A stretch of DNA of 64,000 nt from Hydrogenophaga borbori (GTDB lineage Bacteria; Pseudomonadota; Gammaproteobacteria; Burkholderiales; Burkholderiaceae_C): contig NZ_QVLS01000002.1 of the NCBI RefSeq assembly GCF_003417535.1, forward strand, positions 310,001 to 374,000, given 5' to 3'. The stretch's first letter is position 1. Each line of letters starts with the position of its first letter. Below, piece by piece: positions 1 to 64,000 of this stretch. The notes below the pieces were generated by a model that saw only the letters and a program-made list of their open reading frames with translations, was not told the DNA's origin and searched no databases. Both the position numbers and the translations under genes were made by a program.

Positions 1-561
1 CACGTGCTGCCCACCCAGGAGGACGGCGCGCCGCCCGCGCAGCTGGTGGCGCAGGTGTGGCAGCGCGACGGCGGCTGGTCGCTGCGCCAGGCCCGCGTGC
101 TGGACACCGAGCGCCACGGCGACATCGCCTTGCTGGGCATCGACGGTCCGCCCGGGCCGCTGGCGGCACTGGGCGATTCGGCGTCGGTGCGCGAGGGCGA
201 CGACCTGGCCTTCATGGGCTTTCCCATCGGCAACGTGCTGGGCTACGCGCACGTGGTGCACCGGGCCATGGTGTCCAGCATCGCGACCTCGGTGCCGCCG
301 AGCCCGGACGCCGATCGCCTGCGTGGTCCGGCGATCCGTGGCGCGCGCGAAGGCGCCTTCGATATCTTCCAGCTCGACGCCGTGGCCTACCCGGGCAACA
401 GCGGGGGGCCGCTGTTCCGCCCGGACACGGGAGAGGTCGTGGGCATGATGAACATGGTGCTGATCAAGGGCACGCGCGAGTCGGCGCTGAGCCAACCCTC
501 GGGTATCGCCTACGCCATCCCTTCGGCGCGTGTTCGCGAACTGATGAGGACCCAGCGATGA
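1..561 (+). CDS. Trypsin-like serine peptidase, 5'-truncated by the window edge
   Basis: The frame is open from base 1, so the gene begins before the window and the GTG at 4 is not taken as its start. The visible 186 residues are the C-terminal part of a chymotrypsin-fold (S1/HtrA-like) serine peptidase: an Asp-containing segment DIALLGIDG near residue 41 and the catalytic-serine motif GNSGGPLF near residues 132-139, followed by the usual VVGMMN strand. No PDZ domain follows, so this is a stand-alone protease domain at its C terminus. Its TGA overlaps the ATG of the next gene (ATGA), so the two are probably translated together. Substrate and cell location cannot be judged without the N terminus. 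Confidence 0.75.
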
Positions 562-1676
562 CGGCCGAGCGCGTCGATGCGGTGGTGGTGGGAGCCGGCG
601 TGGTTGGCCTGGCCGTGGCGCGCGCGCTGGCGCAGGCCGGCCGCGAGGTGCTGGTGCTGGAACGCGAGGCGGCCATCGGCACCGGCACCAGTTCGCGCAA
701 CAGCGAGGTCATCCACGCGGGCATTTACTACCCCGCAGGCTCGCTCAAGGCCCGGCTGTGCGTGCAGGGCAAGCGGGCGCTGTACGCCTACGCGGCCGAG
801 CGCGGCATCGCGCACCGGCGCTGCGGCAAGTTGATCGTGGCGAACACGCCCTCGCAGCTGGCGGGACTGCCGGGCATCGTGGCGGGCGCGGTGGCCAACG
901 GCGTGGACGACCTGGAGATGCTCTCGCGCGACGCGGCGCGTGAACGGGAGCCTGCGCTGGAGTGCCTGGGCGCGGTGCTCTCGCCGTCCACCGGCATCGT
1001 CGACAGCCATGCGCTGATGCTTTCGCTGCAGGGCGACCTGGAGGCCGACGGCGGCATGGTGGTCTGCTACAGCGGCGTGCGCGAGATCGAACGCCAGGGC
1101 GACGCCTGGCTGATCGTGTCCGAGGACGGCACGCCGCTGCTGGCGCGCACCCTGGTCAACAGCGCCGGCCTGCACGCCTGCGAGCTGGCCGGCCGCATCG
1201 CCGCGCTGCCCGCCGGCAGCGTGCCGACGCCGCGCTACGCCAAGGGCAGCTACTTCACGCTTGCCGGCCGTTCGCCGTTCCAGCGGCTCATCTATCCCGC
1301 GCCCGAGCCCGACCAGCACTTGGCCGGCCTGGGCGTGCACCTCACGGTGGACCTGGGCGGGCAGGCCAAATTCGGGCCTGACGTGCAGTGGGTGGACCGC
1401 GCCGACGACCTGGTGGTCGACCCCGCCCGCGGCGAGGGCTTCTACGCCGCCGTGCGACGCTACTGGCCGGCGCTGCCCGACGGCGCACTGCAGCCGGGCT
1501 ACGCCGGCCTGCGGCCCAAGATCAGTGGCCCCGGCAAGCCCGCGGCCGACTTTCTGATCCAGGGCCCCGCGCAGCACGGGCTGCCGGGGCTGGTCAACCT
1601 CTTCGGCATCGAATCGCCGGGGCTGACCAGCTGCCTGGCCATCGGCGAGCGGGTGCGCGAGATGCTGGCCGGCTGA
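558..1676 (+). CDS. FAD-dependent oxidoreductase of the DAO / L-2-hydroxyglutarate oxidase type
   Basis: 372 residues from an ATG that overlaps the upstream stop. The N terminus is a Rossmann FAD-binding fold with [16 protein letters not shown] (about residues 9-24) and the acidic end of the second strand in VLVLERE. The segment [15 protein letters not shown] (near 45-60) and the C-terminal GIESPGLTS motif are typical of the L-2-hydroxyglutarate dehydrogenase (LhgO/L2HGDH) branch of the DAO family. It probably oxidises a 2-hydroxy acid or related substrate with FAD. The substrate is inferred from family resemblance only. No signal peptide is seen; it is probably cytoplasmic or peripheral to the membrane. 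Confidence 0.8.
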
Positions 1677-1688
1677 GCGGGTGCAGCT

Positions 1689-2771
1689 TCAGCGCTTGAG
1701 CGCCGCGATCGCCTTGGCCGATTCGTAGACCAGCGCCGGGCCCTGGTAGATCAGGCCGGTGTAGATCTGCACCAGGTCCGCGCCCGCCTCGATCTTGCTC
1801 AGCGCGTCGCGCGCGCTCAGCACGCCGCCCACGCCGATGATTGGAAACGAGGCCCCCAGGGCCGTTCGCAGGGCGCGGATCACGCGGTTGCTGGCCTCCA
1901 GCACCGGCGCGCCCGACAGGCCGCCGGCTTCCTCGGCGTGGCGCAGGCCCTTCACGGCCTCGCGCGACAGCGTGGTGTTGGTGGCGATCACCCCCAGCTC
2001 GCCGCTGGCCTGGCCGTCGGCGCGGCAGCCGTGGCGGCGCAGGGTCTCGGCAATGACGCCGATCTGGGCCTCATCCAGGTCGGGCGCGATCTTCACGAAC
2101 ACCGGGATGCGGCGCTGGTGCCGCTGCGCCAGCTGTTCGCGCCGCTCCATCACCGCGCCCAATAGCGCGTCCAGCGCAGCGTCGCTCTGCAGGCTGCGCA
2201 GGTTCTGCGTATTTGGGCTGGAGATGTTGACGGTGACGTAGTCGGCGTGTGGGTAGACGCCGTCCAGGCAGGTGAGGTAGTCCTCGGTGGCGCGCTCGAT
2301 CGGCGTGCTGGCGTTCTTGCCGATGTTCAGACCCAGCCGCATGGGCGTGGCGCCGCCGTCGCGGCGAAAGCGCGCGCGCTGCACGTTGGCCAGGAAGGCG
2401 TCAAGGCCGTCGTTGTTGAAGCCCAGCCGGTTGATCAGGGCCTGGCGCTCGGGAAGGCGGAACATGCGCGGCTTGGGGTTGCCGGGCTGGCCCTTGGGCG
2501 TGACCGTGCCCACCTCCACGAAGCCGAAGCCCATGGCGGCCAGGCCGTCGATGCAGCGCGCGTTCTTGTCCAGGCCCGCCGCCAGGCCCACGCGGTTGGG
2601 AAACTGCAGGCCGGCGAGCGTGAAGGGGTCGCTCACGCGCGGCTGGCTGTACAGGCAGGTGAGCGGCGAGTGCTGCACGCGGGCGATGGCGCCCAGCGTC
2701 AGTTCGTGGGCGGCCTCGGGGTCCAGGCCGAACAGGAAGGGGCGCGCCGCGCCGTAGGGAAAGAGTGACAT
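1689..2771 (-). CDS. pyrD: Dihydroorotate dehydrogenase (quinone), class 2
   Basis: 360 residues, the usual size of the membrane-associated class 2 enzyme. It oxidises dihydroorotate to orotate in pyrimidine synthesis and passes electrons to quinone. The N-terminal helix region ([12 protein letters not shown]) is the quinone-tunnel extension of class 2. FMN/substrate motifs are GLAAGLDKN (62-70), NISSPNT (182-188, containing the catalytic serine), [12 protein letters not shown] and GVGGV. The start ATG at 2771 is divergent from rpiA with only 42 bases between the start codons, so their control regions overlap. Confidence 0.97.
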
Positions 2772-2813
2772 CGGATAATCCGCGGTTTTTCGACCAACCC
2801 CGGATTCTCGCAA

Positions 2814-3485
2814 ATGACCCAGGACGAACTCAAAACGCTGGTGGGCCAGGCCGCCCTGCACTACGTGACGCCCGGCGAGGTGGTCGGCGTGGGCACGGGC
2901 TCCACGGTGAACAAGTTCATCGAGGCCCTGGCCAGCATGAAGGACCGCGTGCCCGGCGCGGTGTCCAGCTCCGAGGCCTCCACCGCCCGGCTCAAGGCCA
3001 TCGGCATCCCGGTGCTCGAGGCCAATGAGGTGGGCGAGCTCTCGGTCTACATCGACGGCGCCGACGAGATCGACCCGCGCGGCCACATGGTCAAGGGCGG
3101 CGGCGCCGCGCTGACGCGCGAGAAAATCGTGGCGGCCCAGTCGCGCCGCTTCGTCTGCATCGCCGACGAGTCCAAGCTGGTGCAGACCCTGGGCGCGTTT
3201 CCCCTGCCGGTGGAGGTGATCCCCATGGCCACGGCGCGCCTGGTGCGCCAGTTCGCGGCCCTGGGCGGCCAGGCCCGGGTGCGCCTGAAGGACGGCCAAG
3301 CCCTGGTGACCGACAACGGCCAGCACATCCTGGACGTGACCGGCCTGCGCATCACCGACCCGCTCGCCTTCGAGAGCGAGGTCAATCAGTGGCCGGGGGT
3401 GGTGACGGTGGGCGTGTTCGCCCACCAGAAAGCCGCCGTGTGCCTGCTGGGCACGCCGGCGGGGGTGAAGACCCTGAACTTCTGA
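2814..3485 (+). CDS. rpiA: Ribose-5-phosphate isomerase A
   Basis: 223 residues, normal for RpiA. It interconverts ribose-5-phosphate and ribulose-5-phosphate in the non-oxidative pentose phosphate pathway. Visible motifs are the phosphate loop [12 protein letters not shown] near residue 22, the catalytic DGADEID near residue 80, and [11 protein letters not shown] near residue 93. A -10-like GATAAT lies at 2774-2779, about 35 bases before the ATG, inside the short divergent region shared with pyrD. It converges on the next minus-strand gene with 7 bases between stops. Confidence 0.97.
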
Positions 3486-3492
3486 GCGCGGC

Positions 3493-4158
3493 TCAGAAGC
3501 GGATGCCGGCCGGGTTGGTGACCGGCGGCTGCACCGGGGTCTCGGCGGGCGCGGGCTGAGGGGCGGCGGTGCCGTCGGCGGACGCTTCGCCCGCTGGGGT
3601 GGGCGAACCCGGCGCCGGCGTGGCGGCCACCAGCGGCGCAGGTGCCGGGCGGCGGTAGTTGGACGGCAGGGCCGACTGCTTGGGGTAACCCGCCGCATCG
3701 AGGTACTGCGTCCACTCGGTTTCGAGGTAGCCGCGCAGCTTCTGGCCGCCGATGGTCAGCAAGGGGAGGGTGGCGTCGCTGTTGAGGCGGCGCAAGGCCT
3801 GCACATCGTCGGCGGTGTTCACCGTCTTTTCGGTGTACGGAACGCCGCGCGAGTTGAGCAGGTTGCGGCCGGTGTTGCAGGGCGCGCAGCTGTCGCCGGT
3901 GTAAAGCACCACGGGATAGCGCGAGGCGATCTGGCGCAGCTCGTACGGCAACTGGCCCCCCCCGCCGGCCGAGGTGGCCGGGGCGCTGCCGCTGGCGCCC
4001 GGCTGAGGGCGCGCCGAGGCGCTGGGGGGCGGCTGGTCGGAGAAGGTGACGCGGCCGTCCGGGCCGACGATGCGGTGGACCCCCTGGGCCATGGCCGGCA
4101 GCGCGGCCAGCAGGGCCAGGGCGGTGGTGACACGGGCGGCGGCGGAGCGCTTCTTCAT
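3493..4158 (-). CDS. Periplasmic DUF4124-glutaredoxin-like fusion protein
   Basis: 221 residues from the ATG at 4158. A signal peptide (MKKR... ending PAMAQ, about 25 residues) is followed by a short DUF4124-like segment ([18 protein letters not shown]) and then a glutaredoxin/thioredoxin-fold domain with a CAPC active site at residues 91-94 and the cis-proline strand in [10 protein letters not shown]. The C terminus (about 170-221) is a low-complexity Pro/Ala tail. The export signal plus a redox-active CXXC suggests a thiol-disulfide role in the envelope; that is inference. An upstream in-frame extension to 4338 was not used because it would bury the signal peptide. Confidence 0.8.
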
Positions 4159-4204
4159 CTTCGTCCCTCGGTTCTTTGGGCTGGTCGGCGGCCGGCGCGC
4201 GGGT

Positions 4205-6274
<2,070 letters not shown>

Positions 6275-6331
6275 GGCGGCTCAGATGGGTGGCGGCGGGC
6301 GGGAGTTCAAGCCATCGGCGCGAGCGGGCGC

Positions 6332-6802
6332 TCAGCCGGCGGTCTTCTTGACACTCTTTTTGCGGACTTTGGCGCGCTTGACCTGGCCGCCGGGCGTGAT
6401 GCGCTGGTTGCCCAGCACCTTCACGACCTTGACCTCGGGTTTCTGGCCGGGGCGCTTGCCGAACTTGAGCACCTTCACCTCGCGCGGACCGGGTTTGCGG
6501 TCTTCGTCGGCGGGGCGGGCTTTTTCGGGCAGGGGGCGCCAGAGCACCAGCAGCTTGCCGATGTGCTGGATCGGCGCGGCGTCGAGGGCCTCGGACAGCT
6601 CGGCCAGCATGGCCTCGCGCGCGGCGCGGTCGTCGTTGAGCACGCGGATCTTGATGAGGCCGTGCGCCTTGAGCGCGGCATCGGCTTCCTTGCGCACGGC
6701 GGGGGTAAGACCGTCGTTGCCGATGTGGACCACGGGGTCGAGGTGGTGGGCCTCGGCGCGGTGGACCTTGCGTTGGGCGGGCGTGAGGGTGATGGAGGGC
6801 AT
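6332..6802 (-). CDS. yhbY: YhbY-type CRM-domain RNA-binding protein with a long basic tail
   Basis: 156 residues. The first ~97 form a CRM (YhbY) domain: [20 protein letters not shown], then the GxxG-type HIGNDGLT turn, and a LIKIRVLND strand. These proteins bind the pre-50S ribosomal subunit. Residues ~100-156 are a Lys/Arg-rich extension ([13 protein letters not shown]) that shorter homologues such as E. coli YhbY lack. It is divergent from rlmE (33 bases between starts), the classic arrangement. A GATAAT sits exactly six bases before the ATG, with no Shine-Dalgarno sequence. Confidence 0.93.
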
Positions 6803-6808
6803 GGGAGA

Positions 6809-6814
6809 ATTATC
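6809..6814 (-). promoter_or_regulatory. Candidate -10 hexamer for yhbY, leaderless geometry
   Basis: On the minus strand GATAAT is followed by TCTCCC and then the ATG at 6802. Transcription starting about seven bases after the hexamer would begin at or next to the start codon. No clear -35 is visible and no ribosome binding site fits in the gap. Confidence 0.4.
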
Positions 6815-6835
6815 GTTTACCACCCCCGAGCACGC

Positions 6836-7507
6836 ATGGGCATCAAGGTCCGCACCCAGAGCAAGAAGGTCAACAAGGCCTGGCTCAACGAGCACGTGAA
6901 CGATCCTTACGTGCGCCTGGCCCAGAAAGAGGGCTATCGCGCCCGGGCCGCCTACAAGCTCAAGGAAATCGACGAAACCCTGGGCCTCGTGAAGCCCGGC
7001 ATGGCCGTGGTCGACCTCGGCAGCGCCCCGGGCGCCTGGAGCCAGTACCTGCGCCGCCGCCTCAGCCCGCAGGGGGCGGCGCTCGGCCAGCTCAACGGCA
7101 CCATCGTCGCCCTCGACCTGCTGCCCATGGAACCGGTGGAGGACGTGCTCTTCATCCAGGGCGACTTCCGCGAGGCCGAGGTGCTGGCGCAGCTGGAGGC
7201 CGCGCTGGCCGAGCGCGGCCTGGCCCAGCTCGACCTGGTGGTGTCGGACATGGCGCCCAACCTGTCGGGCGTGGCCGACGCCGATGCCGCCCGCATCGAG
7301 CACCTGATCGAGTTGGCCGTGGATTTCGCCCGGGCCCACCTCAAGCGCGAGGGCGCGCTGGTGGTCAAACTCTTCCACGGCGGGGCCTATGACCCCATGC
7401 TGGCCCTGTTCCGGCAGAACTTTCGGGTTGTCAAGGCGATCAAGCCCAAGGCCAGCCGCGACAAATCCGCCGAAACCTTCCTCGTTGGGCTGGGTCTGAA
7501 GGGCTGA
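6836..7507 (+). CDS. rlmE: 23S rRNA 2'-O-methyltransferase (U2552), RlmE/FtsJ
   Basis: 223 residues from the ATG at 6836. It transfers methyl from SAM to the ribose of U2552 in the 50S A-loop. The K-D-K-E catalytic tetrad is visible at K41, D138 (SDMAPN), K178 (VVKLF) and E213 (SAETFLV); the SAM motif DLGSAPGAW is at 60-68. Its position between yhbY and ftsH is conserved across proteobacteria. The frame stays open far upstream (to 4046), but that part is antisense to prlC and is not coding. Confidence 0.97.
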
Positions 7508-7600
7508 ACCGCCCGTTCGTCCGATGAGTGGGCGGTGCGGCAGGGGCCAAGCCAAGACGCCCATTGACATTTCCACGTCACCGACGAACGGCAGGGGGAC

Positions 7601-7616
7601 TTGAAAGTCCTAGAAT
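7601..7616 (+). promoter_or_regulatory. Candidate ftsH promoter elements
   Basis: CTTGAAA at 7600-7606 matches the -35 of heat-shock (sigma-32) promoters, but the downstream CCTTGCATAT is a weak fit to the CCCCAT-type -10. TAGAAT at 7611-7616 could alternatively be a sigma-70 -10, giving a leader of about 40 bases before the TTG start. FtsH is heat-shock controlled in E. coli, so either is plausible; neither is proven. Confidence 0.3.
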
Positions 7617-7664
7617 GCCTTGCATATGCGTGCAAATGCGCGCGTGCGCACCCAGGAGCAGCAG

Positions 7665-9581
7665 TTGAACAACCAGTGGTTCTCGAAAATCGCCGTGTGG
7701 ATGGTCATCGCCATGGTGCTCTTCACGGTCTTCAAGCAGTTCGACGGCCGTTCGACCGCAGGCGCGGGGTACATCGGGTACTCCGAGTTCCTTGACCAGG
7801 TCAAGGCCCGCCAGATCAAGAGCGCCACCATCCAGGAAGGCCAGGGCGGCACCGAAATCGTGGCCGTCACCCAGGACGACCGGCGCGTGCGCACCACCGC
7901 CACCTACCTCGACCGGGGCCTGGTCGGCGATCTCATCAACTACGACGTCAAGTTCGACGTGCGCCCGCGCGAAGAAGGCTCGCTGCTGATGACCCTGCTG
8001 GTGAGTTGGGGCCCCATGCTGCTGCTGATCGGCGTCTGGATCTACTTCATGCGGCAGATGCAGGGCGGGGGCAAGGGCGGTGCCTTCAGCTTCGGCAAGA
8101 GCAAGGCGCGCATGCTCGACGAGAACAACAACACCGTGACCTTCGCCGACGTCGCGGGCTGCGACGAGGCCAAGGAAGAGGTGAAGGAGGTCGTCGATTT
8201 CCTGAAGGACCCGCAGAAGTTCCAGAAGTTGGGTGGGCGCATCCCGCGTGGCCTGCTGCTCGTGGGGCCGCCGGGCACCGGCAAGACCCTGCTGGCCAAG
8301 TCCATCGCGGGTGAGGCCAAGGTGCCGTTCTTCAGCATCTCGGGCTCCGACTTCGTGGAGATGTTCGTTGGCGTGGGCGCGGCCCGCGTGCGCGACATGT
8401 TCGAGAACGCCAAGAAGAACGCTCCCTGCATCATCTTCATCGACGAGATCGACGCGGTCGGCCGCCAGCGCGGCGCCGGCCTGGGCGGGGGCAACGACGA
8501 GCGCGAGCAGACCCTCAACCAGATGCTGGTCGAGATGGACGGCTTCGAGACCAACCTGGGCGTGATCGTGGTGGCCGCCACCAACCGCCCCGACATCCTT
8601 GATGCCGCGCTGCTGCGCCCGGGCCGCTTCGACCGCCAGGTCTACGTGACGCTGCCCGACATCCGCGGCCGCGAGCAGATCCTCAACGTGCACATGCGCA
8701 AGATTCCGCTGGGTACCGACGTGAACGCCGCCATCATCGCGCGCGGCACGCCGGGCATGAGCGGCGCCGACCTGGCCAACCTCTGCAACGAGGCCGCGCT
8801 GATGGCCGCCCGCCGCAACGCGCGCACGGTGGAGATGCAGGACTTCGAGAAGGCCAAGGACAAGATCCTCATGGGCCCCGAGCGCAAGAGCATGGTCATG
8901 CCCGAGGAAGAGCGCCGCAACACGGCCTACCACGAGGCCGGCCATGCGCTCATCGGCAAGCTGCTGCCCAAGTGCGACCCGGTGCACAAGGTCACCATCA
9001 TTCCGCGAGGGCGCGCGCTGGGCGTGACCATGAGCCTGCCCGAGAAAGACCGCTACAGCTACGACCGCGAGTACATGCTCAACCAGATCAGCATGCTGTT
9101 TGGCGGCCGCATCGCGGAAGAGGTGTTCATGAACCAGATGACCACCGGCGCCAGCAACGACTTCGAGCGCGCCACGCACATCGCGCGCGACATGGTGATG
9201 CGCTACGGCATGACCGACGCCCTGGGTCCGATGGTTTACGCCGAGAACGAGGGCGAGGTCTTCCTGGGCCGCTCGGTCACCAAGACGACCAACATCTCCG
9301 AGCAGACCATGCAGAAGGTCGACTCCGAGGTGCGCCGCATCATCGACGAGCAGTACGCCGAGGCGCGCCGCCTGATCGAGGAGCACGCCGACAAGATGCA
9401 CGCCATGGCCAAGGCCCTGCTCGAATGGGAGACCATCGACGGCGAGCAGCTTGATGACATCATGGCCGGCAAGCCGCCGCGTCCGCCCAAGGACTGGACG
9501 CCGCGCAACCCCGTGGGTGGCGGCGGCAACGGTGGTGGCTCGTCCACCGTGACGCCCGACCCGGCGCCCAACGCGGCCTGA
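7665..9581 (+). CDS. ftsH: ATP-dependent zinc metalloprotease FtsH
   Basis: 638 residues from a TTG start at 7665, chosen because AGGAG (7654-7658) sits six bases before it and the following N terminus ([13 protein letters not shown]) is that of homologues; an in-frame ATG at 7626 would add an unlikely basic leader. The membrane protease degrades misfolded membrane proteins and regulatory proteins such as LpxC and sigma-32. There are two N-terminal membrane segments flanking a periplasmic domain, the AAA Walker A GPPGTGKT (201-208), the SRH region, and the zinc motif HEAGH (423-427). A Gly-rich C-terminal tail follows. It ends in a good terminator. Confidence 0.97.
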
Positions 9582-9605
9582 TCGCCAAGACACCCACACC
9601 ACCCG

Positions 9606-9636
9606 AACGGGGCCCTCGCCGGCCCCGTTTTCTTTT
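9606..9636 (+). terminator. Rho-independent terminator after ftsH
   Basis: Perfect 9-bp stem AACGGGGCC (9606-9614) / GGCCCCGTT (9621-9629), 6-base loop, then a T-rich tract TTTTCTTTTC. It separates ftsH from folP, so folP-glmM probably also has its own promoter. Confidence 0.85.
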
Positions 9637-9654
9637 CCCGCCCACGTGCCCGCC

Positions 9655-10479
9655 ATGCGCTGGACCACCGCCCGCTTCGATATCGACCTCACCGAGCCCC
9701 GCGTGATGGGCATCGTCAACGTCACGCCCGACTCCTTCTCCGACGGCGGTCAGCACGCCAGCGCGCGCGCGGCCATCGTGCATGCCGAGCGGCTGGTGGC
9801 CGAGGGCGCGCACCTGCTGGACATCGGTGGGGAGTCCACCCGCCCGGGCAGCCAGCCCGTGCCGCTGGAGGAGGAACTGGCGCGCGTGCTGCCCGTGCTG
9901 CGCGAGGCCTTGCGCCTGAACGTGCCCCTGTCCGTGGACACGAACAAGCCGGAGGTGATGCGCGCCGTGCTGGACCTCGGCGCCGACATCGTCAACGACA
10001 TCTGGGCCCTGCGCCAGGGCGATGCGCTCGGGGTGGTGGCTGCCCATCCGCGCGCGGGCGTGTGCCTGATGCACATGCACCGCGATCCCTCGACCATGCA
10101 GGTGGCGCCGCTGGAGGGCGACGTGCTGCCCGTGGTGCGCGGCTTCCTGCGCGAGCGCGCCCAGGCCTTGCGCGAGCGCGGCGTGGCGCGCGAGCGCATC
10201 GTGCTCGATCCCGGCATCGGTTTCGGCAAGACGGTGGCGCAGAACTTCAGCCTGCTCGCGCGCCAGGCCGAGCTGCTGGACGAGGGGTATCCACTGCTGG
10301 CGGGCTGGTCGCGCAAGTCCTCGCTGGGCGCGGTCACGGGCGTGCAGAGCCCCGCCGAGCGCGTGCACGCGAGCGTGGCCGCTGCGGTGCTGGCGGTCGA
10401 CCGTGGTGCGCGTGTGCTGCGCGTGCACGACGTGCGCGCCACGGTCGAGGCCCTCAAGGTGTGGCAGGCCTCACGCTGA
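9655..10479 (+). CDS. folP: Dihydropteroate synthase
   Basis: 274 residues from the ATG at 9655; an in-frame GTG at 9646 is an alternative start and no ribosome site decides between them. It joins p-aminobenzoate to dihydropterin pyrophosphate in folate synthesis, the step blocked by sulfonamides. Signature motifs are GIVNVTPDSFSDGG near residue 19, DIGGESTRPG near residue 58, and a TIM-barrel end with GWSRKSSLG. It lies between ftsH and glmM as in E. coli. Confidence 0.95.
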   Translation: MRWTTARFDIDLTEPRVMGIVNVTPDSFSDGGQHASARAAIVHAERLVAEGAHLLDIGGESTRPGSQPVPLEEELARVLPVLREALRLNVPLSVDTNKPEVMRAVLDLGADIVNDIWALRQGDALGVVAAHPRAGVCLMHMHRDPSTMQVAPLEGDVLPVVRGFLRERAQALRERGVARERIVLDPGIGFGKTVAQNFSLLARQAELLDEGYPLLAGWSRKSSLGAVTGVQSPAERVHASVAAAVLAVDRGARVLRVHDVRATVEALKVWQASR

Positions 10480-10554
10480 GGGCGGCCGTTCGCCCCGGGG
10501 GATCGCGATAATCAAAAGGTCACACAAAACAAGCCATTCCCAGGAGAACAAGAC

Positions 10555-11889
10555 ATGGCCCGGCAGTACTTTGGCACCGACGGCATCCGCGGCACCGTCG
10601 GTCAAGCCCCGATCACCCCCGATTTCGTGCTGCGCCTGGCGCACGCGGTGGGCCGGGTGCTCAAGCGCACCGAGACCCACCCCACGGTGCTGATCGGCAA
10701 GGACACGCGCATTTCCGGCTACATGCTCGAGGCCGCGCTCGAGTCGGGCTTCAACTCGGCGGGCGTGGACGTGGTGCTGCTGGGGCCGGTGCCCACGCCG
10801 GCGGTGGCCTATCTCACGCGCGCGCAGCGCGCCAGCCTGGGCGTGGTCATTTCGGCCAGCCACAACCCCTTCGCGGACAACGGCATCAAGTTCTTCAGCG
10901 CGCAGGGCACCAAGCTGCCCGACCAGTGGGAGCTCGATGTCGAGGCCGCGCTGGACGAGCCCCCGGTCTGGGTGCCGGCGGCCGGCCTGGGCAAGTCGCG
11001 CCGGCTCGACGACGCCGCAGGCCGCTACATCGAGTTCTGCAAGAGCACCTGCCCGCAGAACCTGAGCCTCAAGGGCCTGAAGATCGTGGTCGACGCGGCG
11101 CACGGCGCGGCGTACCACATCGCGCCCGCCGTGTTCCACGAGCTGGGGGCCGAGGTGGTCAAGATCGGCTGCTCACCCGACGGCCTGAACATCAACGCCG
11201 GGGTGGGTGCCACCCACCCCGAGGCCTTGCTGGCGGCGGTGCGCGAGCACGGTGCGGACTACGGCATCGCGCTCGACGGCGACGCCGATCGCCTGCAGAT
11301 GGCCGACCGCCACGGCCGGCTCTACAACGGCGACGAGCTGCTCTACCTGATGGTGGCCGACCGCCTGGCGCGCGACGAAGACGTGCCCGGCGTGGTGGGC
11401 ACGCTCATGACCAACATGGCGGTGGAGGTGGCGCTCAAGGCGCGCGGCGTGCGCTTCGTGCGCGCCAAGGTGGGCGATCGTTACGTGCTCGAAGAGCTGG
11501 AGCGCCATGGCTGGATCCTCGGCGGCGAGGGTTCGGGCCACCTGCTGGTGCTCGACCGCCACTCCACGGGCGATGGCCTGGTCTCGGCCCTGCAGGTGCT
11601 CTATGCCTGCGTGGGCAGCGGCAAGACGCTGGCGCAGCTGCTGACCGACGTGACCCTGTTTCCGCAGACGCTCATCAACGTGCGCCTGCAGCCCGGGCAG
11701 GACTGGAAGACCAATCAGCGCCTGGCCGACGCCACGCAGGCCGTGGAGGGCGAGCTCGGCGAGGCTGGCCGCGTGCTGATCCGTGCCAGTGGCACCGAGC
11801 CGCTGCTGCGCGTCATGGTGGAGGCGCGCGACGCCAGCGTGGCCAAGGCCAGCGCCGAACGCCTCGCCGAGGCCGCGAGGGCCGCCTGA
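10555..11889 (+). CDS. glmM: Phosphoglucosamine mutase
   Basis: 444 residues. It converts glucosamine-6-phosphate to glucosamine-1-phosphate for peptidoglycan and LPS precursors. The phosphoserine is S102 in ISASHNP, the same residue number as in E. coli. The metal loop DGDADR and the C-terminal phosphate loop [12 protein letters not shown] are intact, as is the N-terminal FGTDGIRG. An AGGAG ribosome site precedes the ATG, and a GATAAT lies at 10507-10512. Its TGA overlaps the next start (TGATG). Confidence 0.97.
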
Positions 11890-12380
11890 TGCCGGCCGCT
11901 TTCTCGGTGCGCCCCGCCGACTACGGCCGCCCCAGCGATGCGCGCGCCATCGTGGCCCTGCTCGACGCCTACGCCAGCGACCCGGCCGGTGGCGGCGAGC
12001 CCCTGAGCGACTTTGCCCGCTCGCGGCTGGTGCCCGAGCTCGCGAGCCGGCCCCAGGCCTTCAGCGTGCTCGCCTTCGATGGCGAGGCCGCCGTGGGCCT
12101 GGTCAACTGCATCGAGGGGTTTTCCACCTTCAAGTGCCTGCCGCTGGTGAACGTGCACGACGTGGCGGTGCTCGCCAGCCACCGCGGCCGCGGCATCGCC
12201 GAGGCCATGCTGGTCGAGGTGGAGCGCCTCGCGCGCGAGCGCGGCGCCTGCAAGCTCACGCTGGAGGTGCTATCGGGCAACGCGCCCGCCATGCGGCTGT
12301 ACCAGCGCGTGGGCTTCGAGGGCTACCAGCTCGATCCCGCGATGGGGACCGCGCAGTTCCTGCAGAAGTGGCTGGACTGA
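11889..12380 (+). CDS. GNAT family N-acetyltransferase
   Basis: 163 residues. The acetyl-CoA motif A is visible as VHDVAVLASHRGRGIAEAML, followed by the motif B helix NAPAMRLYQRVGF. The substrate is unknown. The ATG overlaps the glmM stop, so expression is likely coupled to glmM, but that does not define its role. No signal or membrane segment. Confidence 0.85.
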   Translation: MPAAFSVRPADYGRPSDARAIVALLDAYASDPAGGGEPLSDFARSRLVPELASRPQAFSVLAFDGEAAVGLVNCIEGFSTFKCLPLVNVHDVAVLASHRGRGIAEAMLVEVERLARERGACKLTLEVLSGNAPAMRLYQRVGFEGYQLDPAMGTAQFLQKWLD

Positions 12381-12393
12381 GGCGCAGGCGCGC

Positions 12394-13599
12394 TCAGTAG
12401 AGCAGGAAGGGCCGGCGCGCCTCGGTCCACGCGGCCTCGTCGGCCCGTGCCGGCGCGTCCAGTGCCTCGGGTGGCGCGTCCACGTCGTCCACCCATTCGC
12501 GCAGCGCCGGGCCGCCGTTGATGAGATCGATGGCCAGGCGGTCGCGTTCGTATTCGTAGGGGAAGTCGCGCCACAGCGGGTAGTCGGGTCGCTGCAGGCG
12601 GATGGCGCGAAAGGCCAGGGCCTGCAGGCGCCAGGGCTGGAAGGCCGCGTGGCCATAGTGCGCGGGGTCTTCCACATGGATCTGCACGCCGGCGCACAGC
12701 TGGCCCGCGTGCTTGTGGAAGGTGGGCTCGAACCAGCACTCGCGCAGCACGCAGCCGCGCAGCCACTGCGGCGCCAGCTGGCGCATGTCGGCCAGCAGGC
12801 GCGTGGTGTCGATGTCGGGGGCGCCGAACAACTCCAGCGGGCGCGTGGTGCCCCGGCCTTCGCTGAGCGTGGTGCCTTCCAGCATGACCGTGCCCGCGTA
12901 GGCGCGCGCCATCGACAGGTTGGGCGCGTTCGGGCTGGGGTTGACCCAGCTGCGCTCGCCGATGGGCCAGCCAAAGCCCGGCGCCTCGTCCGGCCGCCAC
13001 CCGTCCATGGCGATCACCCGGTACTCCAGCGACAGGCCCAGCGTGGCGATGAACCACTGGCCCAGCTCGCCCATGGTGAGGCCGTGCCGCATGGGCATGG
13101 GGCCGGCACCCACGAAGCTCTCCCAGCCCTCGCGCAGCGTGAGGCCTTCCACCGGGCGACCCGCCGGGTTGGGCCGGTCCAGCACCCACACCGCCTTGCC
13201 CCGGCGCGCGGCGGCCTCCAGCACGTAGCGCAGCGTGGTGATGAAGGTGTAGATGCGGCAGCCCAGGTCCTGCAGGTCGACGAGCAGCACGTCGAAGCTG
13301 TCCATCATGGCGTCGCTGGGGCGGCGCACCTCGCCGTACAGACTGAACACCGGGATGCCCCAGCGGGGGTCGGTGTAGTCGGGCGACTCGACCATGTTGT
13401 CCTGCTTGTCGCCGCGCAGCCCGTGCTGCGGGCCGAAGGCCGCGCTGAGCTGGAGGTCGGGCAGGGCGGCCAGGGCGTCCAGGCTGTGGGTGAGGTCGCG
13501 CGTGACGGAGGCCGGGTGGGCCAGCACGGCGACGCGCCGACCGGCCAGCGGCGCGCGCAGCGCGGGATCGTTCAGGAAACGTTCGATGCCGAATTGCAT
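12394..13599 (-). CDS. DUF1343 / NamZ-like exo-beta-N-acetylmuramidase domain protein
   Basis: 401 residues spanning the DUF1343 domain. Conserved pieces include VLAHPASVT near residue 27, FGPQHGLRG, and DLQDLGCRIYTFITT near residue 110. The characterised member, Bacillus subtilis NamZ (YbbC), removes terminal MurNAc from peptidoglycan fragments and is secreted. This protein starts directly with MQFGIERFLND and shows no signal peptide, so if it has the same activity it would act in the cytoplasm, as in muropeptide recycling. Activity is inferred from the family. It is followed on the minus strand by nothing, converging on the GNAT gene. Confidence 0.8.
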   Translation of the reverse strand: MQFGIERFLNDPALRAPLAGRRVAVLAHPASVTRDLTHSLDALAALPDLQLSAAFGPQHGLRGDKQDNMVESPDYTDPRWGIPVFSLYGEVRRPSDAMMDSFDVLLVDLQDLGCRIYTFITTLRYVLEAAARRGKAVWVLDRPNPAGRPVEGLTLREGWESFVGAGPMPMRHGLTMGELGQWFIATLGLSLEYRVIAMDGWRPDEAPGFGWPIGERSWVNPSPNAPNLSMARAYAGTVMLEGTTLSEGRGTTRPLELFGAPDIDTTRLLADMRQLAPQWLRGCVLRECWFEPTFHKHAGQLCAGVQIHVEDPAHYGHAAFQPWRLQALAFRAIRLQRPDYPLWRDFPYEYERDRLAIDLINGGPALREWVDDVDAPPEALDAPARADEAAWTEARRPFLLY

Positions 13600-13610
13600 G
13601 GGCGGTGTGT

Positions 13611-14153
13611 TCAATCGGCGGGCAGGCGCAGCGTCCAGCCCGCGGGGTCGTGGAAATCGGGTAGGGGTCGGGGGTGGTGCAAGGCCCAGTGCGAGACCTG
13701 GCCGCGCTGGTCTTCGATCACGGTGCTCAGGCCCAGCTGCCAGGGCCCGGGCGGCAGTTGCCGGCGATCGAGCACGGCGACGAGTTCGACGCTCTCGGCC
13801 GTCTCGCGCCGCTCGATCAGGGGCGCGTTCGGCGGTCCCCTCAGCGCATCGCGCACGCGCGTGCGGCTGAAGGCGTAGTCGGCCCACTGTCCCGAGGGGG
13901 AGAAGTTGAACTCGCGGTAGGCGCCCTGGCCGGGCTGGCCGATGAAGGCCTCGAAGCAGGTGTGGCGCCACAGGCCGTCGGCCATGCCCCCGCCCTGAGG
14001 TTCGGGCCAGCGCACCGCGGCGGTGTCGCCGCGCACGCGGTAGTGCAGCACCAGTTCGCGCGGCTCGGCGCTCACCAGCACCGAGACCGACAGTTCGATG
14101 CGCGGCGATGCGGGGTGGGGGCTGAGGTGGAGGGCGGCGGACACGGGCGCCAT
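13611..14153 (-). CDS. DOMON-like domain protein of unknown function
   Basis: 180 residues from the ATG at 14153. The pattern is mostly beta: IELSVSVLVSAEPRELVLHYRV, then CFEAFIG, YREFNFSPSGQWADYAF, and RPLPDFHDPAGW at the end. This resembles the cytoplasmic DOMON-like (carbohydrate/heme-binding fold) family found in proteobacteria. There is no signal peptide. It lies 11 bases upstream of the NamZ-like gene on the same strand, so the two probably form an operon, which would fit a sugar-ligand role. Function unknown. Confidence 0.7.
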   Translation of the reverse strand: MAPVSAALHLSPHPASPRIELSVSVLVSAEPRELVLHYRVRGDTAAVRWPEPQGGGMADGLWRHTCFEAFIGQPGQGAYREFNFSPSGQWADYAFSRTRVRDALRGPPNAPLIERRETAESVELVAVLDRRQLPPGPWQLGLSTVIEDQRGQVSHWALHHPRPLPDFHDPAGWTLRLPAD

Positions 14154-14176
14154 TGTGTCAGCCCGCGCCCCGCACC

Positions 14177-14194
14177 GAGTCACGGAACGGTCAT
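14177..14194 (+). promoter_or_regulatory. Candidate Pho box upstream of the OlsB-like / ppk1 gene run
   Basis: GAGTCACGGAACGGTCAT holds two GTCA cores exactly 11 bases apart (14179 and 14190), the spacing of PhoB half-sites; a third GTCA at 14157 is in register at two further turns. The outer bases match the CTGTCAT consensus only partly and no clear -10 follows. It lies 47 bases before the acyltransferase start. Confidence 0.4.
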
Positions 14195-14240
14195 TGGTCT
14201 GCCATGGGTGCGCCACGCAAGCGGCGCAGCATGAAAGGCC

Positions 14241-15023
14241 ATGGACAAGACCTTGATCTCCGCGGCGCCGGCGCCGCCCATGGCCCCGCCCGCGCCCGAA
14301 CGCGCCAGCGGCCTGCAGGTGCGCTGGGCGCGCCACCTCGACGACGTGCGCGCGGCGCAGCGCCTGCGCTTCGAGGTCTTCGCGGGCGAGATGGGTGCAC
14401 GGCTGTCCACGCCGCTGCCCGGCCACGACATCGACCTCTTCGACGACTTCTGCGAGCACCTGCTGGTGTGCGACGCCGCGACCGGCGCGGTGGTCGGCAC
14501 CTACCGTGTGCTCACGCCCGTGCAGGCGCGCCGCGTGGGCAGCACCTACAGCGACACCGAGTTCGACCTCACCCGCCTGCGCCAGGTGCGAGAGCGCATG
14601 GTGGAGCTGGGCCGCAGCTGCGTGCACCCGGCGCATCGCCAGGGCGGCGTGATCCTGGCGCTGTGGGGCGCGCTGGGCGACTTCATGCAGCGCAATGCGC
14701 TGGACGTGATGATCGGCTGCGCCAGCATCCCCATGCAGCACGACGGCCGCCTGGCCGCCAGCCTCTGGCGCCAGGTGCGCGAGCGCCACCTGGCGCCCAT
14801 CGACTGGCACGTTCGCCCGCGCCTGCCGTTGCCCGTCGACCGGCTGGACGATTCGCTCGAGGTGGAGCCGCCGGCCCTCATCAAGGGCTACCTGCGGCTG
14901 GGCGCCAAGGTACTGGGGCCGCCGGCCTGGGACCCGGACTTCAACACCGCCGACCTGCCCATGCTGATGCGCTTGGGCGATCTGCCCGCTCGCTACCGCA
15001 AACACCTGTTGGGGAACGCCTGA
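14241..15023 (+). CDS. OlsB-like GNAT N-acyltransferase
   Basis: 260 residues of the Acetyltransf_5 (OlsB/autoinducer-synthase-like) family: RLRFEVFAGEMGA near residue 43, the acidic DIDLFDDFCEHLLV, then GTYRVL and VELGRSCVHPAHRQGGV. Known members acylate ornithine with 3-hydroxy-acyl-ACP, the first step of phosphorus-free ornithine lipid synthesis. No OlsA-like acyltransferase is adjacent, so the product is uncertain. It is the first gene of a tightly packed run (TGATG overlap with the next gene) that leads into ppk1. A candidate Pho box lies upstream. Confidence 0.75.
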   Translation: MDKTLISAAPAPPMAPPAPERASGLQVRWARHLDDVRAAQRLRFEVFAGEMGARLSTPLPGHDIDLFDDFCEHLLVCDAATGAVVGTYRVLTPVQARRVGSTYSDTEFDLTRLRQVRERMVELGRSCVHPAHRQGGVILALWGALGDFMQRNALDVMIGCASIPMQHDGRLAASLWRQVRERHLAPIDWHVRPRLPLPVDRLDDSLEVEPPALIKGYLRLGAKVLGPPAWDPDFNTADLPMLMRLGDLPARYRKHLLGNA

Positions 15024-15946
15024 TGCGATCCGCTTTTGATGCACTGGGTGGCTGGGCGGCGCGTTCGCGCCTGCCGGCTGCGGCCGGTGGTGTCCTGCCC
15101 ATCGACCTGGGGGCCGACGACGACGGCGACGACACCCCCGACGGCCCGGAGCGCGCCCGCTACCGGGCCGTTTTCATCTCCGACCTGCACCTGGGCACAG
15201 CCGGCTGCCAGGCGCGCCAGCTGCTGGAATTCCTCAAGCGGCACCCGAGCGACACCCTGTACCTGGTCGGCGACATCATCGACGGCTGGCAACTGCGCCG
15301 CAAATGGTTCTGGCCGCAGTCGCACAACGACGTGGTGCAGAAGCTGCTGCGCCGCGCCCGCAAGGGCTGCCGCGTGGTCTTCGTGCCCGGCAACCACGAC
15401 GAGTTCGCGCGCCAGTTCGACGGCCACCAGTTCGGTGGCATCGAGGTCAGCAACGAGGCCGTGCACCTCACGGCCGACGGTCGCCGCCTGTGGGTGGTGC
15501 ATGGCGACCACTTCGACGGCGTCATCCAGTGCGCGAAGTGGCTGGCCTACCTGGGGGACAACGCCTACGAGCTGCTGTTGCGCCTGAACCGCCACCTCAA
15601 TTCGCTGCGGGCGCGCCTGGGCCTGCCGTACTGGTCGCTCTCCCAGTACCTCAAGCACAAGGTCAAGAAGGCCCTGAACTACGTGATGGACTTCGAGCGC
15701 GCCGTGGCGGCCGAGGCCCGCTCGCGCGGCTACCACGGCGTGGTCTGCGGCCACATCCACCGGCCCGAGATGCGCAGCATCGACGGCACGCTGTACTGCA
15801 ACGACGGCGACTGGGTGGAAAGTCTGTCGGCCCTGGTGGAGCACCTGGACGGCCGGCTGGAGTTGGTGCACTGGGCGCCGGGCGCCTTGCCCGAGGGCAT
15901 CGCGCATGGTGAAAATGCGCGCGGCCAAACCATAATCGGCGCATGA
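15023..15946 (+). CDS. LpxH-like metallophosphoesterase (UDP-2,3-diacylglucosamine diphosphatase family)
   Basis: 307 residues. The dinuclear-metal phosphoesterase motifs occur in order: FISDLHLG (near 50), LVGDIIDGW, FVPGNHDE, VVHGDHFD and CGHIHRPE. The spacing fits the COG2908/LpxH family rather than generic phosphatases. LpxH makes lipid X in lipid A synthesis, but this protein is longer than the ~240-residue E. coli enzyme owing to a ~45-residue N-terminal extension and an insert, so another lipid phosphate substrate is possible. It overlaps both neighbours by an ATG/TGA. Confidence 0.8.
   Translation: MRSAFDALGGWAARSRLPAAAGGVLPIDLGADDDGDDTPDGPERARYRAVFISDLHLGTAGCQARQLLEFLKRHPSDTLYLVGDIIDGWQLRRKWFWPQSHNDVVQKLLRRARKGCRVVFVPGNHDEFARQFDGHQFGGIEVSNEAVHLTADGRRLWVVHGDHFDGVIQCAKWLAYLGDNAYELLLRLNRHLNSLRARLGLPYWSLSQYLKHKVKKALNYVMDFERAVAAEARSRGYHGVVCGHIHRPEMRSIDGTLYCNDGDWVESLSALVEHLDGRLELVHWAPGALPEGIAHGENARGQTIIGA
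15931..15936 (+). promoter_or_regulatory. Candidate -10 hexamer for ppk1, leaderless geometry
   Basis: CATAAT, then CGGCGC, then the ATG of ppk1. It lies inside the 3' end of the phosphatase gene. It would allow ppk1 to be transcribed separately, with the transcript starting about at the A of the start codon. Confidence 0.4.
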
Positions 15947-18021
15947 TCGGCTCTGCCTCCATTCCGCGCTTTTCCCTCCTCGATCGCGACCACAGCATCC
16001 TCGCGTTCAACGAACGCGTCATGGACTGGGCGCGCCGCCCCGACGTGCCCGAACTGGAGCGCCTGCGCTACCTCAGCATCGTCTCCAGCAACCTGGACGA
16101 ATTCTTCGAGGTGCGCATGGCGCCGCAGCTGGCGGCGGCCAAGGCCCACGAGACGCGCGGCCTCTACACCGCCCAGACCTTCGAGGCCCTGTCGGCCAAG
16201 GTGCACGAGTTGGTGGCCCAGCAGTACGCCATCTACAACGACGAGCTGCTGCCCGCGCTCGAGAAGAAAGGCATCAAGATCGTCGCCCACAGCGAGCGCA
16301 ACGCGCGCCAGCGCCGCCACGTGCGCGAGATCTTCCACAACGAGGTGCAGCCCCTGCTGATGCCCGTGGGCCTGGACCCGGCGCACCCGTTTCCGCAGGT
16401 GGCGAACAAGTCGCTCAACTTCATCGTGCGCCTCACGGGCAAAGACGCCTTCGGGCGCGAAAACGAGATCGCCATCGTCAAGGTGCCGCGCATCCTGCCG
16501 CGCTTCTTCCGCCTGCCGTCGGTGAAGGGCTCGCGGCAGATCCACTTCGTCTCCATCTCCAGCCTGATCCGCACGCACCTGGGCGACCTGTTCCCCGGTC
16601 GCCAGGTGACCGAGTTTTCGCAGTTCCGCGTCACGCGCCACTCCGACCTGGCGGTGGACGAGGAAGAGGTGAAGAACCTGCGCACCGCGCTGCGCAAGGG
16701 CCTGCAGCAGCGCCACTACGGCCAGGCGCTGCGGCTGGAGGTGTCGGCCGGCGCCTCCACCTTCCTGTCCGACTTCCTGCTGGAGCAGTTCGGCCTGCCC
16801 GAGGCCTGCCTGTACCGCGTGCCCGGCCCGGTGAACCTGGTGCGCCTGAACCAGCTCATCGACAAGGTCGACGCACCCGAGCTGCGCTTCGAGCCCTACC
16901 TGCCCGGCTGGCCGCTGCAGCTCACGCCGGGCCAGTCCTTCTTCGAGCGGCTGCGCCAGGGCGACGTGCTCATCCACCAGCCTTACGAGAGTTTCGACGC
17001 GGTGCTGTCCTTTCTGCGCGAGGCGGTGGAAGACCCCGATGTGCTGGCGATCAAGCAGACCATCTACCGCACGGGCGCCAAGAGCGAGCTCATGGACCTG
17101 TTGCGCGAGGCGGTGCGCCGCGGCAAGGAAGTGACGGCGGTGGTGGAGCTCAAGGCCCGCTTCGACGAGGAAGCCAACATCAACTACGCCGAGCGCCTGG
17201 AGTCCGTGGGCGCGCAGGTGGTGTACGGCGTGGTCGGCCTCAAGACGCATGCCAAGATGCTGCTGATCACGCGCCGCGAGGCCGAGGGCCTGCGCCGCTA
17301 CGCACACCTGTCCACCGGCAACTACAACCCCGGCACCGCGCGCGTCTACACCGACCTGAGCACCCTCACGGCCGACGAGGCGCTCACCGCCGACGTGGAC
17401 CAGGTCTTCCTGCACCTGGCCAGCCAGAACCGCCTCGCCCGGCTCAACAAGGCGCTGATCGCGCCCTTCCTGCTGCACAAGGCCATGCTCGACAAGGTGG
17501 CCGCCGCGGGCGAGGCGGCGGCGCGCGGGCAGGACGCGCGCATCACACTGAAGATGAACGCCCTCACCGACGAACCGCTGGCGCGCGCGCTGGCTTCGGC
17601 CTCGCAGCAGGGCGTGAAGATTGACCTCATCGTGCGCGGCGCCTGCGTGCTGCCGGCCGGCGTGCCGGGTTTCACCGACAACGTGCGCGTGCGCTCGGTC
17701 ATCGGCCGCCTGCTGGAGCATTCGCGCGTGTACCACTTCCGCGTGGGTGGCGAGGAAGAGGTCTGGCTGGCCAGCGCCGACTGGATGAACCGCAACATGC
17801 TGCGCCGCGTGGAGCTGGCCTGGCCGGTGACCGATCCGGCCTTGCGCCAGCGCATCGTGGACGAATGCCTCAACGCGTATCTGCACGACACGCGCGATGC
17901 CTGGCTGCTGCAGCCGGACGGCCGCTATGTGCCGGCCGGGCAGGGCGCCTCGGGGCGCCAGCGTCACCACTTGCAGTCGGCCCAGGCCAGCCTGATGGCC
18001 CGGCATGGCGGGAAAGGCTGA
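15943..18021 (+). CDS. ppk1: Polyphosphate kinase 1
   Basis: 692 residues, the standard PPK1 length. It reversibly polymerises the gamma phosphate of ATP into inorganic polyphosphate. The four-domain layout is present: an N-terminal helical domain (FNERVMDWA, SNLDEFFEVR), the head domain (QPLLMPVGLDPAHPFP), and two PLD-like catalytic domains. The phosphorylated histidine is H436 in GLKTHAKM, and STGNYNPGTARVYTD follows. The ATG overlaps the stop of the phosphatase gene, and sixA follows 4 bases after the stop. Confidence 0.97.
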   Translation: MIGSASIPRFSLLDRDHSILAFNERVMDWARRPDVPELERLRYLSIVSSNLDEFFEVRMAPQLAAAKAHETRGLYTAQTFEALSAKVHELVAQQYAIYNDELLPALEKKGIKIVAHSERNARQRRHVREIFHNEVQPLLMPVGLDPAHPFPQVANKSLNFIVRLTGKDAFGRENEIAIVKVPRILPRFFRLPSVKGSRQIHFVSISSLIRTHLGDLFPGRQVTEFSQFRVTRHSDLAVDEEEVKNLRTALRKGLQQRHYGQALRLEVSAGASTFLSDFLLEQFGLPEACLYRVPGPVNLVRLNQLIDKVDAPELRFEPYLPGWPLQLTPGQSFFERLRQGDVLIHQPYESFDAVLSFLREAVEDPDVLAIKQTIYRTGAKSELMDLLREAVRRGKEVTAVVELKARFDEEANINYAERLESVGAQVVYGVVGLKTHAKMLLITRREAEGLRRYAHLSTGNYNPGTARVYTDLSTLTADEALTADVDQVFLHLASQNRLARLNKALIAPFLLHKAMLDKVAAAGEAAARGQDARITLKMNALTDEPLARALASASQQGVKIDLIVRGACVLPAGVPGFTDNVRVRSVIGRLLEHSRVYHFRVGGEEEVWLASADWMNRNMLRRVELAWPVTDPALRQRIVDECLNAYLHDTRDAWLLQPDGRYVPAGQGASGRQRHHLQSAQASLMARHGGKG

Positions 18022-18025
18022 AGGC

Positions 18026-18529
18026 ATGGCCATGGCGGTGCGCGGCATGGACCTGATCCTGTGGCGCCACGCCGAAGCGCAGGACCACCCCGACGCGGCC
18101 GAAGGCCTGCCGGGCGACCGCCTCGACCTGGCGCGCCGGCTCACGCCGCGCGGCGAGAAGCAGGCCGCGCGGATGGCGGCCTGGCTGGACCGCCAGCTGC
18201 CGGAGGGCGCGCGGGTCTGGAGCAGCCCGGCCGCTCGCTGCGAGCAGACGGTGATGGCGCTGGGCCGGCGCTACAAGCTGAGCGAGGCGATCGCACCCGA
18301 GGCCAGCGCCGAGGCCCTGCTGGACCTGGTGCAGTGGCCGGCGGGAAGAAGCCCCGTGCTGGTGGTGGGCCACCAGCCCACCCTGGGCCAGGTGGTCGCG
18401 CGCCTGCTGGGCTTCACCGAGGACGATTGCTCGGTGAAAAAAGGCGCGTTGTGGTGGCTGCGCCACCGCGAGCGCGCCGGCGTGGGCGAGACCGTGGTCG
18501 TGACGGTGCAGACGCCCGAAATGCTGTGA
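18026..18529 (+). CDS. sixA: SixA-type phosphohistidine phosphatase
   Basis: 167 residues from the ATG at 18026; starts at 18005, 18032 and 18047 are also in frame, and GGAAAGG at 18010-18016 favours 18026. This is a histidine phosphatase (phosphoglycerate-mutase fold): LWRHAEA with the catalytic His near residue 15, WSSPAARCEQT, and VVGHQPTLGQV. SixA enzymes remove phosphate from phosphohistidine in proteins such as ArcB or NPr. Here it follows ppk1, whose own intermediate is a phosphohistidine; a functional link is possible but unproven. Confidence 0.85.
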   Translation: MAMAVRGMDLILWRHAEAQDHPDAAEGLPGDRLDLARRLTPRGEKQAARMAAWLDRQLPEGARVWSSPAARCEQTVMALGRRYKLSEAIAPEASAEALLDLVQWPAGRSPVLVVGHQPTLGQVVARLLGFTEDDCSVKKGALWWLRHRERAGVGETVVVTVQTPEML

Positions 18530-18536
18530 CGCCGGC

Positions 18537-18998
18537 TCAGGCGGCCTTGGCGGGCGCCTTGCGGGGGGAGGCCTTCCTGGCGGGGGCCGGCTTCGCCGCA
18601 GCTTTGGCCGTGGGCTTCGCGGCGGTTTTGGCCGGCGCCTTGGGCGCGGCCCTGGCGGCGGGTTGTGTGGCGGGTCGGGTGGCCTTCTTGGCGGCTGGCT
18701 GCTTCGCCGCGGTCTTCTGCTTCGACGGGGCCGGCGGGGCGGCGGGCGCTTCGGCGGCCGGCCGGCCGGTCTTGAGCGTGGGCACGGCGGCCACGGCGGC
18801 CTTGTAGGCGGCGTCGCTCAGGCCTTGCAGCACCATCAGTCCGGCGCGCAGCAACTCGCTCTTCTTGACACTGATGCCCAGGGCGATGGCGCGGGTCTTG
18901 AGCGTTTCGATCGCGGCGAACTCGTTCTTCGGGATGGTGAAGCTGTCGCGAACGAGCTTGGGCTTCTTGCTGGTGGACTTGTCGGTGGCAGGCGCCAT
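18537..18998 (-). CDS. Ribbon-helix-helix-like protein with histone-H1-like Ala/Lys/Pro tail
   Basis: 153 residues. The N terminus (about 15-75) looks like a ribbon-helix-helix unit: the strand VRDSFTIP, helix EFAAIETLKTRAIALG, turn, helix KKSELLRAGLMVL. Residues ~85-153 are low-complexity Ala/Lys/Pro repeats (KTAAKQPAAKKA and similar), like bacterial H1-type proteins such as Pseudomonas AlgP. It sits between sixA (converging, 7 bases apart) and ppx. AGGAG precedes the ATG, and a perfect inverted repeat fills its promoter. Probably DNA- or polyanion-binding. Its link to polyphosphate is inferred from gene position. Confidence 0.7.
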   Translation of the reverse strand: MAPATDKSTSKKPKLVRDSFTIPKNEFAAIETLKTRAIALGISVKKSELLRAGLMVLQGLSDAAYKAAVAAVPTLKTGRPAAEAPAAPPAPSKQKTAAKQPAAKKATRPATQPAARAAPKAPAKTAAKPTAKAAAKPAPARKASPRKAPAKAA

Positions 18999-19025
18999 GA
19001 ACGCTCCTCGGTTAGTGGGGCGTTC

Positions 19026-19055
19026 AGTATAAACCGTATAAACGGTTTATATGAA
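19026..19055 (-). promoter_or_regulatory. Promoter of the RHH/H1-like gene
   Basis: On the minus strand -35 TTCATA (19055-19050) and -10 TATACT (19031-19026) are separated by 18 bases. The start codon is at 18998, with AGGAG just before it. The inverted repeat at 19028-19051 fills the whole spacer and overlaps both hexamers. Confidence 0.5.
19028..19051. promoter_or_regulatory. Perfect 10-4-10 inverted repeat, likely operator
   Basis: TATAAACCGT (19028-19037), spacer ATAA, then ACGGTTTATA (19042-19051): a perfect dyad in an otherwise very GC-rich region. TATAAAC also recurs as a direct repeat within it. The location over a promoter, just upstream of a gene with an RHH-like domain, suggests autoregulation. 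Confidence 0.55.
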
Positions 19056-19070
19056 AAAGGCAGGGCGGCG

Positions 19071-20558
19071 TCAGCGGACGTCCGCCGTGAACTTCCAGGC
19101 CGACACTTTCTGCCAGGCCTGTACCTCTTCACCCAACAGCCAGGCAGACTGCGGGAAGCGCCGAGCCCAGCCCGATGGCGTGGACAGCTTGAAAGCGCCC
19201 GACTTGTAGTTCAGGCGCATCGCCTGGTACTCGGGCATCTGGCGCGCGTGGCACAGCAGCACCGCCAGTCGCAGGCAGATGAGCTGTTTGGCGAACAGCT
19301 CGTCCTGCAGCGACTGCTCCAGCTTGCGCAGCTTGCCGCGCTGTCCCAGCACCAGTTCGCTCATGCGGTGCAGCTCGCGCAGCGAAAAACCCGGTGCGTC
19401 CAGGTTGTCCAGGATGTACGCCCCGTGGTGGTGGTTGCGCTCGTGCGAGATGTGTGAGCCGATCTCGTGCAGCTGCGCCGCCCAGGCCAGCTTCTGCGAG
19501 TAGCGGCTGTCCTGCTCGTCCGGCGCGGCGATCTGCGAGAACAGGGCGTTGGCCACCTCGCCCACGCGGCGCGCCTGCGCCTCATCGGCTGAGAAGCGCT
19601 GCGCCAGCCAGCGCACGGTGCGCTCGCGCACATCGCCGCCATCGCTCTCGCGGTCGATCAGGTCGTACAGCGCGCCGTGGCGCAGCGCGCCCTGCGCGGG
19701 CAGCATCTGGTCCAGGCCGTAGAGGTCGAAGATCGCGCGCAACACCGCCAGGCCGCCCGCCAGCACGGGACGGCGGTCGTCCTTCAGGCCGTCGAGGCGC
19801 AGGTTGTCCACGTGGCCGGCGCGCAGCAGCCGCTCGGTCAGCCAGTCCAGGCCCGAGCGGGTGATCAGTCCCATGGCCCAGCCGTTGGCACCCAGCATGT
19901 CGGCGATGGAGCCCACCGTGCCGGAGGAACCGTAGGCCACGTGCCACTGCGCGGGCGGGAACTTGTCCAGCGCCTCGTCCAGCACGGCCTTGGCGGCCAC
20001 CTCGGCCGTCTTGAGCGTGGACGCGGTGAACTGGCCGCGCGGGAAGTAGCGCGAGGACCAGGCCACGCTGCCCAGCCGGTAGGACTCCAGCACCTCGGCG
20101 GTGTAGCCCTGGCCCATGATCATTTCGGTGGAGCGCCCGCCGATGTCGACGACGAGGCGGCGCTCGTCGGAATGCGGCAGCAGCCGCGAGACGCCCTGGT
20201 AGATCAGCCGCGCCTCCTCATGGCCCGAAACCACCTCGATCGGAAAGCCCAGCACCTGCTGCGCCCGGTTGAGGAATTCGTCCCGGTTGCGGGCCTCGCG
20301 CAAGGTCTGCGTGGCCACGGCGCGCACCTGCTGCTTCTTGAAGCCCTGCAAGCGCTCGCCGAAGCGCGCCAGGCATTCCCAGCCGCGCACCATGGCGGCC
20401 GAACCCAGGTTTTTTTCCTCGTCCAGCCCGTTGCCCTGGCGCACCGTTTCCTTCAGGTACTCCACCCGCTCGATGTGGCCGGCGTGGTAGCGGCCGATCT
20501 CCAGGCGAAAGCTGTTCGAGCCGAGGTCAACGGCGGCGAGGAGGGTTCCGTTTTGCAT
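19071..20558 (-). CDS. ppx: Exopolyphosphatase (Ppx/GppA family)
   Basis: 495 residues. It removes terminal phosphates from polyphosphate and may act on pppGpp. The ASKHA fold motifs are present: DLGSNSFRLEIG near residue 11, VSGHEEARLIYQG near 130, and DIGGRSTEMI near 155. The C-terminal HD-like helical half contains HEIGSHISHERNHHHGAYI. It is divergent from pstS with about 200 bases between, and is followed by the RHH/H1-like gene on the same strand. This places breakdown opposite ppk1-driven synthesis. Confidence 0.95.
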   Translation of the reverse strand: MQNGTLLAAVDLGSNSFRLEIGRYHAGHIERVEYLKETVRQGNGLDEEKNLGSAAMVRGWECLARFGERLQGFKKQQVRAVATQTLREARNRDEFLNRAQQVLGFPIEVVSGHEEARLIYQGVSRLLPHSDERRLVVDIGGRSTEMIMGQGYTAEVLESYRLGSVAWSSRYFPRGQFTASTLKTAEVAAKAVLDEALDKFPPAQWHVAYGSSGTVGSIADMLGANGWAMGLITRSGLDWLTERLLRAGHVDNLRLDGLKDDRRPVLAGGLAVLRAIFDLYGLDQMLPAQGALRHGALYDLIDRESDGGDVRERTVRWLAQRFSADEAQARRVGEVANALFSQIAAPDEQDSRYSQKLAWAAQLHEIGSHISHERNHHHGAYILDNLDAPGFSLRELHRMSELVLGQRGKLRKLEQSLQDELFAKQLICLRLAVLLCHARQMPEYQAMRLNYKSGAFKLSTPSGWARRFPQSAWLLGEEVQAWQKVSAWKFTADVR

Positions 20559-20679
20559 GAAGAAATGGGGGGCGTGCGGGTGAACCCCGCAGGGAGGCGA
20601 GGCGCCGATTGTGACGCATGCCCCGGGCGTGGGCGGTGGCGGGGGTGGCGTGGGTGGTTCTTTTTGTGACGGGCTTTTG

Positions 20680-20697
20680 ATGTCACGCAGTTGTCAC
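20680..20697 (+). promoter_or_regulatory. Pho box of the pst-pho operon
   Basis: ATGTCACGCAGTTGTCAC: two TGTCAC half-sites with GTCA cores 11 bases apart (20682, 20693), close to the consensus CTGTCAT-N4-CTGTCAC. CATAAA at 20706-20711 can serve as the -10, as in PhoB-activated promoters lacking a -35. The rest of the 196-base ppx/pstS gap shows no gene. Confidence 0.8.
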
Positions 20698-20754
20698 ACA
20701 GCCTCCATAAAGTCCGTTCGTCCGCCTTTTCCGCAACCCCTGAGGACCCCTCGC

Positions 20755-21786
20755 ATGAACAGCAAACGCACCCTCCTGAAAGCCCTGGCCGCTGCCGCGA
20801 TGGCCACCGTCGCCCTCGGTACCGCGCACGCCGCCGACATCACCGGCGCCGGCGCCACGTTCCCGTTCCCGATCTATGCCAAGTGGGCGGAGATGTACAA
20901 GGCTCAGACGGGTACCGGCCTGAACTACCAGTCGATCGGCTCGTCGGGCGGCCTGCGTCAGATCCGCGCCAAGACGGTGGCCTTCGGCGCCTCCGACGCC
21001 CCGGTGAGCGGCGCCGACCTCGACAAGGACGCCATGGTGCAGTTCCCCGCCATCATCGGCGGCACCGTGCCGGTGTTCAACCTCGAAGGTTTCGCCCCCG
21101 GCTCGGTGCGCATCACCGGCCCCGTGCTGGCCGAGATGTTCCTGGGCAAGATCACCGCCTGGAACGACGCCAAGATCGCCGCGTTGAATCCCGGCAAGAC
21201 CCTGCCCAACACCGCCATCACCGTGGTGCACCGCGCCGACGGTTCGGGCACGACCTTCAACTTCACCGACTACCTGAGCGCCGTCAGCAAGGACTGGGCC
21301 GACGCGGTGGGCAAGGGTGCCGCCGTGAAGTGGCCGGCCGCCACCTCGGTGGGTGGCAAGGGCAACGAAGGCGTGGCCGCCAACGTCAGCCGCACCCGCG
21401 GCGCGATCGGCTACGTCGAGTACGCCTACGCCAAGAAGAACAACATCCCCCACATGACGCTGCAGAACGCCGACGGCCAGTACGTGCAGCCCGATGACAA
21501 GAGCTTCGCGGCGGCCGCCGCCGGCGTGGACTGGTTCAGCGTGCCGGGCATGGGCGTGTCCATGGTGAACGCCAAGGGCAAGGACAGCTGGCCCATCAGC
21601 ACGGCCTCGTTCATCCTCATGTACAAGCAGCCGGCCGACAAGGCGCAGTCGGCCGAGGTGCTCAAGTTCTTCGACTGGGCCTTCAAGAACGGCAAGCAGG
21701 CCGCCATCGACCTGGACTACGTGCCGATGCCCGACGCGGTGACCGGCCAGATCCGCGACAAGGTCTGGTCGCAGATCGCCCGCTGA
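20755..21786 (+). CDS. pstS: Phosphate ABC transporter, periplasmic phosphate-binding protein
   Basis: 343 residues with a clear Sec signal peptide ([20 protein letters not shown]..., cleavage after AHA near residue 26). The mature start [18 protein letters not shown] is typical of PstS. Phosphate-contact motifs are [15 protein letters not shown], and the [16 protein letters not shown] loop. It captures inorganic phosphate in the periplasm and passes it to PstCA. A Pho box lies upstream, and a palindrome plus terminator downstream separate it from pstC, consistent with the higher PstS level usually needed. Confidence 0.97.
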
Positions 21787-21787
21787 T

Positions 21788-21809
21788 CGTCGGGGCCCGG
21801 GCCCCGACG
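21788..21809. repeat. 22-base perfect palindrome just after pstS
   Basis: Half-site CGTCGGGGCCC is followed immediately by its reverse complement, starting one base after the pstS stop. In RNA it could form a strong hairpin that protects the pstS mRNA 3' end. It has no T-tract of its own. Confidence 0.6.
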
Positions 21810-21847
21810 AACCCACCGGTGGGCACAGGCCGGCCGGTGGGTTTTTT
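21810..21847 (+). terminator. Rho-independent (partial) terminator between pstS and pstC
   Basis: Stem AACCCACCGG / CCGGTGGGTT with a 14-base GC-rich loop, followed by a run of six Ts (21842-21847). It probably attenuates transcription into pstCAB-phoU. Confidence 0.75.
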
Positions 21848-21858
21848 CGGTCCGATGT

Positions 21859-21877
21859 CTGTCATACAGTCCGTCAT
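21859..21877 (+). promoter_or_regulatory. Degenerate second Pho box before pstC
   Basis: CTGTCAT followed by ACAGT and CCGTCAT. The first half is a perfect consensus match, but the GTCA cores are 12 rather than 11 bases apart. It lies between the terminator and the pstC start. Confidence 0.35.
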
Positions 21878-21898
21878 AAACGGCCCGAAGGGGGTCCG

Positions 21899-22924
21899 AT
21901 GAACACCACCACCCGCAGCGCAGGCACCAGCATGGCTTCCTCCCGTTCCCCATCCGGTGCGCGTGACCAGCGCAGCGACGACGCCATGATGGCCGTCGCC
22001 CGCCGCCAGCAATGGCAAGACCTCGTCTTTCACCGCCTGACCCAGGCCTTCTCGCTGCTGGTGCTCGTGGCGCTGGTGGGTATCATCGTTTCCCTGTTCC
22101 TCAACGCCTGGCCCACCTTCAAGACCTTTGGCTTGAAGTTCCTGTGGACCGTGGAGTGGGACATCGTCAATGAGCAGTACGGCGCCGCCATCGCGATCGT
22201 CGGCACCCTGCTCAGCGCGGGCATCGCCATGCTGTTCGGCGTGCCGCTGGCCTTCGGCATCGCGCTCTTTCTCACCGAGACCTGTCCCGTGTGGCTGCGC
22301 CGGCCGCTGGGCACCGCCATCGAGCTGCTGGCGGCCGTGCCATCCATCATCTACGGCATGTTCGGCCTGTTCGTGTTTGCACCGGTGTTCGCCGATTACT
22401 TTCAGGTGCCGGTGCGCGAATTGATGATGGGCATGCCCCTGATCGGCTGGCTGTTCGGCGGCGCGCCCAACGGCCTGGGCATCCTGGCGGCGGGCGTCAT
22501 CCTGGCGTTCATGGTGCTGCCATTCATTGCGGCGGTGATGCGCGACGTCTTCGAGATCACGCCGCCCATCCTTCGCGAATCGGCCTACGGCCTGGGCTGC
22601 ACCACCTGGGAGGTGGTCGCCAAGGTGGTGCTGCCGTACACGCAGAAGGGCGTCATCGGCGGCATCATGCTCGGCCTGGGACGTGCCCTGGGCGAGACCA
22701 TGGCCGTCACCTTCGTGATCGGCAACGCCAACCGCATGCCCACCTCGCTGTTCTCGCCCGGCACCTCCATCGCCTCGGTGCTGGCCAATGAGTTCGGCGA
22801 GGCCGAGGGCCTGCACTTCAACACCCTGTTCGCCTTGGGCTTCCTGCTGTTCTGCATCACTTTCGTGGTGCTGGCGCTGGCCAAGTGGATGATCCTGCGC
22901 ACCGAGAAGGCCAAGGGCGCCTGA
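21899..22924 (+). CDS. pstC: Phosphate ABC transporter permease PstC
   Basis: 341 residues with a ~45-residue hydrophilic N terminus and about six membrane helices, the first being [18 protein letters not shown]. The periplasmic loop [16 protein letters not shown] and the permease signature [17 protein letters not shown] (the EAA-like coupling loop to PstB) are present. It forms the inner-membrane channel with PstA. It is followed 19 bases later by pstA. Confidence 0.95.
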
Positions 22925-22943
22925 GCCCCGAGCGAGACACACC

Positions 22944-23798
22944 ATGCAGATGAACCAATCGCTCTACAAGCGCCGCCAGCGCACCAACCTCGTTGGCCTG
23001 AGCCTTTCCATGGGCGCCATGGGCCTAGGGCTCTTCGTGCTGCTGTGGATCCTGTGGGTCCTGTTCTCCAACGGTCTGGCGGGCCTGGACCTCAACGTCT
23101 TCACCGCCGACACGCCGGCCCCGGGGTCGGAAGGGGGCGGCCTGCGCAACGCCTTGCTGGGCAGCCTGATGATCGTGGGCCTGTCGGTGCTGGTGTCCAC
23201 GCCGGTGGGCATCCTGGCGGGTATCTACCTCACCGAGTACGGCGACAACAGCAAGGTGGCCGAGTTCACGCGCTTCGTCACCGACATCATGCTGTCGGCC
23301 CCATCCATCGTGCTCGGTCTGTTCGTGTACTCCATCGCGGTCGCCACGGCGGGCCATTTCTCGGGCTACGCGGGCAGCCTGGCGCTCTCGCTGATCGCCG
23401 TGCCGGTCGTCGTTCGCACCACCGAGAACATGCTGCGCCTGGTGCCCGGCAGTCTGCGCGAGGCGGCCTTCGCGCTCGGCGCGCCGCGCTGGAAGGTCTC
23501 GCTCATGGTCACGCTGCGCGCGGCCAAGAGCGGCGTCATCACCGGCCTGCTGCTGGCGGTGGCCCGCATCAGTGGCGAAACCGCGCCGCTGCTGTTCACC
23601 GCACTGAGCAACCAGTTCTTCAGCACCGACATGAGCCGCCCCATGGCCAACCTGCCGGTGGTGATCTTCCAGTTCGCCATGAGCCCCTACGACAACTGGG
23701 TCCGCCTGGCCTGGGCTGGCGCGCTGATCATCACGCTCACCGTGCTGGCGCTCAACATCCTGGCGCGCGTGTTCTTCCGCGACAAGGTGAAAGCCTGA
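22944..23798 (+). CDS. pstA: Phosphate ABC transporter permease PstA
   Basis: 284 residues, six predicted membrane segments. The coupling loop reads [30 protein letters not shown], followed by [18 protein letters not shown], which is characteristic of PstA. A second ATG two codons in (22950) is an alternative start. It lies between pstC and pstB in the standard order. Confidence 0.95.
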
Positions 23799-23836
23799 CG
23801 CCCACGCGAGCCGACCGCACCACAAGGAACACGACC

Positions 23837-24664
23837 ATGTCCGAATCCGCCATCGCCATCCGCCCCGAGAACCTGGCCGCCAGCCGTGCGCCCGCCGCCC
23901 CGGGCGAAGCGCGCAACGCCCTCGAGGTGCGCAACCTGAACTTCTTCTACGGCAAGTTCCAGGGCCTCAAGAACGTCACGCTGGACATTCAGGAAAAGCG
24001 CGTCACGGCCTTCATCGGCCCCTCGGGCTGCGGCAAGTCCACGCTGCTGCGCACGCTCAACCGCATGTACAGCCTGTACCCCGGTCAGCGCGCCGAGGGC
24101 GAGATCCGCCTGTACGGACAGAACATCCTCGACCCCAAGCAGGACCTGAACCTGCTGCGCGCGCGCATCGGCATGGTGTTCCAGAAGCCCACGCCGTTCC
24201 CGATGTCGATCTACGACAACATCGCCTTCGGCGTGCGCCTGTATGAGAACCTGTCGCGCAGCGACATGGACGACCGCGTGGAATGGGCATTGACCAAGGC
24301 CGCGCTGTGGAAGGAAGTGAAGGACAAACTTAACCAGAGCGGCCTGTCGCTGTCCGGCGGCCAGCAGCAGCGCCTGTGCATCGCGCGCAGCGTGGCGGTC
24401 AAGCCCTCGGTGCTGCTGCTCGATGAGCCCACGTCCGCGCTGGACCCGATCTCCACCGGCAAGGTCGAGGAACTGGTGCATGAGCTCAAGTCCGACTACA
24501 CCATCGCCATCGTCACGCACAACATGCAGCAGGCCGCGCGCTGCAGCGACTACACCGCTTACATGTACCTGGGCGAATTGATCGAGTTCGGCGCCACCGA
24601 GCAGATCTTCTTCAAGCCGACCAAGACGGCGACCGAAGACTACATCACCGGCCGCTTCGGCTGA
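23837..24664 (+). CDS. pstB: Phosphate ABC transporter ATP-binding protein
   Basis: 275 residues. Walker [10 protein letters not shown] is at 61-69, the Q-loop is in [10 protein letters not shown], the signature is LSGGQQQR, Walker B is [12 protein letters not shown], and the switch His is in IVTHNMQQA. It powers phosphate import through PstCA. The N terminus carries about 20 extra residues (up to [13 protein letters not shown]) compared with the E. coli protein. The ATG at 23837 is the natural start. Confidence 0.97.
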
Positions 24665-24703
24665 CCCGGCCCTGCAGACGCCAACCCCACGGGAGACACG
24701 CGA

Positions 24704-25405
24704 ATGAGCGACAAACACCTGTCCAGCCAGTTCGACGCCGAGCTGAACTCCATCTCCACCCACGTGCTCGAGATGGGCGGCCTGGTCGAATCCCAGCTTC
24801 ACCAGGCGGTCTACGCCCTGGGCAACATGAGCCTGGAGTCCGCCCTCCAGGTGGAAGAGAACGAGAACCGCATCAACCAGATGGAGCTCTCGATCGACCA
24901 CGAGATCATCTCCACGATCGGACGCCGCCAACCCACGGCGCGTGACCTTCGCTTTCTGATGGCGATCTCGCGCACCACGCAGAACCTGGAGCGCGCGGGC
25001 GATGAGGTGGCGCGCATGGCGCGCATGGTCAAATCGATCATCGGCAACGGCACGCCGCGCAACCTGCCGATCTCCGAGCTGCGCCTGGCGGCCGATCTGG
25101 CTGCCGCGCTGCTGCGCAAGTCGCTCGACTCCTTCGCGCGCCTGGACACGCAGATGGCGGTGTCCATCATCAAGGCCGACGACCAGATCGACGAGGAGTA
25201 CAACGGCTTCCTGCGCAAGCTCATCACCTACATGATGGAAGATCCGCGCACCATCTCGCCGAGCCTGGACCTGCTGTTCCTGGCCAAGTCCATCGAACGC
25301 ATCGGCGACCACGCGAAGAACATCGCCGAGCAAATCATTTTCATCGTCAAGGGCGAAGACGTCCGTCACACGCCCGTCGACAAAGTGGAGTCCGTTGCCG
25401 GATGA
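24704..25405 (+). CDS. phoU: Phosphate signalling regulator PhoU
   Basis: 233 residues made of two PhoU three-helix repeats. The metal-binding E/D-rich motifs are visible (RAGDEVARMA near 98 and RIGDHAKNIAE near 203). PhoU links the Pst transporter state to PhoR and dampens the Pho response when phosphate is plentiful. The stop overlaps the phoB start (ATGA). Confidence 0.96.
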   Translation: MSDKHLSSQFDAELNSISTHVLEMGGLVESQLHQAVYALGNMSLESALQVEENENRINQMELSIDHEIISTIGRRQPTARDLRFLMAISRTTQNLERAGDEVARMARMVKSIIGNGTPRNLPISELRLAADLAAALLRKSLDSFARLDTQMAVSIIKADDQIDEEYNGFLRKLITYMMEDPRTISPSLDLLFLAKSIERIGDHAKNIAEQIIFIVKGEDVRHTPVDKVESVAG

Positions 25406-26133
25406 GAAAGCTGCCCCGGATCCTGGTCGTCGAGGACGAACCCTCGATTGCCGAACTGATCGCCGTCAACCTGCGCCACAACGGCTTCGCGCCCACCATC
25501 GTGTTCGATGGCGCGGCCGCACAGCGCGAGGTGGACGCGGTGTTGCCCGACGTGATCCTGCTCGATTGGATGCTGCCCGGCGAAAGCGGGGCGGTGTTGG
25601 CGCGCCAGTGGCGCAAGAGCGAACGCACCAAGAGCGTGCCCATCCTCATGCTCACCGCGCGCAGCGACGAGAGCGACAAGGTGCAGGGCCTGGACGCCGG
25701 TGCCGATGACTACATCACCAAACCGTTCTCCACGCAGGAGCTGCTCGCGCGCATCCGCGCGGTGCTGCGCCGCCGCGCGCCCGAGATCGTCAACGACTCG
25801 GTGCAGGTGGGCGAGCTCACACTCGACGCGGCCACCTACCGCGTGAGCTTTCGCGGGCGTGAACTCAAGGTGGGGCCCACCGAGTTCAAGCTGCTGCACT
25901 ACCTCATGAAGCACGCGGAGCGCGTGCACACCCGTGGTACGCTGCTCGACAAGGTCTGGGGAGACCATGTCTTCATCGAGGAGCGCACCGTGGACGTTCA
26001 CGTCAAGCGATTGAGAGAGTCCCTGGGTGAGGCCTCGACCATGGTCGAGACGGTGCGCGGCGCGGGTTACCGCCTCACCGCCATGGGCAGCCCCGCACGC
26101 CAGACGCCCGGCACGCCGCTCTCGGCGACATGA
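25402..26133 (+). CDS. phoB: Phosphate regulon response regulator PhoB
   Basis: 243 residues: a receiver domain (phospho-acceptor D55 in ILLDWMLPG, acidic pair EDE near 11-13, switch Thr in MLTARSD, Lys in TKPFS) and an OmpR-type winged helix (ELKVGPTEFKLLHYLM, HVKRLRESLG, VRGAGYRL). Phosphorylated PhoB binds Pho boxes such as 20680-20697. It is translationally coupled to phoU. The C terminus extends about 12 residues past the usual end. Confidence 0.96.
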   Translation: MRKLPRILVVEDEPSIAELIAVNLRHNGFAPTIVFDGAAAQREVDAVLPDVILLDWMLPGESGAVLARQWRKSERTKSVPILMLTARSDESDKVQGLDAGADDYITKPFSTQELLARIRAVLRRRAPEIVNDSVQVGELTLDAATYRVSFRGRELKVGPTEFKLLHYLMKHAERVHTRGTLLDKVWGDHVFIEERTVDVHVKRLRESLGEASTMVETVRGAGYRLTAMGSPARQTPGTPLSAT

Positions 26134-26191
26134 ACCCGGCCCGGCCGCCCGCAAGGGCTCGCACCGCGGCGGCTTGCGCGCCCGTGACCCC

Positions 26192-27514
26192 ATGAGCCGC
26201 CGGATTCTGGAGCTGCTGCTGCTGGTGGCGTTGGGAGCGGCGGTCGGCTGGGCCGCCGACCGCGCGGCCCTGGCGTTCGTGGGCGCCCTGGCGGGCTGCT
26301 CGATCTGGATCGTGCGCGACGCCCTGCGCGCCCAGCGCGTGCTGCGCTGGCTGAACAAGGCCGATGCCTCGCGCATGCCCGAACTCGGCGGTTTCTGGGG
26401 CGAACTGCTCGACCGCTGCCGCAAGCTGATCAAGAAGCTGGAGAAAAAGGCCGCCAGCAGCGACGCCCGCCTGGAAGACTTCCTGGCCGCGATCCAGGCC
26501 TCGCCGAACGGTGTGGTGCTGCTGGACGCCACGGGCCGCATCGAGTGGGCCAACCTCACCGCGTCCAACCAGCTGGGCTTCGATCCGCAGCGCGACCTGG
26601 GGCAGTACGTGCGCAACCTGGTGCGTCACCCGGCGTTCAACGCCTACCTGAGCGCGGGCGATTTCGGGCACGAGATCACCATCGACGGCATCGGGCCGCG
26701 CCCATCGCAGCCGACCAAGATATCGCTGCAGATCCACCCTTACGGCAAGAAGCGCAAGCTGATGATCACCCGCGACGTCACGGCCGTGCAGCTGGCCGAG
26801 ACGATGCGGCGCGACTTCGTGGCCAACGTGTCGCACGAGATCCGCACGCCGCTGACGGTGCTCAGCGGCTTCGTGGAGACCATGCAGAGCCTGGAGCTCA
26901 GCGAAGAGGAGCGCCAGCAGTACCTGGGCCTCATGAGCCAACAGGCGCACCGCATGCAAACGCTGGTGAACGACCTGCTGACCTTGTCGCGGCTCGAAGG
27001 CAGCCCGGCGCCGGGGCCGGGCGAGTGGACCGGCACGCAGGAGTTGTTGGAGCATGTGGTGCAGGAGGCGCGTGGCCTGAGCCAGGCGATTGCCAGCACG
27101 CCGCACCGCATCGAGCCGTCGGCGAACAGCGCCTCGTTCTGGGTGTCGGGTGCCAAGACGGAGCTGATCAGCGCGATGTCCAACCTGATGAGCAACGCCG
27201 TACGCTACACGCCGGGCGGCGGCCGCATCGAACCGGGCTGGCGCATCAACGACGAAGGCCTGGCGGAGTTCTATGTCAGCGATTCGGGCCCCGGCATCGC
27301 GGCCGAGCACCTGCCGCGCCTGACGGAGCGCTTCTACCGCGTGGACCGCAGCCGCTCGCGCGAGACCGGCGGTACGGGCCTGGGGCTGGCGATCGTGAAG
27401 CACGTGGCGCAGCGGCATGGCGGGCGCATCGACGTGCAGAGCACGGTGGGGCAGGGCACAACCTTCACCATCACCCTGCCGCCCACACGGGTGAGGACCA
27501 CGGCGCCGGACTGA
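26192..27514 (+). CDS. phoR: Phosphate regulon sensor histidine kinase PhoR
   Basis: 440 residues from the ATG at 26192. Two short N-terminal membrane segments (ILELLLLVALGAAVGWA, LAFVGALAGCSIWIV) are followed by a basic linker, a PAS domain (DFLAAIQASPNGVVLLD) and the kinase core: H215 in DFVANVSHEIRTPL, the N-box LMSNAVRYTPGG, and G boxes DSGPGI and GTGLGLAIVKHV. It lacks a large periplasmic domain, as is normal for PhoR, which senses through PstSCAB-PhoU. An in-frame upstream extension from 26027 overlaps phoB and was rejected. Confidence 0.95.
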   Translation: MSRRILELLLLVALGAAVGWAADRAALAFVGALAGCSIWIVRDALRAQRVLRWLNKADASRMPELGGFWGELLDRCRKLIKKLEKKAASSDARLEDFLAAIQASPNGVVLLDATGRIEWANLTASNQLGFDPQRDLGQYVRNLVRHPAFNAYLSAGDFGHEITIDGIGPRPSQPTKISLQIHPYGKKRKLMITRDVTAVQLAETMRRDFVANVSHEIRTPLTVLSGFVETMQSLELSEEERQQYLGLMSQQAHRMQTLVNDLLTLSRLEGSPAPGPGEWTGTQELLEHVVQEARGLSQAIASTPHRIEPSANSASFWVSGAKTELISAMSNLMSNAVRYTPGGGRIEPGWRINDEGLAEFYVSDSGPGIAAEHLPRLTERFYRVDRSRSRETGGTGLGLAIVKHVAQRHGGRIDVQSTVGQGTTFTITLPPTRVRTTAPD

Positions 27515-27541
27515 GGCGAGCGGAGCCGAGGCGCGGTAGGC

Positions 27542-29245
27542 TCAGCGGCCCACGCGCAGGTAAAGCACCAGACTTTCCTTGCTGTCGTTGAGGCGCCAGA
27601 GGTTGGCCTTGAAGGCCCACTGCGTGAGGTCGACGCGCTGGTGCAGGCTGCTCTGGCTTTGCGGGGTGGCGATCAGGCTGCGGCAGTCGGCGCCGGCCGG
27701 GTCGTTCTGGCCGGTCCGCACCAGCCTCAGCCCGCCGTGGTGCCGCAGGGCCGCGATCTGCGCCTGGGACAGGCCGTCGGCGAGCACGCAGGACGTCGGG
27801 GGCACCAGCTCCGCGATGCGCCGCGAGATCGGCCCATAGCTGCGGCCGAAGTCCAGCAACGGCAGCCACAGGGTCATCAGCAGAAGCCAGCACAGCGTGC
27901 TGCCGGCCGCGGGCAGCACCAGGCTTTTCCAGATGGCTTCGCGGTGGCGGCCCACCCGCCAGGACACGAGCCACAGCCAGGCCAGCGTGGCGGCGGCGCC
28001 GAGCGCGAACAGCAGGAAGGAGAACTCGGGCACGAAACCCGGTGCCAGGCGCGCCACGTTGGCGGCGGGCTTGGCCGGCACGCCGGTCATCATGGCCACC
28101 CAGATCACCCAGATGACCAGGGCGCAGAAGGAGAAGAAGAGCAGCGTGAACCAGTCGATCAGCGCCGCCACGCTGCGCCGCAAGGTGGGCAGGGCGAAGG
28201 CGGCCAGCGCGGCCAGCGCGGGCAAGGCGAGCAGCAGGGCGCGGTCGCGATCCGGGTCCAGCGCGGAGTGCAGCACCACGACCAGCGCGGCCCACAACGG
28301 CAGGGCCACGTGGGGCTGCTGCCACTGGCGGCGCCAGCGCCACACCGTCCAGAGCGCCAGCGGCCAGGCCGGCCAAGTGAACCAGAGCAGCAGCCGGCCC
28401 CAGCTGTCCCAGGGACGGCTCAGCGCCAGGGACGTGTCGGGCAGCGCCAGGGCTCCCGACCAGGCGCTGCCCAGGGCCATGAGCGCGCCGACGGCGCTGG
28501 CGGCACCCAGCGTGGCGGCATCGTGGCGTTCTTCGCCGGGCTGAGCCTGGCGGTTGAACCACAGCAGCGCCAGCCAGCCCAGGCCCAGGGTCAGCGCCAG
28601 GGTGGCCGAGCCGCTGAGCGCCAGCGCCAGCCAGCCGCCCGCCCACCACATGAGGCCGCGCCAGGCGCGGGGCAGGCTGGGATGCGCCAGCCGGGCGGCG
28701 CCGAGCAGCATGGCGGCGGTGGCGGCCAGGCGCACCCCGTCGGGCGTGGTTTCATGCGAGAACTGCGCCAGGCCCAGGCAGGCCACCAGGGCCAGCAAGC
28801 CGGCGTCGGCCAGGGCGCGGGCGTAGTCGGCCGGTTGCGCCTCACCGCCGAAGGCGAAGGCCACGGGCAGGGCGGCGGGCTGGCGCGCCAGCTGGTACAC
28901 CGCGTACCAGGTGCAGCTCAGGGTGAGCGCCAGCAGCAGGCCAAAGGGCAGGCGGGCCGCGAAATCGGGGGGCAGGAACGGCAGGGCCTTGATGAACAGC
29001 GCGCCCAGCCAGTAGGGCAGCAGGGCGGCGTCCTCCACCGGCAGGCCCAGCACGGCGGGGTGCCACCAGCTGCCGCCGGCGGCCATTTCGGCCATGGCCC
29101 CGAATGCGCCGACGTCGGCGTTCTTCCAGGGCTCGCGGCCCAGGAAGCCGGGCAGCACATAGGCCACGCAGAACAGAATCAGGGCCACGCGCGGCAGGCG
29201 GCGCACGGCCGACTGGCTCACGATGGCGGGCGTCGGGCGGTTCAC
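27542..29245 (-). CDS. Multi-pass membrane glycosyltransferase, ArnT-like
   Basis: 567 residues. Roughly eleven to twelve hydrophobic segments span residues 18-450, followed by a ~110-residue C-terminal soluble part. The N-terminal loop GREPWKNADVGAF just after the first helix resembles the acidic catalytic loop of ArnT/PMT-type (GT83) enzymes, which move a sugar from a polyprenyl carrier to an outside acceptor such as lipid A. Donor and acceptor are unknown. It converges on phoR with 27 bases between and is downstream of the rpmE2 terminator. Confidence 0.7.
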   Translation of the reverse strand: MNRPTPAIVSQSAVRRLPRVALILFCVAYVLPGFLGREPWKNADVGAFGAMAEMAAGGSWWHPAVLGLPVEDAALLPYWLGALFIKALPFLPPDFAARLPFGLLLALTLSCTWYAVYQLARQPAALPVAFAFGGEAQPADYARALADAGLLALVACLGLAQFSHETTPDGVRLAATAAMLLGAARLAHPSLPRAWRGLMWWAGGWLALALSGSATLALTLGLGWLALLWFNRQAQPGEERHDAATLGAASAVGALMALGSAWSGALALPDTSLALSRPWDSWGRLLLWFTWPAWPLALWTVWRWRRQWQQPHVALPLWAALVVVLHSALDPDRDRALLLALPALAALAAFALPTLRRSVAALIDWFTLLFFSFCALVIWVIWVAMMTGVPAKPAANVARLAPGFVPEFSFLLFALGAAATLAWLWLVSWRVGRHREAIWKSLVLPAAGSTLCWLLLMTLWLPLLDFGRSYGPISRRIAELVPPTSCVLADGLSQAQIAALRHHGGLRLVRTGQNDPAGADCRSLIATPQSQSSLHQRVDLTQWAFKANLWRLNDSKESLVLYLRVGR

Positions 29246-29305
29246 GGCTGGGGACTATACAAGCGGCATGGCCGGGGCAAGCGGCGTGCGCGTGGCGGCG
29301 GGGGC

Positions 29306-29336
29306 AAAAAAAAAGCAGCCGGTGGCGGCTGCTTTT
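29306..29336 (-). terminator. Rho-independent terminator after rpmE2
   Basis: Read on the minus strand: AAAAGCAGCC, loop GCCACC, GGCTGCTTTT, then more Ts (nine As on the plus strand at 29306-29314 belong to this tract). A perfect 10-bp stem ending the rpmE2 transcript. Confidence 0.92.
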
Positions 29337-29355
29337 GGGGGATCAGGCGCCAGGC

Positions 29356-29610
29356 TTACTTGGCTGCCTTGGCGTAGCGGTTGCGGAACTTCTCGACGCG
29401 GCCGCCCATGTTGTCCACGCTCTTCTGCGTGCCCGTGTAGAAGGGGTGCGACTCGCTGGAGGTGTCGAGCTTGAACAGCGGCAGTTCGCGGCCATCGTCC
29501 AGCTTGACGGTTTCCTTGGTGGGGGCGCAGGAATTGATGATGAACTGGGCGCCGTTCGACAGGTCCTGGAAGCAGACCGGGCGGTAGTTCGGGTGGATGC
29601 CTTCTTTCAT
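29356..29610 (-). CDS. rpmE2: 50S ribosomal protein L31 type B
   Basis: 84 residues from the ATG at 29610: MKEGIHPNYRPVCFQDLSNG, then HPFYTGTQKSVDNMGGRVEKFRNRY. It lacks the zinc-binding CXXC pairs of type A L31, so it is the zinc-independent (C-minus) form often used under zinc shortage. No Zur-like site is seen upstream. A strong TATAAT lies at 29691-29686 and a strong terminator follows, so it forms a single-gene unit downstream of rho. Confidence 0.95.
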   Translation of the reverse strand: MKEGIHPNYRPVCFQDLSNGAQFIINSCAPTKETVKLDDGRELPLFKLDTSSESHPFYTGTQKSVDNMGGRVEKFRNRYAKAAK

Positions 29611-29685
29611 GGCGGTTCCTTGAGGTCGGTTGCGACAGCCGCGCCGGAACCCTTCCGACGTACTTGCCGCCAAGCAAAGCCGGCG

Positions 29686-29691
29686 ATTATA
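29686..29691 (-). promoter_or_regulatory. -10 element of the rpmE2 promoter
   Basis: A perfect TATAAT on the minus strand (ATTATA on plus) about 75 bases before the rpmE2 start, in a GC-rich setting. No good -35 is found at 16-18 bases. Confidence 0.5.
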
Positions 29692-29753
29692 GCCGAGCGC
29701 GAATGTCTGGCCGGGAATGGCGCGGGACCGGCTTGGCCGGGCCGCGGGCCTGG

Positions 29754-29771
29754 GCCCCCGTCCAGGGGGGC
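29754..29771 (-). terminator. GC hairpin just after rho
   Basis: GCCCCC / GGGGGC with a 6-base loop, ten bases after the rho stop; a second small dyad GGAGGC-TTA-GCCTCC spans the stop codon itself. There is no T-tract, so it may be an mRNA-end hairpin rather than a true intrinsic terminator. Confidence 0.4.
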
Positions 29772-29780
29772 GCGGGAGGC

Positions 29781-31043
29781 TTAGCCTCCTCGGCGCATCA
29801 TGTCGAAGAACTCGGAGTTGTTCTTCGTCGCCTTCATGCTCTTGAGGACCATTTCCATGGCCTCGATCTCGTCCATGTTGTACATGAACTGGCGCAGGAT
29901 CCGGGTCTTCTGCAGGATCTCGGGCTGCAACAGCAGCTCTTCGCGGCGGGTGCCGCTGCGGTTGAGCTGGATGGAAGGGAAGACGCGCTTTTCGTACAGG
30001 CGGCGGTCCAGGTGGATCTCGCAGTTGCCGGTGCCCTTGAACTCCTCGAAGATCACCTCGTCCATGCGCGAGCCGGTATCAACCAGGGCGGTGGCGATGA
30101 TGGTCAGCGAGCCGCCTTCCTCCACCTTGCGCGCCGCGCCGAAGAATCGCTTGGGCCGCTGCAGGGCGTTGGCGTCCACGCCGCCGGTGAGCACCTTGCC
30201 CGAGGAGGGCAGCACGTTGTTGTAGGCGCGGGCCAGGCGGGTGATCGAGTCGAGCATGATCACCACGTCTTTCTTGAGCTCGACCAAGCGCTTGGCGCGT
30301 TCGATCACCATCTCGGCCACGTGCACGTGGCGGGCGGCCGGTTCGTCGAAGGTGGAGGCGATGACCTCGCCGCGCACGGTGCGCTGCATCTCGGTCACTT
30401 CCTCGGGGCGCTCGTCCACCAGCAGGACCATGAGCTCCACGTCGGGGTGGTTGGCGGTGATGGCGTGGCAGATGTGCTGCATCATCACCGTCTTGCCGCT
30501 CTTGGGCGGGGCGACGATCAGCGCGCGCTGGCCGCGGCCGATGGGCGCGATGATGTCGATGATGCGACCGGTGATGTTCTCTTCGCTCTTGATGTCGCGT
30601 TCCAGGCGCATCTGCTCCTTGGGGAACAGCGGCGTCAGGTTCTCGAACATGATCTTGTGCTTGTTCTCCTCGGGAGCCAGGCCGTTGATCTTGTCGAGCT
30701 TGTTGAGGGCGAAGTAGCGTTCGCCGTCCTTGGGGATGCGGACCTCGCCCTCGATCATGTCGCCGGTGTGCAGGTTGAAGCGGCGGATCTGGCTGGGCGA
30801 GATGTAGATGTCGTCGGTGCTGGCCGTGTAGCTGGTGTCCGGCGCGCGCAGGAAGCCGAAGCCATCGGGCAGGACCTCGAGCACGCCGTCGGCGAAGATC
30901 TGTTCGCCGGCTTTCGCTCGCTTCTTGATGATGGCGAACATCAGCTCCTGCTTGCGCATGCGGCCGGTGTTTTCGATTTCGAGCGCTTCGGCCTGCTTGA
31001 CCACTTCGGAAACGTGCAGGGCCTTGAGTTCGTTCAGGTGCAT
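29781..31043 (-). CDS. rho: Transcription termination factor Rho
   Basis: 420 residues, normal length. N-terminal helix-extended domain ([19 protein letters not shown]), the cold-shock-like RNA-binding domain ([27 protein letters not shown]), then the RecA-type ATPase with Walker A PPKSGKT near residue 180, Walker [17 protein letters not shown], and the Q/R loops ([19 protein letters not shown]). The hexameric RNA helicase ends transcripts without hairpins. It lies downstream of trxA, the usual order, with a 206-base leader between. Confidence 0.98.
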
Positions 31044-31195
31044 AGCCGTCACTCCAGGGCGGAGGCGATAGGGGGATGAGCGGGGAGGTGGGCGCTGCGG
31101 TCCGGATGACGGACGTTGCGCTGGGGGAAAGCGGCGGGCTTGCTGCCCGCGTTGCGGCGGATTATGACAGGAATCGCTGCGTGTGCGCCCTGTCG

Positions 31196-31238
31196 CCGAG
31201 CCCGCGCGCGGCTCGGGGCCCGGGCGGGTGCCCGGGCC
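31196..31238 (-). other. Two strong hairpins in the trxA-rho gap
   Basis: GGCCCGGGC/GCCCGGGCC (31217-31238, 4-base loop) and CCGAGCC/GGCTCGG (31196-31216, 7-base loop), both perfect. They follow trxA and precede rho, with no T-run. They could be a transcript-end structure for trxA or part of a rho leader that controls rho expression; the rest of the 31044-31249 gap shows nothing else. Confidence 0.5.
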
Positions 31239-31249
31239 AGGGAGGGGGG

Positions 31250-31582
31250 TCAGGCCAACTGCTGGTCGATGAAGGCGGTGAGCTGGGCCTTGCTGAGGGC
31301 GCCCACCTTGGTGGCGGCGAGCTGGCCGTCCTTGAACAGCATCAGCGTGGGGATGCCGCGGATGCCGAATTTGGCGGGCACATCGCGGTTGTCGTCGACG
31401 TTGAGCTTGGCGACCTGCAGCTTGCCGTCGTAGGTGCCGGCGACCTCGTCCAGGATGGGCGCGATCATCTTGCAGGGGCCGCACCATTCGGCCCAGAAAT
31501 CCACCAGCACCGGGGCTTTGCTGTCCAGCACATCGGCCTTGAAGCTGGCATCGGAAACGTGTTTGATCAGGTCGCTGGCCAT
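31250..31582 (-). CDS. trxA: Thioredoxin 1
   Basis: 110 residues. The active site is WCGPC with cysteines at 34 and 37, preceded by VLVDFWAE and followed by the cis-Pro loop [11 protein letters not shown]. It is the general cytoplasmic disulfide reductant. The start ATG at 31582 is divergent from the addB-like gene with a 120-base gap in which no convincing promoter could be fixed. Confidence 0.98.
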
Positions 31583-31702
31583 GGTTCGTCCTTGGGTGTT
31601 CGGTGAGCGGTGGGAGGTTACAGTGCGGCGCTTGCGGCAGGCCGGGCGACGACATCGGCTCCCTCGTGCAAGCGGCCGCATTGTGACAGAAACCCCCCAT
31701 CC

Positions 31703-34330
31703 ATGACGCCAGCGCCCGCGAGACCTCACGACGAGTCAGCCCTTGTGGCCGGCGCTGTGCAGGACGGCGGGATGCCGTGCGCGTGGCGCCTGCCCATGGA
31801 CGAACTGGCGCGCCAGGTCGCCCAGGCGGGCCTGGCGCCGTCGCGCGTGGTCGTGCTGCTGCCCTACGGAGCGCTCGTGGCCGAGGCGCGCCGCGCCTGG
31901 GCCGCCCGTGCGCCGCTGGCCTCGGGCTTCGCGCCGCGCTTCACCACGGCGCGCGATTGGGCCGCCGCGCTGTCTCCCTGGCGGCCGGGCTCGGACGACA
32001 TCAGCCACGACATGGCGCGCGACGCGCTGGTCGCCGCCGCCTGGATAGAGCGCGTGGTGCGCGAGCGCCTGGAGCCCGGCCTGCGCCGCGAATTGGTGGC
32101 GCGCCTCATCGGCGCCGCGCGGCAGCTGGCCCCGCTGGCGGCCGCGCAGCCGCCCGAGCGGCGCGCGGCCTGGGCCGAGGACCGCCGCGCCGCGTTGGCC
32201 GCCACGCTGGGCTCGGCCGCCGCGCAATGGGAGTCGCTGGTGGCGAGCCTGGCCATCACCTGGGCGGGCAGCTCGGCCTACGTCACCGACGCCTTGTGGT
32301 CACCGCTGGCCGCACCCGGTGCCGACGCCGACCGCCTGCTGTGCCTGCCCGGCCACCACCCCGACCCGCTGGCCGAGGCCTTGCTGGCCCACTGGGGTGA
32401 TCGCGCCGCTCGGCTCGCCTGGTCGGCGCCCGCCGAGCCGGCCCCGCGCGTGTGGGCCTGCGAGGACTTCGAGGCCGAGGCCCAGGCCGCGGCCGCCTGC
32501 GCCATCGAACACCTCAACGCCGGGCGTGCGCCGGTGGCGCTGATCGCCAACGACCGCTTGCTCACCCGCCGTGCGAGCGCGCTGCTGGTGGGCGCCGGCG
32601 TGCGCCTGCGCGACGAGACCGGCTGGAAGCTGTCCACCACGCGCGCGGCCGCCAGCCTGATGGCCCTGCTGCGCGCGGCGGACGCGCGCGCCAGCACCGA
32701 CGAGGTGCTGGATTGGCTCAAGCTCTCGCCGGCCTTCCCGCCGCTGGCGGTGGAGTCGCTGGAGCGGCGGCTGCGGCAGCGGGGTGTGGCGCGCTGGTCC
32801 GCCGTGCCGCTGGACTGGCGCGGCGCCGACATCGATCCCCAGCGCGCCGAACTGCAGGCCTCGCGCCCCTTGCTCCTGTGGCTCAAGGACACCGCGGCGG
32901 CCCTGGAGCGCAGCGGCCAGTGGGCTGCCCTGCAGGCCGACGAAGCCGGCCGCCAACTGATTGGCGTGTTGCGATTGGGCGAGGGCGCGCACGAACTCGA
33001 CGGCCTGGGTGAGGCCGCCGCCGGTGAGCGCGGCGCCAAGGCTCGCTGGCCGCTCACGGCCTTCGCCGCCTGGGTGCGCGACGTGCTCGAGGGCGCGGTG
33101 TTCCAGCCCACCGTGGCCGGCGCGCCGCAGGTCGTCGTGCTGCCGATGGCGCAGCGCCTGGGCCGCCGCGTGGCCGCCGTGGTGGCGCCCGGCAGCGACG
33201 AACGCCACCTGAGCGCCAGCCCCGAACCCGACAGCGCCTGGACCGCCGCACAGCGCGCGCTGCTGGGCCTGCCCGACCGCGAGGCCCTGGCCCGCGCCGA
33301 GGCCTCGGCCTGGGCGCAGTTGTTCGACGGCGCGCCGGTGGACGCGCTGTGGCGCCGCCACGAGGCCGGCGAGGCGCTGCTGCCCAGCGCCTTCATCGAC
33401 GGCATCGAACCGCGCCCGGCCAGCGAGCTGCTGCCCGCCAGCGCCGTGCCCGCGGGCGGCACGGCCCCGCCCGCGGCCCGCGCGCCCGCGCTGCTGCCCG
33501 AGCGCCTGTCCGCCAGCGCCTACGACGACCTGCGCACCTGCCCCTACCGCTTCTTCGCGCGCCGCCAGTTGCGGCTCGACGAGGTGGACGAGCTCGACAC
33601 CGAGCCCGACCAGGGCGACCTGGGCAACTGGCTGCACGCGGTGCTGCGCGCTTTCCACGAAGCGCGCGGCGACGATCGCCCGGGCGAGGACGCCGACCGC
33701 GCCGCGCTCGACGCGCTGGCCGAGCGTGTGGCGCTGGACATGGGCCTGGGTGATGAGGTGCAGGCCGGCGGCTTCCTGCCGTACCGCGCCGTCTGGCCCG
33801 CGCTGCGCGAGGCCTACCTGCGCTGGCTCTGGCCGCACGAGGCCGAGGGCTGGCGCTTCGTGGCGGCCGAGGCCGAGCGCGAGCAGCGCGCGGGCCGCTG
33901 GGCCTTGTATGGCCGGCTCGACCGCATCGACGCGCGGCGCGACGCCGATGGCGGCGAGAGCTTCGTCATCGACCACAAAACCGAGAGCCGCGCGCGCACC
34001 GAGGCGCGCGTGAAGGAGCCGATGGAGGACACGCAACTGGCCTTCTACGCCGCGCTGCTGTCCGAGCCGCGCCTGCGCGCGGCCTACCTCAGCATCGCCG
34101 ACACGCGCGGCGAGCGCGACGAACCCGCGAAGCTGATCGAGCAGACCGAGGTGCTGGCGGCGCGCGACGCCATCGTGCAGGGCTTGGTGCACGACCTCGA
34201 CCGCGTGGCCGGCGGTGCCGCCATGCGGGCGTTGGGCGAGGGCATGGCCTGCGAGTACTGCGCGGCGCGCGGCCTGTGCCGCAAGGATTTCTGGACCCCG
34301 TCGACCGACGGCGTGCAGGGACTGCCATGA
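31703..34330 (+). CDS. addB: AddB-like PD-(D/E)XK nuclease of a double-strand-break repair complex
   Basis: 875 residues from the ATG at 31703. The C-terminal RecB-type nuclease reads [10 protein letters not shown]...FVIDHKTES with QLAFYAALL. The four cysteines of an AddB-type iron-sulfur cluster are visible: C613 (LRTCPYRFF) and C850, C853, C859 ([10 protein letters not shown]). The N-terminal part has degenerate helicase character with no Walker A ([14 protein letters not shown]). It should work with the downstream helicase-nuclease to resect DNA ends for RecA. Its ATGA overlap with that gene supports a complex. The family is divergent, so the symbol is provisional. Confidence 0.8.
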
Positions 34331-37300
34331 GCGGGCTTGCTTACCGCGTCGATGGCCAGCCTGCTGGCCCCGAGGCCTTCTATGCCCGCGCCTGCGACCC
34401 GGCGCGCAGTGTGGCGGTGGAGGCCTGCGCCGGCGCCGGCAAGACCTGGATGCTGGTTTCGCGCATCCTGCGCGCGCTGCTCGACGGCGCGCTGCCGCAG
34501 GACATCCTGGCCATTACCTTCACCAAGAAGGCCGCGGGCGAGATGCGCGAGCGCCTGCAGCAGGCGGTGGCCGAATGGTCCCGGCTGAGCGACGACGAAC
34601 TGTGCGCCGCGCTGGTGATGCGCGGCCTGAACGAGGCCGCCGCGAGCGCCCTGGTGCCCGCCGCGCGCGGCCTGCGCGAGTGGTTGCGCCAACACGGCCG
34701 TCCGGTGCAGCTGCGCACCTTCCACAGCTGGTTCGCGGCGCTGCTGCGCGGCGCGCCCCTGTCCGTGCTGCAAGAGCTGGGCTTGCCGCCCCAGTACGAG
34801 CTGCAGGAAGACGACAGCGCCATCCTTCAGCGGTTGTGGCCGCGTTTTTATGCCGCGCTCGCGCAGGACGCCGCCGCGCGCGAGGACTTCTTCGCCAGCG
34901 TGGCCGACATCGGTCGCCACCAGACCCTGGCCGCGCTGCGCAACGCGGTCGCCAAGCGGGTGGAGTTCCAGTGGGCCGACAGCGCGGGCGCCGTCGACGG
35001 CGCCGTGCGGCCGTTGGCCGAGCAGATGCCCGACTGGGCGGGCGCGGGCGACGACCCGTTGGCCTGGTTGGTGTGCGGCGAGCGCTTCCGCGCCGAACTG
35101 CTGGCCGCGGCGGCGGCGCTGGGTGGCCTCGCCAAGGCCAAGAAGGCCGAGACCGCCGCGCGCGAACTGGAGCAGGCGGTGTCGGCCGGCGACGGCCGCG
35201 CCGCGATCGCTGCCTTGACCACCGCCAAGGGCACGCCGCGCAAGCTGGGCGAGCAGGCCGACGCGCTGCCCGCCGTGCAGGCCGCGCACGCGCGCATCGA
35301 AGAAGCGCTGCAGGCCGAACGCCAGCAGCGCGCCTGGGTGCACCACCAGCGGCTGGCGCGGCTCACGCGTGTGCTGCTGAGCGCGCTGGCCGAGCTCAAG
35401 CGCGAGCGCGGCTGGGTCGACATGAACGACGTGGAGGGCGCGGCGCGCCGCCTGCTGGGCGACGCCGAGCTCTCCGGCTGGCTGCAGCAGCGCCTGGACG
35501 CGCGCGTGCGCCACCTGCTCATCGACGAATTCCAGGACACCAACCCGCTGCAATGGCAGGCCCTGTACGGCTGGCTCTCGGCCTACGCGGGCGCCGGGCC
35601 GGGACAGGCCCCCAGCGTCTTCATCGTCGGCGACCCCAAGCAGTCCATCTACCGCTTCCGCCGCGCCGAGCCGCAGGTGTTCCGCGCGGCCCAGGCTTTC
35701 GTGGTCGAGGGCCTGGGCGGCTCGCTGCTGGCCTGCGACCACACGCGCCGCTGCGCCATCGCCGTGGTGGACGCCGTCAACACCGCCTTGCAGCGGGCCG
35801 TGGACGCGGGCGAGTACGGCGAGGCCGTGGGCGCGGCCTTCCGCCCCCACACCACCGCCAGCCCGCAGGCGGGCGCCGTGCTGTCCCTGCCCGTGGTCCC
35901 GCGCGAGGCGCGCACCCCCACAGAGGCGGGGGACCCGAGCGCCTGGCGCGACAGCCTGGCCACGCCCCGCCACCTGGCCGAGGACCTGATGAGCGAGCGG
36001 GAGGCCCGCCAGGCGGCCGACTGGATCGCCGATGAGATCGCCGCCGGCCGGTTGCGCGCCGACGAGGTGATGGTGCTCGCTCGCAAGCGCGAGCGCCTGG
36101 GCTGGATGCATGAAGCCTTGCGCGAGCGCGGCATCGCCAGCGAACAGCCCGAGAAGCTGGACCTGGCCGAGGCGCCCGCCGTGCAGGATGTCATCGCGCT
36201 CATCGACGCCCTGGTGTCCCCGGGCCACGACCTGAGCCTGGCGCGCGCCCTGCGCTCGCCCATCGGCGGCTGGGGCGACGAGGACCTGGCCGCGCTGGCC
36301 GCCGCCGTGCGCGCGGCCGGCGCGGGCGCGCGCTGGTGGCCCGTGCTGCAGGACGCGGCCGGCTCGGCCGAGGTCCCGCCGCTGTGGCGCGACACCGCCA
36401 CCCGCTGGCGGGCCTGGCGCGAGGCACTGCTGAACCTGCCGCCGCACGACGCGCTCTCGCTCGTGTTCCGCGACGGCGATCTGCCCGCGCGCTACCTGCG
36501 CGCCGTGCCGCCTGCGCAGCGCGCCGCCACGCTGGCGCAGCTGCAGGCCCTGCTGGGGCAGGCGCTCGACCACGAAGGTGGCCGCTTCCTCAGCGCCTAC
36601 CGCTTCGTGCGCGCGCTCAAGGCCGGTGGCACGCCGCTGCCGCCGGTGGCCACGCCCGGCGCGGTGCGCCTGCTCACCATCCACGGCGCCAAGGGCCTGG
36701 AGGCCGACACCGTGCTGCTGCTCGACACCGACGCGGCGCCCGCGCGCGCCGAAACCATGGGCGTGCTGGTCGACTGGCCCGGCGAGGCGCCGCAGCCGCG
36801 CCGCTTCGTCTTCCTGGCGAGCGAGAAGTCGGCGCCGCTCTGCGCCCAGGCGCTGCTCGACGCCGAGCGCCGCGCGCGCTCGCTGGAAGAACTCAACGCG
36901 CTCTACGTGGCCATGACGCGCGCGGGCCGCCGGCTCGTGGTGTCCAGCTTCGAGCCCGGCCGCGCGGGCACCGGCGCGTCCTGGTGGCAGCGGCTGTCGC
37001 CGCTCGCCGAGCCGCTGGCCGCGCCCGAGGCCGCCGCGCCCGCCGCGCGGGCCGACGCCGAGCCGTTTGTCCTGCACGCGCTGCCCGGCTTGCGCGTGGC
37101 CCCGGAACCGGTGGCCGACACCGAAGCGGCCGAGGCCGACGAGCAGACCCGTTTCGGTCGCGCCGTGCACCAGCTGCTGCAGTGGTGCCCCACACCCGCG
37201 CGCGGGTTTGACTGGACCCCCACGCACCAGCGCGCCGCCGCCGAGCGGCACGCGCTCGACGCCGCCGGCGGCGCCCGGGCCGTCGAGGCCGCGCGACGCA

Positions 37301-37599
37301 TCGTGCGCGGCGAAGCGGCCTGGGCCTGGGACGACGGGCTCGTCGAACAATGGGGCAACGAGGTGGAGCTGCTGCACGGCGGGCAGCTGCGCCGCCTCGA
37401 CCGCCTGGTGCGCGAGCGCGCCAGCGGCACCTGGTGGGTGCTGGACTTCAAGACCCACGAAGCGCCGCACACCGTGCCCGCGCACCGCGAGCAGATGGCG
37501 GCTTACCGCGCGGCGGTGTCGGCCATCCACCCCGGGGAGCCGTTGCGCCTGGCGTTCATCAACCCGCAAGGGCGGGTGTTCGAATGGAGCGGGGAATGA
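34327..37599 (+). CDS. addA: AddA/RecB-like UvrD-family helicase-nuclease
   Basis: 1090 residues. The SF1 helicase motifs appear in order: Walker A ACAGAGKT (33-40), motif Ia DILAITFTKKAAGEM, Walker B LLIDEFQDTNPLQW, motif III VGDPKQSIYRFR, motif V LTIHGAKGLEADTVLL, and motif VI LYVAMTRAGRRL. The C-terminal nuclease has LRRLDRLVRE...WVLDFKTHE with EQMAAYRAAV. It probably unwinds and cuts broken DNA ends as the partner of the preceding AddB-like protein. Start and stop overlap both neighbours. Confidence 0.85.
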   Translation: MSGLAYRVDGQPAGPEAFYARACDPARSVAVEACAGAGKTWMLVSRILRALLDGALPQDILAITFTKKAAGEMRERLQQAVAEWSRLSDDELCAALVMRGLNEAAASALVPAARGLREWLRQHGRPVQLRTFHSWFAALLRGAPLSVLQELGLPPQYELQEDDSAILQRLWPRFYAALAQDAAAREDFFASVADIGRHQTLAALRNAVAKRVEFQWADSAGAVDGAVRPLAEQMPDWAGAGDDPLAWLVCGERFRAELLAAAAALGGLAKAKKAETAARELEQAVSAGDGRAAIAALTTAKGTPRKLGEQADALPAVQAAHARIEEALQAERQQRAWVHHQRLARLTRVLLSALAELKRERGWVDMNDVEGAARRLLGDAELSGWLQQRLDARVRHLLIDEFQDTNPLQWQALYGWLSAYAGAGPGQAPSVFIVGDPKQSIYRFRRAEPQVFRAAQAFVVEGLGGSLLACDHTRRCAIAVVDAVNTALQRAVDAGEYGEAVGAAFRPHTTASPQAGAVLSLPVVPREARTPTEAGDPSAWRDSLATPRHLAEDLMSEREARQAADWIADEIAAGRLRADEVMVLARKRERLGWMHEALRERGIASEQPEKLDLAEAPAVQDVIALIDALVSPGHDLSLARALRSPIGGWGDEDLAALAAAVRAAGAGARWWPVLQDAAGSAEVPPLWRDTATRWRAWREALLNLPPHDALSLVFRDGDLPARYLRAVPPAQRAATLAQLQALLGQALDHEGGRFLSAYRFVRALKAGGTPLPPVATPGAVRLLTIHGAKGLEADTVLLLDTDAAPARAETMGVLVDWPGEAPQPRRFVFLASEKSAPLCAQALLDAERRARSLEELNALYVAMTRAGRRLVVSSFEPGRAGTGASWWQRLSPLAEPLAAPEAAAPAARADAEPFVLHALPGLRVAPEPVADTEAAEADEQTRFGRAVHQLLQWCPTPARGFDWTPTHQRAAAERHALDAAGGARAVEAARRIVRGEAAWAWDDGLVEQWGNEVELLHGGQLRRLDRLVRERASGTWWVLDFKTHEAPHTVPAHREQMAAYRAAVSAIHPGEPLRLAFINPQGRVFEWSGE

Positions 37600-38903
37600 A
37601 GCCTGATCAACGCGTGGCCATCGTCGGCGGTGGCCCGGCGGGCCTGATGGCGGCCGAGGTGCTGTCGGGCGCTGGTGTGCCCGTGGACCTGTTCGACGCC
37701 ATGCCCTCGGTGGGGCGCAAGTTTCTGCTCGCCGGCAAGGGCGGCCTCAATCTCACGCACGCCGAAGCCTTCGACGCCTTCGTTTCGCGCTTCGGCGAAC
37801 GCGCCGGGGCGCTGAGGCCCCTGCTCGAACGCTTCGGCCCGCAGCAGGTGCGCGACTGGGCCGAGGGCCTGGGCATCGGCACCTTCGTCGGCAGTTCGCG
37901 GCGGGTGTTCCCCACCGACATGAAGGCCGCGCCGCTGCTGCGCGCCTGGCTGCACCGGCTGCGGCACCCGGCGCCGGGCGGCGAGGCCGTGCACTTCCAC
38001 ATGCGGCACCGCTGGCTGGGCTTCGGCGCCGATGGTGGGCTGCGCTTCCACACCCCCGACGGCGAGCGGACGGTGCACGCGCGCGCCGCCTTGCTGGCCC
38101 TGGGCGGTGCGAGCTGGCCGCGCCTGGGTTCCGACGGCGCCTGGGTGCCGCGCTTGCGCGAGGCGGGTCTCGACGTGGCCGATCTGCGGGCCGCCAACTG
38201 CGGCTTCGACGTGGCGGGCGCGCCGGCGCGCGGGGTGGCCGAGGGCTGGAGCGCCGTGTTCGCCGAGCGCTGGGCGGGCCAGCCCTTCAAGACCGTGGCG
38301 GTGGCGGTGGGCGGGCCGCCGCCGGCCGCCGCGCGGCCGGACGCGCGCCCCGATGCGCGGCAGTGGCATCGCGGCGAGTTCGTCGCCACCGCCACCGGCG
38401 TTGAAGGCAGCCTGGTCTATGCGCTGTCGGCGCCGCTGCGCGAAGGCATCGCGCGTGAGGGCTCGGCCACGCTGTGGGTTGACCTGCTGCCCGACCGCTC
38501 GGCCGAGCGGGTGCTGGCGGAGGTGGCGCACCCGCGCGGCTCGCGCAGCCTGTCCAGCCACCTGAAGGGCCGGCTCGGGCTCGACGGCATCAAGCTCGCC
38601 TTGCTCAACGAATGCCTGGACCGTGAGGCCATGCACGACGCCGCGCGCCTCGCGGTCGCCATCAAGGCCCTGCCGCTGCGCCTGATCCGCCCCCGCCCGA
38701 TGGCCGAGGCCATCAGCACGGCCGGCGGCGTGCGCCTGGCGTGTTTGGACGAGGGCCTGATGGCGCGCGGGCGGCCCGGCCTGTTCGTGGCGGGCGAGAT
38801 GCTCGACTGGGAGGCACCCACGGGGGGCTACCTGCTGACGGCCAGCCTGGCCAGCGGGGCGTGGGCGGGAGAGGCGATGCGGCGCTGGGTGCGGCCGGGC
38901 TGA
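37596..38903 (+). CDS. HI0933-family flavoprotein (TIGR03862-type NAD(P)/FAD oxidoreductase)
   Basis: 435 residues from the ATG at 37596, overlapping the helicase stop. The FAD-binding fold starts at AIVGGGPAGLMAAEVL (near residue 8-23). GRKFLLAGKGGLNLTHAE and the C-terminal GEMLDWEAPTGGYLLTASLASG motif identify the BaiN/HI0933-like family, in the PP_4765 branch. The reaction is unknown; homologues are uncharacterised. Coupling to the DNA repair genes may be chance packing. Confidence 0.85.
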   Translation: MKPDQRVAIVGGGPAGLMAAEVLSGAGVPVDLFDAMPSVGRKFLLAGKGGLNLTHAEAFDAFVSRFGERAGALRPLLERFGPQQVRDWAEGLGIGTFVGSSRRVFPTDMKAAPLLRAWLHRLRHPAPGGEAVHFHMRHRWLGFGADGGLRFHTPDGERTVHARAALLALGGASWPRLGSDGAWVPRLREAGLDVADLRAANCGFDVAGAPARGVAEGWSAVFAERWAGQPFKTVAVAVGGPPPAAARPDARPDARQWHRGEFVATATGVEGSLVYALSAPLREGIAREGSATLWVDLLPDRSAERVLAEVAHPRGSRSLSSHLKGRLGLDGIKLALLNECLDREAMHDAARLAVAIKALPLRLIRPRPMAEAISTAGGVRLACLDEGLMARGRPGLFVAGEMLDWEAPTGGYLLTASLASGAWAGEAMRRWVRPG

Positions 38904-39033
38904 ACGGCCAGGGCTGGGTGGCGGTGGCGAAGGGCGCGGATGAACTTTGCCCTGGGGCCCGTTACTCAGCGCAGGCCCCGGCCATCCGGGGTTGCCATTT
39001 GCCCTCATCTCCTTCCTTCGTGAAAGCCCTTCG

Positions 39034-39975
39034 ATGACCCAACCCACCGCCATCAAGCGTTCATCGACTCCCGTGACAGCGCCGCAGGTGCCCGTCGACC
39101 AGGGCAGCGCCACCGCCCAAAGAGTGGATAGGGTGCTCGGTCGCAATCCCCAGGCGAAGCAAGCCTTCGTCTTCAAGCTGCCGGGGTTTCGAGAGCTGTC
39201 GATGGCGACGCCCAACTGGTTCAAGCGGTGTCAGAAAGGCATGGATGCCATCAACCGGGATACCCACCGGTTCTTTCACAAACTGGGCGTCGAGAACCTG
39301 TTCCACCCGGATCCCACGGTGCGCGAAGCGGCGACATTCGTGGCGCAAATCGCTGAAAAGAACGGCAGCGATGCGTTCGACGTGACACCGAAGCTGCGCG
39401 CGGCGGTACGCACACTGGCCGACCCCTCCAGCGGAGCCTTTCAGCGTTTCCAGCACCGCGAAGAGAAAGACCGATTCTTGAAAGAGACCGGCTTTGGCAA
39501 CCAGCTGACGGCGCTTGCCCGACAGAAGCTGGCGTCTGGTGCTGCCAGTGCGAGCCCTCTCGTGGAACTCGATGCGGTCGTGTCGGCGTTCCATCCTGCA
39601 CTTCCTCATGAACTGCAGGAACGATACGACGCGATGCGCCAAGGCCGCGTCAGATGGTCTCGCGAACTCGACGCCGCCGTGACCGCCTATGCGCGTCAGA
39701 CGTACGGCGGCGAGAACCCTTTCGAGGCGCGGTCATCCGCGGGCCAACCGGTGTCGGACCTGCTGACGTTCATCACGACGGGGGGGACGGAAAAACTGGC
39801 CAAGGGGGGGCGTTCGATCCAAGCCTTGAACGGATTCGATGGCATCACATTCGGCACTCGCACCGAGGCGCTTCACCACCTGCTGTGGAATACGCCCTTC
39901 CTCGTCCGCGTGCCGCCCGCGGAAGCCAACCGGTTCATGAAGCTGTACAACGAACTCGCGAACGCGGGGCTGTAA
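39034..39975 (+). CDS. Orphan hypothetical protein, atypical composition
   Basis: 313 residues from the ATG at 39034. I do not recognise a family. The first ~45 residues are Ser/Thr/Pro/Gln-rich and low in acidic residues, followed by a mostly helical body (FKRCQKGMDAINRDTHRFFHKLG) and a C-terminal stretch GRSIQALNGFDGITFGTR. There is no signal peptide or membrane segment. Codon use is visibly less GC-biased than in the neighbours (TCG, CGA, AAA, TTT and AGA codons occur freely), which hints at acquisition. Two G7 tracts lie at 39780-39786 and 39804-39810. It is isolated between unrelated genes, and a strong hairpin follows. An N-terminal secretion signal is conceivable but unproven. Confidence 0.6.
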   Translation: MTQPTAIKRSSTPVTAPQVPVDQGSATAQRVDRVLGRNPQAKQAFVFKLPGFRELSMATPNWFKRCQKGMDAINRDTHRFFHKLGVENLFHPDPTVREAATFVAQIAEKNGSDAFDVTPKLRAAVRTLADPSSGAFQRFQHREEKDRFLKETGFGNQLTALARQKLASGAASASPLVELDAVVSAFHPALPHELQERYDAMRQGRVRWSRELDAAVTAYARQTYGGENPFEARSSAGQPVSDLLTFITTGGTEKLAKGGRSIQALNGFDGITFGTRTEALHHLLWNTPFLVRVPPAEANRFMKLYNELANAGL

Positions 39976-40017
39976 GGACGCGCTGATGCGCGGTGCACCA
40001 GCATCGCGATCCACCTC

Positions 40018-40046
40018 AACGGGAGATGCTGTCGGCATCTCCCGTT
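40018..40046. terminator. Strong hairpin between two converging genes
   Basis: Perfect 12-bp stem AACGGGAGATGC / GCATCTCCCGTT with loop TGTCG, followed on the plus strand by GTGTTTGG. It lies 43 bases past the stop of the orphan gene and can serve either strand; the T-tract is weak. Confidence 0.6.
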
Positions 40047-40113
40047 GTGTTTGGGGCGGATGAATCGCCAAGCCGCCTCCCGCCGCTAGGCGGGCGCTGT
40101 TCGGTCGCTTAAT

Positions 40114-40467
40114 TCAGTCGCTCAAGGCGCTGAGGTCCAGCGCATACGACCTGCCCAGCCACAAGGCGCTGTCGCGGTGGTCGCCCAGTTCATCGCCGGT
40201 GTTGGGGTGGATGAACACATCAAGCGCGCCATGGTTGAGCGCGAGCCAGCTGGTCACACACGAAAACTGGTCGGCCTCAAAGGCCAGTTGGTACGACCAC
40301 ATCGGGTGTGGCCCCACGGGTTTTTCGTGGAAACGGCCGATCTGCACCCGCTCGGCCAGATCGCTGGCGATCAATTCCCGCAGGGCCCAGGCCGCGTCGC
40401 GCGTGGCGGCGTCGAAGTAGACGTGGGCGTGCCAGCTGGCGATGGAAGAGGGATCGCGCGGGGACAT
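40114..40467 (-). CDS. DOPA 4,5-dioxygenase family protein
   Basis: 117 residues from the ATG at 40467. The short beta-rich domain carries WHAHVYFD near residue 12, RFHEKPVGPHPMWSYQLAFE and LDVFIHPNTGDELGDH, the histidine pattern of the DOPA 4,5-dioxygenase-like family. Eukaryotic relatives cleave extradiol rings in betalain synthesis; the role of the bacterial proteins is unclear. It begins only 13 bases after the 3' end of the SRP RNA gene on the same strand. Confidence 0.8.
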   Translation of the reverse strand: MSPRDPSSIASWHAHVYFDAATRDAAWALRELIASDLAERVQIGRFHEKPVGPHPMWSYQLAFEADQFSCVTSWLALNHGALDVFIHPNTGDELGDHRDSALWLGRSYALDLSALSD

Positions 40468-40480
40468 GGGAAGAGAAAGA

Positions 40481-40582
40481 AGGTGACGAGCCTTGACCCC
40501 GGCACTGGCTCCACAGTTAGGGCTGCTTGGTTCCCCACCTGACCCGGTTGGCCGCTTCACCATGCGGGAAGGCCCGTCACCC
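40481..40582 (-). ncRNA. ffs: Signal recognition particle RNA (4.5S, small bacterial type)
   Basis: On the minus strand the conserved domain IV hairpin reads GGTCAGGTGGGG-AACC-AAGCAGCC, matching the E. coli 4.5S core with its GGAA tetraloop region and the AAGCAGCC internal loop strand. The two ends pair as a long stem: GGTGACGGGCCTT against AAGGCTCGTCACC with one mismatch. The length of about 102 bases is normal. TACAAT at 40591-40586 is a suitable -10. The RNA binds Ffh for co-translational membrane targeting. Exact ends may be off by a few bases. Confidence 0.88.
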
Positions 40583-40585
40583 GCG

Positions 40586-40591
40586 ATTGTA
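40586..40591 (-). promoter_or_regulatory. -10 element of the ffs promoter
   Basis: TACAAT on the minus strand, ending about five to seven bases before the inferred RNA 5' end. No clear -35 is visible at the usual distance. Confidence 0.5.
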
Positions 40592-40636
40592 GGCGACGGG
40601 GCATGACCGCCACCGGGGCACGGGTACCCCGACGCA

Positions 40637-40642
40637 TAGAAT
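40637..40642 (+). promoter_or_regulatory. Candidate -10 hexamer for dnaX, leaderless geometry
   Basis: TAGAAT, then CGCCCG, then the dnaX ATG at 40649. No Shine-Dalgarno sequence fits between, so transcription would start at about the start codon. Confidence 0.4.
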
Positions 40643-40648
40643 CGCCCG

Positions 40649-42601
40649 ATGTCCTACGTCGTCCTCGCCCGCAAGTACCGGCCGCGCAATTTCCGCGAGA
40701 TGGTGGGCCAGGGCCACGTGGTGCAGGCCCTCGCCAACGCGCTCACCAGCCAGCGCCTGCACCACGCCTACCTGTTCACGGGCACGCGTGGTGTGGGCAA
40801 GACCACGGTCTCGCGCATCCTGGCCAAATCGCTCAACTGCACCGGGCCCGACGGGCAGGGCGGCATCACCGCCGAGCCCTGTGGTGTGTGCCAGGCCTGC
40901 ACCGACATCGATGCCGGCCGCTTCGTCGACTACACCGAACTCGACGCGGCCTCCAACCGCGGCGTGGACGAGGTGCAGTCGCTGCTGGAGCAGGCGGTCT
41001 ACAAGCCGGTGCAGGGCCGCTTCAAGGTCTTCATGATCGACGAGGTCCACATGCTCACCAACACCGCGTTCAACGCGATGTTGAAGACGCTGGAGGAGCC
41101 GCCCGAGTACCTCAAGTTCGTGCTCGCCACCACCGACCCGCAGAAGGTGCCGGTGACGGTGCTGTCGCGCTGCCTGCAGTTCAACCTGCGTCCCATGGCA
41201 CCCGAGACCGTGGCTGAACACCTTCAGCAGGTGCTGCAGGCCGAGGGCGTGAACGCCGAGCCGCAGGCGCTGCGGCTGCTGTCGCGCGCGGCGCGCGGGT
41301 CCATGCGCGACGCGCTGTCGCTCACCGACCAGGCCATCGCCTTCGGCGGCGGCCAGCTGCTGGAGGCGCCGGTGCGCCAGATGCTCGGCGCGGTCGACCG
41401 CAGCCATGTGCTGCGCCTCATCGACGCGCTGGCGCGCGCCGACGGCGCGGCCGTGGTGGACACCGTGAACACGTTGCGCATGAACGGCTTGAGCGCGGCG
41501 TCCACGCTGGAGGAGATGACCGGCCTGCTGCAGCGCATGGCGGTGCTGCAGAGCGTGCCTGAGTCGGCCACCACCGACGACGACCCCGACGCGCCCGAGA
41601 TCGCGCGCCTGGCCGAGGCCCTGCCCGCCGACGAGACGCAACTGCTCTACAGCCTGTGCCTGCATGGCCGCACCGAACTGGGCCTGGCACCCGACGAGTA
41701 CGCGGCCTTGACCATGGTGCTGCTGCGCCTGCTCGCCTTCAAGCCTTCGGGCGCGGCGGAAAAAAAAACTCTGAGGCCGGCTGAGGCCCGGCCAGCGCCG
41801 GCGGTACCGGTCGCCACGGCGGCGCCTGCCGTGCCCGCTGCGCCTGTGGCCGTCGCACCGCGTCCGGTGCCCGCTGCGCCCGTGGGGGCGCCGGTCGCTG
41901 GCGAACCGGGCGCGCGACCGGCCCCCGCCGCGCCAGCGCAGGCCCCCGCGCCGGTGGCGCCCGTGGCCCGGGAGCCCATCGCCGCGCCGCCGCTGCCCGC
42001 GACCGCCGCCGATGGCCCGCCCGACGACGAAGCCCCGTGGCCCGAGCCCGACGAGGACCTGCCGCCCTGGGACCCGGTGCCGGCGCCCACGGCGGCTCGG
42101 TCACCCGCGGCACCGGCCCCCGCCGCCGCGCCGGTGGTGCGCATCCCCGTGCGCGACCCGGGCTCGCCGGGCCGGCTAGACCAACCCCGGCCCGCCGCCG
42201 CGCCCTTGCAGCCCACGCCCGAGGGCGACTTCTGGACCGGGCTGGTGCAGCAGCTGGCGGACAGTGGCGCTATCACCGCGCTGACACGCGAGCTCGCGCT
42301 GCAGTCACAGCTGGTGTCGCGCGAGGGTGCGCGCTGGCTGCTGCGCATCGAACGCGAAACCCTGGCCCAGGGCAGCAACCGCGAACGGCTCATGGCCGCG
42401 CTGCACGCCGCGGGCCACACCGTCGAACTCGCGCTGGAGAACGGCGTGGTCACCGATTCGCCCGCGCGGCGCGCCACCGCCGAGGCCGAGCGCCGCCAGC
42501 GCGAGGCCGAGCAGCAGATCCTCGGCGACCCCTTCGTTCAGGCCATGATGCGCGACTTCGGCGGCACAATCGTGCCCGGCTCGCTCAAGGCGATAAGCTG
42601 A
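40649..42601 (+). CDS. dnaX: DNA polymerase III subunit tau (and gamma)
   Basis: 650 residues. The clamp-loader AAA+ ATPase has Walker A GTRGVGKT (45-52), zinc cysteines 64, 78, 81 and 84, [10 protein letters not shown], and the sensor 1 region [17 protein letters not shown]. After residue ~370 comes a long Pro/Ala linker (domain IV-like), then the C-terminal domain V (about 535-650) that contacts the polymerase alpha subunit. Codons 371-374 contain nine consecutive As followed by a hairpin, a probable site for making the shorter gamma form. The dnaX-ybaB-recR order is conserved. Confidence 0.96.
41760..41793 (+). promoter_or_regulatory. A9 slippery run and hairpin in dnaX (gamma-form signal)
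   Basis: Nine As at 41760-41768, then six bases, then the hairpin GGCCGG (41775-41780) / CCGGCC (41788-41793) with a 7-base loop. After a -1 shift the frame reads N-S-E-A-G and stops at 41782-41784 (a ~378-residue product); after a +1 shift it stops after one codon. Lys codons nearby are mostly AAG, so the A-run is notable. Confidence 0.65.
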
Positions 42602-42603
42602 AT

Positions 42604-42652
42604 CACCCCCGCCGCGCTTCGCGCGACCCCCTCCAGGGGGCACACCAGCGGC
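42604..42652. repeat. Probable REP-like intergenic element of Comamonadaceae type
   Basis: It contains a small CGCG-CTT-CGCG dyad and CCCCC-TCCA-GGGGG (42627-42640), followed by CACACCAGCGGC. This layout recalls short GC-rich repeats common between genes in Comamonadaceae genomes; only one clear copy is present here. It fills the 112-base dnaX-ybaB gap and may terminate or stabilise the dnaX mRNA. Confidence 0.45.
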
Positions 42653-42713
42653 CCGTCCTGCACATGTCAAAGGGCGGTTCCGCGGTGTGCCCCGATCAAC
42701 CCCAAGGATTGCC

Positions 42714-43046
42714 ATGTTCAACAAAGGACAACTTGCCGGCCTCATGAAGCAGGCCCAGGCCATGCAGGACAACCTCAAGAAGGCCCAGGAAGAACTCGCC
42801 CACATCGAGGTCACCGGCGAGTCCGGCGCCGGCCTGGTCAAGGTGGTCATGACCTGCAAGCACGACGTCAAGCGGGTCACCATCGACCCCAGCCTGCTCG
42901 CCGACGACAAGGACATGCTCGAAGACCTCGTGGCTGCCGCCTTCAACGCCGCCGTGCGCAAGGCCGAGGAGACCTCCAGCGAGAAGATGGGCAAGCTCAC
43001 CGCTGGCATGCCGGGCCTGCCGCCGGGCATGAAGTTTCCCTTCTGA
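42714..43046 (+). CDS. ybaB: YbaB/EbfC family nucleoid-associated protein
   Basis: 110 residues: [18 protein letters not shown], the helix [13 protein letters not shown], a sheet region [23 protein letters not shown], and a C-terminal Gly/Pro tail ending [10 protein letters not shown]. It is a dimeric DNA-binding protein; in proteobacteria it regularly lies between dnaX and recR. An AAGGA ribosome site precedes the ATG. Confidence 0.95.
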
Positions 43047-43057
43047 TCCCCCGCCCG

Positions 43058-43660
43058 GTGGCCGACAACCATTCCCTGGAGAACCTGGTGCAGGCGCTGC
43101 GGCGCCTGCCCGGCGTGGGTGTGAAGTCGGCCCAGCGCATGGCCTTTCACCTGCTGCAGCACGACCGCGAGGGCGCGCAGCTGCTGGCAGGAGCCTTGCA
43201 GGCGGCGGTGAGCGAGGTGCGCCACTGCGCGCTCTGCCACACCTTCACCGAAGACGAGGTCTGCGCCACCTGCCGCGACCCGCGGCGCGACCGCAGCCAG
43301 CTCTGCGTGGTGGAAACCCCGGCCGATCAGGCCGCCATGGAGCGCACCGGGGCCTACAAAGGCCTGTACTTCGTGCTCATGGGCAAGCTCAGTCCGCTTG
43401 ACGGCGTGGGCCCGCGCGACATCGGCCTGGACAAGCTGTTCGACCGCGTGGACGACCCCGCCGCCGAGGTGCCGGTGCGCGAGGTGATCCTGGCCACCAA
43501 CTTCACCGCCGAGGGCGAGACCACCGCGCACGTCATCGCGCAGGCGCTGAAGGACCGGGGCCTGCAGGTCACGCGCCTGGCGCGCGGCGTGCCGGTGGGC
43601 AGCGAGCTCGAGTACGTCGACCTGGGCACCATCGCGCACGCCCTGGTCGATCGGCGCTGA
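43058..43660 (+). CDS. recR: Recombination protein RecR
   Basis: 200 residues from a GTG start at 43058, 11 bases after ybaB. It has the helix-hairpin-helix [20 protein letters not shown] near residue 14, zinc finger cysteines 57, 60, 69 and 72, and a Toprim domain ([34 protein letters not shown]). It loads RecA on gapped DNA with RecFO. Two small hairpins lie after its stop. Confidence 0.97.
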
Positions 43661-43672
43661 AGTTCCCGTTCC

Positions 43673-43717
43673 GCGGGTCGGTGTAAACCCGCTCAGGACT
43701 CGCCCGGATGGCGGGCG
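43673..43717 (+). other. Two small hairpins after recR
   Basis: GCGGGT/ACCCGC (43673-43692) and CGCCCG/CGGGCG (43701-43717). Neither is followed by a T-tract; they are possible 3'-end structures of the dnaX-ybaB-recR transcript. Confidence 0.3.
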
Positions 43718-43742
43718 CGCCTCGCCCCCCTAATCTCGGCGC

Positions 43743-44801
43743 ATGGGTCCCCTGAACCGCCGCCAGTGGAGCGCCGCCATGGCCGGGCTGGCGCTGGCCG
43801 CCGGTGCGGGGCCGGCCGGGGCCGCTCAGCCCACCCCGCGTCCGGCCCCCTGGCCACCCAAGCTGGTGGACACCCGCATCGTGATCGCGCTGGAGCCGCG
43901 CACCGGCCTGGGCAACCTGCCGCTCACGGTGGCCGAACAGCGCCACTTCTTCCGCGAGGAAGGCCTGGACGTGGAGCTGCGCGAATTTCCCGACCTGGGC
44001 CAGGCCATGGCGGCGGTGCAGGCCAAGGCGGCGCACGTGGTGTGCGTGCCCTTCGCGCAGCTGATCGCGCCGCCGGTGCACGCCCTGGGCTGGCAGAGCT
44101 TCGTGGTGCAGGGCCGCGCGCCGCAGGTGGTGCTGGGCGTGTCGCACAAGACGGTGCCGGGGTTTCGTGGCCCGGCCGATCTGCGCGGGCGGCGCGTCGG
44201 ACTGCACGCCAAGGACCCGCTGGCCCGGCGCGTGCTCACGGCATTCCTGCAGCGCGAACAGGTGAGGGAGGACGAGGTGCAGGTGCTGCCCCAGTCCAGC
44301 CCCGGGGCGGCGCTGCTGGCGTTTCGCGGCGGGCAGCTGGACGCGCTGTGCCACGCCGATCCCATGATGACGCTGCTGGAGCAGTTGGGCGAGCTGCGCG
44401 TGGCGGTGGACACGCGCAGCCTGGGCGGCACCACCGAGGTGTTCGGCGGGCCCGTGCCGGTGGGCTGCCTGAGCGCGCCGGCCGAATTCCTGGAGCAGTA
44501 CCCGCGCGTGACGCAGGCGCTGACCGACGCCGTGGTGCACGCGCTCAAATGGCTGCAGACGGCCGGTCCCTCGGACCTCATCAAGACCGTGCCCGAGAGC
44601 CACTTCCAGGGCGACCGGGCAATCTACCTGGCCACGGTGGAGCGATCGCGCGACGCCTGGACGGCCGATGGCCTGATGCCGCGCGGCGGTCCCGAGGCCA
44701 TGAACCGCGTGGGGGAGGGAACGCCGCTGGCGCCGGCCGAGGTGGCGCGGCATTTCACGAACGCCTTCGCGCAGAAGGCGAAGGCGCGCTTCAGGGCCTG
44801 A
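43743..44801 (+). CDS. Orphan ABC transporter substrate-binding protein (NitT/TauT type), probable Tat substrate
   Basis: 352 residues. The N terminus MGPLNRRQWSAAMAGLALAAGA has a twin arginine followed by a hydrophobic stretch, then PAGAAQ, resembling a Tat signal. The body fits the NMT1/THI5-like or SsuA-like fold: IVIALEPRTGLGNLPLTVAEQRHFF, GLDVELREFPDLGQAMAAVQA, and DLRGRRVGLHAKDPLARRVL. The ligand is unknown (sulfonates, nitrate or pyrimidine precursors are bound by relatives). No permease or ATPase gene is adjacent, which is unusual. It converges on mltD. Confidence 0.8.
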   Translation: MGPLNRRQWSAAMAGLALAAGAGPAGAAQPTPRPAPWPPKLVDTRIVIALEPRTGLGNLPLTVAEQRHFFREEGLDVELREFPDLGQAMAAVQAKAAHVVCVPFAQLIAPPVHALGWQSFVVQGRAPQVVLGVSHKTVPGFRGPADLRGRRVGLHAKDPLARRVLTAFLQREQVREDEVQVLPQSSPGAALLAFRGGQLDALCHADPMMTLLEQLGELRVAVDTRSLGGTTEVFGGPVPVGCLSAPAEFLEQYPRVTQALTDAVVHALKWLQTAGPSDLIKTVPESHFQGDRAIYLATVERSRDAWTADGLMPRGGPEAMNRVGEGTPLAPAEVARHFTNAFAQKAKARFRA

Positions 44802-44820
44802 GGCCCGCCCGCGCGCCGCG

Positions 44821-46458
44821 TCACTGGCGCGCGGTCTTGCTCGACCCCGAGCTGGCCGTGCGGGACTTGCTGGAGGAGGTCTTCGCGGCGGTCGCCGGTT
44901 TTTTGGCCGCGGGTTTTTTTGCCGCGGCCGAGCGGCTCGCGCTGGCGCGTGGCTTGACCGCCTTGGTGGACCGCGCCGTGGTCGTGGCCTTGGCGCGCTG
45001 GGACGGCAGGTGCAGGGTCACGCGCTGGCCGGTCTTGAGCGAACTGCCCACCGAGAGGCGGTTCCATTCGGCCACGCTCGCCGCGCTCAGGCCGTAGCGC
45101 CGCGCCAGGCGGGCCACGTTCTCGCCCTTGCGGGCCTTCACCACCACGCGCCGCGTGGTCACTTCGGGCTGCAGGCTGAGGGTGCCGTTGTCGGCCACGT
45201 GGGCGGGCACGTCGCGGTCCAGCTTGCCGTTGCGCGGCACGATGAGGCTGGAGCCCGCGCGCAGCCGCATGCGCGGCGGAATGGCGTTGACCTTGCGCAG
45301 TTCGGCCTCGCTCATGCCCACGCGCTCGGCCGCCTGCGCCACCGTCATGGTGCTGGGCACCACCCAGGCCGTCCAGCTCGCCAGCGGGCCGTTGTAGGCC
45401 TGCAGCTTGCGTTGGAAGATCACCGCGTTGTCCCAGGGCAGCAGCACCTGGGGCGTGCCGGCGGCCATCACCACGGGCTGCTTGAGGGACGGGTTGAGCG
45501 CGCGCACGTCGGCCTCCTCGACCTCGGCCAGGCGCGCGATCACGGCCACGTCCATGTCGCGCTCGATGCCGACCGTGTCGAAGAAGGGGTGGTTGCCGAT
45601 GTCGGGCAGGGTGGCCGAGTAGCGCGCCGGGTTGGCCACGATGTTCTTTACCGCCTGCAGCTTGGGCACGTAGTGGCGGGTCTCGGCGGGCATGATGAGG
45701 TCGCCATAGCCCGTGGGCAGGCCCGCGCGCTGGTTGCGCGTGATGGCACGGCTGACGTTGCCCTGGCCCCAGTTGTAGGCGGCCAGCGCGAGGTGCCAGT
45801 CGCCGAAGCGGGCGTGCAGTTGCTCCAGGTAATCGAGCGCGGCGCGGGTGGAGGCCAGCACGTCGCGCCGGTCGTCGCGGAACGCGTTCTGCTTCAGGTC
45901 GAAGGAGGCGCCGGTGGCCGGCATGAACTGCCACATGCCGGCGGCGCGCGCGCTGGACACGGCCTGCGGGTTGAAGGCGCTTTCGATGAAGGGCAGCAGC
46001 GCCAGCTCCATGGGCAGGCCACGCGCCTCGATCTCCTCCACGATGTGGAAGAGGTAGCGGCTGGAGCGCTCGGTCATGCGCTGGATGTAGTCGGGGCGCG
46101 AGAGGTACCACTGCTCGTGCTGGCGCACCAGCTCGTCGTTCAGGTCGGGCAGGGCCAGGCCGCGGCGGATGCGCTCCCACAGATCGGCGGGCGCGGCCAG
46201 CGAGGTGACGGTGGGCGCGTCCATCGGCGCGACGGCGAGGTCACTCAGGGGCACGTTGCCGGGCAGGCGCACGGCGGGACCGCCGCGCGCGCCGGTGGCG
46301 GGGTCGCTGGCGGGCGCGCTGGCGGTGGGCGAGCCGGGGGCATCGACGGCGACGGTGCTGGCGCAGCCGGCCAGCGCCACGGGGAGGGCGAGGGCCAGCG
46401 CCAGGCGCTGGGCACCGCCACGCAGGCGCGCGAGCGCCGGGGCAAGACAAGGGATCAT
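44821..46458 (-). CDS. mltD: Membrane-bound lytic murein transglycosylase D-like lipoprotein
   Basis: 545 residues from the ATG at 46458, which overlaps the gloB stop (an ATG at 46476 is an alternative). Lipoprotein signal with lipobox LALAGC and lipidated Cys32. The SLT domain has LPFIESAFNPQAVSS with the catalytic Glu, GMWQFMPATG and ALAAYNWGQGNV. Two LysM-like repeats follow (around MTVAQAAERVGMSEAEL and KGENVARLARRYGLSAASV). The last ~60 residues are a Lys/Ala/Ser-rich tail. It cleaves peptidoglycan, making anhydro-muropeptides, from the outer membrane. Confidence 0.92.
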   Translation of the reverse strand: MIPCLAPALARLRGGAQRLALALALPVALAGCASTVAVDAPGSPTASAPASDPATGARGGPAVRLPGNVPLSDLAVAPMDAPTVTSLAAPADLWERIRRGLALPDLNDELVRQHEQWYLSRPDYIQRMTERSSRYLFHIVEEIEARGLPMELALLPFIESAFNPQAVSSARAAGMWQFMPATGASFDLKQNAFRDDRRDVLASTRAALDYLEQLHARFGDWHLALAAYNWGQGNVSRAITRNQRAGLPTGYGDLIMPAETRHYVPKLQAVKNIVANPARYSATLPDIGNHPFFDTVGIERDMDVAVIARLAEVEEADVRALNPSLKQPVVMAAGTPQVLLPWDNAVIFQRKLQAYNGPLASWTAWVVPSTMTVAQAAERVGMSEAELRKVNAIPPRMRLRAGSSLIVPRNGKLDRDVPAHVADNGTLSLQPEVTTRRVVVKARKGENVARLARRYGLSAASVAEWNRLSVGSSLKTGQRVTLHLPSQRAKATTTARSTKAVKPRASASRSAAAKKPAAKKPATAAKTSSSKSRTASSGSSKTARQ

Positions 46459-47228
46459 CGAAAAACGTTCTTCCATTCGCGCAGCGTGGCGAACACGGCC
46501 ACCGGATCGGCCGAGAGGCCGGGCGCCTGTTGCTGAGCCGCGGCCACCACCTCGGGTTCCGCGGTGCGCAGAAATGGGTTGATGCGCCGCTCCAGATCGA
46601 TGGAGCTGGGCAGGGTGGGCTGGTTGCGCGCGCGCTGCTGCTGGCAGTGCCGCGCATAGGCCGCGAGCTCGGCGTTGCCGGGTTCCACCGCTTGCGCGAA
46701 TTTCAGGTTGGAGAGGGTGTACTCATGCGTGCAGCACACGCGGGTGGTGCCGGGCAGGGCCGCCAGGCGGTTCAGCGAATGGTGCATCTGCGCGGGCGTG
46801 CCTTCGAACAGTCGGCCGCAGCCGCCCGAAAACAGCGTGTCGCCGCAGAACAGCAGGGGCAGGCCGTCGAGTTCGGGGGTGTAGTACGCGATGTGGCCGC
46901 TGGTGTGGCCCGGCACGTCGATCACCTCGAAGGCCAGGCCCAGCGCCGCGACCCGCTCGCCCCCGCCCACGCGGTGCAGCGGCTCGGGCATGGGCTCGTG
47001 GACGGGGCCGATGACCTGGGCACCCGTGGCCTCGCGCAGGGCGGCCACGCCGCCGGTGTGGTCGGCGTGGTGGTGCGTGATGAGGATGGTGTCGAGCGCC
47101 AGGCCCAGGTCCTTCAGCGTGGCCAGCACGCCCGAGGCCTCGCCCGGGTCGACCACCAGCGCGCGGCGGCCGTCGTGCAGCAGCCAGATGTAGTTGTCGG
47201 TGAAGGCGGGGATGGGCAGGAGCTGCAT
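46455..47228 (-). CDS. gloB: Hydroxyacylglutathione hydrolase (glyoxalase II)
   Basis: 257 residues. The metallo-beta-lactamase motif THHHADHTGG is at 51-60, with further metal ligands in VPGHTSGHI, FCGDTLFSGGCGR and CCTHEYT. The C-terminal RINPFLRTAEPEV is typical of GloB. It hydrolyses S-lactoylglutathione to lactate in methylglyoxal detoxification. It is divergent from the methyltransferase gene and overlaps mltD, the conserved mltD-gloB arrangement. Confidence 0.96.
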   Translation of the reverse strand: MQLLPIPAFTDNYIWLLHDGRRALVVDPGEASGVLATLKDLGLALDTILITHHHADHTGGVAALREATGAQVIGPVHEPMPEPLHRVGGGERVAALGLAFEVIDVPGHTSGHIAYYTPELDGLPLLFCGDTLFSGGCGRLFEGTPAQMHHSLNRLAALPGTTRVCCTHEYTLSNLKFAQAVEPGNAELAAYARHCQQQRARNQPTLPSSIDLERRINPFLRTAEPEVVAAAQQQAPGLSADPVAVFATLREWKNVFR

Positions 47229-47295
47229 GGGGGCTGCGGTGGGCGTAGGGGTGGGGCGTGTAGAGTGCGGGCACTGTGAACACGCCCCCGCGCCG

Positions 47296-48063
47296 ATGAC
47301 CGAAAAAATTATAGGGTTGACCGAATGGTTCGCGACCCCGCCTGGCAGGTACCTGCTGGCCTGGGAGCAGGACCGGTTCGACCTGGCGGTGGCCGATGTG
47401 TTCGGTTTCCATGCCTTGCAGCTCGGTGTGCCCGAGCTCGACGCGCTGCGCGCCAACCGCATGCCGCAGCGCTGGCTGGCCTTGCCCGAAGGCGATGCGC
47501 CCGCCATCGATGGCGCGCGCGTGGCGCTCGTCACCGACGCCGCGGCCCTGCCGTTTCCCGAGGCCAGCCTCGACCTGGTGGTGCTGCCGCACACGCTGGA
47601 GCTCAGCGCCGACCCGCACCAGGTGCTGCGGGAGGTCGAGCGCGTGCTGGTGCCCGAGGGTCGGGTGGTGCTCACCGGCTTCAATCCCGCGAGCCTGTGG
47701 GGCCTGCGCCAGGCGCGCGCGCGCGCCCTGCAGCGGCTGGGCCGGGGCACGCGTCCGTACCTGCCCGAGGCGGGCGAGTTCATCGGGCCGGGCCGCCTGC
47801 GCGACTGGTTGCGATTGCTGAGCTTCGAGATCGAGGCCCAGCACTGCGGCTGCTACCGTCCCGCGGTGCGCACCGACAAATGGCTGCACCGCCTGCGCTG
47901 GATGGACCGCGCCGGCGCGCGCTGGTGGCCGATCTTTGGTGCGGTGCACGTCACCACCGCGGTCAAGCGGGTGCGCGGCATGCGCCTGCTGGGCCCGGCC
48001 TGGAAGCCGCGCCGCGTGCCGGCCACGGCGCCGGTGCCGCTGGCCAACCGGCAGCGGCGCTGA
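47296..48063 (+). CDS. SAM-dependent methyltransferase, YafS-like
   Basis: 255 residues from the ATG at 47296. It is a class I methyltransferase core with a poor motif I but clear later motifs: [24 protein letters not shown] near residue 80, then [22 protein letters not shown]. The C terminus is basic. Its position between gloB (divergent) and rnhA matches E. coli yafS. The target is unknown. An in-frame extension to 47194 lies in the gloB control region and was not used. Confidence 0.85.
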
Positions 48064-48121
48064 GGCGCTCGCCGTCGCGCCGCGCGGCGGCACGCACGGC
48101 CACCGGGCATTTTTTCTTTGG

Positions 48122-48568
48122 ATGGAGCATTCTTTGGACCACGTGGTGATCTACACCGATGGCGCCTGCAAGGGCAATCCCGGCCCCGGCGGCTGGGGCG
48201 TTTATCTGAAATCCGGCGGGCATGAAAAGGAGTTGTGGGGCGGCGAGCGCGACACCACGAACAACCGCATGGAACTCATGGCGGTCATCCAGGCTCTGTC
48301 CGCCCTGAAGCGGCCCTGCCGGGTGTCGCTGCACCTGGACAGCGAGTACGTGCGCAAGGGCATCACCGAATGGATCCACGGCTGGAAGAAGAAGGGCTGG
48401 GTGACGGCAAGCAAGCAGCCGGTCAAGAACGCCGATCTGTGGCAGCGCCTCGACGCCTTGGTGCACGGCGGGCCGCACCGCGTCGAGTGGCACTGGGTGA
48501 AGGGCCACGCCGGCCACGCCGGCAACGAGCGCGCCGACGCGCTGGCCAACCGGGGCGTGCCGGGCTGA
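48122..48568 (+). CDS. rnhA: Ribonuclease HI
   Basis: 148 residues. The catalytic carboxylates are in [12 protein letters not shown] (D13), NNRMELMA (Glu), [11 protein letters not shown] (Asp) and the C-terminal ERADALAN (Asp). It degrades RNA in RNA-DNA hybrids. The basic handle ([13 protein letters not shown]) is present. In many relatives dnaQ follows; here an efflux pump follows after a 143-base gap. Confidence 0.97.
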
Positions 48569-48711
48569 GGGTTCTGCGCGAAAAATCGCCCGGTTCGACT
48601 GTTACCGTTTGTCAGCGGGACACATTCGGACTGCACAATGTCGGGATTGTTGGCATGGAAACTGTTGCCCCAGGGGCACAGGGCTGACAGCAGCATTCGA
48701 GCGGAGACTTC

Positions 48712-49857
48712 ATGGCGAAACCCAAATCAACGGTCTGGCTGGCGGTGCTGGGCCTGGCGCTGGCGCTGGGCGGTGCCTGGTGGTGGCAGCAGCAGCCGCG
48801 CGCCTCGGGCGTGTCCGGCTCGGCGGGCGCGGCCTCAGCGCCCCGTGCCGCCAGCGGCGCCGGTCCGGTCAGCGTGGAGATCGCCGCCGTCAAGCAGGCG
48901 CGCCTGCAGGACGACGCCCAGGCCGTGGGCTCGCTGAACTCGCGCCAGGCCGTCACCCTCAAGCCCGAAACGGCGGGCCGCGTCGCCCGCATCGCGTTCA
49001 AGGACGGCCAGGGCGTCAAGCGTGGCCAGTTGCTGGTGCAGCTCGACGACACGCTGCAGCGCGCCGAGCTGAGCCAGGCCCAGGCCCAGCTGTCCATCGC
49101 GCGCGCCAACCTCAAGCGCAATGAGGAGCTGCTGGCGCAGAGCTTCGTGGCCGCGCGCGTGGTGGACGAAAGCCGCGCCGCCCTGCAGGTGGCAGAGGCT
49201 CAGGTGGACCTGGCCCAGGCGCGGCTGCAGCGCATGCGCATCACCGCGCCCTTCGATGGCACGCTGGGCCTGCGCAGCATCAACCTGGGCCAGTACGTGA
49301 AGGACGGCGATCCGCTCGTCAACCTGGAGGACACCTCCCAGCTGACGGTGGATTTCCGCCTGCCCGAGCGCTATCAGAACCGCATCGCCCCGGGCCAGTC
49401 CGTGCAGGTGCAGCTCGACGCGCTGCCCGGCCAGCGCTACCCGGCGCGTGTGCTCGCGGTCGATCCCCTGCTGGACGCCAACGGCCGCTCCATCGCGGTG
49501 CGCGCCGAGATGCCGTCCTCCCGCGGCCAGGAGCTGCGCCCCGGCATGTTCGCGCGCGTGCTGATCGTGTTCTCGGTGAACGAGAACGCGCTGGTGGTGC
49601 CCGAGGAGGCCCTGGTGCCCCAGGGCGGACGCCAGTACGTCTACGTGCTCGACGAGCAGGGGCAGGGCGACGCGCGCAAGCGCACCTCGCGCCGCGTCGA
49701 GGTGGAGCTGGGCGTGCGCCGCGGCGCCGACGTGCAGATCACCCAGGGCCTGAAACCCGGCGACACCGTGGTGGTGGCCGGCCAGCAGCGCCTGCAGCGC
49801 GACGGCACCGTGGTGCGCGTGGTGGACCTGGCGGCCCGCGCCGCCGCCGCGAACTGA
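48712..49857 (+). CDS. RND efflux pump periplasmic adaptor (MdtA/AcrA-like)
   Basis: 381 residues. An N-terminal membrane anchor (VWLAVLGLALALGGAWWW) without a lipobox is followed by the lipoyl half (VTLKPETAGRVARIAFKDGQGVKRGQLLVQLDD), a coiled-coil hairpin (about 105-165, rich in AELSQAQAQLSIARANLKRN), the second lipoyl half (RMRITAPFDGTLGLRSINLGQYV) and a beta-barrel domain. It links the inner-membrane pump to an outer-membrane channel. The upstream gap holds TTGTCA (48609) and CACAAT (48634) at a non-ideal 19-base spacing. Confidence 0.93.
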   Translation: MAKPKSTVWLAVLGLALALGGAWWWQQQPRASGVSGSAGAASAPRAASGAGPVSVEIAAVKQARLQDDAQAVGSLNSRQAVTLKPETAGRVARIAFKDGQGVKRGQLLVQLDDTLQRAELSQAQAQLSIARANLKRNEELLAQSFVAARVVDESRAALQVAEAQVDLAQARLQRMRITAPFDGTLGLRSINLGQYVKDGDPLVNLEDTSQLTVDFRLPERYQNRIAPGQSVQVQLDALPGQRYPARVLAVDPLLDANGRSIAVRAEMPSSRGQELRPGMFARVLIVFSVNENALVVPEEALVPQGGRQYVYVLDEQGQGDARKRTSRRVEVELGVRRGADVQITQGLKPGDTVVVAGQQRLQRDGTVVRVVDLAARAAAAN

Positions 49858-49888
49858 CGCCGCCGCGCGCCCGCCACCGGAGGCCCGC

Positions 49889-52800
49889 ATGCAACTGCCC
49901 GAAGTCGCCATCCGCCGGCCGGTGTTCGCCACCGTGCTGTCGCTGCTCATCCTGCTGGTGGGCCTGGTCTCGTTCAACAACCTCACGGTGCGCGAGTACC
50001 CGCGCATCGACGAACCCACCGTCACCGTCACCACCCGCTTCGGCGGCGCCTCCAGCGAGGTGATCGAGTCCCAGGTCACCAAGGTGCTGGAAGACTCGCT
50101 CGCCGGCATCGAGGGGGTGGACATCATCACATCCATCAGCCGGCAGGAGCAGAGCCAGATCACGGTGCGCTTCAAGCTCGAGCGCGACCCCGACTCCGCC
50201 GCCGCCGACGTGCGCGACAAGGTCAGCCGCGTGCGCCAGCGCCTGCCCGACGACGTCGACGAACCCACCATCGCCAAGGTCGAGGCCGACGCCACGCCCG
50301 TCATCTGGCTCGCGCTCAACTCCGACACGGTGTCGGCCCTGGACCTCAGCGACGTGGCCAACCGCCTCATCAAGCCGCGCCTGCAGACCGCGCCCGGCGC
50401 GGCCGATGTGCGCATCTGGGGCGAGCGGCGTTTCTCCATGCGCATCTGGCTCGACCCGGACCGCCTGGCCGCCTACAACCTGACGGTGCAGGACGTGGAG
50501 GACGCGCTGCGCCGCTCCAACCTGGAGGTGCCGGCCGGGCGCATCGAGAGCTCGCAGCGCGAGTTCAACGTGACGGCCGCCACCGACGTGCAGACGCCCG
50601 AGCAGTTCCGCGCCATCGGCATCCGCACGGTCAAGGGCCAGACCATCCGCATCGGCGACGTGGCGCGCGTGGAGCAGGCGCCGCAGGACGAGCGCACGTC
50701 GGTGCGCTACAACGGCCGCGACGCCGTGTCGCTGGGCGTGATCCGACAGGCCACGGCCAACCCGCTGGAGCTCTCGGCCGCGGTGCAGAAGATGCTGCCC
50801 AGCATCAGCGCCGAACTGCCCAGGGGCGTGAGCATCGAGGTCGCCAACGACAACTCCATCTTCATCGACCGCTCCATCAAGGCGGTCTACACCACCATCG
50901 CCGAGGCGGTGGTGCTGGTGGCGCTGGTGATCTTCCTGTTCCTGCGCACGCTGCGCGCCTCGGTCATTCCGCTGATCACCATCCCGGTCAGCCTGATCGG
51001 CTCCTTCGCGCTGATGGGCCTGTTCGGCTTCTCCATCAACACGCTCACGCTGCTGGCGCTGGTGCTGGCCATCGGCCTGGTGGTGGACGACGCCATCGTG
51101 ATGCTGGAGAACATCTACCGCCACATCGAGGAGGGCATGAAGCCCTTCGACGCGGCGATCAAGGGCGCGCGCGAGATTGGTTTTGCCATCGTGGCCATGA
51201 CGCTCACGCTGGCGGCGGTGTACGCGCCGCTGGCCTTCACGCCCGGGCGCACCGGGCGGCTGTTCGCCGAGTTCGCGCTGGCGCTGGCCGGCGCGGTGGT
51301 GGTCTCGGGCTTCGTGGCGCTCACGCTCTCGCCCATGATGTGCTCCAAGCTGCTGCGCCACGTGGACCAGCCCGGCCGCTTCGACCGCTTCATGGAGCGT
51401 GTTCTGGTGCGCATCAACCAGGGCTACGACCGCCTGCTGGGCCTGTCGCTGCAGGTGCGCTGGCTGGTGGTGGGGGTGATGCTCGCCAGCGCCGGCGCGA
51501 GCTGGTGGCTGCTGAGCTCCACGCGCTCGGAGCTGGCACCCATGGAAGACCGCGGCGTGGTGCTGGCCAACATCAATGGACCCGACGGCGCCACCCTGGC
51601 CTACACGCGCCGCTATGTGGACGCGATCGAGAAGATGGCCAGGGAGCAGCCGGAGTTCGACCGCATCTTCGCGGTGGTGGGCAACCCCTCGGTGGCGCAG
51701 GGCAGCGTGACCATGCGCGGCAAGGCCTGGGAGGAGCGTGAGCGCAGCACCATGGAGATCGCGCGCGCGCTGGCGCCGCGCATGGCGGCGCTGCCGGGCA
51801 TCAGCGCTTACCCGATCACGCCGCCTTCGCTGGGCCAGGGCTTTCGCGAGCGGCCGCTCAACTTCGTCATCGTCACCAACGACACCTACGAAAACCTCGC
51901 AGCCGTGGTGCGCCAGTTCCAGGACCGCATGGCGCAGAACCCGGGTCTGGTGCAGGTCGACACCGACCTGCGCCTGAACAAGCCCGAGATCCGCATGGAC
52001 GTGGACCGCGAGCGCGCCGCCGACATGGGCGTGAGCGTGGACGCCATCGCGCGAACGGTGGAAACCATGCTGGGGGGGCGCACGGTCACGCGCTACAAGC
52101 GCGACGGCGAACAGTACGACGTGGTGGTGCAGACCGTCTCGGCCAACCGCAGCACGCCCGAAGACATCGACCGGCTGTTCGTGCGCGGGCGCGGCGACGC
52201 GATGATCCCGCTGGCCTCGCTGATCAGCACGCGTGAGGTGGTGGTGCCGCGCGAACTGAACCATTTCGGCCAACGCCGCAGCGCCTCGATCACGGCCAAC
52301 GTGGCGCCCGACTACTCGCTGGGCGAGGCGCTGCAGTTCATGGAGCAGACGGCGCGCGAGATCCTACCCGCGGGCTACGCCACCGACCTGAACGGCCAGA
52401 GCCGCGAGTTCCGCAACGCCTCGGGCTCGCTGGCGCTGGTCTTCGTGCTGTCGCTGCTGTTCATCTACCTGGTGCTGTCGGCGCAGTTCGAGAGCTTCGT
52501 CGATCCCTTCATCATCATGCTGTCGGTGCCGCTGTCGATGATGGGCGCGCTGCTGGCGCTCAAGCTTTCAGGGGGCACGCTGAACGTGTTCAGCCAGATC
52601 GGCCTGATCACGCTGGTGGGGCTGATCACCAAGCACGGCATCCTGATCGTGGAGTTCTCCAACCAGCTGCGCGAGCAGGGACTGGAGAAGCTGGACGCGG
52701 TGAAGCAAGCGGCCGGCCTGCGCCTGCGGCCCATCATGATGACCACGGGCGCCATGGTGCTGGGCGCGATTCCGCTGGCGCTGGCCACGGGCGCCGGCGC

Positions 52801-52984
52801 CGAAAGCCGCCAGCAGATCGGCTGGGTGATCGTGGGCGGCATGTCGGTGGGTACGCTGCTCACCATCTTCGTGGTGCCCACCATGTACACGCTGCTGTCG
52901 CGCCGCCAGTCGGGCGAGTCGGCGCACCCGGTGATGCGCGACGAAGCGGGTGGCGATCACGCCGGGGCGATTCCCGCCAAGTAG
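49889..52984 (+). CDS. RND efflux pump inner-membrane transporter (MdtB/AcrB-like, HAE1 type)
   Basis: 1031 residues with twelve membrane helices and two large periplasmic loops. It starts at MQLPEVAIRRPVFATVLSLL, and the proton-relay helix 4 has GLVVDDAIVMLENIYR with the paired aspartates. Loop motifs such as VSRVRQRLPDDVDEP and the second-half SFVDPFIIMLSVPLSMMGAL are conserved. It exports drugs or other hydrophobic compounds using the proton gradient. It is paired with the adaptor 31 bases upstream. No outer-membrane factor gene is adjacent. Confidence 0.95.
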   Translation: MQLPEVAIRRPVFATVLSLLILLVGLVSFNNLTVREYPRIDEPTVTVTTRFGGASSEVIESQVTKVLEDSLAGIEGVDIITSISRQEQSQITVRFKLERDPDSAAADVRDKVSRVRQRLPDDVDEPTIAKVEADATPVIWLALNSDTVSALDLSDVANRLIKPRLQTAPGAADVRIWGERRFSMRIWLDPDRLAAYNLTVQDVEDALRRSNLEVPAGRIESSQREFNVTAATDVQTPEQFRAIGIRTVKGQTIRIGDVARVEQAPQDERTSVRYNGRDAVSLGVIRQATANPLELSAAVQKMLPSISAELPRGVSIEVANDNSIFIDRSIKAVYTTIAEAVVLVALVIFLFLRTLRASVIPLITIPVSLIGSFALMGLFGFSINTLTLLALVLAIGLVVDDAIVMLENIYRHIEEGMKPFDAAIKGAREIGFAIVAMTLTLAAVYAPLAFTPGRTGRLFAEFALALAGAVVVSGFVALTLSPMMCSKLLRHVDQPGRFDRFMERVLVRINQGYDRLLGLSLQVRWLVVGVMLASAGASWWLLSSTRSELAPMEDRGVVLANINGPDGATLAYTRRYVDAIEKMAREQPEFDRIFAVVGNPSVAQGSVTMRGKAWEERERSTMEIARALAPRMAALPGISAYPITPPSLGQGFRERPLNFVIVTNDTYENLAAVVRQFQDRMAQNPGLVQVDTDLRLNKPEIRMDVDRERAADMGVSVDAIARTVETMLGGRTVTRYKRDGEQYDVVVQTVSANRSTPEDIDRLFVRGRGDAMIPLASLISTREVVVPRELNHFGQRRSASITANVAPDYSLGEALQFMEQTAREILPAGYATDLNGQSREFRNASGSLALVFVLSLLFIYLVLSAQFESFVDPFIIMLSVPLSMMGALLALKLSGGTLNVFSQIGLITLVGLITKHGILIVEFSNQLREQGLEKLDAVKQAAGLRLRPIMMTTGAMVLGAIPLALATGAGAESRQQIGWVIVGGMSVGTLLTIFVVPTMYTLLSRRQSGESAHPVMRDEAGGDHAGAIPAK

Positions 52985-52990
52985 GCGGGG

Positions 52991-53509
52991 TTACAGGGAC
53001 ACGCCCACGGCGTCGGGCAGCGGTACGGCGCGCCGCGCCCCGCCTGGATCGGGGGCCTCGCACACGCTGAGCGCGGCCTGAAGGTCCCGCGCCGCGCTGC
53101 GCAGCGCCTTGCCATTGCGCACGTCCTGCACGGGGATCCGTGCAAGCAGCTTGTGCGCCATGTTGCGAACCAGAAGGAAGGGGTGCTCTTCGGCCAGGAC
53201 GCGGCAGGCGGTCTTGAACCGAAGGCTGGCCGCTTGCCTGGCCGACTGGCGGGTCTGCCGGTACTTCGTGATGTTGAACCCGCAGTCGAGCAGCCGCCGC
53301 AGGGACATCGGTTCCTCCCATGCGCATTGCCCGTGGTCCATGCAGAGGGCCTTGTCGGCTTGTTGGTCGGCGGTGAGCAGCGCCATGAACCCTTTCACCA
53401 CCCCGGTGGCTTCGTCGAGCGATGGGGCGCTGGCCTCATGGGGACTGCTGGCGTCCCCTGGGGGCTGCTCGAGGGGGGCGGCGTCGGGAGGGGAAGGGCA
53501 ATGTCTCAT
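52991..53509 (-). CDS. Orphan hypothetical protein with Ser/Pro-rich N terminus
   Basis: 172 residues from the ATG at 53509; a TTG at 53536 is an alternative. I do not recognise a family. The first ~40 residues are Pro/Ser/Ala-rich and are encoded by DNA resembling the GC-rich intergenic repeat type; the rest is helical and basic (ITKYRQTRQSARQAASLRF, HPFLLVRNMAHKLLARI) with four cysteines (near CMDHGQC, LDCGFN, and TACRV). No signal peptide or membrane segment. Codon use is less GC-biased than in the neighbours. It converges on the RND pump with six bases between stops. Confidence 0.5.
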   Translation of the reverse strand: MRHCPSPPDAAPLEQPPGDASSPHEASAPSLDEATGVVKGFMALLTADQQADKALCMDHGQCAWEEPMSLRRLLDCGFNITKYRQTRQSARQAASLRFKTACRVLAEEHPFLLVRNMAHKLLARIPVQDVRNGKALRSAARDLQAALSVCEAPDPGGARRAVPLPDAVGVSL

Positions 53510-53631
53510 ATCGGTCCGTGGAGTCGATGCTGACAATGCCGCTTCAGTCGCCGCGGGCCGCCATTCGTTCCGCGTTCGGCCGCATGGCCGATGCCGGGCC
53601 TAGGGGGGAGCGGGCCTCGCGGCCCAGGTCT

Positions 53632-54906
53632 TCAGATCACCCCGTCGAAGACCATCACCTCGACGGTGTCGCCCACGGCCACGTTGCCCTGGTCGTGCCG
53701 CAACACGATCAGCCCATTGGCCTGGACCATGGAGCTGAGCACGCCCGAGCCCTGGTTGCCGGTGGTGCGGGCCACCAGCGTGCCGTCGGCCGCGCGCTCG
53801 ACGGTGCCGCGCTGGTACTCGGTGCGGCCGGGTTTCTTGCGCATGGCTTCGCCGCTCCTGGCCTGCAGCAGCACCGGTGGCGCCACGTCCGCGCCCATGA
53901 GCCGCTGCAGGGCCGGGCGCACGAAGGCCAGGAAGGTCACCATCACGGCGACCGGGTTGCCCGGCAGGCCAAACAGCACCGCGGACTGGGCGCCTTCGTT
54001 GATGCGGCCCACCGCCATCGGGCGGCCCGGGCGCATGGCGATGCGCCAGAAGGCCACGTCACCGAGCTGTTTCATCATGGCCTTGGTGTGGTCGGCCTCG
54101 CCCATGCTGACGCCGCCGCTGGTGATGACGGCGTCGGCGCGCGCGGCGGCTTCGCGGAAGGCGGCTTCCAGGCGCGCGGGCTGGTCGGGGACCACGCCCA
54201 TGTCGATCACCTCCACGCCCAGGCGCGTGAGCAGGCCGAACACGGTGTAGCGGTTGCTGTCGTAGACCGCGCCTTCGCGTGGGGCTTCCCCCAGGCTGAG
54301 GATCTCGTCGCCGGTGGAGAAATAGGCCACGCGCGCGCGGCGCCGCACGCGCACCGTGGGCAGGCCCAGGCTGGCCACCAGGCCCAGCGCCGCGGGGCCC
54401 AGCACCTGGCCGCGGCGCAGCGCGGGCTGGCCCGCCATCAGGTCTTCGCCCATGAAGCGGCGGTTGTCGCCGGGCTTGACCACGCCGGGCGGAATGGTGA
54501 CCGTGTCGCCATCGACCCGGACGAATTCGATCGGCACCACCGTGTCCAGGCCCGCCGGCATGATGGCGCCGGTCATGATCTTCAGGCACTCGCCCGCGCC
54601 CACGGGGTGCGCCCAGGCCTTGCCCGCGAAGGCCGTGCCTTGGCAGCGCAGCACCAGCGGCGACGAACCCAGCGCGGCGCCATCGAAGGCAAAGCCGTCC
54701 ATGGCGGAGTTGTCGTGGGGCGGCACGCTGATGGGCGAGACCACGTCCTCGGCCAGCACGCGGCCCAGGGCCTCGAAGATGCCGACGTCCTCGGTGTCGT
54801 TGATCGGCTCGACGAGGCGCGCGAGGAATGCATTGACGCGCTCGGCCGCCAGGGCCTGGGGGTCATAGCCCTGCAGCTCGGCCGCGATCTGTTCGATGGT
54901 CTTCAT
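53632..54906 (-). CDS. moeA: Molybdopterin molybdenumtransferase
   Basis: 424 residues. Characteristic pieces are [13 protein letters not shown] near residue 63, [47 protein letters not shown], and [14 protein letters not shown]. It inserts molybdate into molybdopterin-AMP to form the cofactor. The start overlaps the mobA stop (ATGA). Confidence 0.97.
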
Positions 54907-55532
54907 GGGCGGCCCTGCTCCAGCGCGTGCAGCTCGTCCAGGGTGTTGGTGTTGAAGAAGGCCAGGGGGTCGTCGCCGGGTTGGTCGAAGGGCACGAGCA
55001 CGGTGTGGTGCTGCTCGGTCCAGCGGTCGATCTTGCGGCCGCCGGCCTGCGTGAAGGCCACCAGGCTCTCGAGCAGTTGCACGCGCAACAGGCTGAACAC
55101 CGGCTGCGCCCGCGGCGCGCTGCCGTTCTCGGGCGCGCTGGCCATGGCGATGTCGGTGGCCGGGTCGTCGAAGGCGGCGGCCAGGCGCCGCGCGAGGTCC
55201 AGCGGGAAGCGCGGCGTGTCGCAAGGCACCGTCAGCAGGTAGGGCGTTTCGGCGCGCTCCAGGCCGGTGAGAAAGCCGGCCAGCGGGCCCGCGTAGTCGC
55301 TCAGGGTGTCGGGCCATACCGGCACGCCGAAGGCCTCGTAGGCGCCGAGGTTGCGGTTGGCGTTGAGCATCAGCTCGCCGATGTGTTCGCCCTCCTGCAG
55401 CTGCAGGCGCATGAGCGCGTGCAGCGCCAGCGGCGTGCCGTTGAACTTCTGCAGGCCCTTGTCGGCCCCGCCCATGCGCGAGCCCCGGCCGCCGGCCAGG
55501 ACCAGTGCCGTGATTTCTCTGGGGTGGATCAT
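54903..55532 (-). CDS. mobA: Molybdenum cofactor guanylyltransferase
   Basis: 209 residues. The nucleotide-binding signature [18 protein letters not shown] is near residue 10, with [16 protein letters not shown] and VPCDTPRFP following, as in MobA. It joins GMP to the molybdenum cofactor, giving the bis-MGD form used by DMSO-reductase-family enzymes. It lies between moaA and moeA. Confidence 0.96.
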
Positions 55533-55547
55533 TCGAGGAAGTGAGGC

Positions 55548-56663
55548 TTAGCCACCGATGTAGCTCATCTCGACGCGCCGCTTGCCCGAGCCGGGCTCGG
55601 GCGGCAGCGAGGCGCGCAGCTGCGAGTAGCGGTCGTCGCGGCCTTGCCAGATGGCGCCGATGGCGCTGGCCAGTTCGGCGTCGCTCGCGCCGCCGCGGAT
55701 CAGGTGGCGCAGGTCATGGCCTTCGGTGGCGAACAGGCAGAGGTAGAGCTGGCCCTCGGTGGACAGGCGCGCGCGGTTGCAGTCGCCGCAGAAGGCCTGC
55801 GTCACGCTGCTGATGGCGCCGATCTCGCCCGAGCCGTCGGCGTAGGCCCAGCGCTCGGCGGTCTCGCCGGGGGCGGTGGGGTCCAGCGGCACCAGGGGCA
55901 GTTCGCGCTGAATGCGTTCGATGAGCTCGGCGCTGGGCAGCACCTCGTCCATGCGCCAGCCGTTGGTGGCGCCCACGTCCATGTATTCGATGAAGCGCAG
56001 CACGATGCCGGTGCCCTTGAAGTGGCGCGCCATCGGCAGGATCTGGTCGTCGTTGGTGCCGCGCTTGACCACCATGTTGACCTTGATCGGCCCCAGGCCC
56101 GCGGCCTGCGCGGCCTCGATGCCGGCGAGCACCTCGGCCACGGGGAAGTCGACGTCGTTCATGGCGCGGAAGACCTTGTCGTCCAGACCGTCGAGGCTGA
56201 CCGTGACGCGCTGCAGGCCGGCGGCCTTGAGCGCGGCGGCCTTGCGCGCGAGCAGCGAGCCGTTGGTGGTGAGCGTCAGGTCCAGCGGCCGGCCCTCGGC
56301 GGTGCGCAGCGCGGCCAGCTGGCCGACCAGGATCTCCAGGTTCTTGCGCAGCAGCGGCTCGCCACCGGTGAGCCGGATCTTCTGCACGCCGTGCGCGGCG
56401 AACAGGCGCGCCACGCGGGTGATTTCCTCGAAGCTGAGCAGGGCGCCGTGTGGCAGGTACTGGTAGTCCTTGTCGAACACTTCCTTCGGCATGCAGTAGC
56501 TGCAGCGGAAGTTGCAGCGGTCCGTCACGCTGATGCGCAGGTCGCGCAGCGGGCGGCCCAGGGCGTCGCCCAGCAGGCCGGTGGCGGGCACGGCTTGTGC
56601 CGGTACCGTGGCGGCGCGCCGCTGCAGGCGCTGGTCGATGAGGGGAATGACCCGTTCGGACAT
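55548..56663 (-). CDS. moaA: GTP 3',8-cyclase
   Basis: 371 residues. It is a radical-SAM enzyme starting molybdopterin synthesis. The first cluster motif CNFRCSYC is at 50-57; GGEPLLR follows. The second cluster cysteines are in [11 protein letters not shown] and LYLCLF. The C terminus ends in the conserved Gly-Gly (MSYIGG). A CACAAT lies six bases before the ATG, so it may have its own leaderless promoter although the SDR gene ends only 14 bases upstream. Confidence 0.97.
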
Positions 56664-56669
56664 CCCCCG

Positions 56670-56675
56670 ATTGTG
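56670..56675 (-). promoter_or_regulatory. Candidate -10 hexamer for moaA, leaderless geometry
   Basis: CACAAT, then CGGGGG, then the moaA ATG at 56663 on the minus strand. It overlaps the very end of the SDR gene's 3' side. No ribosome site fits between. Confidence 0.35.
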
Positions 56676-56677
56676 GT

Positions 56678-57439
<762 letters not shown>

Positions 57440-57466
57440 GGGATGTGCCTCTGTGGTCTTGCTGAA

Positions 57467-58900
57467 TCAGCCGTGGCGGATGGCCACGGTCTTGAGGGTG
57501 GTGAAGCCCAGCAGGGCCTCGAAGCCTTTTTCGCGGCCATGGCCGCTGGACTTGACGCCGCCGAAGGGCAGCTCCACGCCGCCGCCGGCGCCGTAGTTGT
57601 TGATGAACACCTGCCCGGCCTTCACGCGCCGCGCCATGCGCAGCTGCCGCGCGCCGTCGCGCGTCCACACGCCGGCCACCAGGCCGAAGGACGTGCCGTT
57701 GGCCAGGCGCACCGCCTCGTCCTCGTCCTCGAACGGCATGGCCGCGAGCACCGGGCCGAAGACCTCTTCCTGCGCCAGCCGGTGCTGGGGCGGCACGTCG
57801 CGCACCAGGGTGGGCGCGGCGTAGTAGCCGTTGGCGTCGGCGGCGGGGTCGATGCGGCCCTGCGCGACGATGGGCAGGCCGTCGCGCCGCACCTCGTCCA
57901 GGAAGCCGCGCACGCGTTCCTGCTGGGTCTGGCGGATCAGCGGACCGAGGTCCAGGTCCAGGGTGGGCGGGCCGGCGCGCAGGGCGGTGAAGGCCTCGCC
58001 CAGGCGCTGCAGCAGCGGCTCGTACAGGCCGCGCTGCACCAGCAGGCGCGAGCCGGCGCTGCAGGTCTGGCCGCTGTTCTGCACGATGGCATTGACGATG
58101 AAGGGCAGGGCCGCGTCCACGTCGGCGTCATCGAAGACGATCTGCGGGCCCTTGCCGCCCAGCTCCAGCGTGACCGGGCAGTGGCGCTCGGCCGCGGCCT
58201 GCTGGATCAGCGTGCCCACGCGCGGGCTGCCGGTGAAGCTGATGTGGTCCACGCCGGGGTGGCGCGCCAGCGCGTCGCCCACCTCGTGGCCGTAGCCGGT
58301 GACGATGTTGATGGCGCCGGGCGGAAAGCCCACCTCGGCCGCCAGTTCGGCCACGCGCAGCAGCGAGAGGCAGGCGTCCTCCGAGGGCTTGACCACGCAG
58401 ACGTTGCCCGCGGCGAGCGCGCCGCCCACGCTGCGCCCGAAGATCTGCATCGGGTAGTTCCAGGGGATGACGTGGCCGGTGACGCCGTGCGGTTCGTGCC
58501 AGGTGAGCACGCTGTAGCCGTCCAGGTAGGGGATGGTGTGGCCGTGCAGCTTGTCGCCCGCGCCGGCGTAGAACTCGAAATAGCGCACCAGGGCCAGGGC
58601 GTCGGCCTTGGCCTGTTTGGTGGGCTTGCCGCAGTCGCGCTGCTCGATGGCGGCCAGCTCGTCGGCGTGCGCGGCCACGGCGGCGCTGAGCTTCATGAGC
58701 AGGCGCCCGCGCTCGGCCGCCGTCAGGCGCGACCAGGCGCCGTGCAGGCAGCGCCGCGCGGCCTGCACGGCCGCGTCCACGTCGGCGGCGTTGCCGCGCG
58801 CGATGCTGTCGTAGGTCTGGCCGTCGGCGGGGTCGATGACGGGCAGGGTCTGGCCCGAGGCGCTGGGCACGGACCGGTTGTCGATGAAATGCAGGGCCAT
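57467..58900 (-). CDS. NAD(P)-dependent aldehyde dehydrogenase
   Basis: 477 residues, the usual ALDH length. The catalytic Cys is C280 in [12 protein letters not shown], the general-base Glu is in LELGGKGPQ, cofactor contacts are in VIPWNYPMQ and FTGSPRVG, and the C-terminal [16 protein letters not shown] is present. It oxidises an aldehyde to an acid. The best family guess is the betaine-aldehyde/gamma-aminobutyraldehyde-like branch. It lies between dctM and the SDR gene, so its aldehyde is probably made from the imported substrate. Confidence 0.92.
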
Positions 58901-58913
58901 GGAAGGAACTCCT

Positions 58914-60242
58914 TCACTGCGGGCCGATGGCGGGCGCGGGCCCGATCGGCGCCACGGCGGCGGGCTTGTGGTAGACGAGGTCGCGCAGGGTGAGCGAGAC
59001 CGAGGGGAAGTAGGTGATGACGGCCAGGCAGCCGACGATCACCAGCACGAAGGGCACCAGGTGGGCGACCATGCGGTCCAGCGATATCTTGGCGACGGTG
59101 GCCGCGGCGAACAGGTTCACGCCGAAGGGCGGGGTGATCATGCCCATGGCCAGGTTGACCACCATGATCATGCCGAAGTGAACCGGGTCGACGCCGAAGT
59201 GCACGGCCACCGGCACCAGGATGGGCGCCAGCACGATGATGGCCGCCGAGGTCTCGATGAACATGCCGATGACGAACAGCGCCGCGTTCACGCCGAGCAG
59301 GAACCACAGGGGCGACTGCAGCACGTCCTTGAGCCACAGGCCGATCGCGTCGGGGATGCCGGCGCGCGTGATGAGGAAGGCGAAGAGGCCCGCGTTGGCG
59401 ATGATGAACATGATCACCGCGCTGGAGATGACCGACTTGCGCAGCACCGGCATCAGGTCCTTCAGGGCCAGCTCGCGGTGGATGCCCAGGCCCACCAGCA
59501 GCGCGTAGAACACCGCCACCACCGAGGCCTCGGTGGGCGTGAACACGCCGCCGTAGATGCCGCCCAGGATGATCACCGGCATCAGCAGCGCCCAGCCGGC
59601 CTCCCGCGTGGCGCGGCCCACGGTGAGGCGGCCGTCGCCGTCGTTCTTGCCCAGGCCCTTGAAGCGGCACCACAGGTGCACGAACAGCATCAGCGTGCCG
59701 CCGATCAGCAGGCCCGGCACCACGCCGGCGATGAACAGCTCGCCAATGGACACCTCGGCCGCCACGCCGAACAGGATCATGGGGATGGAGGGCGGGATGA
59801 CCACGCCCAGCTCGGCCGAGGTGGCCTGCAGCGAGGCCGCGTAGCCCACCGGGTAGCCGTGCTTGACGAGCGCGGGGATGAGGATGGAGCCGATCGCGAA
59901 GGTGGTGGCCACCGACGAGCCCGACACCGCGGCGAAGATCATGCAGGTGAGCACGCAGGTCATGGGCAGGCCGCCCTGCACGCCGCCCACCAGCGACTTG
60001 GCGAAGTTGACCAGGCGGCGCGAGATGCCGCCGGTCTCCATGAGGTTGCCCGCGAGGATGAAGAAGGGGATGGCGGCGAGCGGAAATTTGTCGATCGCGC
60101 TGAACATCTCCTTGGGCACCAGGATGAGCTTGTCGCCGTCGAACAGCGCCAGGCCCAGCATGGCCGAGCCGCCGATGGCGACCGCGATGGAGATGCTGAG
60201 CGCGAAGCCCAGCAGCATGGTGAAGATCAGGGTGAAGGTCAT
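58914..60242 (-). CDS. dctM: TRAP transporter large permease (DctM family)
   Basis: 442 residues with about twelve membrane segments. It starts MTFTLIFTMLLGFALSISIAVAIG and contains the DctM-type segments PLAAIPFFILAGNLMETGGI, GYAASLQATSAELGVVIPPSIPMILFG and LAMGMITPPFGVNLFAA. It is the ion-coupled transport subunit for an organic acid, working with DctQ and DctP. The gene follows dctQ by 33 bases. Confidence 0.94.
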   Translation of the reverse strand: MTFTLIFTMLLGFALSISIAVAIGGSAMLGLALFDGDKLILVPKEMFSAIDKFPLAAIPFFILAGNLMETGGISRRLVNFAKSLVGGVQGGLPMTCVLTCMIFAAVSGSSVATTFAIGSILIPALVKHGYPVGYAASLQATSAELGVVIPPSIPMILFGVAAEVSIGELFIAGVVPGLLIGGTLMLFVHLWCRFKGLGKNDGDGRLTVGRATREAGWALLMPVIILGGIYGGVFTPTEASVVAVFYALLVGLGIHRELALKDLMPVLRKSVISSAVIMFIIANAGLFAFLITRAGIPDAIGLWLKDVLQSPLWFLLGVNAALFVIGMFIETSAAIIVLAPILVPVAVHFGVDPVHFGMIMVVNLAMGMITPPFGVNLFAAATVAKISLDRMVAHLVPFVLVIVGCLAVITYFPSVSLTLRDLVYHKPAAVAPIGPAPAIGPQ

Positions 60243-60275
60243 GGCGCGGTCCGGCGTGGTCGGCGGGTCTGGGCC

Positions 60276-60767
60276 TTATTGGGCCGTGGCGAGTTCTTCG
60301 TTCTTCGGGTCCAGGTGGTGCGCGATCACCGCGACCATGCCCAGCGCGGCGCCCACGGGCAGCGCGGCGTATGCCCAGGCCATGGACAGCTCCATGCTGG
60401 CGAAGGTCTGGAAGCGCACGCGCGTCACGAGGTCGATGCCGAACCAGAGGATCACGCCCAGGAAGCCCAGGTTGACCAGCGTGATGACCCAGCGCACGGT
60501 GTGGTGCCAGGCGCCGCGCGACAGGCGCAGCATCAGATCCACCGAGACCAGCGCGCCCTGGCGCAGCGCGGCCACCACGCCCAGCATCACCATCCAGATG
60601 AGTAGGCGGCGCATGGCCTCCTCCGTCCAGGTGGAGGGCTGCGAGAGCACGAAGCGGCTGGTGACCTGCCACAGGCCCAGGCAGGAGATGAGCGCGAGCA
60701 GCACGCAGGCCAGCGTGAGGCACAGACCGGTGAGCGCGCGGTCCAGCCGCAGAAAGAGGGATTTCAT
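60276..60767 (-). CDS. dctQ: TRAP transporter small permease (DctQ family)
   Basis: 163 residues from the ATG at 60767. Four membrane segments, beginning LCLTLACVLLALISCLGLWQV, with the family motif STWTEEAMRRLLIWMVMLG near residue 45. It scaffolds the large permease. The order dctP-dctQ-dctM is standard. Confidence 0.92.
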   Translation of the reverse strand: MKSLFLRLDRALTGLCLTLACVLLALISCLGLWQVTSRFVLSQPSTWTEEAMRRLLIWMVMLGVVAALRQGALVSVDLMLRLSRGAWHHTVRWVITLVNLGFLGVILWFGIDLVTRVRFQTFASMELSMAWAYAALPVGAALGMVAVIAHHLDPKNEELATAQ

Positions 60768-60856
60768 GAGAGCACCTTCGAGGGCAGGCCCGCCCAACCA
60801 GCGATGCCGCGGATCCGGCGTTGCCGGTCCGCAGGCACCGTCTCTTGGGGGGGTGA

Positions 60857-60876
60857 CGGCCCACGCCAGTGGGCCG
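60857..60876 (-). other. Hairpin between dctP and dctQ
   Basis: 8-bp perfect stem CGGCCCAC / GTGGGCCG with loop GCCA (plus-strand reading), a few bases after the dctP stop and about 90 before dctQ. No T-tract. It probably protects the dctP mRNA end, so that the binding protein is made in excess. Confidence 0.5.
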
Positions 60877-60888
60877 GCGCGGGGGGAC

Positions 60889-61860
60889 CTACTTCACCGC
60901 TTGAATGGCGGCGATCTTGTCGGCGCCGAACTCCTTGGCGTACTGCTGGTAGGCGGGCGCCACGGCCTTGCGGAAGCTCTCGCCGTTGACCTGCTTGACG
61001 ACCTGCATGCCGTCCTTCTCCAGCTGGGCGATGCCCGTGTTCTCGTCGTCGTTGACCTTCTTGCGCTGCGCGGCGGCGGCCTTCTTGCCGGCCTCCAGGA
61101 AGACCTTCTTGTCGCCGGCCGAGAGCTTGTTCCAGACGGCGGGCGAGAGGATCAGCGCGGCCGGCGAGTACACGTGGCCGGTCAGCGAGAGGTGCTTCTG
61201 CACCTGCGAGAACTTGGAGGACAGGATGACCGGAATCGGGTTCTCCTGGCCGTCCACCGTGCCCTGCTGCAGCGCGGTGAACAGCTCGGGGAAGGGCATG
61301 GGCGTGGGCAGGATGCCGAAGGTCTTGTAGCCGTCCATGTGCACCTTGTTTTCCATGGTGCGCATCTTCAGCCCGGCCGCGTCGCTGGCCTGGGTGATGG
61401 CCCGCTTGCTGTTGGTCATGTGGCGGAAGCCGTTCTCCGTCCAGGCCAGGTTGATCAGGCCCTTGGCCTCCATCTTCTTGCTCAGGTCCTGGCCGATGGG
61501 GCCGTCCATCACCTTGCGCGCGTGGTCGTAGTCGCGGAAGAGGAAGGGGATGTCGACGATCTTGACCTCGGGCACGAAGTTGCCCAGCGGGCCGGTGGAG
61601 GTGTTCACCAGGTCCTGCGTGCCCAGCTGCACGGCCTCGATCTGCTCGCGTTCGCCGCCCAGGGCCGAGTTGGGGAACTGCTGGCACTTGTAGCGGCCTT
61701 GCGTGCCCTTCTCCATTTCCTCGCAGAACACGGTGGAGCCCACGCCGTAGTGCGAGGTGGGCGAGGTGGCGTAGCCGATCTTGAGCACGGTCTGCGCCTG
61801 GGCGCCGGTGGCGGCCAGCAGCGCGGCCATGGCCAGGGGGGTGAGCAGCGTTTTTTTCAT
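60889..61860 (-). CDS. dctP: TRAP transporter substrate-binding protein (DctP family)
   Basis: 323 residues with a Sec signal peptide (MKKTLLTPLAMAALLAATGAQA, 22 residues). The mature domain starts QTVLKIGYATSPTSHYGVGS; the conserved ligand-binding region is GLINLAWTENGFRHMTNS, with KMRTMENKVHMDGYKTFGILPTPMPF... continuing to the conserved acid-binding arginine. It binds a carboxylic acid in the periplasm. The associated denD- and otnC-like genes suggest a four-carbon sugar acid as ligand. Confidence 0.93.
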   Translation of the reverse strand: MKKTLLTPLAMAALLAATGAQAQTVLKIGYATSPTSHYGVGSTVFCEEMEKGTQGRYKCQQFPNSALGGEREQIEAVQLGTQDLVNTSTGPLGNFVPEVKIVDIPFLFRDYDHARKVMDGPIGQDLSKKMEAKGLINLAWTENGFRHMTNSKRAITQASDAAGLKMRTMENKVHMDGYKTFGILPTPMPFPELFTALQQGTVDGQENPIPVILSSKFSQVQKHLSLTGHVYSPAALILSPAVWNKLSAGDKKVFLEAGKKAAAAQRKKVNDDENTGIAQLEKDGMQVVKQVNGESFRKAVAPAYQQYAKEFGADKIAAIQAVK

Positions 61861-61900
61861 GCGTTTGTCTCCTTGGGGTGGGTCACTGGCAAAAAAGGAC

Positions 61901-62929
61901 TCAGCGCGCGGGTGTCGGCCGTGGGCGCGCCGCAGGTGGTTTCACGGCATCGGGGTGGTCCTGAGCGTACTGGCGCAGGACGGCATGGAAATCGGGGTCT
62001 GCCTGTAGGCCCAGGGCGCGCGCGCGCGGGCTGTCGAAGCGCGCGGGCCAGCCGGCCACGATGCGCGCGGTGGCGGCGTCGGGCTCGTGGCCGACGAGCG
62101 CGGCGGCCTCGGGGCCGGCAAAGTCGACGAGGGCGTCCAGCATGTCGCGCACGCGCAGGCTCAGCGCGGGCAGGTTGATGGCGGTGCGCCCGCCGAAGGC
62201 CTCGCGGCTGGCCTCGGCCACGGCGAGGATGCCGGCCACGGTGGTGGCCGGCGAGGACAGTGCCACGGGCGTGTCCAGTGGCACGGGGCAGTTGCTGGGC
62301 AGGCCGGCCAGGGGCTCGCGCAGCATGCCCGACAGGAAGCCCGAGGCCGCGCCGTTGGGCCGCCCGGGCCGCACCGAGACCGTCATCAGGCGCGCCGCGC
62401 GGCCGTCGATGTGGCCCTTGCGGGTGTAGTCGGCCACCAGCTGCTCGCACACGAACTTGTGGATGCCGTAGCTGGACTGCGGCGTGGGCAGGGTGTCGTC
62501 GCCCACCACCGCGGGCAGGGGCAGGGCCGGGTCGCTGCCGTAGACGGCGACCGAGCTGGAGAAGAAGAACAGGACCGGCGCATGGCCGTCGGCCGTCTGC
62601 CGGCGGCAGGCGTCGAGCAGGGCGCGCGTGGTGTCCAGGTTGGCGCGCAGGCCGAGGTCGAAGTCGGCCTCGCACTCGGCGGACACGGCCGAGGCGAGGT
62701 GAAAGACCGCGTCCCAGCGCTGGGCGAACAGGGTGGGCAGGCTGTCCATGAGGTCGCCGGCCAGGGACCGCACGCGCGGGTCGCGCGTGAGCGCCGCGTC
62801 GCCGGGCGCGAACAGGTCGGCCAGCATCAGGCTGTCGATGGGACGGCCGGCGAGCCGGCCGCGTTGCAGCAGCTCGCGCGCGAGGCGGCTGCCCAGGAAA
62901 CCGGCGCCGCCGGTGATGAGGATGTTCAT
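61901..62929 (-). CDS. denD: NAD-dependent epimerase/dehydratase, D-erythronate dehydrogenase-like
   Basis: 342 residues, an extended SDR: TGGAGFLG (6-13), the catalytic Y154-K158 in SSYGIHKFV, and SVRPGRPNGAASGFLSG, typical of DenD. DenD oxidises D-erythronate at C2 as the first step to DHAP. Its partner genes for kinase and isomerase (otnK, otnI) are not in the window but otnC is next door, which supports the assignment. The Pro-rich C-terminal tail is unusual. Confidence 0.8.
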   Translation of the reverse strand: MNILITGGAGFLGSRLARELLQRGRLAGRPIDSLMLADLFAPGDAALTRDPRVRSLAGDLMDSLPTLFAQRWDAVFHLASAVSAECEADFDLGLRANLDTTRALLDACRRQTADGHAPVLFFFSSSVAVYGSDPALPLPAVVGDDTLPTPQSSYGIHKFVCEQLVADYTRKGHIDGRAARLMTVSVRPGRPNGAASGFLSGMLREPLAGLPSNCPVPLDTPVALSSPATTVAGILAVAEASREAFGGRTAINLPALSLRVRDMLDALVDFAGPEAAALVGHEPDAATARIVAGWPARFDSPRARALGLQADPDFHAVLRQYAQDHPDAVKPPAARPRPTPAR

Positions 62930-62975
62930 GCGGTGAAGCGGTGGGCGGATGGGCGGGGCGGTGGGGACTGGGGCC

Positions 62976-63653
62976 TTACCAGGGGGCGCCAAAGCGCTGG
63001 CGCAGTTCGTCGATGCGCGCGTCGCTCAGTGGGGCGGGGCGGGGGGAGCAGAGCAGCCACAGGCGCGCGGTCTCTTCCAGTTCTTCCAGCAGGGCCATGG
63101 CCTGCGCGGGGCCCTGGTGCCACACGACGGGGCCCAGGCGTTCCAGCATCACGGCGCGCAAGGGCTGTTCGGCCCGGGCGATCAGGCCGGCCACCTCGTG
63201 GGCCACGGTGGGGTCGCCGGGCACGCGGTAGGCGACGTGGGGCACGTGGCCGACCTTCATCACCTGGTAGGGCGTGATCGGCGGCAGGATGTCGTGCTCG
63301 GCCCACACGCCTTGCAGGCTCAGCGCCACCAGGTGGGTGCTGTGGGTGTGCAGCACGCAGCGGGCCTGGGGCGCGGCGTCGTAGATGTGGCGGTGCAGGG
63401 CCAGGGTCTTGCTGGCGCGTTCGCCGCCGCGCTGGTGGCCGTCTTCGCCCACCCAGGCCAGGGCCTCGGGGCGCAGGTGGCCCAGGCAGGCGTCGGTGGG
63501 GGTGATGAGGAAGCCGCCGCCCTGCGAGGCGTCGAGCCGCAGGCTGATGTTGCCGGCCGTGGAATGCGCGTAGCCGCGCAGGAACAGCGAGGCGCCCACG
63601 CGCACGATCTCGTCGCGGCAGGCCTGCTGGGCGGGGGGGATGGCGTCGCTCAT
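62976..63653 (-). CDS. otnC: Class II aldolase/adducin family, 3-oxo-tetronate 4-phosphate decarboxylase-like
   Basis: 225 residues. Zinc histidines are in VLHTHSTHLV (H102, H104) and a further His follows in the C-terminal half. STAGNISLRL near residue 31 and TPTDACLGHL are typical. OtnC decarboxylates 3-oxo-tetronate 4-phosphate to dihydroxyacetone phosphate. The stretch ASKTLALHRHIY has K-T where fuculose-type aldolases carry the catalytic Glu. The start overlaps the stop of the regulator gene. Confidence 0.78.
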   Translation of the reverse strand: MSDAIPPAQQACRDEIVRVGASLFLRGYAHSTAGNISLRLDASQGGGFLITPTDACLGHLRPEALAWVGEDGHQRGGERASKTLALHRHIYDAAPQARCVLHTHSTHLVALSLQGVWAEHDILPPITPYQVMKVGHVPHVAYRVPGDPTVAHEVAGLIARAEQPLRAVMLERLGPVVWHQGPAQAMALLEELEETARLWLLCSPRPAPLSDARIDELRQRFGAPW

Positions 63654-64000
63654 TCGGGGCGGGACAGGGTGGGTTTGAGCAGCGCGTCCAGGGCGCGGCG
63701 CACGGGCGGCGAGGCGTGTTCGATGCGGTGCGCGGCGTTGGCCATGTGGCGCATGGCGGCCTCGCGCGCGGCGGTGACGTCGCCGCGGCACACGGCCTCG
63801 GCGATGGCGCGGTGCTCGTGGTGCACCTCCACCATGTAGCCGCTGTCCAGGGATTCGTTGGTGCGCGTCACGCGCATGGCGTCGCGCTGGTACTGCTCCA
63901 GGAAGCCCAGCAGGCGCTCGTAGTGCGGGTTGTCGGTGGCGCGGGCGATGCTGCGGTGAAAGCGCAGGTCGGCCTCCACGCCGGGGGCGCCCACGGGCGG
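63650..64000 (-). CDS. GntR-family (FadR/FCD) transcriptional regulator, 5'-truncated
   Basis: The last ~116 residues of a gene that runs past the right edge; the frame stays open to base 64000. It shows the FCD effector domain: DLRFHRSIARATDNPHYERL near the edge, then the metal-site histidines in VHHEHRAIAEAVCRGDVTAAREAAMRH... The DNA-binding winged helix is outside the window. It is translationally coupled (ATGA) to the otnC-like gene and probably represses this catabolic operon until its sugar acid is present. Confidence 0.85.
   Translation of the reverse strand, partial: PPVGAPGVEADLRFHRSIARATDNPHYERLLGFLEQYQRDAMRVTRTNESLDSGYMVEVHHEHRAIAEAVCRGDVTAAREAAMRHMANAAHRIEHASPPVRRALDALLKPTLSRPE

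Follow-up and report, generated by a model that had tools for sequence, protein, structure and literature searches.

The whole 64 kb stretch of DNA analyzed here, referred to as the window, comes from a member of the Burkholderiales and carries a plus-strand run of four genes (14241–18529) encoding an OlsB-like protein, a metallophosphoesterase, Ppk1 and a SixA-like protein. A predicted PhoB-binding array stands at its head. We conclude that this run is probably an operon under PhoB control that renovates phospholipids and has polyphosphate synthesis joined to it. Pho control of PlcP-Agt and of OlsB is known, and the joining of these functions to ppk1-sixA is little described. An earlier, sequence-only reading had proposed that phosphate starvation switches on phosphorus-free lipid synthesis, phosphate scavenging and polyphosphate metabolism from one transcript. 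Its observations are confirmed and its interpretation is partly supported.

Table 1. Features of the window
Feature	Position	Strand	Details
predicted PhoB-binding array, four 11-base half-sites	14179..14222	+	from sequence: GTCACGGAACG GTCATTGGTCT GCCATGGGTGC GCCACGCAAGC
reference Pho box GTCA-N7-GTCA, pstS promoter	20682..20696	+	with the array, one of two exact pairs in the window
third GTCA of the sequence-only reading	14157..14160	+	probably no half-site of this array
olsB-like ornithine N-acyltransferase	14241..15023	+	260 aa
plcP-type metallophosphoesterase, predicted intracellular phospholipase C	15023..15946	+	307 aa
ppk1, polyphosphate kinase	15943..18021	+	692 aa; TIGR03705 and four PP_kinase domains
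sixA-like phosphohistidine phosphatase	18026..18529	+	TIGR00249, PF00300; alternative in-frame start at 18005
phoB, regulator expected at the array	25402..26133	+	TIGR02154, 318.4 bits (cut-off 296.2)

Gene junctions and the linkage to ppk1-sixA

The four genes and their junctions are as the earlier reading described them. The olsB stop codon and the start codon of the second gene overlap in TGATG, the second gene and ppk1 overlap in ATGA, and a 4-base gap separates ppk1 from the sixA start at 18026. The ppk1 product scores 852 bits against TIGR03705, over the cut-off of 465.85, and is assigned to Ppk1. The product of the last gene reaches 60.4 bits (1.8e-16) against TIGR00249, under the cut-off of 74.5, and is referred to as SixA-like only.

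We compared gene order at 20 order-level loci and in a set of 80 titled loci, which are the best 80 of a larger number and include several uncultured bins. A glycosyltransferase like P. aeruginosa Agt1 lies directly before ppk in 14/20 relatives (order-level loci), with a gap to the ppk match of -4 to 99 bases. Among the best 80 loci, plcP is followed by agt in 44, and olsB stands directly before plcP in 30 when the matches overlap by at most 50 bases (32 when up to 80 bases are allowed). The full order olsB-plcP-agt-ppk occurs in 13 of these best 80; Curvibacter L111 has the full order, yet falls outside the 13 under the 50-base overlap limit.

The gene overlaps in the window lead us to favor a single transcript through ppk1-sixA. 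An array ahead of ppk is also rare in relatives (2/26, a control count among the best 80 loci of a larger number). Alternatively, only the lipid genes might be PhoB targets, with ppk1-sixA mainly on its own phosphate-independent promoter and its position a relic of old pst-ppx-ppk synteny, a reading that we regard as unlikely but worth serious weight. Several of the glycosyltransferase-ppk gaps leave room for a promoter, and ppk is located near ppx and pst even where plcP is lacking (e.g. L063 and L076). In the passages considered on P. putida BIRD-1, moreover, Ppk changes little (tabulated values 1.34 and 0.89) and appears among the non-PhoBR-regulated proteins (PMC5082522); it is apparently not PhoBR-regulated there, whereas ppk1 of the window lies in a predicted PhoB run. 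Against this alternative, the plcP and ppk genes share 4 bases in L047 and L048 as they do in the window, so that a promoter of ppk's own would need to sit inside plcP.

A Pho-type array ahead of olsB

The array starts 62 bases 5' of the olsB start, and its half-sites are GTCA at 14179 and 14190 and GCCA at 14201 and 14212. The two GTCA cores, 11 bases apart, had been noticed before; we amend that account in that the 11-base register continues downstream to 14201 and 14212. The exact form GTCA-N7-GTCA occurs twice on both strands of the 64 kb, at 14179 and at 20682 ahead of pstS, with 1.3 occurrences expected per window in Markov-1 simulations. As GTCA pairs are also found 5 times at spacing 9 and 6 times at spacing 12 in the 64 kb, the exact pair alone is weak. 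The degenerate form [GT][CT]CA, repeated four times at spacing 11, has a single occurrence in the 64 kb, at 14179 (0.033 expected), and none at spacings 7–10 and 12–16. The same position is the sole window site with 14/16 GTCA letters when spacings 9–13 are scanned.

The pstS GTCA-N7-GTCA pair is common to 17 genomes, the window included, and provides 34 half-sites. By the matrix trained on these pstS boxes, which is too strict for olsB arrays, the window array ranks 54 of 43,478 positions with two half-sites, 7 of 43,456 with three and 4 of 43,434 with four. The strength of the array in the window is uncertain, since this strict matrix scores it poorly and two of its half-sites are GCCA. We identify no convincing -10 element.

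A third GTCA, at 14157, had been counted in the same register. It is present, and a gap of 3 bases separates it from a divergent gene (13611–14153) whose start codon lies at 14153. In two close relatives this GTCA stands at a distance of 22 from the array, and in the third (L012) at 34. With the register lost in 1/3 close relatives, we reject this GTCA as a further upstream half-site.

The four-half-site array at spacing 11 lies ahead of olsB in 28/30 related genomes (29/31 with the window), and simulations give an expectation of 0.025 of the 31 genomes. The same test finds 0/31 genomes at eight other spacings and 1/31 at spacing 16. Loss of the GTCA register in close relatives had been named beforehand as grounds against PhoB control; the spacing-11 register is kept. 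Tandem 11-base half-sites thus precede the first gene and persist in relatives, as in a Pho regulon, which supports the suggested control of the run by PhoB, with PhoB binding as a prediction.

We then consider the leading gene among the best 80 loci of a larger number, scoring an array as at least 13/16 letters over four sites and leaving out L167 and L152, where the upstream sequence is too short. An array heads the cluster in 35/47 cases where plcP leads and in 14/31 where olsB leads. The controls in this best-80 set are low (0/44 before agt, 0/26 before sixA), which suggests that the array stands before whichever gene leads the cluster. Before ppx the count is 4/16 among the best 80, and ppx can share the pstS intergenic stretch. 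In the same set, only 1/13 pstS promoters and only the 14/31 olsB-led clusters reach 13/16, so usual boxes of two sites escape the four-site measure. The P. aeruginosa plcP promoter, for which the published passage gives a Pho box (PMC8528852), reaches 14/16 by this measure.

It is quite improbable that the register is due to chance or serves another OmpR-type regulator. Such an origin would agree with the weak pstS-matrix score and with the expected number of exact pairs, but it fits poorly with the spacing-specific conservation in 28/30 relatives and with arrays that lead the cluster in further genera among the best 80 loci.

The lipid enzymes and the missing glycosyltransferase

The second gene had been called an LpxH-like phosphatase. 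Its product shares 55% identity over 238 aa with a P. aeruginosa protein, identified from gene order as PlcP (PA3219), and is 29% identical over 129 aa to the LpxH-like protein of its own genome; it is therefore closer to PlcP than to LpxH, with the PlcP reference assigned by gene order. A predicted Pho box, the array before olsB, heads the unit. An agt gene directly downstream of plcP, a common but not defining trait found in >25% of isolates (PMC4796936), is lacking in the window. By sequence and context, we predict a PlcP-type phospholipase C and reject the LpxH identity; the lipid theme of the earlier reading stands, and its name for this enzyme does not. It is very improbable that the gene encodes an LpxH-like lipid A enzyme and that the run serves the envelope in general, with no tie to phosphate: weak matches to LpxH models (45 and 54 bits, the former 45.3 against TIGR01854), four solved relatives at E <= 0.001 that are all LpxH, and public plasmid records labeling the family UDP-2,3-diacylglucosamine diphosphatase speak for it, but another gene of the genome does far better on the LpxH model (175.3 versus 45.9 bits, both under the TIGR01854 cut-off of 190.35), and the identity to PlcP, the olsB neighbor, agt in relatives and the array all speak against it.

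The first product matches PF13444 (3e-34), and its best NCBIfam matches are two OlsB models. It is filed as OlsB-like only, because its 161.9 and 146.3 bits fall under the equivalog cut-offs of 350 and 320. A candidate for the OlsA partner is present in the genome (C35, PF01553) behind an amidohydrolase-family gene, with no array in the preceding 1.3 kb, a stretch that does not reach the start of that unit. An OlsA-like gene also lies within 800 bp of the olsB homologue, on the same strand, in 12/20 order-level loci, and beside olsB in 2/36 loci with olsB among the best 80 of a larger number.

The window genome has no agt at E <= 1e-60, and the gene is absent from the operon. A second type of glycosyltransferase, the unlinked family-4 type, occurs in 71/118 genomes and agt in 55/118 (E <= 1e-60); many genomes carry both, so simple complementarity is rejected. 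An array precedes this family-4 glycosyltransferase in 7/7 genomes whose copy is most similar, and in 0/5 of the next five. For the second-type gene, tested in 52 of the 71 genomes, the array is found in 8/20 without agt versus 1/32 with agt, and a shorter GTCA-GGCA-GTCA form precedes it in agt-bearing genomes such as L191 and L193. The idea of a stand-in is a lead only, since three of the 8 array-bearing, agt-less genomes (G046, G055 and G020; 88, 82 and 59% complete) have no detected plcP.

Known systems and proposed model

Like the PlcP-Agt lipid renovation of Phaeobacter MED193, SAR11 and P. aeruginosa (PA3219-PA3218), the window run combines a gene of plcP type and an array of Pho type in one unit; it differs in being led by olsB, in the ppk1-sixA pair behind and in belonging to an agt-less genome. 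In Burkholderia sensu lato, the passages considered predict Pho boxes before olsB, as in the window, and state that ornithine lipid was observed in P. xenovorans at low phosphate, with data not shown there (PMC7814305). These passages treat olsB only, unlike the joint run of the window, and olsB is not found beside plcP-agt in the DNA examined at three Burkholderia loci (L168–L170; about 1 kb upstream in two). The same lipid enzymes, PlcP and OlsB, are PhoBR-dependent together with OlsA in P. putida BIRD-1, according to the passages on them (PMC5082522). Their loci are separate there by locus tag (olsA-olsB, PPUBIRD1_0974-0975; plcP, PPUBIRD1_1390), whereas the window joins olsB and plcP. A union of PlcP-Agt or OlsB with ppk1-sixA was not found in the titles and abstract openings of the open-licence literature.

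In the model that we propose, phosphorylated PhoB would bind the array at low phosphate and start a transcript spanning olsB, plcP, ppk1 and sixA. PlcP would cleave phospholipids of the membrane, taking off the head group with its phosphate and leaving diacylglycerol, which a glycosyltransferase would convert into glycolipid. OlsB would form lyso-ornithine lipid, to be completed by the separately encoded OlsA. Ppk1 from the same transcript could store phosphate as polyphosphate, whether set free in this way or freshly taken up. In place of the absent in-operon glycosyltransferase, the unlinked family-4 enzyme with its own spacing-11 array may substitute. The most extended form of this model is tentative and less likely than not: one PhoB-driven transcript may couple phosphate stripping by PlcP, aminolipid synthesis by OlsB, phosphate banking by Ppk1 and phosphorelay tuning by SixA, in a lineage that may have lost the in-operon glycosyltransferase and recruited the unlinked one under PhoB.

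If the PlcP identity is right, the recovery of phosphate from phospholipids would be a direct step, and PlcP would be a better name for the family now labeled UDP-2,3-diacylglucosamine diphosphatase. With cultured relatives at hand, both this naming and the PhoB coupling can be tested directly. If the model is true, membrane phosphate recovery would be hard-wired to polyphosphate synthesis in a group including Acidovorax, Limnohabitans and Polaromonas. These genera are common inhabitants of freshwater and soil, and the coupling would bear on phosphorus cycling.

The gene run and its second product

Re-reading of the window bore out the four genes described by the sequence-only reading (OlsB-like acyltransferase, LpxH-like phosphatase, ppk1 and sixA), together with their junctions. 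Downstream of sixA lie two minus-strand genes, for a basic lysine/alanine-rich protein and for ppx. Beyond ppx, pstS, pstC, pstA, pstB, phoU and phoB follow in order on the plus strand, the names pstC, pstA, pstB and phoU being assigned by reading rather than by family search, and place the run in a phosphate neighbourhood. The genome comprises 37 contigs (4.58 Mb).

Features of the window and of other contigs (C) of its genome (G000)
Feature	Position	Strand	Remark
Divergent gene	13611-14153	minus	180 aa; no Pfam match; ATTGTGTCA at its start identical in three relatives
GTCA-N7-GTCA	14179
GCCA half-sites	14201, 14212
olsB-like gene	14241-15023	plus
plcP-type gene	15023-15946	plus
ppk1	15943-18021	plus
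sixA-like gene	18026-18529	plus
Basic lysine/alanine/proline-rich protein	18537-18998	minus	between sixA and ppx; matched at same place in many relatives; no match in Pfam or NCBIfam
pstS box	20682		GTCA-N7-GTCA
OlsA candidate (L040)	G000:C35, around 30884-31228		directly behind amidohydrolase-family gene
Other family-4 glycosyltransferase (L173)	G000:C23:37812-39041	minus	GTCA array of four steps at spacing 11, its start 79 bases upstream

The second gene gave weak matches to LpxH models, and its protein shares 29% identity over 129 aa with the genome's own LpxH-like protein, which reaches 175.3 bits against the LpxH model, itself under the cut-off of 190.35. Identity to a P. aeruginosa protein on plasmid record NZ_CP137508.1, a PlcP orthologue by gene order, is 55% over 238 aa. 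In public plasmid records the family is named UDP-2,3-diacylglucosamine diphosphatase. On the NZ_CP137508.1 fragment, a glycosyltransferase gene overlaps the end of this orthologue's gene by 4 bases, followed on the opposite strand by an adenylate/guanylate cyclase gene. In P. aeruginosa, cyaB is PA3217. The best titled matches of the window plcP are from Burkholderiales, including Acidovorax, Hydrogenophaga and Limnohabitans. According to PMC8528852, PA3219 (PlcP) shares an operon with the glycosyltransferase PA3218 and is 46-47% identical to PlcP of S. meliloti and Phaeobacter.

A predicted PhoB array before olsB

The GTCA pair with an 11-base step, on which the sequence-only reading had relied, is present and recurs in the 64 kb only as the pstS box. 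Two GCCA motifs continue downstream at the same step, giving four half-sites that end 18 bases upstream of the olsB start codon; this run is unique in the window (0.033 expected).

The register, which that reading had proposed to check in relatives, is kept at spacing 11 in 28/30 genomes besides the window. With the window included, at least 13 of 16 GTCA letters occur within 330 bases upstream of the olsB match in 29/31 genomes (0.025 expected in simulations of the same test), which are related and do not represent that many independent events. Apart from G024, these genomes are those of the 30 top-ranking olsB loci, the window's among them, from 97 matching genomes of 118 searched. L013 and L030 fall below the threshold with 12/16 letters. 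At spacings 7-10 and 12-15 no genome of the 31 reaches 13/16, and at spacing 16 one does; these controls share the same relatedness.

The best 80 plcP loci with record titles, out of a larger number, behave likewise, and the array shifts to whichever gene heads the cluster. Three observations count against this reading: the window's own array scores poorly with a strict pstS matrix, only 14/31 olsB-led clusters of the titled set reach the threshold, and it is also reached upstream of ppx (4/16) and ppk (2/26). The inner sites of Limnohabitans-type olsB-led clusters are TTAA or GACT.

Gene orders and the missing glycosyltransferase

A family-4 glycosyltransferase gene (PF13439, PF00534) lies upstream of ppk in 14/20 genus- and family-level loci, directly after plcP in 13 of those 14; between the L053 product and the P. 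aeruginosa Agt1 orthologue, identity is 52%. With no such gene in between, plcP adjoins ppk in L047, L048, L049 and the window. L062 has plcP and lacks the glycosyltransferase, L063 has neither, with only olsB before ppk, and in L061 plcP and ppk were not seen within the stretch examined. L059 keeps the glycosyltransferase, with no plcP in its run.

Among the best 80 titled loci, agt, the Agt1-like gene, follows plcP in 44, and olsB lies ahead of plcP in 30. The full order olsB-plcP-agt-ppk is seen in 13 of the 80, with representatives from Acidovorax (L093, L095, L102), Polaromonas (L139) and, by title, Limnohabitans (five loci). An extra olsA-like gene precedes olsB in L092 and L096. Burkholderia, Paraburkholderia, Caballeronia and Cupriavidus loci carry plcP-agt without olsB or ppk in the flanks examined. 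In two Undibacterium loci sixA-ppk faces olsB-plcP, with pst farther out. L137, titled a Klebsiella pneumoniae MAG, has a Burkholderiales-type plcP-agt, and its bin name is probably wrong.

No agt was found in the window's genome at E <= 1e-60. Another family-4 glycosyltransferase of this genome, on C23, is 31-38% identical to the four agt products compared, and its type occurs in 12/120 plcP or olsB loci examined. A spacing-11 array precedes this gene here and in the six other genomes whose copies resemble it most, but in 0 of the next five. With 40 more genomes added, it was present in 8/20 genomes without agt versus 1/32 with agt; these genomes are related, and plcP was undetected in three of the eight. 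The correlation with agt absence is loose.

Ornithine lipid genes and the predicted operon

The best matches of the first gene are OlsB models, but the scores lie under their cut-offs. An OlsA-like gene adjoins olsB homologues in 12/20 loci from other families of the order. The genome's own OlsA candidate is 31-44% identical to eight order-level OlsA-like proteins. The amidohydrolase-family gene ahead of it is dihydroorotase-like by reading, and no Pho-type array was found in the 1.3 kb upstream of the OlsA candidate; induction of ornithine lipid would therefore rest on OlsB.

Published work already describes Pho boxes upstream of plcP clusters and the enzyme roles (PMC4796936, PMC8528852, PMC9239053). 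For Burkholderia s.l., PMC7814305 gives predicted Pho boxes upstream of olsB, and it reports ornithine lipid in P. xenovorans at low phosphate as data not shown. A Burkholderia cenocepacia phosphorus-response paper, cited in PMC8528852, may already cover part of this. Searches of an open-licence library gave no paper on the union of lipid-renovation genes with ppk1-sixA. Our comparison indicates that the run is real and conserved, a predicted lipid-renovation operon joined to polyphosphate genes and probably under PhoB control.
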